Part shown: positions 1 to 41,656 of the stretch, one piece after another
Position numbering within the stretch: position 1 is the first letter of the stretch
Layout: the number at the start of each line of letters is the position of its first letter
Assembly: GCA_039961635.1 (NCBI GenBank)
Contig: JABRWB010000056.1
Span: forward strand, 1 to 41,656
Origin: a bacterium
Lineage (GTDB): Bacteria; 4484-113; JAGGVC01
Direction: 5' to 3'
Length of the DNA stretch: 41,656 nt
Made by a program: the position numbers and the translations under genes
The notes under the pieces: generated by a model
Databases searched by the model: none
The model's input: the letters and a program-made list of their open reading frames with translations, nothing else
What the model was told of the DNA's origin: nothing

Positions 1-50
1 TGGCAATCCCAGCCCCCCCCCATGACCAGATTTGTCAGCCGCTTAACCAT
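1..50 (-). CDS. 5' end of an unidentified gene (cut by left edge)
   Basis: Only the first 16 codons are in the window: MVKRLTNLVMGGAGIA, reading off the left edge. The start is supported by a Shine-Dalgarno GGAGG eight bases before the ATG at 50-48 and by a TATAAT box about 155 bases upstream. The short basic and hydrophobic N-terminus does not identify a family. It lies downstream of hspR on the same strand, but a separate promoter and tandem repeats lie between them, so I infer an independent transcript. Confidence 0.5.
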   Translation of the reverse strand, partial: MVKRLTNLVMGGGWDC

Positions 51-204
51 CTGCGCTGCCTCCAAGAGTATTGAGTTTTGCTATCGAAACAGGGGCGCGG
101 GGTTCCCTCCGCTCTGCGGATCCTGTCCAAAAGCCCCTTATTCTTCGCGTCATCGCTTCCGCCTCCGGCGGATAGTCCGCGGCCGTCCGATGCCGTACGC
201 GTGC

Positions 205-210
205 ATTATA
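205..210 (-). promoter_or_regulatory. -10 box of a leftward promoter
   Basis: On the minus strand this reads TATAAT, a perfect sigma-70 -10 hexamer. At 17 bases spacing the -35 position is only a weak match (GTGATT). It would give a leader of about 150 bases for the gene starting at 50. A second minus-strand TATAAT lies at 318-323 without a clear -35, so which one is used is uncertain. Confidence 0.35.
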
Positions 211-224
211 CCCCGAACCGCGGG

Positions 225-289
225 AAAAATCACGCGCAAGGAAAAATCACGCGCGAGGGAAAATTATGCGCGCTAAAAAAATCACGCGC
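225..289. repeat. Four-copy ~17-bp tandem repeat
   Basis: AAAAATCACGCGC occurs exactly at 225-237, 242-254 and 277-289. A degenerate copy, AAAATTATGCGC, sits at 260-271 in phase with them. The period is 17-18 bases. On the minus strand each unit reads GCGCGTGATTTTT. The array lies just upstream of the -10 box at 205-210, so repeated regulator sites are a reasonable inference. The rest of the 51-396 gap shows no gene: it holds this array, two TATAAT boxes and the 3' flank of hspR. Confidence 0.7.
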
Positions 290-396
290 GGCGGTGAGTT
301 TTTTGCGAAATCTCCCAATTATATCGGAATACAGGTGCGCAATTACCGGCTTTTCGGCGCGGCGGTGCCATCGGGCCGTATTCAGGGTTTTAAGCG

Positions 397-825
397 CTAT
401 TCCCTGCCCCGCTTGGCGATTCCGCGTTCCGTCGTAATCGGGACGATCGCGGTCGTGCTTTCCAGTTCGCGCAGCTTCTCTTCGTACTCGTGATCCAGGT
501 GCTCGCGCATCCTCTGTATCAGCTCCCGCATCTGATCCTGAAGCCGCGTGATCTGGCTGCGCATCCGGAGGATTATCTCGACGCCGGCCAAATTGACTCC
601 CATCTCCTGCGTCAAATTCAAAATTATTTCCAGTTTCTCCACGTCGCGCTTCGAATACATCCGCGTTTTGCCGGCCGTCCGCCGGGGAACGAGTATCCCC
701 TGTTTTTCGTAAAGCCTGAGGCTCTGCTGGTGGATGTCGAACATCCGCGCCACCGTCCCGATGGAGTAGATGCCGCGCTCTTCCTCGGGCAGATCCTCGA
801 ACTCGTCAGTCTTGCGCTTCGCCAA
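397..825 (-). CDS. hspR: HspR, MerR-family heat-shock repressor
   Basis: 142 residues with a MerR-type winged helix-turn-helix at about residues 19-60, containing the HspR-typical stretch YSIGTVARMF followed by HQQSLRLYEKQG. A C-terminal helix (about 85-125) is coiled-coil-like and probably supports dimerisation. HspR represses the dnaK operon and typically uses DnaK as co-repressor. Here it is the last gene of the dnaK-hsp20-grpE-dnaJ-hspR operon, so autoregulation is likely. The start is a TTG preceded by GGTGA at about five bases. No clean copy of the known HspR operator (CTTGAGT-N7-ACTCAAG) was found upstream of dnaK; only a CTTGACAAG overlaps the -35. Confidence 0.9.
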   Translation of the reverse strand: MAKRKTDEFEDLPEEERGIYSIGTVARMFDIHQQSLRLYEKQGILVPRRTAGKTRMYSKRDVEKLEIILNLTQEMGVNLAGVEIILRMRSQITRLQDQMRELIQRMREHLDHEYEEKLRELESTTAIVPITTERGIAKRGRE

Positions 826-857
826 TCGAAATCACCAATCCCGCGCCCGGCGCGCGT

Positions 858-2000
858 TCATTTCGCCTTCTGCCGCTCCTGCTCAAGATAGCGCAGCCGC
901 GGATTGGACGGGTTGCGCTTCTCGAACTCGCGGATAAGCTCCCTGCTCTCCCTGTCTATGTTTTGCGGCACCACTATGTTAAGCGTGACGAACATGTCGC
1001 CCCTTCCGTACTGCTGGATGTGCGGAAAGCCCTTGCCGCGCAGCCTGAACACCTTGCCGCTGTCGGTTCCGGCCGGAATACGCAGGTTTACCCGTCCATC
1101 CACGGTCGGGATGTCGATCTGCGCGCCAAGCACCGCCTCCGCGTACGTGATCGGCATCTCGCAGTAGATATTGTCGCCGCGCCGCTCGAAAAACGGATGA
1201 GGGCGAACCTCGACGTTCAGGTAAAGGTCGCCGGGCGGTCCGCCGTTTATGCCGCCCTCCCCCTTTCCGGAAAGCCTGATGCGGCTGCCGGTGTCCACTC
1301 CAGGGGGAACCTTGACCTCGACCCGTTCCAGCTTCTGCACGTACCGCCTGCCCTGGCACTTGGTGCAAGGCGTGCCGATCACCTGGCCTGTGCCGCCGCA
1401 GCGCGTGCAGGTCTGGCGCATCGAGAAAAAGCCCTGCTGGAAAACCTTCGCGCCCGCGCCGCCGCATTCCGGGCAGGTGCGGGAACCGCTTCCCGGCTCG
1501 GCGCCGCTGCCCTTGCATTGTGGGCACGCCTCCTTGCGCAGATATTCGTAATTGATGGTCTTGCCGGCGTAAGCGTCCGCGAATTCCAGCGTCAGGTTCT
1601 GGTGGACGTCCTGCCCGCGCTGCGGTGCGTCGGGCCGCCCGGCCGTCCGGGATCTCACGCCGCCCATCCCGCCGAAAAACTGCTCGAAAAGGTCTTCGAT
1701 GCTGCCGAAGCCGCCGAAGTCCGCACCGAATCCTCCGCCCTGGTATGACGGCCCGGCTCCTCCCCCCCCTCGCTGGAACGCGGCGTGGCCGAACCGGTCG
1801 TACATCGCGCGCTTCTCCGGGTCGGACAGAACTTCGTAGGCCGCGCTTATTTCCTTGAACTTCGCCTCGGCCGTGGGATCGCCCGGATTGATGTCCGGAT
1901 GGTACTTGCGCGCGAGCTTGCGGTAAGCCCGCTTTATTTCCTGTTGATCGGCGCCCTTGCCGACGCCCAGCAATTCGTAATAGTCGGTTTTGATATCCAT
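858..2000 (-). CDS. dnaJ: DnaJ, Hsp40 co-chaperone
   Basis: 380 residues, the usual length. It stimulates DnaK ATPase and delivers unfolded clients in the cytoplasm. The J domain is at 1-70 with HPD at residues 34-36, followed by a Gly/Phe-rich linker at about 75-115. Four zinc-binding CxxCxGxG-type repeats follow ([32 protein letters not shown]). The fourth has lost its final glycine, but all eight cysteines remain, so zinc binding should survive. The C-terminal substrate-binding domains are complete. It is the fourth gene of the operon, 40 bases after grpE and 32 before hspR. There is no strong Shine-Dalgarno, which suggests translational coupling. Confidence 0.97.
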
Positions 2001-2040
2001 CGGAGAAACGCGGCCGGCAGTTCAACGCCGTACGCAGTCG

Positions 2041-3069
2041 CTACGCCTCCTCCGAATTTTGGCCGGCCGCTTCGGACTCGCGGGATTCTGCGGACGCGAT
2101 TTCCTGCATTTCCTGCGATGCGGCTCCGGCTTCGGCTCCCTCGGCTTCTCCCTCGATGCACCGGCTGATTTTGACCATGGCCGGCCTTATCAACTTGCCT
2201 CCGAGTATGTATCCGGACTGGTAAACTTCAAGCACGGTGCCGTCCTCGAAGTCGTTCGTGTCCACCATGACCAGAGGCGTGTGCAGCTCCGGGTTGAACG
2301 GCACGAGGCACTGGCTGACGACCTCGACGTTGTATTTGGAAAGTATGTTGAGAAAAAGCCCCAGCGTTCTCTTCACTCCGTCAACTATGGGGGAATCGCG
2401 ATCCTCGGGCGCAACCGAAAAAACCGCCTTTTCCAGGCTGTCCATAACCGGCATCAGGTCGCGCAAAAGGTCTTCGATCGCCCGCTTTTTTTGAACCTCA
2501 ACGTCGGTTTTGGTGCGGTTCTTGAAATTGATCAGCTCCGCGTGTTTGCGCTGCGCCATTTCGAGATTCTGCTTGGCTTCGGCTTTCGCGTCGCGCAATT
2601 CCTCGTGCAATTTAGTCAATTCCAGCTGCAGCTTCGCGAATTCGTCTCGATCCAAAGATCCGCCGTGGATGACTCCCGCGTCGGAGCTTTCTTCGTACGG
2701 AATCTCTTCGTCGCCCTCGGTGGCGATTTCGTGAACGGCCGCCGATTCCTTGAAGGGATCCGGCTCGCGCGGCGGCGGCCAGCCTTTTTTCGAGCCCGGC
2801 GGCCAAGCGGATTGCACCGCGTCATCCAAATTCAGGATGGGAAGTTCCTCGTCGGCCGGCAGGACGGCGCTGGTTGCGGCTTCGTCCGCCAGCTTAATGG
2901 CTTCGTCCCAGGCGGAGCCTGTATCGCCCTGCGCTTCCGAGCCGGAAGCTTCCTCCGCCTGTTCCGCTTCTTCGTCCTTGAAGTAGAGGTCCATCAGGTC
3001 GTCTGAAATTTTCGCGGAGGCGCGCTCGTCCTCGGAATCGGACTCGTCGCGTATCTTGATTTCGACCAA
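2041..3069 (-). CDS. grpE: GrpE, nucleotide exchange factor with long acidic N-terminus
   Basis: GrpE releases ADP from DnaK. The core (about residues 137-305) holds the long coiled-coil helix and the signature DGTVLEVYQSGYILGGKL then RPAMVKIS near the C-terminus. I place the start at the TTG at 3069 (MVEIKIRD) because AAAGGAGG ends about six bases before it; a further-upstream TTG at 3087 would overlap that ribosome site. The protein is 342 residues against about 180-210 for most GrpE. The excess is an acidic, low-complexity N-terminal region of about 135 residues plus an acidic tail of about 35. It lies between hsp20 and dnaJ. Confidence 0.95.
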   Translation of the reverse strand: MVEIKIRDESDSEDERASAKISDDLMDLYFKDEEAEQAEEASGSEAQGDTGSAWDEAIKLADEAATSAVLPADEELPILNLDDAVQSAWPPGSKKGWPPPREPDPFKESAAVHEIATEGDEEIPYEESSDAGVIHGGSLDRDEFAKLQLELTKLHEELRDAKAEAKQNLEMAQRKHAELINFKNRTKTDVEVQKKRAIEDLLRDLMPVMDSLEKAVFSVAPEDRDSPIVDGVKRTLGLFLNILSKYNVEVVSQCLVPFNPELHTPLVMVDTNDFEDGTVLEVYQSGYILGGKLIRPAMVKISRCIEGEAEGAEAGAASQEMQEIASAESRESEAAGQNSEEA

Positions 3070-3149
3070 CCTGCACCTCCTTTCCAAGAATGACCGGCTC
3101 GCGAGCGCCGGAATTGCGGGCGGGGATGCGCTCCCCGCCCGCGAAAACT

Positions 3150-3584
3150 TTACTTGATTTCCACGGTGCGCCCGCGAACCTCGGGACGCTTGGCGAACCT
3201 CACGGTGAGAAGTCCGTCTTTATACGTCGCATCGGCGCTCTGCGGATCCACCGTGGCCGGCAGCGAAAAGCTCCTGCGGAACGAACCGTAACCTCTCTCC
3301 ACGAGGTGGAAGTTCTTTCCCTGCTCCTCGCTTTCGAATTTACGCTCTCCGCTCAGAGTGAGCACGTTGTTTTCGACGTCGACCTTTATGTCTTCCTTCT
3401 TCATTCCGGCGATTTCGGCGGAAAAAGTCAAACCGCTTTCGTCCTCATGGACGTCCACGGCCGGAGCCCATGCCCCGAAGGTGTTCTCGCCGAAACCCCT
3501 CAAGGTAAGGTCGAACAGGCGGTCGATGTCGTCGCGCAAACTGCGCAATTCCCTGGACGGAGAAAAACGAACCAAGCTTCTCAT
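3150..3584 (-). CDS. Hsp20 / alpha-crystallin small heat-shock protein
   Basis: 144 residues from the ATG at 3584 (MRSLVRFSPSRELRSL), chosen because AAAGGAGGAG lies seven to eight bases upstream. An in-frame upstream ATG would add 13 unconserved residues. The alpha-crystallin domain covers about 40-140, including AEIAGMKKEDIKVDVENN and the FRRSFSLP segment. A V-E-I near the C-terminus resembles the I-x-I oligomerisation motif. Small heat-shock proteins hold unfolding proteins without ATP and pass them to DnaK, which fits its place between dnaK and grpE. Confidence 0.95.
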   Translation of the reverse strand: MRSLVRFSPSRELRSLRDDIDRLFDLTLRGFGENTFGAWAPAVDVHEDESGLTFSAEIAGMKKEDIKVDVENNVLTLSGERKFESEEQGKNFHLVERGYGSFRRSFSLPATVDPQSADATYKDGLLTVRFAKRPEVRGRTVEIK

Positions 3585-3694
3585 CGCTTTACTCCTCCTT
3601 TGATTTGAAATTGTGTTGTTCATCTCGATCCATCGTTCTTGTGCAAGCCGCTCCCGCGATCCCTAGGCCATCGCGAAACCGGCCGCTTGGAACG

Positions 3695-5515
3695 TTAGAC
3701 CTCCTTGTAATCCGCGTCGACGGTCTTTCCGTCTCCGTCGGCCGGACCGGCCGAACCGCCGCCGGCCGGCCTTTCGCTCCTGGCCTGGGCGTACATGATC
3801 TCGGCCATCTTCTGACTGCAAGCGATCAAGTCGTCCGTGGCCTTTTTCATTCGCTCCAGGTCGGAGCTGTCGCGGGCGTCGCGCAGTTCCTCGAGAGCAA
3901 GTTCGACTTCCTTGCGCTGCTCTTCCGGAACCTGCGAGCCGAAATCGCGCAAGCTCTTTTCGGTCTGATAAATCAGGCTTTCCGCCCGGTTGCGGACTTC
4001 GGCCTCCTCGCGCTTGCGCCTGTCTTCTTCTTGATACTTTTCGGATTCCCTGACCATCCGCTGAATTTCTTCCTGCGAAAGGTTGGTGGATGCCGAAATT
4101 GCTATCTTCTGCTGCTTCTTGGTGGCCAGGTCCATGGCGGACACATGGACGATTCCGTTGGCGTCGATATCGAAGGTGACCTCGATCTGCGGTATGCCCC
4201 GCGGCGCGGGGGGAATCCCGACCAGCTGGAACCTGCCCAGCGTTTTGTTGTACGCGGCCATTTCACGCTCGCCTTGGAGCACATGCACTTCGACGACGGT
4301 TTGATTGTCGGACGCGGTCGTGAATATTTCGCTTTTTCTCGTGGGAATCGTGGTGTTGCGGTCTATGATTTTGGTGAACACTCCGCCCAGCGTTTCGATT
4401 CCCAGCGAAAGCGGCGTCACGTCGAGGAGCAGGATGTCCTTCACCTCGCCAGAAAGCACGCCGCCTTGGATCGCCGCGCCGAGCGCCACGCATTCGTCCG
4501 GATTGACGCTCTTGTTGGGCTCTTTGCCCGTCAGGGTGCGGACGATTTCCTGGACGCGCGGGATGCGGGTCGAGCCGCCCACGAGTATCATCTGGTCAAT
4601 TTCGCCGATTCCCAGCCCCGCGTCGGCAAGCGCCTGTTTGGTCGGTCCGACGAGCTTGTCGAAAATGTCCGATGCAATCTCTTCGAACTTCGCGCGCGTG
4701 AGAGTGAGATCGAGGTGTTTCGGGCCTTCCTGCGTCGCCGTAATGAACGGAAGGTTGATGTTGGCGGAAGTGGTGGTGGAAAGCTCGATCTTCGCCTTTT
4801 CCGCGGCTTCCTTGAGACGCTGCATGGCGTTTAGGTCTTTGGAAAGATCTATGCCTTCCAGCTTTTGGAATTCCTGGACGATCCAGTTCATGATGCATTG
4901 ATCCAGGTCGTCTCCTCCCAGGAAGTTGTTGCCGGAAGTGGACTTCACCTCGAATACGCCCTGACCGAGCTCGAGGATGGACACGTCGAAGGTGCCGCCC
5001 CCGAAGTCGAATACGAGAATCGTCTGGTCGCCTTCCGCTTTGTCGAGACCGTATGCAAGCGCGGCGGCCGTGGGCTCGTTGATGATGCGAAGCACTTCGA
5101 GGCCGGCGATCCTGCCCGCGTCCTTTGTCGCCTGCCGCTGCGCGTCGGTGAAATACGCGGGGCAGGTGATGACCGCTTGCGTCACCGGCTCGCCCAGATA
5201 TGCTTCTGCATCCGCCTTGAGCTTTTGCAGAATGAAAGCGCTTATTTCCTGCGGCGAATACTCTTTGCCGAGCAGCTCGACCTTGTAATCCTCGCCCATA
5301 TGGCGCTTTATGGACAGCACCGTGTTTTTCGGATTGATGATGGCTTGGCGCTTGGCGACAGCACCCACCAAGCGTTCCCCGTTCTTGCTGAAAGCAACAA
5401 CGGACGGTGTCGTACGCGAGCCTTCGGAGTTGACGATTATCTCCGGCTCGTTTCCGATCATCACCGCCACCGCCGAAAAGGTGGTGCCCAGGTCGATGCC
5501 GATTACTTTACCCAT
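3695..5515 (-). CDS. dnaK: DnaK, Hsp70 chaperone
   Basis: 606 residues, slightly short for DnaK because the C-terminal tail is brief (ends VDADYKEV). The ATPase domain begins [18 protein letters not shown]. It includes the phosphate-binding [12 protein letters not shown] and the [11 protein letters not shown] segment. The linker ([11 protein letters not shown]) and substrate-binding domain follow. It is the first gene of the heat-shock operon, with GGAGGT seven to eight bases before its ATG and a consensus sigma-70 promoter about 30 bases upstream. HspR, encoded last in the operon, is its likely repressor. Confidence 0.98.
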
Positions 5516-5544
5516 ACCGCATACCTCCGTGTTGAATCGCCCCC

Positions 5545-5573
5545 ATTATAACGCCTGATTTCGAGCTTGTCAA
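5545..5573 (-). promoter_or_regulatory. Consensus sigma-70 promoter of the dnaK operon
   Basis: Minus strand: -35 TTGACA (5573-5568), exactly 17 bases, -10 TATAAT (5550-5545). Both hexamers match consensus perfectly. The predicted start lies about 22 bases before the dnaK ATG. CTTGACAAG, a small inverted repeat, overlaps the -35 and resembles half of an HspR operator. No CIRCE element is present. Confidence 0.85.
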
Positions 5574-5727
5574 GTGGTTAGGGAAAAATTCTATAAATTC
5601 TTTTCGTAGATAATCTATCACTTTCATTGTAAGATTTGCGCCGTCATCCAAGGAAATAGACTGGGATATTACCGTTTTTCGGCCGGTTTTGGGGTTACAA
5701 GCTTCTCCGTTCGATTTCCTTTTGATA

Positions 5728-5754
5728 TCAAGGCAGCGCCCGCTCTGCCGATAA
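5728..5754 (+). promoter_or_regulatory. Sigma-28 (FliA)-like promoter
   Basis: TCAAGGCA-N11-GCCGATAA. The -10 is an exact match to the sigma-28 consensus and the spacer is the standard 11 bases; the -35 keeps T-AAG of TAAAGTTT. It lies 27 bases before the unknown gene that opens the motility cluster. The same architecture recurs at 9023-9049. Confidence 0.65.
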
Positions 5755-5781
5755 TGCCAATGGTTCAAAAGGGCACGGAAT

Positions 5782-6432
5782 ATGGTTAAGGCTTACTGCA
5801 ATTACTGCGAAATCGACCTTTCCGCAAGCGGGGTCGAAACGTTCGGCGACCTTGTCGTTTACCTGACCGCCAACGTGGTGCCGCCGGGCGAGGTCATCTA
5901 CCGGCTGGTAGTTGACGGACGGGAAATCGACGAGACCGAGGAAGGAAAATTGGCTAAGGAGCCTTTGTCCGGCTTCGAGCTGGTCGAAACTTACACGCGC
6001 AACGCGGTGGATATTTCGCTCGAAGGGCTGGCAACCGCTTGCGAGCTGGTGCCAAGCATCCGGGAGGATGCTTTGGAAGCCGGCGGCGAGCTTCGTACCG
6101 GAAACATGGATCGGGGTTACGGCTTGGTTGCCGATTTAATCCCGTTTCTAGGCTGGTACCTGGACCTGCTTACGGCGATAGATCGTATTTTCGTGCGCCC
6201 CGGCGACGACTTCCTGACAAGGGACTTCGCCGGGATGGGCGCGATACGCTCGTTCGAATTGCTGGAAGCCATGAAAGAGCAGCTGGCCGCGCTATCCCAG
6301 GCGCAGCAATACCGCGACCACGCGGCGGTCGCCGACATCCTGGAATACGAAATCGCGCCGATTCTGGAAGTCTGGGAAACCGAAGTCGGACTGATTCAGC
6401 GCAGGATGGCCGAATCCAGGGCCGCCGCTTGA
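5782..6432 (+). CDS. Unknown protein at head of motility cluster
   Basis: 216 residues; I do not recognise a family. The N-terminal third (about 1-85) looks like a small beta-rich domain. The rest (about 86-216) is mainly helical and hydrophobic-amphipathic (for example LVADLIPFLGWYLDLL), ending in a charged helix. There are no signal peptide, obvious membrane helix or catalytic motifs, and two cysteines near the start (C6 and C9, CNYC). It has its own sigma-28-like promoter and lies 15 bases before the motility accessory factor gene. A cytoplasmic role in flagellin handling or modification is inference from context only. The ribosome site is weak (AAGGG). Confidence 0.8.
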   Translation: MVKAYCNYCEIDLSASGVETFGDLVVYLTANVVPPGEVIYRLVVDGREIDETEEGKLAKEPLSGFELVETYTRNAVDISLEGLATACELVPSIREDALEAGGELRTGNMDRGYGLVADLIPFLGWYLDLLTAIDRIFVRPGDDFLTRDFAGMGAIRSFELLEAMKEQLAALSQAQQYRDHAAVADILEYEIAPILEVWETEVGLIQRRMAESRAAA

Positions 6433-6447
6433 CCTTTATATTTCACG

Positions 6448-8403
6448 ATGAACCACTTTTCATCCAATCTGGAGCTTCTTAGAAAAGTCAGCCCAAATCT
6501 GGCCGACTTGTGCGCCGAGAAAGCGGAGGCGGACTCTCAATCGAATTCGTCGGGATGGGCGGCCTCGGTCGTTTCGTCCAAAACCGGTCTGCCCGTGATC
6601 GAGCTGTCGCACGGCGAGCGCAGGATCGCGCTTTCTTCCAGGTACGATCCCGTCCGCGAGGCGGAACGGACCGCGGCGAAGCACGCGGAGTCAATAGGGG
6701 AGAGAAACTACGTCGCGGTGCTGGGCATGGGGATGGGCTGGCACGTGGACGCGCTGATTCCGCACCTATCGCGCGGAACGGTTTTGGTGATCGTCGAGCC
6801 TTCTTTGGATGTTTTTCGGCTCGCGATGAAATCGCGCGATCTGTCCGCGATTCTCACTTATCCGAAGGTGTCGCTCGCGGCGGGCTGCGATCCGGCCCTT
6901 TTCAACCAGGCTTGCCTTAAATACTTCCAGATTATGAATTTCAAGGGGATTTACGTCGTGGACTGCGACTATTACCGCGATACCCCTTACTGGGAGGTTA
7001 TGGAAGGACACCGCGCCAAGCTTCGCGCGCTGATGCTCCAGCTTGCGGGCAACCTGCAGACGATGATGGCGATGGGCGGCTCATACTCCGTCAACTCGCT
7101 TATCAATCTGAAATACATGATGCGCGATGCGGTGTTCAAGAATCTCGTGGGCGAATTCGCGGGAGTTCCCGGCGTGGTGGTGAGCGCGGGGCCCAGCCTA
7201 GCGAAAAACGCGCATTTGCTGGAAGGGCTGAAAGACCGCGCGGTGATATGCGCGGTGGACACGGCGGTCAAACCGCTTCTCAAAATGGGGATAACGCCCG
7301 ACATCGTGACGACCGGCGACCCGCAGGAGGCGAACTACCGCCACCTTGCCGGAGTCAAGCTTCCCGAAACCTACCTGATTTACGATCCGCAGGCGCCGGT
7401 GAAAACCGTCGCCGAATGGAAAGGCAGGCGGTTTTCCTGCTCGTTCGGCACGCGGTTTTTCAACTGGTTCTCGCAAAGGATCGACGTGGGGAACGTCACG
7501 GTATGGGGAAGCGTCGCGACGATCGCGTACGACATCGTCCTTCAGCTCGGATGCGACCCCATAATTTTCATCGGCCAGGATCTCTCCTTTACGGGCGGCA
7601 GAACGTACGTTCCCGGCACTTACTTCGAGGACGACGACAAGAAAACGATGACGGTGGAGGCGGAACGGGCGCGCAATACGCGGTTGATCGCCTGCAAGGA
7701 CATTAACGGCGAGGAAGTTTTCACCAACCGCCAGATGTTCGCGTATTGCGACTTCTTGCTGAACCGGTTCCTTGAGCCCCACGGGCGGCGGATCGTCAAC
7801 GCCACCGAGGGCGGTATTTTGCACGGAAACGGAATCGAGATAACGACGTTCGCCGGGGCGATTGAAAAATACTGCACGTCGCATCACGGCGTGCGTGCAA
7901 GGCTGGATGCCGCGTACGCCAAAGGAAACGGCTTCAGGCTCGGATACCTGTTGCGCGAGATGGACAGGCTGATAGGCGAACTGCGCAGGATGATCCGCGC
8001 CGGGCGCAAGGGCTATGCGCTGTCGAACAAGCTTTCCGCGCTGCTTGAAACGGAGGATCACGACAAGGCGCTTGTCCGCGACATTTACAACCGGATGGTC
8101 AGGCTGCGCAAGGAAATAGACTCGCTGGCCGAGGCGAAGCCGTTCATAGAGATGGTGAACCAGAGCGGGCTGTACCTTTACTTCACGCGGCTGCGCGACA
8201 TGGTGCTGGACGAACGCGGCGTGGACAAGGACGCGATGCTCAAAATGAACGAGGCGTTCAACGCGCTTTTCTCGACATGCCTCGCGACCAGCGCGCAGCT
8301 TCTGCCGCTGTTCGAGAGCGCGCGCGAGGATATGAATGCGCTTTACGAGTCGCGCGACGCACACGGCGCGGAGCTGGCGGCCGCGGCCGCGGGCGCGAAT
8401 TGA
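6448..8403 (+). CDS. Motility accessory factor, DUF115 / MptE-like protein
   Basis: 651 residues. The centre (about 240-440) has the DUF115/MptE-like pattern: GVVVSAGPSLAKNAHLL, then AVDTAVKPLLKMGITPDIVTTGDP, then GCDPIIFIGQDLSFTGG. Proteins of this type (Maf, Motility Accessory Factor) sit in flagellar loci of many bacteria and are implicated in flagellin glycosylation with nonulosonic acids. A preceding domain (about 85-215) includes VLGMGMGWHVDALI, a Rossmann-like glycine-rich stretch. The C-terminal 200 residues are helical. It follows the unknown gene by 15 bases, so the two are probably co-transcribed from the sigma-28-like promoter. Function in this organism is inferred. Confidence 0.88.
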   Translation: MNHFSSNLELLRKVSPNLADLCAEKAEADSQSNSSGWAASVVSSKTGLPVIELSHGERRIALSSRYDPVREAERTAAKHAESIGERNYVAVLGMGMGWHVDALIPHLSRGTVLVIVEPSLDVFRLAMKSRDLSAILTYPKVSLAAGCDPALFNQACLKYFQIMNFKGIYVVDCDYYRDTPYWEVMEGHRAKLRALMLQLAGNLQTMMAMGGSYSVNSLINLKYMMRDAVFKNLVGEFAGVPGVVVSAGPSLAKNAHLLEGLKDRAVICAVDTAVKPLLKMGITPDIVTTGDPQEANYRHLAGVKLPETYLIYDPQAPVKTVAEWKGRRFSCSFGTRFFNWFSQRIDVGNVTVWGSVATIAYDIVLQLGCDPIIFIGQDLSFTGGRTYVPGTYFEDDDKKTMTVEAERARNTRLIACKDINGEEVFTNRQMFAYCDFLLNRFLEPHGRRIVNATEGGILHGNGIEITTFAGAIEKYCTSHHGVRARLDAAYAKGNGFRLGYLLREMDRLIGELRRMIRAGRKGYALSNKLSALLETEDHDKALVRDIYNRMVRLRKEIDSLAEAKPFIEMVNQSGLYLYFTRLRDMVLDERGVDKDAMLKMNEAFNALFSTCLATSAQLLPLFESAREDMNALYESRDAHGAELAAAAAGAN

Positions 8404-8422
8404 ATGAGTCCGGAGAATGGTT

Positions 8423-8980
8423 ATGGCAAAGGCCGCCGACGATACTGAAAAGAAGGACGATGTGATAGAGGTCTTTCCGACGACTCCGCAGCTGTTCGGC
8501 GCGCTGATTTTCACCGCGGTCATGCTCGTCGCGCTTATCGTGATCAGGTTTCTCGGCGCCGCGGGAGTCGTGCATGCTCCGCCCGAATCGGAGCCGCCGA
8601 ATTATTTCAACAGGACGACTATGGACGAACTTGCATTGCACGAAGCGGCGCTGATCGCGCGTATAAACCGCGCGCGCGGAATCGAGGAAACCCCCGCGGC
8701 TCTTCCGTCCGCGTCGGATGCTCAAGCGGCAAAGCTGGACAGCGCGCTTGAAACGCTTCAGTCCGAAAAGCTGGCGGGGATATACTCCGCGCTTTCGGAT
8801 CCCGAAAAGGAATTTGTAATCGAAACTCTTTCGGACTGGAAGCTTTCCCGGATGCTATCCGTGATGGAAGCTCAGGCCGCCGCCGAAATCGTGACGCGCC
8901 TCGCGCCCGCGCAAAGCGGGCAGCCCGCGGCGGAGGAAACTCCCCCCGCCGAAGCCGCCGCGCCCGCGACAGGTCAATAA
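8423..8980 (+). CDS. MotE-like flagellar protein (membrane-anchored, MgtE-N-like helical domain)
   Basis: 185 residues from the second ATG (MAKAADD), chosen because GGAG lies seven bases before it and only one base before the first ATG. One membrane helix at about 24-46 is followed by a periplasmic part. A helical domain at about 95-150 contains LAGIYSALSDPEKEFVIETLSDW and resembles the MgtE-N-like repeat of MotE. MotE is a periplasmic chaperone for the stator protein MotC in rhizobia; similar proteins occur in many flagellar operons. The tail is rich in Ala, Pro and Glu. It lies 20 bases after the motility accessory factor gene. The family call is moderate. Confidence 0.7.
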   Translation: MAKAADDTEKKDDVIEVFPTTPQLFGALIFTAVMLVALIVIRFLGAAGVVHAPPESEPPNYFNRTTMDELALHEAALIARINRARGIEETPAALPSASDAQAAKLDSALETLQSEKLAGIYSALSDPEKEFVIETLSDWKLSRMLSVMEAQAAAEIVTRLAPAQSGQPAAEETPPAEAAAPATGQ

Positions 8981-9022
8981 CCGATCTTCCTCTTAGTCGC
9001 GCCCTCTAGCGATTCGTCCCGC

Positions 9023-9049
9023 TTAAGTGGAATTCCGCCCGGCCGATAA
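9023..9049 (+). promoter_or_regulatory. Sigma-28-like promoter upstream of fliK
   Basis: TTAAGTGG-N11-GCCGATAA: exact -10, 11-base spacer, and T-AAGT of the TAAAGTTT -35. It would start a leader of about 245 bases before fliK. The match to the element at 5728-5754 in both -10 and spacing makes chance less likely. Confidence 0.65.
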
Positions 9050-9141
9050 TTTCCATAGCTTTGGATTAACGCGCCCGCAAGGCAGGGAGGTCGCACGGAT
9101 GCGGCCCGCAGTGTCGCTTTTTGAATTGCCTTGGGTCGGAA

Positions 9142-9175
9142 GTCCCCTCCGGGAAGGCGGGGACAGGGCTGTCCC
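9142..9175 (+). promoter_or_regulatory. Two mutually exclusive hairpins in the fliK leader
   Basis: GTCCCC (9142-9147) pairs with GGGGAC (9159-9164). GGGACAG (9160-9166) pairs with CTGTCCC (9169-9175). The two stems share 9160-9164 and cannot form together, as in attenuators and some riboswitches. The element lies in the 324-base gap before fliK. No known riboswitch consensus was recognised. A dispersed palindromic repeat of the REP type is an equally possible reading. Confidence 0.4.
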
Positions 9176-9304
9176 GCAGCGCGCGGCGACGCGCATCAAT
9201 CGCGCGTCCGCCGCACATCCGCCGCGCAACGAATCGTTCTGCGCATCGATTGCGATGTACTGCCGGTTCGCCCGGGACGAATTCACGAAAAAGGAGGTGA
9301 ACAA

Positions 9305-11023
9305 ATGCAAAACTCGATCCAGGCTGTTTTACTCGCCGCGGCAAAGCCGGATGCAGCTCGCGCAGCGCTTCCTGGAGGAGCGCATCCGGATGGCGGGGCA
9401 AGCTTCGGCGAAATGCTCGCGCTTTTCGGATGGCAACCCGCGGAAGGCGCGGCCGGGCCGCCCCGAGAGTCTGATTCCGTCGCGGTGCTGGTGGATAACG
9501 CGGGAGGCGGGCAAGGCGCCGAAGGTGCTCTTGACGCTTCCGGTGGAGTTGGGTGGGACTGGACCGAGGTGCTAGCCGCGATAATCGGCGGCGCCGAGGA
9601 GGAATCACCCGAATCTGAAACCGCAAAAGACGCGGCGAAAGCCGCGCCGGGCGCGAATGCCGAATCCGCGGCATTGGAAGCTTTGATTGCGCCGTCCGGC
9701 GCGCCGGTTGTATCCGCGCAAATGCCGCACCAATCCGCTCAACACCCCGCGCATCTGGCAATCGTCAACGCGCTTCCGGCGGCAGTCCAACCGGACGCCG
9801 CAGCGACGCCTGCAACGTTTGTGTTCGAAAGCGGCGGAGCGAAATATCTTCTGACGCTTTCGGCGCAGCCGAATTCCGCGCCGGGCGCGGAAATCTATCT
9901 AGCTTCCATCCGTCCGGCGGACGGCGGCGTTCGGCCGATACTCGCAACGGTAACGGTAAGCGGCGGATTGCCGCAATCAGCGGCGCAGCTTCAGGCGGAA
10001 ATACTCGCCGACGCGGCGCAGCAGCAGTTCTCATCGCCCGCCGCGCGGAATCCCGCCTTAACGGCTGCCGCCGGAAACGGGGCAACCGCTCAACTTCCCC
10101 AGCCTTCAGCGGCAATTCGGACAGTTCAAAATCAGCCGCTTCCGCTTGACATAACCGCGCTTGCGGCACAGGCCGCTTCTGCGGAAACGCTTGCCGGATT
10201 GAAATCCGATCGCGTGCCGCCAAGTTCTCGAACGATCGCGGTCGAGGCTCCGCGAAATCCTGCGCCAATCTCACCCGCAAACTTCACGGCTATGCCGGCG
10301 GCTTCGGCTTCTGCTTCTGCTTCTGCTTCGGCTTCGCCTGCATCCGGCAAAACCGGCGCGGCGGCGCTGATTTCGGCGGATTCGGAAGCTGCGGTCATGC
10401 CGGAGCTCGCGCCGCGGGACGTTGATGCGGTGCTCGAATCCGCCGGAATGGAGCTTCGCAGGGCGTTCGGGCGCGAAACCGCAGTCCGCGCGATCCCGTT
10501 TGGGGAGAGCGCGCGCGGCGAAGCACCGTTCGCTTTCGAACTTTCGGGAGCGATGTCCGCGGATCGCGCGCTGCCCGCCGCGGACGTTCCGCGGCATGCC
10601 GAACCTTCGCTTCGCGTAAACGCGCACGAGGTTTACCGCGCGCTCGCGCAGCAGGCGGACGACATGCGGCGGCTTTCCGCAAACACGCGAAACGTGTTGC
10701 TCGAACTCGACCCGCCGCACCTCGGCCAAGTACGGGCGCGGCTTGAGCTTTCCGGCAACGCGCTGTCGCTGACCATAGGCGTCAGCTCGCTCTTCGTCCG
10801 CGAAATGCTTGAAAATCAGCTTCCCGAACTGCGGCAGGCGCTTCAGTCGCATGGCTTCGACGCGGGCAAGCTGGACGTGAACGTAAGCGCGCAGGGAGGC
10901 GGACATCCGGGCCGGGATGCGCCGGACTCCGTCGAAACCGCGCGCGCGCATGCCGCGCGCGCTCCCGCGCGTGAACGCGCGGAAGTCCGCGGCCGCGAGG
11001 CCGCCGGCGCGCTTTACATTTAA
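9305..11023 (+). CDS. fliK: FliK, flagellar hook-length control protein
   Basis: 572 residues from the ATG at 9305, which has a near-perfect AAAGGAGGTG six bases upstream; the frame stays open well upstream but without such a site. FliK is a secreted ruler that stops hook growth and switches export to filament substrates by contacting FlhB. The long Ala/Pro/Ser-rich low-complexity N-terminal region is typical of rulers. The conserved C-terminal Flg_hook domain is at about 455-540 (RNVLLELDPPHLGQVRARL, then REMLENQLPELRQALQSHG). An Ala-Ser repeat is at 333-344. It is followed 13 bases later by flgD. Confidence 0.93.
   Translation: MQNSIQAVLLAAAKPDAARAALPGGAHPDGGASFGEMLALFGWQPAEGAAGPPRESDSVAVLVDNAGGGQGAEGALDASGGVGWDWTEVLAAIIGGAEEESPESETAKDAAKAAPGANAESAALEALIAPSGAPVVSAQMPHQSAQHPAHLAIVNALPAAVQPDAAATPATFVFESGGAKYLLTLSAQPNSAPGAEIYLASIRPADGGVRPILATVTVSGGLPQSAAQLQAEILADAAQQQFSSPAARNPALTAAAGNGATAQLPQPSAAIRTVQNQPLPLDITALAAQAASAETLAGLKSDRVPPSSRTIAVEAPRNPAPISPANFTAMPAASASASASASASPASGKTGAAALISADSEAAVMPELAPRDVDAVLESAGMELRRAFGRETAVRAIPFGESARGEAPFAFELSGAMSADRALPAADVPRHAEPSLRVNAHEVYRALAQQADDMRRLSANTRNVLLELDPPHLGQVRARLELSGNALSLTIGVSSLFVREMLENQLPELRQALQSHGFDAGKLDVNVSAQGGGHPGRDAPDSVETARAHAARAPARERAEVRGREAAGALYI
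10301..10336 (+). repeat. Six-copy GCTTCN hexamer microsatellite inside fliK
   Basis: Six tandem GCTTC(G/T) units encode (Ala-Ser)6 in the linker region of FliK. The unit is six bases, so gain or loss of copies keeps frame and would lengthen or shorten the ruler by two residues at a time. Confidence 0.85.
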
Positions 11024-11036
11024 AGGAGGTGTTTGA

Positions 11037-11558
11037 ATGGCGATGATTTCCGCCGCGCCGTCGAGCCAGGTCACAAGGCCCGACGGAACGGTGTATTTCC
11101 CGTCCTCTTCCGAGCCGGTAATCGCCAAACCCGGCGATTCGGCCTCGGAAAAGGACATGTTTTTGAAGCTTATGATCGAGCAGATGAAGCAGCAGGATCC
11201 TCTGAATCCGCTCGATCCGACGCAGATGATGAGCCAGCTCGCGGAGCTCAACACGGTCCAGCAGCTTATAGATATGAACCTGGCGCTCCAGGGATTCGTG
11301 GACAGCCAGAACCTGGTGCAGGCCACTAGCCTGATGGGGCGCTGGGTGCAGGGATTCGACGCGTCCGGCGCGAACATCGAAGGCATGGTGGACTGGGTGG
11401 AAGTGCTCGACGGAATCGTCACGCTTCACATAGGCGACAAGCTGCTTTTGTTGAACCAGGTGGTCAACGTCCGCGAGTCGGCCCCGGCCGAATCGTCCGA
11501 TTCGGGCGATTCCGGCGATGCCGGAGGGGAGTCCGATTCCGAGGAGAAATCCGCGTAG
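11037..11558 (+). CDS. flgD: FlgD, hook-capping protein
   Basis: 173 residues with AAAGGAGGTG five bases before the ATG. The conserved FlgD N-terminal segment is MFLKLMIEQMKQQDPLNPLD then QLAELNTVQQL. A shortened C-terminal part (about 95-145) keeps the SLMGRWVQ beginning of the Tudor-like region, but the full Ig-like insertion of proteobacterial FlgD is absent, as in Bacillus-type short FlgD. The last 25 residues are a Ser/Asp/Glu tail. FlgD forms the scaffold at the growing hook tip on which FlgE assembles, matching its place between fliK and flgE. Confidence 0.95.
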   Translation: MAMISAAPSSQVTRPDGTVYFPSSSEPVIAKPGDSASEKDMFLKLMIEQMKQQDPLNPLDPTQMMSQLAELNTVQQLIDMNLALQGFVDSQNLVQATSLMGRWVQGFDASGANIEGMVDWVEVLDGIVTLHIGDKLLLLNQVVNVRESAPAESSDSGDSGDAGGESDSEEKSA

Positions 11559-11572
11559 CGGAGGCTCATGCA

Positions 11573-11974
11573 ATGGTCGAAAGAATAGAGCATCTTTATC
11601 CGCCGATCGGTCCCGCCAAGCCGGCGGGCGCGGGCGGCGCATCGAAAACCGCGCAATCGGGCCGGACGCCGGAGGGGGCGACGTTCGGCGATTTGCTGGC
11701 GCGCGAGATGGCGAAGTCGTCTCCGGTTTCGCTTTCGGCGCATGCTGCGCGCAGGCTGTCTTCCCGCGGAATCGAGCTTGACAGTTCCAGGTTGGACAGG
11801 CTGGGCCGCGCGGTTGACAGGCTTCACGCGAAAGGCGGAAGGGACAGCTTGGTCATGCTCGACGGGCTGTACCTGATAGTCAACGTGCCCAGCCGCACCG
11901 TGGTCACCGCGATGGAGGACGGCGGAATGGACGAGCGCGTTGTCACGAACATTGACAGCGCCGCCGTAGGCTAG
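11573..11974 (+). CDS. Flagellar operon protein, TIGR02530 type
   Basis: 133 residues. The C-terminal half (about 52-115) has the pattern of the TIGR02530 flagellar operon family: SAHAARRLSSRGIELDSSRL then LDGLYLIVNVPSRTVVTAMD-like. These small proteins sit between flgD and flgE in many Gram-positive and spirochaete operons and have no settled biochemical role. The N-terminal 45 residues are Gly/Ala-rich and probably flexible. GGAGG lies eight bases before the start, and the gene follows flgD by 14 bases. Confidence 0.85.
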   Translation: MVERIEHLYPPIGPAKPAGAGGASKTAQSGRTPEGATFGDLLAREMAKSSPVSLSAHAARRLSSRGIELDSSRLDRLGRAVDRLHAKGGRDSLVMLDGLYLIVNVPSRTVVTAMEDGGMDERVVTNIDSAAVG

Positions 11975-11990
11975 CGCAAACGGGGCTTGC

Positions 11991-12053
11991 GGGCCGGACA
12001 TACATTCCATGTATGAGGCCCGGGGCGCGGAACGACCGATGCGCCCGGCCCCG
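11991..12053 (+). promoter_or_regulatory. Pair of hairpins between the TIGR02530-type gene and flgE
   Basis: First stem: GGGCC (11991-11995) and CATACAT (11999-12005) pair with ATGTATG (12009-12015) and GGCCC (12017-12021), with small bulges and a three-base loop. Second: CGGGGC (12021-12026) with GCCCCG (12048-12053). No T-run follows. They could cap or process the upstream message, or attenuate transcription into flgE. Confidence 0.45.
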
Positions 12054-12091
12054 ATTGATTCTGCATCTTTAATACATGGAGGTATTGTCGG

Positions 12092-14371
12092 ATGCCAAGT
12101 GCATTCTTTACGTCGGCAAGCGGCCTGCGCAACCAGCAGGTCAAGATGGACTTGATCGCCTCGAACATAGCCAACATCAACACGACCGGCTACAAGGCGA
12201 GCTCGATCATCTTCAGCGAGCTGCTTGCCCAAACGCTCCGCGGCGCGTCTTCGCCGCAGGGCACCCTGGGCGGAACCAACCCCGTCCAGATCGGACTCGG
12301 CGCGGCGATCGCCGCGATCCACAGCATAATCGGCCAGAGTTCACTCGAAAACACCAACCGCTCCACCGACTTCGCTATAAACGGCCAGGGATTCTTCACG
12401 CTGGCGCGCGGCAACAACATCCTTTTCACGCGCGCGGGCGACTTCGGCGTGGACGCCAGCGGCGCGCTCGTGGGCAACAACGGCTACCGCGTCCAGGGAT
12501 TCAACGAGCTGACCGCGGACGGACTCATGATCGATCCGAACAGCGGCATCGGCGACATCGTGATCAAATTCGGCCAGAAGCTAGAAGCGCGCGCGACAAG
12601 CGAGGTGGACTTCGCCAGCAACCTGGATGCTTCAGCGGACAGGTTCGGCAGCGTCGATCTTCAATCCGTGAGCTTCGGCTCGACGGGCATCACCACCGCA
12701 AGCGGAGCGGCCGCGCCTTACGCGGTCGCGGTCGCGGGAGCGGCCGTCGATCCGTCGACCTTCGTGGATTCGACGGACATCATCATAGACGGGAACACCG
12801 TGACGTTTTCGATTCCTACGGGCGGCACGATGACCTCGCTTGAATTGGCGCAGGAAATCGCCGACCAGATCAACGCGGACGGCGCGGTGAACCAGGTCGT
12901 CCAGGCGACTGTGCGCAACGTCAACAATCAGGGCGTGCTTGTGCTTCAGGCGATCCAGCCGGGCGCGCAATTCACGGTGGACGGAAGCACCTCCGCGCCG
13001 TACATCGGATTTCCTGCGAGCAGCCAAACCTACACCTCGCCCACCGATCCCGGCGAGTTCCTGGTCGGAAATCACCAGATCGTCGTGACCGAAAGCAAGG
13101 CCGCGACAGCGACAACCACTCAGTCCGTGGGAATCGGCGTGAACGCGCCGCTCTCCACCGAGACGTTCGACATTGACGGCGTGACGGTTTCGCTTCTGGG
13201 ATTCAGCGACACGGGCACGTCGGCGGGCAATGCGGCCAAAATCGCGGAGCTGATAAACTCCACGCCCGCGATATCCGTAACGGCCACCGCAAACGCGAAC
13301 GGCACGATTACGCTCACGCATAAGTTGAAGGGAGTCGCGAACACCTTCAGCCTGGAAAACCCAAGCTCCGCCACACTCTTCGACAGGCTCGGATTCTCCA
13401 GCATTCCCGACGGCGACGGCGTGCCGGGCGATCCGATTTTGGTCAACAACGGGATCAACGCCCGTATCGAGGACACGTTCATACCGAACGACGGCAGTCC
13501 GGCGCTTGTGAGATTTCTGGAAGACATCACCATAGCGGGAACTTCGAGCGAGCTTTCGAACATCCAGCAGCAGATCCAGGGCAACACCGCGGCCTTCCCG
13601 TTGATACCGGGCGTCGTTCTTTCGATAGACGAGCTGACCGCGGGCCGCGCGTTCATCCGCACGAACACCGCCGCAGTGCATACGACAAGCAGGATCGTGT
13701 ACGACTCGCTCGGCAACGCGCACGAGCTGAATTTCAAATTCACCCACGTCCGGGAGAACATCTGGGACTGGGAGGCGCTCTTCCCCAAGGAGCCGCAGAT
13801 CGTCCTGACCGGCAACCTGGGCAGGATCGAATTCGGCTCGACGGGACTGATAATCAGCCCAAATCCGACCACGCCGGTGCAGTTCACCGCGGCCGGCGCG
13901 GAGCCGACGACGATTGATTTGATCTTCGACGGGCTGGGCAATCCGATCAACGGCGTGACGCAGTTCACCGGCGAAACGACTACGGCCGCCCGCAGCCAGG
14001 ACGGCTATCCGATGGGCGTGCTGACCAGCTTCGAAACGGACGCGAGCGGCGTCATCAGCGGATTTTATTCGAACGGCCAGCGCCGTCCGATAGCCCAGAT
14101 CGCGATCGCGACCTTCACGAATCCGGAAGGCCTTTCGCGCGTCGGGGACACGACCTTTCAGGAGTCGTCAAACTCCGGATCGGTGGTGCTGCTGCGCCCC
14201 AACACGGGCGGAGCGGGAAGCGTATTCGGCGGATTTCTGGAGCAGAGCAACGTGGACTTGGCTTTGGAGTTCACCAACCTGATAGTCGCCCAGCGCGGCC
14301 TTCAGGCGAACAGCCGCGTCTTCACGGCCCAGGACGAAATCCTGAACGAAATCGTAAACCTCAAGCGGTAA
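12092..14371 (+). CDS. flgE: FlgE, flagellar hook protein, large variant
   Basis: 759 residues, nearly twice the typical 400. N-terminus SAFFTSASGLRNQQVKMDL then SNIANINTTGYKAS and C-terminus NVDLALEFTNLIVAQRGLQANS then NEIVNLKR are the conserved axial coiled-coil ends. The extra mass is a central insertion at about 215-450. It contains two Flagellin_IN-like repeats: one near 228-290 (IIIDGNTVTFSI then LAQEIADQINA), one near 356-430 (FDIDGVTVSLLGF then AAKIAELINST). A FlgE/F/G-type domain follows. The insertion should enlarge the outer surface of the hook. GGAGG lies nine bases before the ATG. Confidence 0.95.
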   Translation: MPSAFFTSASGLRNQQVKMDLIASNIANINTTGYKASSIIFSELLAQTLRGASSPQGTLGGTNPVQIGLGAAIAAIHSIIGQSSLENTNRSTDFAINGQGFFTLARGNNILFTRAGDFGVDASGALVGNNGYRVQGFNELTADGLMIDPNSGIGDIVIKFGQKLEARATSEVDFASNLDASADRFGSVDLQSVSFGSTGITTASGAAAPYAVAVAGAAVDPSTFVDSTDIIIDGNTVTFSIPTGGTMTSLELAQEIADQINADGAVNQVVQATVRNVNNQGVLVLQAIQPGAQFTVDGSTSAPYIGFPASSQTYTSPTDPGEFLVGNHQIVVTESKAATATTTQSVGIGVNAPLSTETFDIDGVTVSLLGFSDTGTSAGNAAKIAELINSTPAISVTATANANGTITLTHKLKGVANTFSLENPSSATLFDRLGFSSIPDGDGVPGDPILVNNGINARIEDTFIPNDGSPALVRFLEDITIAGTSSELSNIQQQIQGNTAAFPLIPGVVLSIDELTAGRAFIRTNTAAVHTTSRIVYDSLGNAHELNFKFTHVRENIWDWEALFPKEPQIVLTGNLGRIEFGSTGLIISPNPTTPVQFTAAGAEPTTIDLIFDGLGNPINGVTQFTGETTTAARSQDGYPMGVLTSFETDASGVISGFYSNGQRRPIAQIAIATFTNPEGLSRVGDTTFQESSNSGSVVLLRPNTGGAGSVFGGFLEQSNVDLALEFTNLIVAQRGLQANSRVFTAQDEILNEIVNLKR

Positions 14372-14382
14372 TCCGGTTTTTT

Positions 14383-14417
14383 CGGGCCGCCTCGGTCGGA
14401 TGTTCCGGGGCGGCCCG
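14383..14417 (+). terminator. Terminator-like hairpin after flgE
   Basis: CGGGCCGCC (14383-14391) pairs perfectly with GGCGGCCCG (14409-14417), nine base pairs with a 17-base loop, followed by a broken T-rich stretch (TAGTTTCATTTC). It begins 11 bases after the flgE stop. A new promoter follows at 14439, consistent with a transcript boundary. Confidence 0.55.
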
Positions 14418-14438
14418 TAGTTTCATTTCAATTTCGCT

Positions 14439-14447
14439 TGCTATAAT
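14439..14447 (+). promoter_or_regulatory. Extended -10 promoter immediately before flbD
   Basis: TGC-TATAAT, an extended -10 with perfect hexamer and no clear -35. The expected transcription start falls at or within a base or two of the flbD ATG at 14455, so the message would be leaderless or nearly so. No Shine-Dalgarno precedes flbD. Confidence 0.5.
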
Positions 14448-14454
14448 CAATGCG

Positions 14455-14697
14455 ATGATCGAATTGACCAAGATCAACGGGGAGGCGTTCGTGCTCAACT
14501 GCGACCTTATCGAGAGCATAGAAGCCGCCCCGGACACGATCCTTAAGCTGACCAACGGCAAGAAGGTCATCGTCAGGGAAACTGTCAAGGAAGTGGTCAT
14601 GCGGGTCGTCGAATTCAGGCGGCGCATCCACATTCTCGAAGTGGGCGCGCCGGATGCGGGCGCCGGCGGCCCGGCGCTCCGGGAGGGCAGCGGTTGA
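14455..14697 (+). CDS. flbD: FlbD-family flagellar protein
   Basis: 80 residues. The first 63 match the small FlbD family: MIELTKINGEAFVLNCDLIE then PDTILKLTNGKKVIVRETV. This family sits next to motA or fliM in Firmicutes and spirochaetes; it is not the Caulobacter regulator of the same name. A Gly/Ala tail follows. Its TGA overlaps the TTG start of fliM, so translation is coupled. It lacks a Shine-Dalgarno and lies eight bases after a TATAAT, suggesting a leaderless message. Confidence 0.88.
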   Translation: MIELTKINGEAFVLNCDLIESIEAAPDTILKLTNGKKVIVRETVKEVVMRVVEFRRRIHILEVGAPDAGAGGPALREGSG

Positions 14698-15704
14698 CCG
14701 ACATCCTTTCCCAGGATGAAATAGACGCCTTATTGTCCGCGCTCGACTCGGGCGACATTTCGCACGAGGAGTTTGGAGGCGCGCAGGGCGGAGACGCGCG
14801 CGCGCGTCTGTACGACTTCAAGCGTCCGGACAAGTTTTCCAAGGATCAGCTGCGCACCATTCACTTTCTGCATGAGACGTTCGGACGAATTTGGGCGAGT
14901 TCGCTTTCCGGAATGCTTCGCAACCTGGTCAACATGACCGTTGTATCGGTTGACCAGCTTACATACAAGGAATTTCTTCTTGCGATTCCGGATCCGTCGG
15001 TCATTTGCGTGTTCAGCATGCCGCCGCTCGAAGGCCGGGCGATCCTCGAATTCAGCCCCGCGATCGCTTTCCCGATAATAGACCGGCTGCTGGGCGGCCA
15101 CGGCAGCGCGAATCAGCGCATCCGCGAGCTTTCGGACATCGAAAAGCGGATTATAAGCACGCTGGTGGAGGAGGGCCTTTCGTTCCTCAAGGAAGCGTGG
15201 ATGAGCATGATGGAGCTTTACCCGGAAATGGAAACCGTGGAAAGCAATCCGATGTTCGTCCAGGTCGTGCCGCCGAACGACATGGTGCTGCTGCTCACGC
15301 TCGAAAGCAAGATCGGCGATTTCACCGGCGTCATCAACCTCTGCTATCCGTACACCTTGCTCGAGCCGATACTCACGCGACTTTCGCAGCAGTTCCTCAT
15401 TTCCAGCACCGGCCGCGGCGCGACCGAGCACAGCCGCAAGCTGGTTTTGGAAACGCTGCGCGAAACCAAGCTCGAAATCGACGTCGTACTGGGAGAGGCG
15501 GAACTTCCGATGGGCGATGTGCTGAACATGAGGGAAGGCGACCTTGTGAAGCTGGAAGCCAAAACCGACGACGAACTGAAAGTGATCGTGGGCGAAAAGC
15601 TGAAATTCGCCGGTGTGCCGGGCACGGTGGACGGCAAAATGGCGGTGATGATTACCAGATACATAACGAACCCGGAGGAGATGATCAAAGATGTCCGCGT
15701 CTAA
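14694..15704 (+). CDS. fliM: FliM, flagellar motor switch protein
   Basis: 336 residues from a TTG at 14694 that overlaps the flbD stop; GGGAGGG lies about five to six bases upstream. The N-terminus carries the CheY-phosphate binding motif [14 protein letters not shown] (residues 4-17). The middle CheC-like domain follows from about 45 ([22 protein letters not shown] then a GG-containing LLGGHGS). The SpoA/FliN-like domain occupies about 255-330. FliM forms the C-ring with FliG and FliN/FliY and switches rotation. It overlaps fliY by 14 bases. Confidence 0.97.
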
Positions 15705-16698
15705 TGATTTTTTGTCCGCGGGGGGCCTGGACGTTCCGGTGCCGCCCGATTTCATAGGGGACGAAGGCGACAGCAAGGCGCGGGCGTTCGTCGAATCCGC
15801 AATGGACAGCGTCGCCAGGATTATCTCGTCAATGGTCGGCGCCGACTGCAACCTGGCGGGTATTTCGGTCTCGCAGCTCGGCCCGGCCGCGGTGGATTCA
15901 ATGTTCGGCCCGGAGTCCGTGCTAATCGAATCGGCGATCGTTCTCGACGGAACCCACCCCGTGTTTCTGGTCGTAGACCAGCGGATAATGAAGCAAGCGG
16001 CGAATCCGATGATCGGCCGCGGGCTGACGGAAGGAATGGACGAGCCGCTCGGCGACGTAAGGCTGTCCGCAGCAAAGGAAGTGTTCAACCAGGCGTTCGG
16101 CGGAATCGCCGCAAGGGTAGGTCAAAGCGCAAGAAAAGAAGCGACCCATCAGCTCGGCGAAGCCATTTTGCAGGACCAGGCTATCGCGCTGAAGGCAAAG
16201 CTTCCGGCCGAGCCGTACTTGGCCAGGGTAAAAATGGATGTCGAGGAAAGCGGAACCTGGGAGATTGCTTTCGTTTTCGGAGGCTCGATTTTGAAACTTC
16301 AAGACCAGGCGCCTCCGGCGCCGATGCCGGAACCGCGCGCCGCCGAGCGGCCCGTCGCGCAGGAAACGGAAAAAGTGACCTACCGTCCCGCCGAATTCGA
16401 AGAGCTTCCGGATAAAAAGATATCGTACGAGGCGCGCAACATCGAAGTGCTTTTGGACGTGCCGCTGAACATAACCGTGGTTCTTGGACGCAGCAAAGTG
16501 CCGATAAAGCAGGTGCTCGAATACGGGCAGGGCTCTTTGATCACGCTTGACAAACTGGCCGGAGAGCCTGTAGACTTACTCATCAACGGCAAGTATTTTG
16601 CCAAGGGCGAAGTTGTTGTTATCGACGAAAATTTCGGGGTTAGAATTTCGTCGATCCTTTCGCCCGAGGAAAGGCTGCACCAGCTTACCTCGACCTAG
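15691..16698 (+). CDS. fliY: FliY, CheC-FliN fusion switch protein
   Basis: 335 residues. The N-terminal CheC-like domain (about 20-210) is joined by a Pro-rich linker to a C-terminal FliN/SpoA domain (about 245-330, [23 protein letters not shown]). FliY is the FliN equivalent in many Gram-positives and spirochaetes and can dephosphorylate CheY-P. The second CheC-type site keeps the E-x-x-N signature ([10 protein letters not shown]). At the expected first site ([13 protein letters not shown]) it is missing. The N-terminus also lacks an obvious CheY-binding EIDALL motif. The start overlaps the end of fliM. Confidence 0.93.
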
Positions 16699-16788
16699 CA
16701 TTGCGTTTCGAGTAAGCGGCCGTTGAGTTTGAGATGCTAATTGATTTCGCCGCCGTGAAATCTGCCGCGTCTTTGGGCGCGATTCCAA

Positions 16789-17442
16789 ATGAACCGCAGT
16801 GTGGCCGGAAATCTGATTAAGCTTATTATTTCCACGACAATTCTCGCGTCTATAACGCTGTTTAGTTTTCCGGTTTTCAACAATTGCCAACATTTTTCCT
16901 GCGGGATTTCTTTCGCGCAGGATGCAGGACAGGCTGAACAGGCGAAGAAAGGCGGCCCAAGCGAAGCCGGCAAGTCCGCCGCGTCGGACGCGGGTAAAAC
17001 CGGCGAGCCGATGTTCCGCGATGATTTCGTTCCCGAAGATTTGCCCGAATCCGGAATCGACCGCTACAACCCGTGGGGGGCGTTCGCCGGAGTGCTTTTC
17101 GTTCTCGGATTGCTTTTCCTAGGCGCGCACTTCATCAAGAAGATTTACAAAATCGACACGTTCTCGGCCGCGCGGCAGCTCAAGGTGATCGAGTCGGTGT
17201 CGGTCGGAACCGGAAAGCAGGTGGTCCTGATCAAGGCCGGCAAATTCGCGCTCGTGGTCGGAGTGACGCAGGGCGCGATTTCGCTTCTCGACAAGATGAC
17301 GCTTGACGAGCTTGGCCGCTCGCAGGCGAGCGACCTGGACGAGGGGCGGCTGCTCGAAGCCCCGCCCGCTCCCGGCGCGGCCAGCTTTCAGGAAAAGCTG
17401 CGGCAGTTGCGGCAGCGCATAAACGGCGATGACGAAAATTAG
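16789..17442 (+). CDS. fliO: FliO, flagellar export-gate assembly protein
   Basis: 217 residues. An N-terminal signal-like segment ends near SFAQDAG (about residue 45), followed by a charged periplasmic stretch. A membrane helix at about 93-113 (GAFAGVLFVLGLLFLGAHF) and a cytoplasmic FliO domain follow (LKVIESVSVGTGKQVVLIKAGKFALVVGV). FliO helps FliP assemble and is poorly conserved, so topology and position before fliP support the call. The 90-base gap after fliY has no Shine-Dalgarno; the first 40 codons are AT-richer than the surroundings. It overlaps fliP by 14 bases. Confidence 0.88.
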   Translation: MNRSVAGNLIKLIISTTILASITLFSFPVFNNCQHFSCGISFAQDAGQAEQAKKGGPSEAGKSAASDAGKTGEPMFRDDFVPEDLPESGIDRYNPWGAFAGVLFVLGLLFLGAHFIKKIYKIDTFSAARQLKVIESVSVGTGKQVVLIKAGKFALVVGVTQGAISLLDKMTLDELGRSQASDLDEGRLLEAPPAPGAASFQEKLRQLRQRINGDDEN

Positions 17443-18241
17443 GCGCGCAGCTTTGGCGTTGGGACGCGTCGCGGCAGCGGTGCTGCGGCGCCACCGCGCG
17501 CCTTTGTCGGTTCTCGCGGGATTGTGGCTCGCGTCGCGAGCGACGCCGCTGTTCGCGCAGGGGCTCCCGCGCGTCGGAATAGACATAGGCACCGCGGAAA
17601 GTCCGGCGGACGTCGTCGGATTGCTTCAGATTCTGCTTCTTTTCACGCTTATTACGCTGGCGCCGTCGCTTCTCGTTATGGTTACGCCGTTCACGCGGAT
17701 AATCGTCGTGCTCTCGCTTCTGCGCAGCGCGCTCGGCACCCAGCACGCCCCGCCGAACCAGGTGCTGATAGGCATAGCGCTGTTCCTTACGCTTTTCATC
17801 ATGGCGCCGGTGAACTACCAGATAAACCAGCGCGCGGTGCAGCCATACCTGAAAGGGACGATCGAATTCGGCGAAGCGGTGAAAGAGGCCGAAGCTCCGT
17901 TGCGAAAGTTCATGCTCGCCCAGACCAGAAGGCGCGACATCGCGCTGTTCGTGCAGATGGCGAAACTTGAAAACGTGGAGAGCATCGAGCAGGTGCCTAC
18001 ATACGTCATTATCCCCGCGTTCATGACCAGCGAGCTTAAAACCGCGTTTCAAATCGGATTCATTATCTTCATCCCGTTCCTCATCATAGACCTGGTGGTG
18101 TCCAGCATCCTCATGAGCATGGGGATGTTGATGCTGCCGCCGGTGTTGATTTCGCTTCCGTTCAAGCTGCTGCTTTTCGTGATGGCGGACGGTTGGAACC
18201 TCATTTTCGCCAGCCTCGCCCGCAGCTTCAACGTGACTTGA
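17429..18241 (+). CDS. fliP: FliP, flagellar export-gate protein
   Basis: 270 residues. A cleavable signal peptide (about 1-44, ending FAQG) is followed by the FliP core: LLLFTLITLAPSLLVMVTPFTRIIVVLSLLR, QVLIGIALFLTLFIMAPV, IIPAFMTSELKTAFQIGF and SMGMLMLPPVLISLPFKLLLF (each shorter than it looks and broken by membrane boundaries). FliP, FliQ and FliR form the export gate through which rod, hook and filament proteins pass. The start overlaps the end of fliO, implying coupled translation. Confidence 0.97.
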   Translation: MTKIRRAALALGRVAAAVLRRHRAPLSVLAGLWLASRATPLFAQGLPRVGIDIGTAESPADVVGLLQILLLFTLITLAPSLLVMVTPFTRIIVVLSLLRSALGTQHAPPNQVLIGIALFLTLFIMAPVNYQINQRAVQPYLKGTIEFGEAVKEAEAPLRKFMLAQTRRRDIALFVQMAKLENVESIEQVPTYVIIPAFMTSELKTAFQIGFIIFIPFLIIDLVVSSILMSMGMLMLPPVLISLPFKLLLFVMADGWNLIFASLARSFNVT

Positions 18242-18250
18242 CGCCGCTTC

Positions 18251-18259
18251 TGGTATAAT
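18251..18259 (+). promoter_or_regulatory. Extended -10 promoter before fliQ
   Basis: TGG-TATAAT lies in the 65-base gap between fliP and fliQ. TTGACG is present but only ten bases upstream, too close to be its -35. An internal promoter for fliQ and the CAP gene is plausible. Confidence 0.4.
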
Positions 18260-18306
18260 GATTCCCGCCGCCGCCGCTTGCCGTTAGAACGCGTACGGGT
18301 GGTTTC

Positions 18307-18573
18307 ATGGGCGACGTTTATCTTGGAATAGGGCAGCGGGCGATTATGATCGCCCTCGAGCTCGCGCTGCCGATTCTTATCGTTGCGCTGGTGGTCGGAT
18401 TCCTGGTCAGCATCTTCCAAGCCGTCACGAGCATCCAGGAGGCGACGCTGACTTTCATCCCCAAGATAATCGCGGTCGCGATTTCGCTGATCTTTTTCGG
18501 GCCGTGGATGGGCTCGACGATTTACGCCTTCGCAGCCGATCTGTTCGGCAACGCGTGGAGATACATCAGATAA
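18307..18573 (+). CDS. fliQ: FliQ, flagellar export-gate protein
   Basis: 88 residues, the standard length, with two membrane helices (about 15-40 and 52-75) and the family motif FQAVTSIQEATLTFIPKI. It joins FliP and FliR in the export gate. In most operons fliR, flhB and flhA follow; here a CAP-domain gene begins 23 bases later, so those genes must lie elsewhere. Confidence 0.97.
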   Translation: MGDVYLGIGQRAIMIALELALPILIVALVVGFLVSIFQAVTSIQEATLTFIPKIIAVAISLIFFGPWMGSTIYAFAADLFGNAWRYIR

Positions 18574-18596
18574 AACAAGGATACAAGTCACATACC

Positions 18597-19583
18597 GTGA
18601 GAATCCACACACTCAACCGCTTCTTGTTTGCGCTCGCGCTGGCCGCGGCGCTGGTCGCGGGAGGCACATTCGCCTCGCCCGCCCAATCCGAGGACTGGAA
18701 ACAGTACGAGGCTACCGAGGAAGAGCTTCGCACAAAATACGGCACGGCCGAAAACCGCATTTCGCTCGACGAAGCGCGCTCGCTGATGCTAAGCCTTGTA
18801 AACTCGGACAGGGCAAAGTACCAGGGTCTTCCTTCCCTTGAGCCGGATCCGCTGGCCGCGCAGGTCGCCCAGCGGCACGCGGAAGAGATGGCGGAGAACC
18901 GGTACCTCGGCCATTACAACCTGCGCGGAATGAAAGCTCCGCAGCGCTACAACGAAGCGAACGGCACCGACATGGTCATCGAAAACGTGTCCTATTGGGA
19001 AGCGGAATACGACGCGTACATCACGCCGCAGGTGGTCGCGGACATAGAGGCGCGCTGGCTCAAAAGCCCCGGCCACTTCGCCGCGATAATGACGCCGGAA
19101 GCGACCCACCTGGGTTTCGGCATCGCGATTTCCAAATACGGGGAAATCACCGTGATAACGGCCGTCCAGCTTTTCGTCGTGGATCTGTCGGATTTTGCAC
19201 CTTTGCCCGGCAGGATAAGGCGCGGCGACACGGTGAACATCGTGGGGCGGCTGCACAAGGGACTGAAGTTTTTTTACGCCGCGGTCGGTTCGGAGCCGCT
19301 TCCGGTGCAGCGCACGGCGGATTACTTGAATCAGCATCTCGCGCCGTACGACACTCCGGAGCCGTTCGCGGGTTATCTTGACCAGCTTTCGGAGGGGAGG
19401 CGGAAGCTTAACGGGCTGAAAACCTACTTCACGTTCGTGGAAGGCGAAAACGGCTCGGTAAGCGGCCAGGTTACGCTGGACGACGGCTCCGGCAAGCCCA
19501 AGCTGTATTACATTTACCTGTTCGCGAAGCGCGAGGACGGCCAGGTAATATTGGTGATGCAGCAGACGTGCGAAGCGGTCTAG
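18597..19583 (+). CDS. Secreted CAP/SCP-domain protein
   Basis: 328 residues from a GTG at 18597, chosen because it opens directly into a signal peptide (RIHTLNRFLFALALAAALVA, cleavage near FASPAQS). The CAP domain spans about 55-190. It has the expected histidines and glutamates: QRHAEEMAENRYLGHYNLRG, then IENVSY, then WLKSPGHFAAIM and HLGFGIA. The C-terminal 140 residues form a second domain I do not recognise. CAP proteins are extracytoplasmic and mostly of unknown biochemical role in bacteria. The gene follows fliQ by 23 bases and ends one base from the convergent nuoM stop. Confidence 0.88.
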   Translation: MRIHTLNRFLFALALAAALVAGGTFASPAQSEDWKQYEATEEELRTKYGTAENRISLDEARSLMLSLVNSDRAKYQGLPSLEPDPLAAQVAQRHAEEMAENRYLGHYNLRGMKAPQRYNEANGTDMVIENVSYWEAEYDAYITPQVVADIEARWLKSPGHFAAIMTPEATHLGFGIAISKYGEITVITAVQLFVVDLSDFAPLPGRIRRGDTVNIVGRLHKGLKFFYAAVGSEPLPVQRTADYLNQHLAPYDTPEPFAGYLDQLSEGRRKLNGLKTYFTFVEGENGSVSGQVTLDDGSGKPKLYYIYLFAKREDGQVILVMQQTCEAV

Positions 19584-19584
19584 G

Positions 19585-21144
19585 TTAGGCGGCAAGCCGA
19601 GCGCTTATCACCGCGGAAAACTGGCTGAACAAGTTCATGAGAGGCGCGGGATAAACTCCAAGCGCAACCATCAGCACGCCCGCCGGGGCGAGGCTCCACC
19701 ATTCGCGTACGGACATGTCCGAAATCTTGTCCCACCTGGCGTTGGCTTTGCCCAGGAACACGCGCTCGATCATCCACAGCAGGTATCCCGCGGTCAGTAT
19801 CATTCCGATCGCCGCGATTACGGCCATCCACCTGAAGAAGACTATTCCGTTCACGCCGCCGAATACGATCAGGTTTTCCCACACTTCGGGCGCCATGAAC
19901 GTGCCCTTGAGAATCAGGAATTCCCCCCAGAATCCGACCAGTCCGGGGAGTCCTAGCGACGTGAACGCCGCGAGGCTCATCATGCCCGTGTATTGCGGCA
20001 TCTGGTTGTACAAGCCTCCGAAGTCCGCGATGAGCCGCGTGTGCGCCCGGTCGTATATCACGCCGACAAGAAGGAACAGCGCGCCGGTGGACAGGCCGTG
20101 CGCGCACATCTGGAGGATCGCGCCGTTTATTCCGTCCGCGCCCAGCGTCGCGATTCCTAGCGTCATGTATCCCATGTGAGAAACCGAGCTGTACGCGATC
20201 AGCTTTTTCAAGTCCGCCTGCGCCATCGCGACGAGAGCGCCGTAGATGATCGCGATGATGCTGATGAACGCTATCACCGGGCCGAGGTTCTTGGCGATGT
20301 CCGGGAAAGTAGGATACGCGATCCGCAGGAATCCGTACGTTCCCATTTTCAGAAGGACGCCCGCGAGGATGACGCTTATCGCGGTCGGAGCTTCGACATG
20401 CGCGTCCGGAAGCCACGTGTGGAACGGGAACATCGGAACCTTGATCGCGAATCCCAGGAGCAGCCCGATGAAAAGCAAAGTTCTGGGCAGCTCGGTCAGG
20501 TAGAGCAGTCCCACCGAGTTGGCGATTTCGTCAATTTTCCAACTGCCCGCGCCCGCCCATATGAACATCCCGATTATGCAGATGAGCATGAACACGCTGC
20601 CGAAAAGCGTGTACAGAAAGAACTTGATCGCGGCGTATTCCTTTCGCGGCCCGCCCCATATCGCGATGAGGAAGTACATCGGGACGAGCATGATTTCCCA
20701 GAAAATGTAAAAAAGGAAGTAATCGAGGGCGACGAATACGCCAAGCATCGCGAAAACGAGAATGAAGTAAAGGACAAAATATTCCTTCTCGCGGAACGTG
20801 ATCGAGAAGCTGCCGATCATCGCCAGCAGGCAGATGAACGAGGTGAGCAGAAACAGCGGCATCGAAAGCCCGTCGATCCCGATGTAATAGTGGACGCGCA
20901 TGAGCGGTATCCACTCCACGTCGAACTGCCAGTTCATCAGGTCGGGGCTGAAGTTGCGCAGCACCTGGAGCGAAAGGAGAAACGTGAGTATGGAAACGAC
21001 AAGCGAGAATCCCTTGATCACGCGCGGCTTTTCCTTGGGGAAGAAAAGCAGCGCGATCGCGCCGAACAGCGGCAGGAACACCGTCTGGTTCAGCGGATTT
21101 ATGAAAAACAAATACAAAGCGTCAAAGAAGCCGCCTGTTTCCAT
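19585..21144 (-). CDS. nuoM: NuoM, complex I proton-pumping membrane subunit
   Basis: 519 residues from the ATG at 21144 (METGGFFDALYLF), with GGGAG about nine bases upstream and only five bases after nuoL. It is an antiporter-like subunit of about 14 helices. The helix-5 glutamate lies in WEIMLVPMYFLIA, the central lysine in GFAIKVPMFPFHTWLPDAH, and a further lysine pair in AQADLKKLIAYSSVSHMG. It is the last gene of the operon; nuoN does not follow, and the stop faces the CAP gene stop one base away. Confidence 0.97.
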   Translation of the reverse strand: METGGFFDALYLFFINPLNQTVFLPLFGAIALLFFPKEKPRVIKGFSLVVSILTFLLSLQVLRNFSPDLMNWQFDVEWIPLMRVHYYIGIDGLSMPLFLLTSFICLLAMIGSFSITFREKEYFVLYFILVFAMLGVFVALDYFLFYIFWEIMLVPMYFLIAIWGGPRKEYAAIKFFLYTLFGSVFMLICIIGMFIWAGAGSWKIDEIANSVGLLYLTELPRTLLFIGLLLGFAIKVPMFPFHTWLPDAHVEAPTAISVILAGVLLKMGTYGFLRIAYPTFPDIAKNLGPVIAFISIIAIIYGALVAMAQADLKKLIAYSSVSHMGYMTLGIATLGADGINGAILQMCAHGLSTGALFLLVGVIYDRAHTRLIADFGGLYNQMPQYTGMMSLAAFTSLGLPGLVGFWGEFLILKGTFMAPEVWENLIVFGGVNGIVFFRWMAVIAAIGMILTAGYLLWMIERVFLGKANARWDKISDMSVREWWSLAPAGVLMVALGVYPAPLMNLFSQFSAVISARLAA

Positions 21145-21149
21145 TTGCG

Positions 21150-23396
21150 CTAACTCCCTATAGGCGTCATATCGGGCCACACACGGATGTCGAATCCGTA
21201 GCCGATCATGGTGATCACCAAAAGAACAACGATTCCGGCAAGAATAACGAACAGGTAGGTCGCGACGAATCCGCTTTGGACCCGCCTGATTATCCAGTTG
21301 ACCGCAAGCCACATGTACGCAACCGCGTTGACTAGCCCGTCAACCACAACTCTGTCGAACCAGCCGGACAGTATCGAGAACCACCTCGTCAGAGTCGCGG
21401 CGCCGTTGACCGCGAAATCTATGACGTACTGGTCGAAGATGAAAAACGACTTGGCGAGCGACCAGCCCGGCGCGCCGACCCTCCGCACCACGAGCGGCGA
21501 AAGCATCCCGACATAAAAATCGTCGAGGTAATACTTGTTTAGAAGCAAAGTTTTAAGCCAGCCGAATCTCGCCGAAAGCGGCGCGAACGCCTTCGACCTG
21601 CGGACGAAGACCGCCCAGCCGATGCCGAATCCCGCGAACGCCATCAATGTCGAGATTCCGAGCACCGGAAGGTTGTATTCAGGCAGATGCGGATGCGCGA
21701 AAAGCCCGTCCTGCACGAATCCCTGGTACCACGGATTGAGCTTGGGAATCCCCGCGAATCCGAAAAACGCGCCCAGCGTGCCCAGCACCATCAGCGGGAT
21801 GGTCATGTTGAGAGGGCTTTCCTTGGGCAGCGCGCCGTGCGGCGCGTGGTGCTCGTCGTGCGCGTGCTCGTCCTTCGGCGCTTCGTCCCCGCGGTATTTG
21901 TCGCCGAGGAACGTCATCGCGACCAGACGCGTCATATAGAACGCGGTCAGGAACGCCGCGGCCGCGCCGAATACGAACAGCAGCCAGTAAAGCGGTGAGC
22001 GGCCGGACGCCGCCGCGTCCCACACGCTGGCGAGTATCTCGTCCTTGCTCCAGAATCCGGAAAACGGAGGAAGCCCCATAAGCGCGACCGTCGCCAAGGC
22101 GAACGTGACAAACGTGATGGGCATGTATTTGCGGACATTGCCCATGTAGCGCATGTCCTGCTGGTGGTGGCAGCCGATAATCACGCTGCCCGAGCCGAGG
22201 AAGAGGCAAGCCTTGAAGAACGCGTGCGTGATGAGGTGGAACATCGCGCCCACCCATCCCAGCGCGCCGAGGCCGAGAACCATGTATCCGAGCTGCGAAA
22301 TCGTCGAATACGCAAGGACTTTTTTGATGTCGTTCATCACGGTGCCGAGGAGCGCCGCGATGAGCGCGGTGAATCCGCCGATGAACGCGACTATCAAAAG
22401 CGTCGTGTTTGACGCTTGCACAATCGGGTAAACGCGGCCGAGGAGATAAACGCCGGCGGACACCATCGTGGCCGCGTGGATCATCGCGGAGACGGGCGTC
22501 GGGCCTTCCATGGCGTCCGGAAGCCAAACATGCAGCGGGAACTGCGCGCTCTTGCCGACCGTGCCCATGAACAATCCCAGTCCGGCGAGCGTGACCCAGG
22601 TTTTGACAGAGCCTTCCGCCGCGGCGCCAATCGGGAAAGCCGCCCAGATGCGGTCGAAGTCGAAGCTTCCCACGAGGACGAACGTAAGGACGATGCCGAG
22701 GAAGAATCCGACGTCGCCGATGCGCGTCGTGATGAACGCTTTTTTGCAGGCGGCCATCGCGGTTTCCTTTTCGTACCAGAAGCCGATCAGCAGGTAGCTG
22801 CACAGCCCCATCAACTCCCAGAACACGTAAAGGAACAAGAGCCCGCCCGCCATGACCAGCCCCATCATGGACGCCGTGAAAAGACAGATGAACGCGTGAA
22901 AACGCGGGAAGCGCTTGTCGCCGCGCATGTATCCGACGGAATACAGATGTATAAGGAAGCACGTGAGCGACGCCATGAAAAGCACCATCGCCGCGATCCG
23001 GTCGAGCCGGATGTTGTAGCGGATGGCGGTTACCTGCTGGTGGAAGTCGGGATGCAGGTCGAGCGCATGTTCCCCGCCTGCGCCGCCGTGCGAATCAGCG
23101 GCGTGTTCCGGCGACAGCACCGCGCTTTTGATCGCGCGCGCGAACGAAGAATCGGAAATGCCGGACACGCTGGGCAGGTTGAAAAGCTCGATGCTTTCTT
23201 CGTAGATATAGCCGGCCGGCTTGCCCATCATCGCGACGAACGCCATTATTCCGAAGAACGCGGAAATCGCGGTGACGAGCGCGGATAGATTCCCGCTCCA
23301 GCGGTCCTTCAGCACCTTCGAAAAAAACGTGATGAGGACGAACCCCGCGAACGGGAACAGCGGAATGAAAATCGCCTTTTCCAGGAAGAAATCCAT
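21150..23396 (-). CDS. nuoL: NuoL, complex I distal proton-pumping subunit
   Basis: 748 residues, longer than the usual 610-650. Key elements are present: WELMGLCSYLLIGFWY, GTVGKSAQFPLHVWLPDAM, HAATMVSAGVYLLGR and DIKKVLAYSTISQLGYM. Extra length lies in a soluble loop before helix 3 (about 60-115, including His-rich SPEHAADSHGGAGGEH) and in an Asp/His-rich loop near 500 (DEHAHDEHHAPHG). The C-terminal lateral-helix region is kept. GGGAG lies six bases before the ATG, 11 bases after nuoK. Confidence 0.96.
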   Translation of the reverse strand: MDFFLEKAIFIPLFPFAGFVLITFFSKVLKDRWSGNLSALVTAISAFFGIMAFVAMMGKPAGYIYEESIELFNLPSVSGISDSSFARAIKSAVLSPEHAADSHGGAGGEHALDLHPDFHQQVTAIRYNIRLDRIAAMVLFMASLTCFLIHLYSVGYMRGDKRFPRFHAFICLFTASMMGLVMAGGLLFLYVFWELMGLCSYLLIGFWYEKETAMAACKKAFITTRIGDVGFFLGIVLTFVLVGSFDFDRIWAAFPIGAAAEGSVKTWVTLAGLGLFMGTVGKSAQFPLHVWLPDAMEGPTPVSAMIHAATMVSAGVYLLGRVYPIVQASNTTLLIVAFIGGFTALIAALLGTVMNDIKKVLAYSTISQLGYMVLGLGALGWVGAMFHLITHAFFKACLFLGSGSVIIGCHHQQDMRYMGNVRKYMPITFVTFALATVALMGLPPFSGFWSKDEILASVWDAAASGRSPLYWLLFVFGAAAAFLTAFYMTRLVAMTFLGDKYRGDEAPKDEHAHDEHHAPHGALPKESPLNMTIPLMVLGTLGAFFGFAGIPKLNPWYQGFVQDGLFAHPHLPEYNLPVLGISTLMAFAGFGIGWAVFVRRSKAFAPLSARFGWLKTLLLNKYYLDDFYVGMLSPLVVRRVGAPGWSLAKSFFIFDQYVIDFAVNGAATLTRWFSILSGWFDRVVVDGLVNAVAYMWLAVNWIIRRVQSGFVATYLFVILAGIVVLLVITMIGYGFDIRVWPDMTPIGS

Positions 23397-23407
23397 CTAC
23401 CGCTCCC

Positions 23408-23845
23408 TTACCACCTCATCAGGTCTGCGTCTTCGACCATGACCGATTGCCTTATCCTGTAAAACGCCACGATGATCGCCAGCCCGATAGCGGCCTCCGC
23501 GGCCGCGATGATGATTACGAAAATAGCGAAAATCTGCCCGACGGGACTCCATACATCCTCGATGCTGGTGAACGCCGCGCGGGTTTGCTTGAGCCCCCAG
23601 ATGTTGTTGAAAGCGACGAAGTTGATGTTGACCGCGTTGAGCATCAGCTCAAGGCTCATCAGTACGCTGATCGCGTTGCGCCTGACGATTACGCCGAAGA
23701 ATCCGATAGCGAATATCGCCGCCGCGACCAAAAGGTAATGGTGGATCGAAACCGTGGAAAAAACGTACCACGCGTTCTGCAGCGCGTTCTCCGACGTCAT
23801 CGCCGCATCCCAGTTGCGCAGTACGAAAAGCTGATCAGGGCTCAT
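23408..23845 (-). CDS. nuoK: NuoK, complex I membrane subunit, extended
   Basis: 145 residues against about 100 typical. The start at 23845 (MSPDQLFVLRNW) follows GGGAG by five to six bases and overlaps the end of nuoJ. The conserved core begins near residue 34 (HHYLLVAAAIFAIGFFGVI then RRNAISVLMSLELMLNAVN) with the helix-2 glutamate and ends with the AAAEAAIGLAIIVAF helix. The extras are an N-terminal 33 residues and a longer loop between helices 2 and 3 (WGLKQTRAAFTSIEDVW). NuoK links the quinone site to the antiporter subunits. Confidence 0.95.
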   Translation of the reverse strand: MSPDQLFVLRNWDAAMTSENALQNAWYVFSTVSIHHYLLVAAAIFAIGFFGVIVRRNAISVLMSLELMLNAVNINFVAFNNIWGLKQTRAAFTSIEDVWSPVGQIFAIFVIIIAAAEAAIGLAIIVAFYRIRQSVMVEDADLMRW

Positions 23846-24386
23846 GTTTGCTCCCTTCCGGTTTTGCAAGGACTATGCTTCCTATAAGCGCCATCAAAAG
23901 AAGCACGGACGCGATTTCGAACGGCAAAGAATAGGTGGACATAAGCGACCAGCCGACAACCGTCGTGTTGTCGAGCTTCTCCGGAACCTGCGCGAACCAA
24001 GCGGGGATGAACGGAATCATTCCGATTTCCACGAACGAGGTCATTCCCGAAACGAACGCGGTCACTCCGAACAGGATCGCGGACGCGATGGCGCCCGGTA
24101 TCAGGTACGCGTTCGTCTGCACGATGTTGCGCCGCATTATCTTTTGCGACAAAAGGATCGCGAAGATGATGAGCACCATGATCGCGCCGACGTAGATGAC
24201 CACCTGGACCATCGCGAGGAATTCGGCGTTCAGCAGAACGAAGTATCCCGCAATCGCGAACAGGCACACGATCATGGAAAGCGCGCTGTGGAAGATGTTG
24301 CGAAGAAGGACCACGCCGAGCGCGCCCAGCACCGCGAACACGGTGAAAAGCGCAAAGTAAACCGTGACCAGGTTGCTTACCGTCAC
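23835..24386 (-). CDS. nuoJ: NuoJ, complex I membrane subunit
   Basis: 183 residues with about five helices and the NuoJ pattern ALSMIVCLFAIAGYFVLLNAEF then VQVVIYVGAIMVLIIFAIL. It starts with a GTG that overlaps the nuoI stop, and its own end overlaps nuoK by 11 bases, so the run is translationally coupled. NuoJ contributes to the hydrophilic axis between the quinone cavity and the pumping subunits. Confidence 0.95.
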   Translation of the reverse strand: MTVSNLVTVYFALFTVFAVLGALGVVLLRNIFHSALSMIVCLFAIAGYFVLLNAEFLAMVQVVIYVGAIMVLIIFAILLSQKIMRRNIVQTNAYLIPGAIASAILFGVTAFVSGMTSFVEIGMIPFIPAWFAQVPEKLDNTTVVGWSLMSTYSLPFEIASVLLLMALIGSIVLAKPEGSKHEP

Positions 24387-25417
24387 TTGGCCTCCCCCGC
24401 GGCTTCCTTCAGCCGTTTGGTGTTTTCGTAATATTCGCCGAGTATGTCAAGGACGAGGTCGTTGCGCGTGAAGCTTGAATATGCGTATTCGGTTGAATGC
24501 CTTATCGCGCCCGTCGGGCAAACGTCTTCGCACAGCCCGCAGAAGCTGCACCGCGAGTTGTCCAGGATGAAACCGGTAAGCACAAGCTTTTTGGTTTCGG
24601 GATTGCGGACGCTTTCGATCGCGATCAGACGGTCGGGGCAGATCTTCTCGCAGGCCTTGCACGCGATGCAAAGGTGCTCGCCCTTCTCGTCGAACGCAAG
24701 CATGTGCCGGCCGCGGAAAATGGGCGAGAGGTCGGGTTTTTCTTCCGGGTATTGCTCGGTTATCGGCCTGCGCCCGAAGTGGACGAGCGTCACTTTCATT
24801 CCCAGCAGAATCGAGACGAGCATCTCGTGCCACAAAGCGACGTTGCGCGCGAACCTGGTCAGCACCCATGAAAAAGACTCGTATCCCAGCGCGAGCACAA
24901 GGAGGAAAATCGCGAGGTACAGCGCGATCACGCCGAGGTTGATCTCCTCCATTCCCAGCCAGTCCGTTTTTCCCACAATCGAAAAGTTGCTCATCCTCTC
25001 CAGGATGATATTGAACGGATCGATCAAAACGTAACTGACCGCGGACAGCCCGAGAAACCAGAACCAGCGCGCCGCCCTGGGATTGGCGCGCCCCCATTCG
25101 GTCCACGACGTGAAAACGCCCGCCAGAAACCAGTAAAGCGCAAGTAAGGCGGCGGTGAAAATCAACAGAGGAGGCAGAAACAAGGCGAACAGCCCGAACG
25201 TTATCTCGTCGACGTCCAGCGCCTGTCCGTAGAAAACCGCCATCGACGCGTACAGACACCAGAAGAACCCGAATATGACAGCGATCGCGACAACGAGGCC
25301 GCGCGTTGTCGGCAGCACGTTCTCGTGGCGCTCGGACGGATCGAGCCTGTCGAGCACTTCCTCGACTATGCCAACCTTGTGCTTTTCCGGCCGCATTTCG
25401 CGTTCGATGTCAGACAT
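24383..25417 (-). CDS. nuoI: NuoI, complex I 2x[4Fe-4S] subunit with N-terminal membrane domain
   Basis: 344 residues from the ATG at 25417, which overlaps the nuoH stop; GGAGGT lies 13 bases upstream, and an in-frame GTG 15 bases earlier is an alternative. The C-terminal 145 residues are a normal NuoI with two [4Fe-4S] motifs: C250-C253-C256-C260 (CIACKACEKICP) and C290-C293-C296-C300 (CSFCGLCEDVCP). These carry electrons toward NuoB. The N-terminal ~200 residues are unusual: about four hydrophobic helices near 41-63, 74-103, 116-138 and 160-180. Ordinary NuoI is peripheral and about 130-180 residues. The function of the extension is unknown; membrane anchoring or a new subunit contact are inferences. 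Confidence 0.93.
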   Translation of the reverse strand: MSDIEREMRPEKHKVGIVEEVLDRLDPSERHENVLPTTRGLVVAIAVIFGFFWCLYASMAVFYGQALDVDEITFGLFALFLPPLLIFTAALLALYWFLAGVFTSWTEWGRANPRAARWFWFLGLSAVSYVLIDPFNIILERMSNFSIVGKTDWLGMEEINLGVIALYLAIFLLVLALGYESFSWVLTRFARNVALWHEMLVSILLGMKVTLVHFGRRPITEQYPEEKPDLSPIFRGRHMLAFDEKGEHLCIACKACEKICPDRLIAIESVRNPETKKLVLTGFILDNSRCSFCGLCEDVCPTGAIRHSTEYAYSSFTRNDLVLDILGEYYENTKRLKEAAGEAK

Positions 25418-26873
25418 GCGCTGGATGCTCACCTCCGGAGGAGGCGCGCCACTGCGCCTCGAGCGCAATGGACCGCTTTATCCCCCTCTTCACCTTTATA
25501 AGCGTGTAAATTATTCCCCACGCGAAGAGAAGCACGAAAATCGAATAAATAACGAAGAACAGCTTGCCGGAATACGGCAACGCGTCGTAAGCCTCCAGGT
25601 ACCACGCCCATTTGAGGACGCCGGGGCCTTCAAGCTCCTTCACTTGGAACGGCCGGAATCCGGGTTCTTCCACAGCGGTCTCGCCGACCGTCCTTACGCT
25701 TGTTCCGATGGAATGCTCCGCCGAAATGGAATGGCTGGAAATCACCGAGCTCCCAAGGTACCACGGATGCTGGTAAACCATTCCGAGTCCGACGATCGTC
25801 ATATGAAGGATTGAAACCGGAACGAGAAACTTCCACGCGAATCCCATCAGCTGGTCGACGCGGAATCTGGGAAGCGTCGCGCGCAGCCAGATGAAGACGA
25901 ACACCATCAGGTAGGTTTTGAGGAAAAACCAAAACAGGCTGGTGAACCACAGCCCGCCGTAGCCGAGGAACATCGGCCCTTTCCATCCGCCCAGGAAGCA
26001 CGTCGTCACTATCGCGCTCACGACGAAAACGTTCGTGTATTCCGCAAGAAAGAACAGCGCGAACTTCATTCCGCTGTACTCGATGTGGAATCCCGCGACG
26101 AGCTCGCTTTCGGCCTCCGGCAGGTCGAACGGGCTGCGGTTCGTTTCGGCCACTCCGCATATCAGGTAAATCAGAAATCCGGCAAACTGCGGAATCAAAT
26201 TCCAAATCAATGTCTGGCTGTGCACGATGTCCACGAGCGAAGTCGAGCCGGCCGTCATCACGACTCCGATAAGCGCGACGACCATCGGCACTTCGTAGCT
26301 GATTATCTGGGCTGCGTTTCGCACCGCGCTTATCAGCGCGTATTTGTTGTTCGAGCCCCAGCCCGCCATTATGAATCCGATGAGCGCGACCGAAGATACC
26401 GCGAGCAAATAAAGCACGCCGACGTTGAGGTCTTTTACGATGAAAACGTGATACTTGCCGCCGGCGATCGCCGCGCCGTACGGAATCACGACGAACGCCA
26501 TGAGCGCGGGTACGAACACCGCGAACGGCGCGACGTTGTAAACGACCGGATCCGCCGAAAGCGGCATTATGTCTTCTTTCTGAAGAAGCTTCAGCGCGTC
26601 GGCTATCGTTTGAAGCAGTCCCTGCGGGCCGACGCGGTTCGGGCCGAGCCTGAGCTGGAAAAATCCGATGATGCGCCGCTCGAAAAGGACGACGAAAAGA
26701 ACCGTAACCACGATGAACAGGACGACGACGAGAAACGCGACGAACTGGTTGACGCCGCCCGCCCACGCCGCCGCGGCGTCCGGCGGCATCCCCCAGCCGG
26801 TGAACACCGACACCAGCCACGCGTAAAACGCGTCCAGGATGCTGTTGTGCGGCGCGGCGCCGAGTGGGTTCAT
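25410..26873 (-). CDS. nuoH: NuoH, complex I quinone-site membrane subunit, extended
   Basis: 487 residues against about 320-350 typical. The start at 26873 (MNPLGAAPHN) overlaps the nuoD stop as ATGA. The core is standard: ERRIIGFFQLRLGPNRVGP (65-83), VAETNRSPFDLPEAESELVAG (about 241-261) and LRATLPRFRVDQLM (330-343). Beyond residue about 372 there are 115 extra residues: a soluble stretch, then a further membrane helix at about 437-460 and a basic tail. NuoH forms the quinone channel with NuoB and NuoD. Confidence 0.95.
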   Translation of the reverse strand: MNPLGAAPHNSILDAFYAWLVSVFTGWGMPPDAAAAWAGGVNQFVAFLVVVLFIVVTVLFVVLFERRIIGFFQLRLGPNRVGPQGLLQTIADALKLLQKEDIMPLSADPVVYNVAPFAVFVPALMAFVVIPYGAAIAGGKYHVFIVKDLNVGVLYLLAVSSVALIGFIMAGWGSNNKYALISAVRNAAQIISYEVPMVVALIGVVMTAGSTSLVDIVHSQTLIWNLIPQFAGFLIYLICGVAETNRSPFDLPEAESELVAGFHIEYSGMKFALFFLAEYTNVFVVSAIVTTCFLGGWKGPMFLGYGGLWFTSLFWFFLKTYLMVFVFIWLRATLPRFRVDQLMGFAWKFLVPVSILHMTIVGLGMVYQHPWYLGSSVISSHSISAEHSIGTSVRTVGETAVEEPGFRPFQVKELEGPGVLKWAWYLEAYDALPYSGKLFFVIYSIFVLLFAWGIIYTLIKVKRGIKRSIALEAQWRASSGGEHPAHV

Positions 26874-28018
26874 CTGTCCACGTCCCCCAGTACGATGTCC
26901 ACGCCGCCGAGTATCGCGATAAGATCGCCGATCATGTATCCCAGCGTCAGCTCCTCGATTGCGGAAAGGTTGACGAAAGAAGGCGCGCGCAGGTGGAACC
27001 GCCAGGGCTTTTTGGCTTTGTCCTCGCTCGTCACCATGAATCCGCCAAGCTCGCCTCGCGGGCTTTCGATGCGCCGGTAGGTCATCCCCTGTTTGCACTT
27101 GATGGACACCGGAACCTTTGCGGTGTACGGCCCTTCCGGCAGCCCTTCGACGGCCTGCTTGAGAATCCTGTTTGACTGGCGCATCTCCATCATCCGGACT
27201 CGGTATCGCGCCATCACGTCGCAGCCGCTATCCACCGCGCGGTCGAAAGTGAAATCGGGATACGCGCAGTACGGCTCGTCTATGCGAAGATCCCAGGCGA
27301 CGCCGCTTCCGCGCAGCATCGGGCCGGAGAGCCCCCAGTTTATAGCGCGCTCCGCGCTCATCACACCGACGCTCGTCACGCGCTCCACGAAAATCGCGTT
27401 GCCCGTGACAAGCTCCTCGTATTCGTCCATATATTTCGGAAACGTCTCGGTGAATTTCGCAAGGCGCTTCATAAACTCCGGCGTCACATCCGCGCGCACG
27501 CCGCCCGGCCGGATGTAGTTGAACAAAAGCCGCGCTCCGGTCACGAGCTCGAACATGTCGCAGATGTCCTCGCGCTCGCGGAACGCGTAGAACATCGGCG
27601 TCGTCGCGCCGAGGTCGAGCAGGAACGTCCCCCACCACAAAAGGTGGGACGAAATCCGGTTGAGCTCCATCATGATCACGCGGATCCACTCGGCGCGCTT
27701 GGTCGGCTCGATTTCGGCCAGCTCTTCGGCGCACGCGGTCATGATGTAGCTGTTGAACATGCTAGACAGGTAATCCGCGCGGTCGAGCAACGGAATGCCC
27801 TGCAAAAACTCTTTCGATTCGAGGTTCTTTTCGATTCCGCGGTGCAGGTAGCCCAGGTGGGAGTCCACGCACGTGATGACCTCGCCGTTCGCCTTGACTT
27901 CGAGGCGCAGAACGCCGTGCGTGGATGGATGCTGCGGGCCGAAGTTGATCGTCAGCTCGTCGGTCGCGAGCGAGTCGGTGCGCCTGCGCAGCGTTTCGGT
28001 GGTGAACCGGTGCGTCAT
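26870..28018 (-). CDS. nuoD: NuoD, complex I 49-kDa-type subunit
   Basis: 382 residues. It has NINFGPQHPSTHGVLR-type quinone-pocket sequence near the N-terminus (INFGPQHPSTHGVLRLEV), then DSHLGYLHRGIEKNLE, and the C-terminal D-x-x-x-G-x-x-D region (ILGGVDIVLGDVDR). NuoD and NuoB bound the quinone headgroup. NuoC is a separate gene here, overlapping by an ATGA. The stop overlaps nuoH. Confidence 0.97.
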   Translation of the reverse strand: MTHRFTTETLRRRTDSLATDELTINFGPQHPSTHGVLRLEVKANGEVITCVDSHLGYLHRGIEKNLESKEFLQGIPLLDRADYLSSMFNSYIMTACAEELAEIEPTKRAEWIRVIMMELNRISSHLLWWGTFLLDLGATTPMFYAFREREDICDMFELVTGARLLFNYIRPGGVRADVTPEFMKRLAKFTETFPKYMDEYEELVTGNAIFVERVTSVGVMSAERAINWGLSGPMLRGSGVAWDLRIDEPYCAYPDFTFDRAVDSGCDVMARYRVRMMEMRQSNRILKQAVEGLPEGPYTAKVPVSIKCKQGMTYRRIESPRGELGGFMVTSEDKAKKPWRFHLRAPSFVNLSAIEELTLGYMIGDLIAILGGVDIVLGDVDR

Positions 28019-28575
28019 TCGGCGTCCTCCCCGGCCTTCGCCTTTCCCTTGCCGTCGCCCGAAAGCGCCTTGAGCATCTCCTCCTCGCGTTCTTTCAGGT
28101 TGCGGATGTTCATCGCAGGGTCAAGCTGGTAACTCTTGCGCAGCGGGTGGAAATCGCACGAATCCTCCATCAGTATTCTGCGCAAATCCGGATGCCCGGT
28201 GAACCGGACGCCGAACATATCGAAAACTTCGCGCTCCTGCCAGTCGGCCGAGCTGAACGCGTTCGCGAGCGACGGAACTTCGAGCGCGCCCTCGTCAAGG
28301 GGAACGTAAATTGCAAGCGTGTGCTTGTGCAGCAGGCTGGTGAAGTGGTAAACCATCATCACGCCCGGCGCGTCAAAACGCTCGTACGCCGTAACGTTGC
28401 GCAAATAGGTCAGGTCGAGTGCCGGGTCGGCCGCAAGAGCTTCCACAACGGACAACAGTTGTTCGGGCTTAAGCGCAAGCGAGCTTGCCTCCGCGTCGAA
28501 CTGCGCGCCCGCCGGCAGGATCTTCACGATCCTGTCTTGCCCTTCACCGGCAATCGCAAATCCCTGAATCGCCAA
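28015..28575 (-). CDS. nuoC: NuoC, complex I 30-kDa-type subunit
   Basis: 186 residues from a TTG at 28575, ten bases after the nuoB stop; no convincing Shine-Dalgarno precedes it. The conserved signature is DWQEREVFDMFGVRFTGHP then RRILMEDSCDFHPLRKSYQL. The C-terminal 20 residues are Lys/Gly/Glu-rich. It is a structural subunit of the peripheral arm that packs on NuoD. Its stop overlaps the nuoD start. Confidence 0.95.
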   Translation of the reverse strand: MAIQGFAIAGEGQDRIVKILPAGAQFDAEASSLALKPEQLLSVVEALAADPALDLTYLRNVTAYERFDAPGVMMVYHFTSLLHKHTLAIYVPLDEGALEVPSLANAFSSADWQEREVFDMFGVRFTGHPDLRRILMEDSCDFHPLRKSYQLDPAMNIRNLKEREEEMLKALSGDGKGKAKAGEDAE

Positions 28576-28585
28576 TACAATCGGC

Positions 28586-29101
28586 CTACTTGTTCGCCAG
28601 AATGAACCGCTCCGAGTCCTTCCGGAACGATTCCTGCTTCATCTTGCGCTGCACCATCAATATTCCGTCGAAAAGCGCCTCGGGGCGCGGCGGGCAGCCG
28701 GGCACGTATACGTCCACCGGGATGATCTTGTCTATCCCGCGCAGGACGCTGTAGCTGTCCCCGTGTATCCCGCCGCTTATCGCGCAGCTTCCCATCGCGA
28801 TCACGTACTTGGGATCGGGCATCTGCTCGTAGAGCTTTTTCACCCTTCCCGCCATCTTGTAAGTCACCGTTCCCGCAACGATCATCAAATCGCTCTGCCG
28901 CGGGGAGGGGCGGAACACCTCGCTTCCGAACCGCGCGATGTCGAACCGCGCGGCCGAGCTGCATATCATCTCGATCGCGCAGCATGCCAGCCCCATCGTG
29001 AGCGGCCAGACCGAGTTGCCGCGCCCCCAGTTGAGCGCGGCCTCGACCGTGGTCAACACCACGTTATCTTCCGACGCTTTCACGCCGTCGATCAGACCCA
29101 T
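28586..29101 (-). CDS. nuoB: NuoB, complex I N2-cluster subunit
   Basis: 171 residues from the ATG at 29101, overlapping the nuoA end by ten bases. It binds the terminal [4Fe-4S] cluster N2 that reduces quinone. The ligands are visible as the tandem C40-C41 (LACCAIEM), C105 ([10 protein letters not shown]) and C135 ([11 protein letters not shown]). The frame is open farther upstream but that part lies inside nuoA. Confidence 0.97.
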
Positions 29102-29487
29102 TCGAACGCACCTTCTTTGTAGGCGAACCACCACGCAAGCAAGAGCAGCGCAAGGAAAAGCGCCATCTCGCCGAACGCGGGGAAGCCCAAAGCCTGGAAA
29201 TAATCCGGCTCGATTCCGTACAAAAGTATCCGGTAAGCGGACGCCCACGGAAAGATGAACACGACGTCCACGTCGAAAACGAGGTAAACGATCGCCAGGA
29301 CGTAAAACCGCGGGTTGAACTTGCCCCACGCCTGGCCCTGCGGCTCTTCGCCGCATTCGTACGTTGTGAGTTTGGAGAGCGCGATCCGGCTGGGCCGGAT
29401 AATCCACGCGACCAGCAGCGCGACGCCCGTGAAGGCGATTCCCGCGAGCAGGAACAGCGCTACCCAGTTGTAGTCCTGATAAGGCAA
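29092..29487 (-). CDS. nuoA: NuoA, complex I membrane subunit
   Basis: 131 residues with three membrane helices. The conserved loop is [14 protein letters not shown] then [21 protein letters not shown], including the acidic pair in helix 2. The start is a TTG at 29487 with GGAG about five bases upstream. It is the first gene of the complex I operon, with a promoter and a palindromic site in the 244 bases before it. Confidence 0.95.
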
Positions 29488-29520
29488 AACGGCTCCGGTT
29501 GCTCCCCAAAAACGCGTCGA

Positions 29521-29535
29521 GGGCGCCTGGCGCCC
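29521..29535. promoter_or_regulatory. Perfect palindrome in the nuo leader
   Basis: GGGCGCC-T-GGCGCCC, seven-base arms around one base. It lies between the predicted transcription start (about 29544) and the nuoA TTG, so a repressor bound here would block the operon. In RNA the loop is too tight for the full stem. Confidence 0.5.
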
Positions 29536-29550
29536 CCAAAGCGGAAAAAT

Positions 29551-29578
29551 GATATAGACCGCGCCGGACGCGTGTCAA
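29551..29578 (-). promoter_or_regulatory. Sigma-70-like promoter of the nuo operon
   Basis: Minus strand: TTGACA (29578-29573), 16 bases, TATATC (29556-29551). The -35 is perfect and the -10 matches four of six. It gives a leader of about 57 bases before nuoA. Confidence 0.6.
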
Positions 29579-29731
29579 GGAAATCGGGCGTCGCCGGCAT
29601 TTGGCGAAGCTGTGTGAAAGTGCGTTACAAGCGCCCGGCCGATGTTTGTTACCGCCCGAAGGCCGCGATTCCCGAAAGCCCCGCCCGTTTTGGATCGGCG
29701 ACAGGCCGCCCGGTGCAATCCCGAAGCCGCC

Positions 29732-30679
29732 TCAAATCAGGAAATACGCCAGCCCCGCCGCGATAAGCGCGCCCGAAAGCGTCGCCAGAAAGTTGACAAC
29801 ATGGTTGCGGTGCTCTTTGGACAGCCCGAGCCTAATCAGCAGCCCTTGCTCGATGGTCGCGCCGAGGACGCTGTCCATAAACGAGGCGGCGACGCCTGAA
29901 AAAGCGACCGCCGCTAGAATCGTTCCGCCGTCCAGTGCCGAATACCAAAGTTCGACAAGAGGCTTGAGCAGGAAAAACAGCCAATACGGAAGCTCGGGAT
30001 AAACTTCGAACGTTCCCGCGAAGTAATAGGCCTTTCGAAGCAACTCCGACAACGCAATCCATCCGATAGCCGCCGCGGCCAACGCGCCCGCGATCGTGCC
30101 CGCGATGCTCACCGCGCCGTCCGTGCCCGGCGCGACGCGCGTTCCCGAAAACGGGCGCGTCACCAGGTAAGCCGGCGCGCGGAACGCCTTGCCGATCTCG
30201 CCCGCGACGGTGTCGGCCGCCGCGGCGGAAAGCGCGCCCGCGATGGCCATGGCAAGCGGAAACATCGCTTCCGGACTCATCTCGGTGTATTGGAAATCGG
30301 AAATCGAACTGACGACGACCGACAGGAATGCCGTTGCGGCCGCCACTCCCCCGTTTCCGAGCACGCTGCCCGCGCCGCGCCGCCCGCCCGGCGCGCGTCT
30401 TTGCCCGTTTTTTGGATTAAGGAGCTGGTTCAGCCTCGTCGCCGCCTCGCCCAAAACGACCATCGCGACCAGCGCGGGATAAAACTCCGGCGCGCCCCCG
30501 GCGAACGCGCATCCGACTGCGAACGCGGCTCCCGCGCCGCGCTTCGTGAGCACGCCAAGCCGCCATCCGGCGAGCGCCAGCAGCGCGGACAGCCCTGCAA
30601 GAAGCGGCAGCGTTTGCACGGGGATAGAGTAGCGCAAATAAGCCGGCAAATCCGGCAGGTACGCATTATTTGTTATCAT
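29732..30679 (-). CDS. DUF92 family membrane protein
   Basis: 315 residues, about eight membrane helices, from the ATG at 30679 (MITNNAYLPDL). The DUF92 signature includes LTKRGAGAAFAVGCAFAGG, GNGGVAAATAFL, SAAAADTVAGEIGKAF and GTDGAVSIAGTIAGALAAA. The family includes TMEM19 and the plant/cyanobacterial phytyl-phosphate kinase VTE6; some members are prenyl-phosphate kinases. A lipid or isoprenoid phosphate kinase role is possible but not shown here. It is divergent from the phosphatase gene with only 30 bases between starts. No strong Shine-Dalgarno precedes it. Confidence 0.88.
   Translation of the reverse strand: MITNNAYLPDLPAYLRYSIPVQTLPLLAGLSALLALAGWRLGVLTKRGAGAAFAVGCAFAGGAPEFYPALVAMVVLGEAATRLNQLLNPKNGQRRAPGGRRGAGSVLGNGGVAAATAFLSVVVSSISDFQYTEMSPEAMFPLAMAIAGALSAAAADTVAGEIGKAFRAPAYLVTRPFSGTRVAPGTDGAVSIAGTIAGALAAAAIGWIALSELLRKAYYFAGTFEVYPELPYWLFFLLKPLVELWYSALDGGTILAAVAFSGVAASFMDSVLGATIEQGLLIRLGLSKEHRNHVVNFLATLSGALIAAGLAYFLI
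30671..30679 (+). promoter_or_regulatory. Extended -10 for the phosphatase gene
   Basis: TGT-TATCAT, an extended -10 about 31 bases before the phosphatase ATG. It covers the start codon of the divergent DUF92 gene (30679-30677), so the two transcription units would interfere. Confidence 0.35.
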
Positions 30680-30709
30680 TTCATCGCCATTCCGGCACGG
30701 GGTGCGGAA

Positions 30710-31813
30710 ATGAAAACTCGGCTGGACGGATTGTTGCGCTCTCTTCCGGTTCCCGCTGTTGCGGCGGTACTGGTTTTCGCGCTGATAATAAATTTTTCCG
30801 ACTCCCGCGTCGTGCTTGCGGGCGAGCCGCTGCCCACGGATGCGCCCCGGCACGTTCTTCTAATCGGATGGGACGGCGCTCAGCGCGAGCACGTCCGGGA
30901 GATGCTCGCCGCGGGCCTGCTGCCCAATCTTGCGCAGCTCGCGTCCGAAGGCGCGCTTCTCGACGTGGATATCACCGAGACGACGGACACGAAAGCGGGC
31001 TGGGCGCAGATTCTGTCCGGCTTTCCGGCGTCTACAACCGGCGTCTATTCGAACGGAAAATATCAACCGATTCCCGCCGGATACACGGTTTTCGAGCGCT
31101 TGGAAGCGCGGTTCGGCCCGGAGGGATTCGCCACGCTGGCGGTGATCGGCAAGGGCGAAAACGTGGGCGCCGATCCGCCGGAGTGGTACAGGCTGGACAA
31201 GAAAGGCAATCCGGAAGGCGTGAAAAACAAGAAAATGCGGCGAAAGCTGCTCGCGGTTGGAACGATCCGCCAGGAAGGCGGCGAGCGGATTCTCTTCGTC
31301 CCCGGCAAGCCGTTCTACAACGCCAAAAAGGCGATGGATCTGTTCGTCAACTCGCTCGGAAAAAACGACATAGTGGGCGAGAGGGCGCTTTCGGAAATTT
31401 CAAAGCACGCGCGCGAGCCGTTCTTTTTCTTTATCCACTTCGCCGAGGTGGATTCGAACGGCCACAAATACGGCGAAAACTCGCCGGAGTACGAAGCCGC
31501 GCTGGTCTCGTGCGACGAATGGCTGGGCAAAATCCGAAGGCGGCTCAAGACGCTCGGAATCGGCGACGCGCTCGTATACGTCACTTCCGACCACGGCTTC
31601 GACGAGGGGATGCGTACGCACAAGAACGCGCCGCGGGTTTTCCTCGCGACGAACGACAGCGCCATCGCCGCATCGGAAAGGGCGGGGAGCTTCATAAGGG
31701 GAGATTACACCGCGCCCCCGGCCTGGAACCGGATGGACATCGCCCCGGCGATTTTGGATCGATATGGGATGGAGGTTGCGATAGCCGGGGAAATGAAAAT
31801 CGCGGCGGAGTGA
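30710..31813 (+). CDS. Alkaline-phosphatase-superfamily phosphodiesterase, exported
   Basis: 367 residues from the ATG at 30710 (MKTRLDGLLRSL); the open frame extends upstream but overlaps the DUF92 gene. An N-terminal hydrophobic segment (about 15-37, ending VVLAGEP) is a signal peptide or anchor. Type I phosphodiesterase/nucleotide pyrophosphatase metal ligands are visible. They are D55 (LIGWDGAQ), a candidate nucleophile Thr at 92-94 (ETTDTKAGWAQILSG), the D and H of FAEVDSNGHKYG, the DH of TSDHGF, and H of MRTHKNAPRVF. It probably hydrolyses phosphate mono- or diesters outside the cytoplasm; the substrate is unknown. Confidence 0.88.
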   Translation: MKTRLDGLLRSLPVPAVAAVLVFALIINFSDSRVVLAGEPLPTDAPRHVLLIGWDGAQREHVREMLAAGLLPNLAQLASEGALLDVDITETTDTKAGWAQILSGFPASTTGVYSNGKYQPIPAGYTVFERLEARFGPEGFATLAVIGKGENVGADPPEWYRLDKKGNPEGVKNKKMRRKLLAVGTIRQEGGERILFVPGKPFYNAKKAMDLFVNSLGKNDIVGERALSEISKHAREPFFFFIHFAEVDSNGHKYGENSPEYEAALVSCDEWLGKIRRRLKTLGIGDALVYVTSDHGFDEGMRTHKNAPRVFLATNDSAIAASERAGSFIRGDYTAPPAWNRMDIAPAILDRYGMEVAIAGEMKIAAE

Positions 31814-31900
31814 AACGCAAATCAACAGCAATCTCCGCAATTCCGACCTTGAGATTTTCGATTAAGCGCTGCAATCGACAACCAATTCAATTTCAAACGG

Positions 31901-31955
31901 TGCTAGAATTAAACGGCAAGGGAAGAGATTAATGACGCGGATACCCCTTGCCGTT
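31901..31955 (+). promoter_or_regulatory. Extended -10 followed by an 11-bp hairpin before the sensor kinase
   Basis: TGC-TAGAAT at 31901-31909 resembles an extended -10. AACGGCAAGGG (31912-31922) pairs perfectly with CCCTTGCCGTT (31945-31955) over a 22-base loop. The hairpin would begin near the 5' end of the kinase message. No T-run follows, so a classical terminator for the phosphatase gene is less likely. Confidence 0.45.
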
Positions 31956-31994
31956 AAGCAGAATTAGAAGCCTTCTTTCGTTCCGGAGAATTCT

Positions 31995-34900
31995 ATGAGC
32001 CGTGGCGCAGTGCCGAAGGATCTTTTCGCAATCGTGTACAAGGCCTATCCAGACACGTTTGTGCCGGTCGTTTTCGATGGAAAGGTTGCCGAAATCACGG
32101 GACACAGCGCGGAGGACTTTCTTTCCGGGCACGTCAAGTGGGCGGACCTGGTTCATCCGGACGACAGAGGGGATTTCAATACGCATATCCGAGAAAATGC
32201 GGCATTTCCCGGATTGACTACTTCACACGATTACCGATTAACCGCAAAGGACGGCAGCATCCGGAGGGTGCGCGTTCTTTGCGTCAGCGAGGCCGGATCG
32301 GGTGGCAAACCGGCGACGCTCATGGGAACGATATACGATGTGACAAACGAAAAAAACGCCGAGATTGAGCTGAAAGAATCGCGCGAGCTTTTCCGAACGA
32401 TTTTTAACTCAAGCCCAATTCCATCTTACATGGTAGGGCTGGCAGACCGCAAGATTGTGATGGTGAATTCCGCCTTCGAGTCCGTTTTCGGATTCACGCA
32501 GGAAGAAGTAATTGGCCAGTTCCCGGTGGAGCTTGGCTTCTTCGGGGAAGAACCGGAAAATACCGCCGTATGCAAGCGTCTGGTGGAGGAAGGAAAGCTT
32601 AGGGATTTCGAGTACATTTTTAATACCAAGAGCGGCGAAGTTCGAACGGGCATCGCATATTGTAAAGTAATCGAAATGCAAGGCGTACCTTGTGTCCTGG
32701 TAGAAACGATAGACATCACCGACCGAAAAAAAGCGGAAAGCGCATTGCTTGAAAGCGCAACGAACCTGAGAAAAACCCAGGAAATCGCCAGGCTGGGAAG
32801 CTGGCACTACAATATGAAAGGCAGCCTAACCTGGAGCGCTCAAAGCTATAACAATTTGGGCGTATCGCCGGACAGTTTCACTCCGACTGCGGCTTCCTTT
32901 ATGGAATTGATCCACTCCGGCGACCGCGAAGCGATGCGGGAGTGGATAAGAGCCTGCAAGGCGGCTGAAAATCCCGGCGAGCTTGAATTCCGCTGCGTCC
33001 ACCCGGACGGCTCGATTCACTGGCTTGGCGTGCGCGGAGAGCTTGTCTGCGACGCGGACGGCAAGCCCCTGTATATGGCCGGAACCAATCTGGATATTAC
33101 CAGACGCAAGCAGGCGGAGGAAAAGCTGAACGAGAACATCGAAAGAATGCGCCTGATAATCAAAGGCTCGAACGTCGGCCTTTGGGACTGGGATCTTCGC
33201 ACGAACAAGGTTTACTACTCCCCCGAATGGAAAAGCCAGATCGGATACGAAGAGCACGAAATTTCGGACAGCTTCGACGAATGGCAAAGCCGCGTGCACC
33301 CCGACGACCTTGAGCCGACTTTGAAATCGTTCAACGATTTCATAGCAAGCCAGCGTCCGTACAACGAAGTCGAATTCAGGTTCCGCCACAAAGACGGCTC
33401 GTACCGCTGGATTTTCTCAAGCTCATCCTTCATTTACGGCGATAATGACAAGCCCGTCAGAATGATCGGCACGCACCTGGACATTACCGATCGCAAAAAC
33501 GCGGAAATCGCGTTAAGGGAAAGCCGGGTTCACCTGTCCAACGCTTTGCGCATCGCCAAGGTCGGCCACTGGGAGCACGATTACATCAACAACGTTTTTC
33601 GCTTCACCGACGAGTTTTACGAGCTGATGCACACCAATGCAATCGAAATGGGCGGGTATGAAATTCCACCTGAAAGGTATGTCGAGCTTTTCATGGATCC
33701 CCGGGACGCGCATATGGTTGCGGACGAAATCAAGAAGGCGATTGAAACCACGGATCCAAATTACAGCGCCAGATTGGAACACCGCGTCAAGTTCGCCGAC
33801 GGAACCGCGGGGCACGTCGCCGTTCGATTTCAAGTCGTGAAGGATGAACAGGGAAGGACGATTAAAACCATCGGGGCGAACCAGGACATAACCGAACGAA
33901 AGCTTGCCGAGATGGAGATTGCCCAGCTTCGCGAGGAATTTGCCCAGGCGCAGAAAATGGAATCGGTGGGCAGGCTTGCGGGCGGCGTCGCGCACGACAT
34001 GAACAATATGCTGACGATTATCCTCGGTTATTCCGAAATGTTGATGGAAGCTCTGAAGCAGTCTTCGTCCGAGCTTTACGAGCAGGCCGGAGAGATATAC
34101 AAAGCCGGAAAGCGCGCGCAGGGAATAGTGCGCCAGCTTCTCGCTTTCAGCCGCAAGCAGGTTCTCCAAGTGAATGTTTTCGAAATCAACGAGCTTATTT
34201 CGGACTTTCAAAAATTGCTGGGGAGATTAATCGGCGAAGACATAGAGCTGAAGCTGATGCTCGGAGCGGACGCGGGTAAAGTCGAAGCCGACCCGTCGCA
34301 AATCGAGCAGGTGATTCTGAATCTGGCCGTTAACGCGCGCGACGCGATGCCGACCGGCGGGACGTTGGTTATCGAAACCGCCTCGGAGCATTTTGACCAA
34401 TCATACGCGTCGATGCGCCCGGAGATGAATGCTGGCGACTACGTGTGCATCTCGGTCAGCGACACCGGAACCGGGATGGACCCGGATACTGCTTCCAAAA
34501 TATTCGAGCCGTTTTTCACCACAAAAGGCCTCGGCATGGGAACCGGTCTTGGATTGTCCACGGTTTACGGAATCGTGAAGCAGCACGGCGGACACATTTA
34601 CGTATACAGCGAGCCTGGAATCGGCACGACATTCAAGGTTTACCTGCCCAAGGCGGGATCGCCCGAAGTGAAATCGGAGAGCGCGCACGAGGCCGCGGCA
34701 GGCGGCGGCCATGAAACGATTCTGATAGTCGAAGACGACGAAAGCGTAAGGAGGCTCGCCGAGCGTTTTCTCGGCCCCGCGGGTTACCGCGTTCTCTCGG
34801 CGCACGACATTGAAACAGCCAAGCAACTCGCGCAAAGGGCAGGTCAGATTCACCTGCTTCTGACCGACGTTGTAATGCCTGGAAAGGGCGGCAGGCAGGT

Positions 34901-35072
34901 GTATGAAGTGCTTCAAGCCGCGATCCCGGAGCTCAAAGTGGTTTACATGTCCGGCTATACCGACGAAATCGTGTCAAAGCACGGGATTCTCAAAAAGGGC
35001 GTATTCTTTGTCCAGAAGCCGTTCACCTCGCAGGCGCTGCTTTCGAAAGTCCGCGAGGCGTTGGACGCGTAA
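31995..35072 (+). CDS. Hybrid histidine kinase with five PAS domains and a receiver
   Basis: 1025 residues, no membrane helices, so a cytoplasmic sensor. Five PAS/PAC units at about 10-127, 130-252, 260-376, 380-505 and 510-640 mostly end in the D-I-T-x-R-K-x-A-E pattern. A HisKA domain has the phosphoacceptor H667 (GGVAHDMNNMLTIILGYSE). HATPase_c follows (VNARDAMPTGG, DTGTGMD, GMGTGLGLSTVYGIV). A C-terminal receiver has D958 (LLTDVVMPGKGG) and the KPF lysine. GGAG lies six bases before the ATG. No partner regulator gene is adjacent; the target and signal are unknown. Confidence 0.95.
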   Translation: MSRGAVPKDLFAIVYKAYPDTFVPVVFDGKVAEITGHSAEDFLSGHVKWADLVHPDDRGDFNTHIRENAAFPGLTTSHDYRLTAKDGSIRRVRVLCVSEAGSGGKPATLMGTIYDVTNEKNAEIELKESRELFRTIFNSSPIPSYMVGLADRKIVMVNSAFESVFGFTQEEVIGQFPVELGFFGEEPENTAVCKRLVEEGKLRDFEYIFNTKSGEVRTGIAYCKVIEMQGVPCVLVETIDITDRKKAESALLESATNLRKTQEIARLGSWHYNMKGSLTWSAQSYNNLGVSPDSFTPTAASFMELIHSGDREAMREWIRACKAAENPGELEFRCVHPDGSIHWLGVRGELVCDADGKPLYMAGTNLDITRRKQAEEKLNENIERMRLIIKGSNVGLWDWDLRTNKVYYSPEWKSQIGYEEHEISDSFDEWQSRVHPDDLEPTLKSFNDFIASQRPYNEVEFRFRHKDGSYRWIFSSSSFIYGDNDKPVRMIGTHLDITDRKNAEIALRESRVHLSNALRIAKVGHWEHDYINNVFRFTDEFYELMHTNAIEMGGYEIPPERYVELFMDPRDAHMVADEIKKAIETTDPNYSARLEHRVKFADGTAGHVAVRFQVVKDEQGRTIKTIGANQDITERKLAEMEIAQLREEFAQAQKMESVGRLAGGVAHDMNNMLTIILGYSEMLMEALKQSSSELYEQAGEIYKAGKRAQGIVRQLLAFSRKQVLQVNVFEINELISDFQKLLGRLIGEDIELKLMLGADAGKVEADPSQIEQVILNLAVNARDAMPTGGTLVIETASEHFDQSYASMRPEMNAGDYVCISVSDTGTGMDPDTASKIFEPFFTTKGLGMGTGLGLSTVYGIVKQHGGHIYVYSEPGIGTTFKVYLPKAGSPEVKSESAHEAAAGGGHETILIVEDDESVRRLAERFLGPAGYRVLSAHDIETAKQLAQRAGQIHLLLTDVVMPGKGGRQVYEVLQAAIPELKVVYMSGYTDEIVSKHGILKKGVFFVQKPFTSQALLSKVREALDA

Positions 35073-35108
35073 CCTTATCGCCCGGTTTCGTTTTGCTACA
35101 CTCCACGC

Positions 35109-35861
35109 GTGCTCGGGACGCTGCTCAACATCGCCGCGATAACCGCCGGAACGGGGGTCGGCCTGATGTCCCGCTCCCGGATTCCCGCAAAATCGCGCGA
35201 CACCGTGCTTGCCGCGATGGGCGCGGTGACGCTTGTTTACGGCGTCTCGCTCGGCCTCAAATCCGCAAACCTGCTTGTCCCGCTGGGCGGGCTGGTGCTG
35301 GGAACGATAATCGGCGAGCTTATGAATCTCCAGGGCAGGCTGGAATCCGCGGGCGAAAAGCTCCGGCGGCGGTTCGGAGGAAAGGAGCCGGCCGCCAATT
35401 CGGGCGATCCCGCTGCTTCAATTTCCGGCGATGCGAAATCCCGGTTCGTTGACGGATTCGTCGCGGCCAGCGTGCTTTTCTGTGTCGGGCCGATGACTGT
35501 GCTCGGCTCGATCGAGGACGGCCTCGGCCTCGGCTTCAAAACGCTCGCAATAAAGTCGCTTCTGGACGGCGTCGCATCGGCGGCGTACAGCGCGGCGCTG
35601 GGGATCGGCGTTTGGTTCTCTGTGCTGACCGTGCTCGTCATCCAGGGCGGGATTACTCTCGGCGCGGGATTTCTTCAGCCGTATCTCGGCGAGCCGGTGA
35701 TCGCGGAATTTTCCGCTTGCGGCGGTTACATGCTGGTCGTGATCGGCTTGGGGCTTTTGGGCGCGATAAAAGCACGCGCGACGAATATGCTGCCGGGATT
35801 GATCATCACGGCGCTGATCGTGCTTTTGCTCGACGCGCTCGGCGCCGGCTGGAGGTTCTGA
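35109..35861 (+). CDS. DUF554 family membrane protein
   Basis: 250 residues from a GTG at 35109 (MLGTLLNIAAITAGTGVGLM), about seven membrane helices. The pattern matches DUF554 (YdfK/YqgA type): GLVLGTIIGELMNLQGRLE, then FVAASVLFCVGPMTVLGSIEDGL, then SLLDGVASAAYSAALG and a G-rich last helix. Function of the family is unknown; a transport role is often assumed. A Ser/Ala loop at about 95-115 separates the two halves. It ends 45 bases before the convergent small gene. Confidence 0.9.
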   Translation: MLGTLLNIAAITAGTGVGLMSRSRIPAKSRDTVLAAMGAVTLVYGVSLGLKSANLLVPLGGLVLGTIIGELMNLQGRLESAGEKLRRRFGGKEPAANSGDPAASISGDAKSRFVDGFVAASVLFCVGPMTVLGSIEDGLGLGFKTLAIKSLLDGVASAAYSAALGIGVWFSVLTVLVIQGGITLGAGFLQPYLGEPVIAEFSACGGYMLVVIGLGLLGAIKARATNMLPGLIITALIVLLLDALGAGWRF

Positions 35862-35905
35862 ACCCTTGATTGGAGCCGCGGTATGCGCCGTTACGCTTTG
35901 CTGAT

Positions 35906-36193
35906 TTAATCGCTTCCCGCGAAAACCCGCTCCACGCGCTCCTTGTACTGGCGGTAGCGCGGCGCTTCGGCGAGGTTGCGGCGCTCGCAGAAACCGATCA
36001 TGCTATCCAGATAGCGCATGGCCCGCTCGCGCTCGCCGTTCTCTACGAGAGCCCGGAGGTAATGGTCGTGCCTGCGCTCGCGCCCGGTCGGAGTCAGCTC
36101 GAATTCGGACGCGTTGATCAGGTGGTTCAGAAGACCTCTGTAATTTTCCCGCAAAAATGAATCCGTGTATTCGATTTCCATTTCCCGTTGCAT
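35906..36193 (-). CDS. Small helical protein of unknown function, paralogue A
   Basis: 95 residues; GGAGG lies seven bases before the ATG. It is predicted all-helical and charged, with no signal peptide or membrane segment. The C-terminal two-thirds matches its neighbour at 36304-36597: both have RRH-x-x-(Y/F)LR-x-L(V/I)E, then Y(L/I)(D/E)SM-x-x-FC, then RYR-x-YK-x-R and a terminal SD. The shape suggests a TPR-like or helical hairpin fold. I do not recognise a family. It is downstream of its paralogue, 110 bases apart, probably on the same transcript. Confidence 0.82.
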   Translation of the reverse strand: MQREMEIEYTDSFLRENYRGLLNHLINASEFELTPTGRERRHDHYLRALVENGERERAMRYLDSMIGFCERRNLAEAPRYRQYKERVERVFAGSD

Positions 36194-36262
36194 TGCCGCC
36201 CCTCCGGCCGCGCTTCACATCGTTGGGAAGCGGGCCTGCAAAGCTGTCTTGTTTGTAAATGC

Positions 36263-36284
36263 GGCGGTCCGTCCCCCGGACGCC
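36263..36284. promoter_or_regulatory. Hairpin between the two small paralogous genes
   Basis: GGC-g-GTCCG (36263-36271) pairs with CGGAC-GCC (36277-36284) around a five-base loop with one bulged base. No T-run follows on either strand. It may stabilise or process the two-gene message. Confidence 0.35.
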
Positions 36285-36303
36285 GTAATGTTCAAGAACG
36301 CGT

Positions 36304-36597
36304 TCAGTCGCTCGCGACGAATTCCTCGAGGCGCCGCTTGTAGCCCCTGTATCTAAGCGCAGCGGCGGAATCGTTGATGGAGTCGCAGAATTCCGTCATG
36401 CTTTCGATGTATTGCGCCGCATCCGCAAACCGCTTTTGCTCTATGAGTCCGCGGAGGAATTCTTCGTGGCGCCGGTCGACTTCGTGCTCCGCGCCGGGAT
36501 ACGAATAAGTACGGTGCAGATGATGTTGCAAAGCCTGATATCGGCTCCACAAAAACGTAAAGCTTTGGAAGTCCTGCGATACACTGGTGCTTTCCAT
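36304..36597 (-). CDS. Small helical protein of unknown function, paralogue B
   Basis: 97 residues from the ATG at 36597 (MESTSVSQDFQSF), with GGAGG seven bases upstream; an earlier in-frame start would put translation before the ribosome site. It is helical, with aromatic N-terminal residues (FTFLWSRYQALQHHLHRTY). It shares the RRHEEFLRGLIE, YIESMTEFC and RYRGYKRRLEEF segments with paralogue A. No known family recognised. It has its own promoter and is the first gene of the pair. Confidence 0.82.
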   Translation of the reverse strand: MESTSVSQDFQSFTFLWSRYQALQHHLHRTYSYPGAEHEVDRRHEEFLRGLIEQKRFADAAQYIESMTEFCDSINDSAAALRYRGYKRRLEEFVASD

Positions 36598-36643
36598 CGG
36601 CAAACCTCCCCTGGGATACCGCGCCCGCGGCGGGGACGATTGG

Positions 36644-36675
36644 ATTATAGCACAAAACTCCGGAATCGTTGTCAA
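36644..36675 (-). promoter_or_regulatory. Promoter of the small paralogue pair
   Basis: Minus strand: TTGACA (36675-36670), 20 bases, TATAAT (36649-36644) preceded by TGC, an extended -10. Both hexamers are perfect but the spacer is long, so the extended -10 may carry the activity. It lies about 47 bases before paralogue B, between it and the purF stop. Confidence 0.6.
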
Positions 36676-36717
36676 GGGATTCCGAATTCGCATCTTCGCG
36701 CCGCGTGTTTTCCACGT

Positions 36718-38208
36718 TTACTCGGGAAGACCCGCCGGCCTGCCGCCCGTGTCGTGCTCGGCTGCGCCTTCCAGCGCGAACTTGGGAATGTCAATGCTCA
36801 TCTGCCGCGTGAAGGGCAGCGGATAATCGTCGGTGAAGCATGCCAGGCAGAAGCCTTCTTTTTCGATGCCCGTAGCCCGCACCATTCCGTCCACCGAAAG
36901 GTAATGCAGGCTGTCCGCGGCGATGAAATCCGCCACTTCTTCCTCGCTGTGCCCCGCGGCGATAAGCTCCCTCTTGTCGCCGAAATCCACGCCGTAGTGG
37001 CACGTGTACCGGATCGGCGAGCTTGAAAGCCGCACGTGCACCTCGGCCGCGCGCGCGCTTTCCTTCAGCAGCCGAACCACCTTGCGCATCGTGCTGCCCC
37101 GCACGATGCTGTCGTCCACGAGGACGACGCGCTTGCCTTCCAGCACTTCGGTCAGCGGATTGAGTTTGATGCGCACGCCGAGGTCGCGGAAAACCTGAAG
37201 CGGCTCGATGAACGTTCGCCCCACGTAGCGGTTTTTGACGAAGCCCTCGCCGAACGGGATGCCGCTCTCCTCGGCGTATCCGATTGCCGCCGGCGTGCCG
37301 CTGTCGGGGATGCCGATGACGAGATCCGCTTCCACAGGCGCCTCGCGCGCTAGCTCGCGGCCCATCTGCTGGCGGATTCGGTACACCAGCTTTCCGTTGA
37401 TGTGGCTGTCCGGGCGCGAGAAATAAACGTATTCGAACATGCACATCTTGCGCTCGGCGGGCATCGGAAGGCGCATGCTACGCATCCCCCCCTCGTCGAC
37501 TATCACGACCTCGCCCGGCTCGACCTCGCGCGCCAGCGTCGCGCCCACTAGCGGGAATGCGGACGACTCGCTGGCGAAGCAGTATTCGTTTCCGATTTTG
37601 CCGATTGAGAGCGGACGGATTCCTAGCGGATCGCGAACCGCGATCAGCTCGCTGTTGGTCAATATAAGCAGGCTGTACGCGCCGCGGAACCGCGGAAACA
37701 CTTCCATTATCGCGTCTTCGATGGGCTTCGTTTTGTACGCGTCCGAGAGTATCCGCGCCATCAGGTAGCTGTCTGTGGACGCGCCGCCGCCGTACGCGCG
37801 GCCGTTGCCGCCCAGCTCGCGCAGAAGCTCTATCGAATTTACAAGATTCCCGTTGTGCGCGAGCGCGATGTGCTTGCCCGGCGTGTCGTCTATCACGACC
37901 GGCTGCGCGTTTTCGAGCTTGCTCGACCCCGTCGTCGAGTAGCGGTTGTGGCCTATGGCCGCCGCGCCCTTGAGCATCCGCAGCGTGCGCTCCTTGAAGA
38001 CCTGGGAAACCAGCCCCATATCCACATGGCAGGTTATCCAGTCCGGGTTCGCAACCGCGATGCCGCTCGATTCCTGGCCGCGGTGCTGCATCGTGAAAAG
38101 GCCGTAGAAGGTGATGCGCGCGACGTCGCGTGCGGGCGAGAATACGCCGAAGACGGCGCAGTTCTCGCCGACGTGATTTGCTTCCAGAAACGAATCTGCT
38201 TCGAGCAT
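36718..38208 (-). CDS. purF: PurF, amidophosphoribosyltransferase
   Basis: 496 residues. It makes phosphoribosylamine from PRPP and glutamine, the first step of purine synthesis. The catalytic cysteine is C17 (GENCAVFGVF), exposed after removal of a 16-residue propeptide. The glutaminase domain includes TMQHRGQESSGI and GHNRYSTTG; the PRPP loop is VVLVDDSIVRGST (361-373). Four cysteines at 256, 403, 454 and 457 match the [4Fe-4S] ligands of the Bacillus-type enzyme, so this is the oxygen-sensitive, cluster-containing class. No other purine gene is adjacent. A -10 with a perfect inverted repeat lies 28 bases upstream. Confidence 0.97.
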   Translation of the reverse strand: MLEADSFLEANHVGENCAVFGVFSPARDVARITFYGLFTMQHRGQESSGIAVANPDWITCHVDMGLVSQVFKERTLRMLKGAAAIGHNRYSTTGSSKLENAQPVVIDDTPGKHIALAHNGNLVNSIELLRELGGNGRAYGGGASTDSYLMARILSDAYKTKPIEDAIMEVFPRFRGAYSLLILTNSELIAVRDPLGIRPLSIGKIGNEYCFASESSAFPLVGATLAREVEPGEVVIVDEGGMRSMRLPMPAERKMCMFEYVYFSRPDSHINGKLVYRIRQQMGRELAREAPVEADLVIGIPDSGTPAAIGYAEESGIPFGEGFVKNRYVGRTFIEPLQVFRDLGVRIKLNPLTEVLEGKRVVLVDDSIVRGSTMRKVVRLLKESARAAEVHVRLSSSPIRYTCHYGVDFGDKRELIAAGHSEEEVADFIAADSLHYLSVDGMVRATGIEKEGFCLACFTDDYPLPFTRQMSIDIPKFALEGAAEHDTGGRPAGLPE

Positions 38209-38227
38209 CGCGGTTTAGGCCACGAAT

Positions 38228-38248
38228 GGCGCGACATTATATCGCGCC
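38228..38248 (-). promoter_or_regulatory. -10 box inside a perfect inverted repeat, upstream of purF
   Basis: GGCGCGA (38228-38234), seven bases, TCGCGCC (38242-38248) are perfect complements, and the minus-strand TATAAT (38241-38236) fills the spacer. A protein bound here would cover the -10 of purF. The central 13 bases (38234-38246) are identical to those at the fic promoter. No good -35 is visible. Confidence 0.6.
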
Positions 38249-38381
38249 GCGGGCGGATTGGCTTAAACCGGCTGCCGTAAGCCGCATGTACGTGCGGCGG
38301 ACATGTCGAAGGTTTGTTTCCAATCGCCGCGGCGATTTGCACTTTCCGAAACACGCGGGAAGTTTCGCAGTGCCGCCTTAA

Positions 38382-38410
38382 GTGTCGAAAAACGGATACA
38401 AATTCGACAC
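38382..38410. promoter_or_regulatory. GTGTCGAA inverted repeat between purF and fic
   Basis: GTGTCGAA (38382-38389) and TTCGACAC (38403-38410) are perfect eight-base arms, 13 bases apart. A related GACATGTCGAA lies at 38300-38310. The same TGTCGA core recurs on the other side of fic. Confidence 0.5.
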
Positions 38411-38441
38411 ATCCGAGAATCTTGCCGCCTCGGCGGACAGG

Positions 38442-39527
38442 TCAATGCCGCAGCACTTCCAGCAGCGCGGGGTGGCGGTACACGATTTCGCGTCCGGCGG
38501 CTTCGCCGCGCAAAACGCCGATGCCTTCCAGCGCGCGCAGGTATTCGCTAGCGGTCTGGCGCTTCGCGATTCCCGCGTCCACGAGAAACGCGATCTTGCA
38601 GTACGGCAGGCGGAAAATTATTTCGACCAGCTCTTTCGAATAAACCTTCGGAAGCTCCCGCTTGATGCGCCCGGCGGTTTCATCGAAAAGCGCGCGGATC
38701 GCGCGGATGCGCGCGGTCGTCCATCGCGCGGTCTCTTCGACGCCTTTCAGCATGTAAACGAGCCACGGCTCCCACTCGCCGTGCTCTGTCACGCCGCGCA
38801 GCAGCCGGTAATACCGCGATTTATTTTCGAGAATGAACCGGCTTAGATAGAGCACGGGGATTTCAAGAAGCCCGGCGCGGACGAGCATCAGGATGTTGAG
38901 AATCCGCCCTGTGCGGCCGTTGCCGTCGGTGAACGGATGGATCGCCTCGAACTGGTAGTGCGCGACCGCCATTTTGATGAGCGGATCGATGCCGTTGTCG
39001 CCCGCAAGGAACGATTCGAAATTGCGCAGCTTCGACATGAGCGCGCGGCCGCCGCGGGGCGGGGTGTAGCTAGGCTGCCTCGTTTGCGGATTGCCGATGA
39101 ACACCTGATCCGTTTGCCCGGCGCGGAAATCCATCGGCCTGTCCAAAATGGTCGAGCAAATGTTTTTAATCAGCTCCAGCGAAATCGCGCGCGACGCGAT
39201 CGCGTCGTACCCCAGCCTTAGTGCGGTGCGGTATCGCAGCACCTCGCGCGTGTCAGCGTCCGCCTTTTCCGGGTTCGTCGCCTCCGCGTGGAACAGCTCG
39301 TCCTGCGTCGTGACGATGTTTTCGATTTCCGACGACAGCTTCGCTTCCAGCAGCGGAATTGCGTTTATCAAAATCGCCTGGTCGGGAATGAGGCCGCCCG
39401 CGCCCTTGAGTTCGGCCAGCGCGCGCGTCGCGGCCAGCGCCTGTTTCAAAACGGCCTTGGTCTCCACGTCCTGCTTCGGGGGCAGGAGAGGCAGCTCGTC
39501 ATACGGAATTCGCGGATTGAAGGGCAT
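38442..39527 (-). CDS. Class II Fic-domain AMP-transferase with C-terminal winged helix
   Basis: 361 residues. The Fic motif is HPFTDGNGRTGR (197-208), with the catalytic His and both phosphate-binding arginines. An inhibitory helix with S-x-x-x-E-N at 65-70 (SSEIEN) precedes it, which defines class II: self-inhibited until the helix moves. A DNA-binding-like winged helix is likely at about 290-358 (LVEIIFRLPYCKIAFLVDAG then QTASEYLRALEGIGVL). Fic proteins attach AMP to Ser/Thr/Tyr of target proteins. No antitoxin gene is adjacent. The start at 39527 follows a TATAAT by about 27 bases. Confidence 0.93.
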   Translation of the reverse strand: MPFNPRIPYDELPLLPPKQDVETKAVLKQALAATRALAELKGAGGLIPDQAILINAIPLLEAKLSSEIENIVTTQDELFHAEATNPEKADADTREVLRYRTALRLGYDAIASRAISLELIKNICSTILDRPMDFRAGQTDQVFIGNPQTRQPSYTPPRGGRALMSKLRNFESFLAGDNGIDPLIKMAVAHYQFEAIHPFTDGNGRTGRILNILMLVRAGLLEIPVLYLSRFILENKSRYYRLLRGVTEHGEWEPWLVYMLKGVEETARWTTARIRAIRALFDETAGRIKRELPKVYSKELVEIIFRLPYCKIAFLVDAGIAKRQTASEYLRALEGIGVLRGEAAGREIVYRHPALLEVLRH

Positions 39528-39553
39528 ATGGATTCGCGCATGGCGCGCCGCAC

Positions 39554-39559
39554 ATTATA
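39554..39559 (-). promoter_or_regulatory. -10 box of fic
   Basis: Minus-strand TATAAT. TCGACA (39584-39579), five of six matches to the -35, lies 19 bases upstream. ACATTATATCGCG at 39552-39564 is identical to 38234-38246 at purF. Confidence 0.55.
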
Positions 39560-39597
39560 TCGCGTAAATCCGCGAACTTGTCGAATTCCAGCCGCAT

Positions 39598-39626
39598 AAT
39601 CGACATATCCCTAACATATGTCGATT
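39598..39626. promoter_or_regulatory. 11-bp perfect inverted repeat between fic and the metal ATPase
   Basis: AATCGACATAT (39598-39608), seven bases, ATATGTCGATT (39616-39626). The AT-rich arms and lack of a T-run argue against a terminator for the ATPase gene, so an operator upstream of fic is more likely. Next to it lies GACATGTC (39632-39639), matching 38300-38307 on the other side of fic. Confidence 0.6.
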
Positions 39627-39637
39627 GCGGCGACATG

Positions 39638-41656
39638 TCACCGGCTGCGAATCAAGCGCAGACCGTTGGCGATTACCGCAAGCGACGCGCCCATGTCCGC
39701 CAGGATCGCCATCCACAGCGTCGCCGCGCCCGCGAGCGCGAGCGCCATGAAAGCGGCTTTTATCGCCAGCGCGAATGCGATGTTGGCCTTTATCGTTCCC
39801 AGTGTCCGCCTGCTGTGGCGCACGAGCCACGGCAGTTTCGAAAGATCGTCGCTCATAAGCGCGACGTCCGCGGTCTCAATCGCCGCGTCGCTGCCCGCCG
39901 CGCCCATCGCGATGCCCACGGTTGACGCCGCCAGCGCGGGCGCGTCGTTCACGCCGTCGCCCACCATCATAACTTTGCCGAAATCCGCAACCAATTTCTC
40001 GACCGCCGCGACTTTGTCTTCGGGCAAAAGCGAAGCGCGGAATTCGTCCACGCCCGCCGCGTCCGCAATCGCCGCGGCCGCGCGCTCGCCGTCGCCCGTG
40101 AGCATCACGACGCGCGCGATCCCCGCGTCCTTGAGCGCGCGCACCGCGTCAGCCGCGCCCGGACGTATCTCGTCGGCGATTCCAAGAATTCCGCATACAT
40201 GAGAATCCGTGCCCACCGCGACCACGGACTTGCCCGCGGCTTCCAGCGCGTTCGCCCTGTCGCAGTATTCCGGCGTTTCGTACCCGCGCTCGTGCATCAG
40301 CCGGTGGCTGCCGATCCAGTACGGCTTGCCGTTTATCAATCCTTCGGCGCCCTTTCCGGCGAACGAGACCAGGCTCTCGGCCTGCGGAATCGCTCCCCCC
40401 CCGGATTTTGCGTAATCGGTTATCGCCTGCGCGAAAGGATGCGCGGACAGCGATTCCAGCGCCGCCGTGCGAGCGACTATTTCGGCTTCGGTGTGGTTGT
40501 TCAGCGGAATCACGTCGGTGACCGCGGGCAGGCCGCGCGTCAGCGTCCCCGTCTTGTCGAACGCGACGACCGACACCGACGCCGGCGCTTCCAAAAACGC
40601 GCCGCCCTTGACGAGCACCCCCGCCCGCGCGGCCGACGCAAGCCCCGCCACAATCGAAACGGGTGTCGAAATCACCAGCGCGCACGGGCACGCGATAACG
40701 AGCACGACCAGCGCCTCGTACAGCCACCGCTGCCAGTCGCCCGAAAACAGCGGCGGCACGACCGCGATTACCATTGCAGTGAGAAACATCAGCGGCGTGT
40801 ACCACCGCGCGAACTTTTCGACCCACTGCTCGGAAGGCGCGCGCCGCCGCTGCGCTTCCTCCACCATCCGGATTATCCGCGCAAGCGTCGTGTCCTCCGC
40901 CTTTTTCGTGGAGCGGAACTCGATTGCGCCCTCGTTGTTGATCGTTCCGGCGAACACCTTGTCGCCCGGCTCCTTGGCCGCGGGCGCGCTCTCGCCCGTT
41001 ATCGGCGATTCGTTCACCGACGTCGCGCCTTTCGTCACCACGCCGTCCAGCGGGATGCGCTCGCCCGGCCGCACGATTATCGTCGCGCCGAACGGCACGG
41101 AAGCTACCGGCAGCTCCATCACGCTCCCGTCCGGCGCGCAGACGTACCGCGCGGTCTGCGGCGAGAGGTCCATCAGCTTTTCCACCGCCCGCCGCGCGCG
41201 CCCCACGCTCCAGGATTCCAGAAGCAGCGCCACCGCGAACAGCCACGCCACGCTCGCCGCCTCGAACCAGTCGCCCAGCGCCGCCGCGCCCACGACCGCC
41301 ACGCTCATCAAAAGGTTCATGTCCGGCCGCATCCGCAAAAGCGAAGACCACGCCTTGCGCGCCACGTACCAGTACGAGAACGCGACCGATAGCGAATAAA
41401 ACGCGACGGCGGGCGCCGGATATTCGTGCCCCTCGCCGCCGAATCCGCCGGTCAGCGCGTCCATGATCCCGTGCGTCGCGGCGTGGATTGCGAACCCGAT
41501 GAAAAGCGAGAGCAGCCCCGCCGCGCAGAAGTGCAGCTTGAGATCGGGCGTCCGCGCCGATGATTTTTTCCCTGACTGGCACGTTCCCGACGCGCAGCAC
41601 GCGCCCGGAGCATCCCCGCCGGACTCCCCCCCGGCGCGTCGCACGTCGCCGCCGCC
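39638..41656 (-). CDS. P1B-type heavy-metal-transporting ATPase (5' end cut by right edge)
   Basis: At least 668 residues; the frame stays open to the right edge, so the true start may lie outside (a GTG at 41644 is possible). Membrane CPC metal site (ACPCALVIS), phosphorylation motif DKTGTLTRG, HP motif SAHPFA, TGES-type actuator loop (ITGESAPA) and GDGVNDAPAL are all present. This pattern fits the Zn/Cd/Pb or Co branch (ZntA/CadA/HMA2-like) rather than copper, but the metal is uncertain. A Cys cluster (CCASGTC) precedes the first helix and probably belongs to an N-terminal metal-binding region mostly off the edge. Confidence 0.93.
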   Translation of the reverse strand, partial: GGGDVRRAGGESGGDAPGACCASGTCQSGKKSSARTPDLKLHFCAAGLLSLFIGFAIHAATHGIMDALTGGFGGEGHEYPAPAVAFYSLSVAFSYWYVARKAWSSLLRMRPDMNLLMSVAVVGAAALGDWFEAASVAWLFAVALLLESWSVGRARRAVEKLMDLSPQTARYVCAPDGSVMELPVASVPFGATIIVRPGERIPLDGVVTKGATSVNESPITGESAPAAKEPGDKVFAGTINNEGAIEFRSTKKAEDTTLARIIRMVEEAQRRRAPSEQWVEKFARWYTPLMFLTAMVIAVVPPLFSGDWQRWLYEALVVLVIACPCALVISTPVSIVAGLASAARAGVLVKGGAFLEAPASVSVVAFDKTGTLTRGLPAVTDVIPLNNHTEAEIVARTAALESLSAHPFAQAITDYAKSGGGAIPQAESLVSFAGKGAEGLINGKPYWIGSHRLMHERGYETPEYCDRANALEAAGKSVVAVGTDSHVCGILGIADEIRPGAADAVRALKDAGIARVVMLTGDGERAAAAIADAAGVDEFRASLLPEDKVAAVEKLVADFGKVMMVGDGVNDAPALAASTVGIAMGAAGSDAAIETADVALMSDDLSKLPWLVRHSRRTLGTIKANIAFALAIKAAFMALALAGAATLWMAILADMGASLAVIANGLRLIRSR

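Follow-up and report, generated by a model that had tools for sequence, protein, structure and literature searches.

Introduction

Cyanobacterial and chloroplast NDH-1 complexes are built without NuoE, NuoF and NuoG, and in cyanobacteria the ndhB gene lies apart from the other ndh genes. Further EFG-less complexes with unknown electron donors have been described, e.g., the 11-subunit complex I-like enzyme of Desulfitobacterium hafniense (PMC11238625, accessible part of the report). Gene sets for complex I that are split over the genome are known and common (PMC12361115, likewise as far as the accessible text goes). In the Ehr complexes, finally, the Ni/Fe ligands have been lost and the antiporter-like subunits kept (PMC6349859, accessible part).

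The nuo operon analysed here lies in a 41,656-nucleotide stretch of bacterial DNA, in the following called the window. It resembles the 11-subunit enzymes in that a NuoA-D,H-N set occurs without NuoEFG and the donor is undefined, and the ligands of its Q module are intact. As far as the accessible part of PMC11238625 allows the comparison, it differs from them in the following: (i) nuoN is placed apart from the operon, among secretin/pilus genes; (ii) NuoI is extended by a membrane domain of several helices; (iii) the genome holds a second nuo operon with nuoF. Probably, the window operon belongs to a second, EFG-less complex I that obtains its NuoN from another contig, C25, and in which NuoL, NuoM and this orphan NuoN all assemble, the genes being split and nothing being lost from the pump.

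The nuo operon in the window

We refer to the window operon as type 2 and to a separate nuo run on contig C31 of the same genome as type 1. The type 2 genes are packed tightly on the minus strand from 29487 to 19585 in the order nuoA, B, C, D, H, I, J, K, L, M (Table 1), and B, C, D, H, I, J, K, L and M matched NCBIfam nuo models in a profile search. Neither the open reading frames nor the profile models revealed nuoN, nuoE, nuoF or nuoG within this run. The run thus encodes NuoA, B, C, D, H, I, J, K, L and M, as in the 11-subunit EFG-less enzymes, and it lacks the nuoEFG genes that a 14-subunit NADH dehydrogenase has in the same operon. The original prediction had described a contiguous nuoABCDHIJKLM without nuoN, and a locus that leaves the electron donor undefined by the absence of nuoE, F and G; both descriptions are borne out.

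The stop codon of nuoM (19585) is one base from the end (19583) of a converging gene, as had been noted, but this gene encodes a CAP-domain protein (PF00188) and is not part of the flagellar cluster to which it had been assigned; the flagellar run lies just beyond, its last open reading frame (18307-18573) being presumably fliQ-like. A CAP-like gene was recognized by eye at the same place after nuoM in one related genome (G001, L098:3804-4814).

Table 1. Coordinates of the type 2 nuo genes, their neighbour in the window and related loci; entries with a contig or locus handle lie outside the window
Feature	Coordinates	Strand	Remarks
nuoM (type 2)	19585..21144	(-)	519 aa; ATG to TAA; last gene of the run; TIGR01972 NDH_I_M, 561.9 bits
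nuoL (type 2)	21150..23396	(-)	748 aa; NF005141, 603.7 bits
nuoK (type 2)	23408..23845	(-)	145 aa from ATG; TTG upstream at 23869; NuoK models
nuoJ (type 2)	23835..24386	(-)	183 aa; NuoJ models
nuoI (type 2)	24383..25417	(-)	344 aa from ATG, or 361 aa from TTG at 25468
nuoH (type 2)	25410..26873	(-)	487 aa; C-terminal extension; NuoH models; start inferred
nuoD (type 2)	26870..28018	(-)	382 aa; quinone-site His/His/Tyr motif present
nuoC (type 2)	28015..28575	(-)	186 aa; TIGR01961
nuoB (type 2)	28586..29101	(-)	171 aa; NuoB models; 4/4 N2 cysteines
nuoA (type 2)	29092..29487	(-)	131 aa; from open reading frame and homologues in relatives
CAP-domain gene (neighbour, outside the complex)	18504..19583	(+)	359-aa open reading frame, start uncertain; PF00188, E 5.5e-13
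Orphan nuoN	G000:C25:26640-28301		554 aa, intact; best model TIGR01770
Secretin, PilM-PilN fusion, two genes, nuoN, Wzy_C run	L010:669-11322		Conserved
Family f2 type 2 NuoB without Fe-S cysteines	L103:17102-17605; L119		
Family f2 type 2 NuoI without Fe-S cysteines	L103:11172-12173; L104:7490-8500; L105:7949-8968		

An orphan nuoN and its neighbourhood

The genome that contains the window (G000; 2.78 Mb in 100 contigs, 96.2% complete) has exactly six Proton_antipo_M genes: L and M of the window, L, M and N of the type 1 run and a single gene on C25. The last of these is a full-length nuoN: its best model is TIGR01770 NDH_I_N (331.6 bits, E 8.9e-99, one bit below the curated cut-off of 332.6) vs 121.2 bits for NDH_I_M, and its closest solved relatives (E 2.7e-64) are the NdhB chains of chloroplast and cyanobacterial NDH-1, followed by bacterial NuoN. 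NDH-1 also shares the lack of EFG; L, M and D of the window, on the other hand, score far better with Nuo-type models. The orphan retains the TM5 glutamate and the TM7, TM8 and TM12 lysines in all nine rows of the alignment, and the channel Glu/Lys residues are likewise present in L and M of the window.

The genome thus encodes a second NuoN beside that of the type 1 operon, and the search of the remaining contigs that had been proposed as a check overturns the claim that NuoN is missing and one antiporter-like channel lost. A genuine loss, with altered pumping stoichiometry, would agree with a window run that has no nuoN; with an intact nuoN elsewhere in this genome and in nine of ten genomes of the class, we regard it as very improbable. 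Read from the operon only, the complex would be called deficient, and since NuoN is supplied from elsewhere, the gene content of an operon is no guide to the stoichiometry of pumping.

The class sample comprised ten genomes, including that of the window, from four families (f1-f4). All ten carry a window-type nuoM, told apart from the type 1 copies by a tree, and in the loci that were read, several of which lie on contigs ending soon after, the open reading frame lists contain no nuoN following it. The orphan NuoN occurs in nine genomes (self, then 72, 56, 56, 50, 50, 48, 49 and 48% identity), each of which also has a type 2 operon without N. The exception, G009, has the type 2 operon, and neither nuoN nor the PilM-PilN locus was found there; this says little about nuoN, because the assembly is 77% complete and the PilM-PilN locus is missing from it as well.

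The neighbourhood of the orphan is conserved, too. In the window's genome, the order is a secretin (PF00263), a PilM+PilN fusion (PF11104, PF05137), two genes, nuoN and a Wzy_C gene (PF04932), and G005 has the same domains in the same order. The long PilM-PilN gene shares a contig with nuoN, two to four genes apart, in 7/7 genomes with sufficient contigs (in G003 and G008, outside this count, the contigs end between the two). A large gene follows nuoN at a distance of -1 to 31 bases in all eight cases measured; it is Wzy_C by Pfam in the four that were scanned (G000, G004, G005 and G007), and a similar-sized gene is in place in the other five. For the two genes between the PilM-PilN fusion and nuoN, which encode 276 and 273 aa, no match to a family is firm.

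The separation of nuoM and nuoN might be ascribed to misassembly, the two genes being adjacent in the chromosome, and a metagenome-assembled genome in 100 contigs gives some room for this. However, several independent assemblies from different families show this break again, together with an identical setting of nuoN, and nuoM is followed by the CAP gene and flagellar genes in the window and by a CAP gene in G001 as well, which makes an artefact scarcely credible. The comparison of synteny in relatives that had been suggested thus shows one and the same split, with one nuoN neighbourhood, across families.

Trees were calculated for L+M, for J+K+L+M and for NuoN only. The type 2 sequences form one clade (support 100); in the first two trees, f3 groups with f2 (100) and f1 with f4 (100 and 99), and the NuoN-only tree recovers the same family groups as L+M, its two deep joins being weak (35 and 45). 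As part of the reading preferred here, and with the same good confidence, the split would predate the class, the genes having been separate already in its common ancestor.

Gene content points to a partnership of the orphan NuoN with the type 2 complex. Points against it are the weak deep joins of the NuoN tree (vs 100 and 100 with L+M), the type 2 operon of G009 without a nuoN and the score of the orphan just short of the NuoN cut-off. An alternative role is suggested by its location: NuoN may be a stand-alone ion channel for the secretin/pilus/Wzy_C machinery, the type 2 complex using L and M only or the NuoN of C31. The constancy of the PilM-PilN and large downstream genes beside nuoN speaks for this idea, as does the persistence of the linkage in family f2, where the complex looks redox-free (see below). 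On the other hand, the orphan is a full NuoN/NdhB by both the profile and the solved-structure search, its four channel residues are kept, and the type 2 operon without N is found in every genome that bears it. We know of no one-channel pilus motor of this family. Such a role is therefore improbable in our view, though less so than a loss of NuoN. With nuoN relocated and not lost, three features still stand out: its place in the secretin/PilM-PilN/Wzy_C locus throughout the class, the membrane domain fused to NuoI and the relatives that look redox-free. In the literature, which was covered in part, we recognized no report of nuoN with pilus genes.

The type 1 operon and the electron donor

The run on C31 comprises L, M, N, D, F, H and B genes separate from those of the window. 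Its M and N genes overlap by 4 bases in the window's genome and are adjacent in 8/8 genomes measured (gap -71 to 0); the C31 operon is therefore already provided with an N of its own. Three NuoF-family matches exist in the genome, one each in the C31 operon and on contigs C13 and C27, and none of them shows the donor to the window complex. The search for nuoEFG that had been advised accordingly succeeded in part: a nuoF exists, but it belongs to an operon that has an L, M and N set to itself and thus does not tell what feeds electrons into the window complex. The neighbours on C27, labelled by eye, we take to be heterodisulfide-reductase and [NiFe]-hydrogenase genes. A NuoE/NuoF pair among HdrB/HdrC-like and [NiFe]-hydrogenase genes (L013:3795-13392, labels by eye) is possibly a module for electron input that has no connection with the window operon.

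Redox ligands and the membrane extension of NuoI

In the window copy, the residues that in complex I bind clusters N2 and N6a/N6b and form the quinone site are all in place: NuoB has all four N2 cysteines, NuoI has both CxxCxxCxxxCP motifs with 8/8 cluster cysteines, and NuoD has kept QHPSTHG and the DY motif. Because these motifs are complete, the window complex looks redox-competent, as judged from sequence.

The unusual feature of NuoI is a stretch of ~200 residues with four hydrophobic segments, by a hydropathy count, fused ahead of the 2x[4Fe-4S] domain. TIGR01971 aligns to residues 223-341 of the 361-aa form, and the N-terminal membrane domain has no family match (gene taken as window 24383-25468). 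Type 2 NuoI measures 333-364 aa in the nine genomes read vs 162-200 aa for most type 1 copies, and has two to four hydrophobic segments before the ferredoxin-like part; this simple count is rough, since one of the four segments counted in G009 lies inside the soluble part.

The type 2 complex might operate in the following manner: The Q module would be encoded by the window operon, as would the greater part of the P module, and NuoN would be supplied from the separate C25 locus within the secretin/PilM-PilN/Wzy_C run. Since the cluster ligands and quinone-site residues are present in the window lineage, electrons most likely come either from a ferredoxin-like carrier of low potential, such as has been proposed for other 11-subunit enzymes, or from a docked dehydrogenase, and would pass via N6a/N6b and N2 to the quinone. 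Quinone reduction may then drive proton pumping through L, M and the orphan N.

Relatives without Fe-S ligands

In family f2, the ligands of the type 2 complex have disappeared. In the three genomes where the genes are readable (G002, G005 and G007; in G008, outside these counts, the contig ends before nuoB and nuoI), GLACCAIE of NuoB is replaced by GLDYATLE or GLDYTTLE, the third ligand is Gly or Ser and the fourth Asp, so that 0/4 cysteines are left, and the protein is still plainly NuoB (PRK06411, 162.6 bits). NuoI has 1, 2 and 2 cysteines in total and 0/8 motif cysteines in each of the three; it has no Pfam or NCBIfam match in G005 and no Pfam match in G007. In NuoD of all three, DY has become EW and THG has become LPA, LPS or LVS, whereby the quinone-site tyrosine (now Trp) and the second histidine are lost. 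The three genomes thus lack the N2 and N6a/N6b ligands and the NuoD residues of a redox-active complex I. A frameshift or an error in a single genome was rejected as a cause of the cysteine loss (three genomes in three genera, NuoB 56-67% identical), as was an intact third copy: G002, G005, G007 and G008 have only two NuoM-type loci each.

The type 1 NuoB of f2 has kept the cysteine pair and the fourth cysteine where read (G002; G005, G007 and G008 by pattern), and the loss is therefore specific to type 2. Family f3 (G003) looks like an intermediate state: its NuoI (L106:10205-11269) has four cysteines in total, 1/4 in the first motif and 3/4 in the second; its type 2 NuoB was looked for and not found. 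As the trees group f3 with f2, ligand loss would fit one series of steps along the f2+f3 branch, the long f3 branch calling for caution.

Outside the class, 289 genomes were searched with the NuoB of G005. Among the best-scoring 23 loci, the cysteine pair and the third cysteine are present in 23/23 and the fourth was read in 18/23; no second Cys-less lineage appears among these 23, and weaker matches may differ. In the literature, as far as it was covered, we recognized no account of a complex I devoid of Fe-S ligands.

The antiporter-like subunits of f2, on the contrary, have kept the residues with channel roles in complex I. In 4/4 f2 genomes and in f3, NuoL, NuoM and the orphan NuoN all retain the TM5 Glu, the TM7 Lys, the Lys of the TM8 region and the TM12 Lys/Glu; two points from f3 speak against this picture, the NuoL alignment being ragged at the TM12 end and NuoJ having Phe in place of the Tyr of the others. 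Both glutamates of NuoK occur in 13/13 rows; in NuoH, the Glu-rich loop can be recognized wherever a row covers it.

The pn/ps values, simple Nei-Gojobori-style proportions from GC-rich genomes and hence indicative only, are below 1 throughout for f2 type 2: 0.23 (J), 0.38 (K), 0.55 (L), 0.29 (M) and 0.19 (N) for G007/G008, and 0.46 (J) to 0.75 (L) for G007/G005. The type 1 control for G007/G005 gave 0.30 (B), 0.36 (D), 0.46 (H), 0.43 (K), 0.52 (M) and 0.61 (N), compared with type 2 values of 0.57 for B, 0.56 for D and 0.48 for N. B and D exceed their type 1 counterparts, and constraint on them is therefore relaxed, which counts against a redox-free machine; constraint on type 2 N, in the same indicative sense, appears at least as strong as on type 1 N.

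On balance, we find the following proposal about evenly poised between right and wrong: the f2 type 2 complex has shed its Fe-S clusters and quinone chemistry, is still made and moves ions, possibly as a pmf-driven or antiporter-like, redox-free assembly; it may power or regulate an envelope process, NuoN being tied to the secretin/PilM-PilN/Wzy_C locus, and the ancestral, redox-competent state would be that of the window lineage. With redox chemistry gone, the complex could translocate ions or use the pmf for conformational work. Such putative redox-free translocation by NuoL/M/N-like subunits would be comparable to that of Mrp antiporters and DAB complexes; these are not known to have any of B, C, D, H and I, whereas f2 keeps all five as proteins. 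The nearest precedent that we found is Ehr, which resembles f2 in having lost metal-coordinating residues and kept antiporter-like subunits, and differs, as judged from the accessible part of PMC6349859, in that f2 has lost Fe-S ligands of NuoB and NuoI and derives from a true complex I operon.

How energy is transferred from the quinone site to antiporter subunits ~200 Å away is an old question for complex I. If the proposal is true, f2 would be a natural uncoupling experiment, with channels kept and redox centres lost, and the f3 intermediate together with the intact, ancestor-like forms of f1 and f4 could help to separate residues kept for conduction from those kept for coupling.

Family f2 has an extra small gene of 153-162 aa between nuoH and nuoI, without a Pfam match (L103:12201-12689, L104:7051-7512), and its NuoH carries a long insertion past the first conserved loop.
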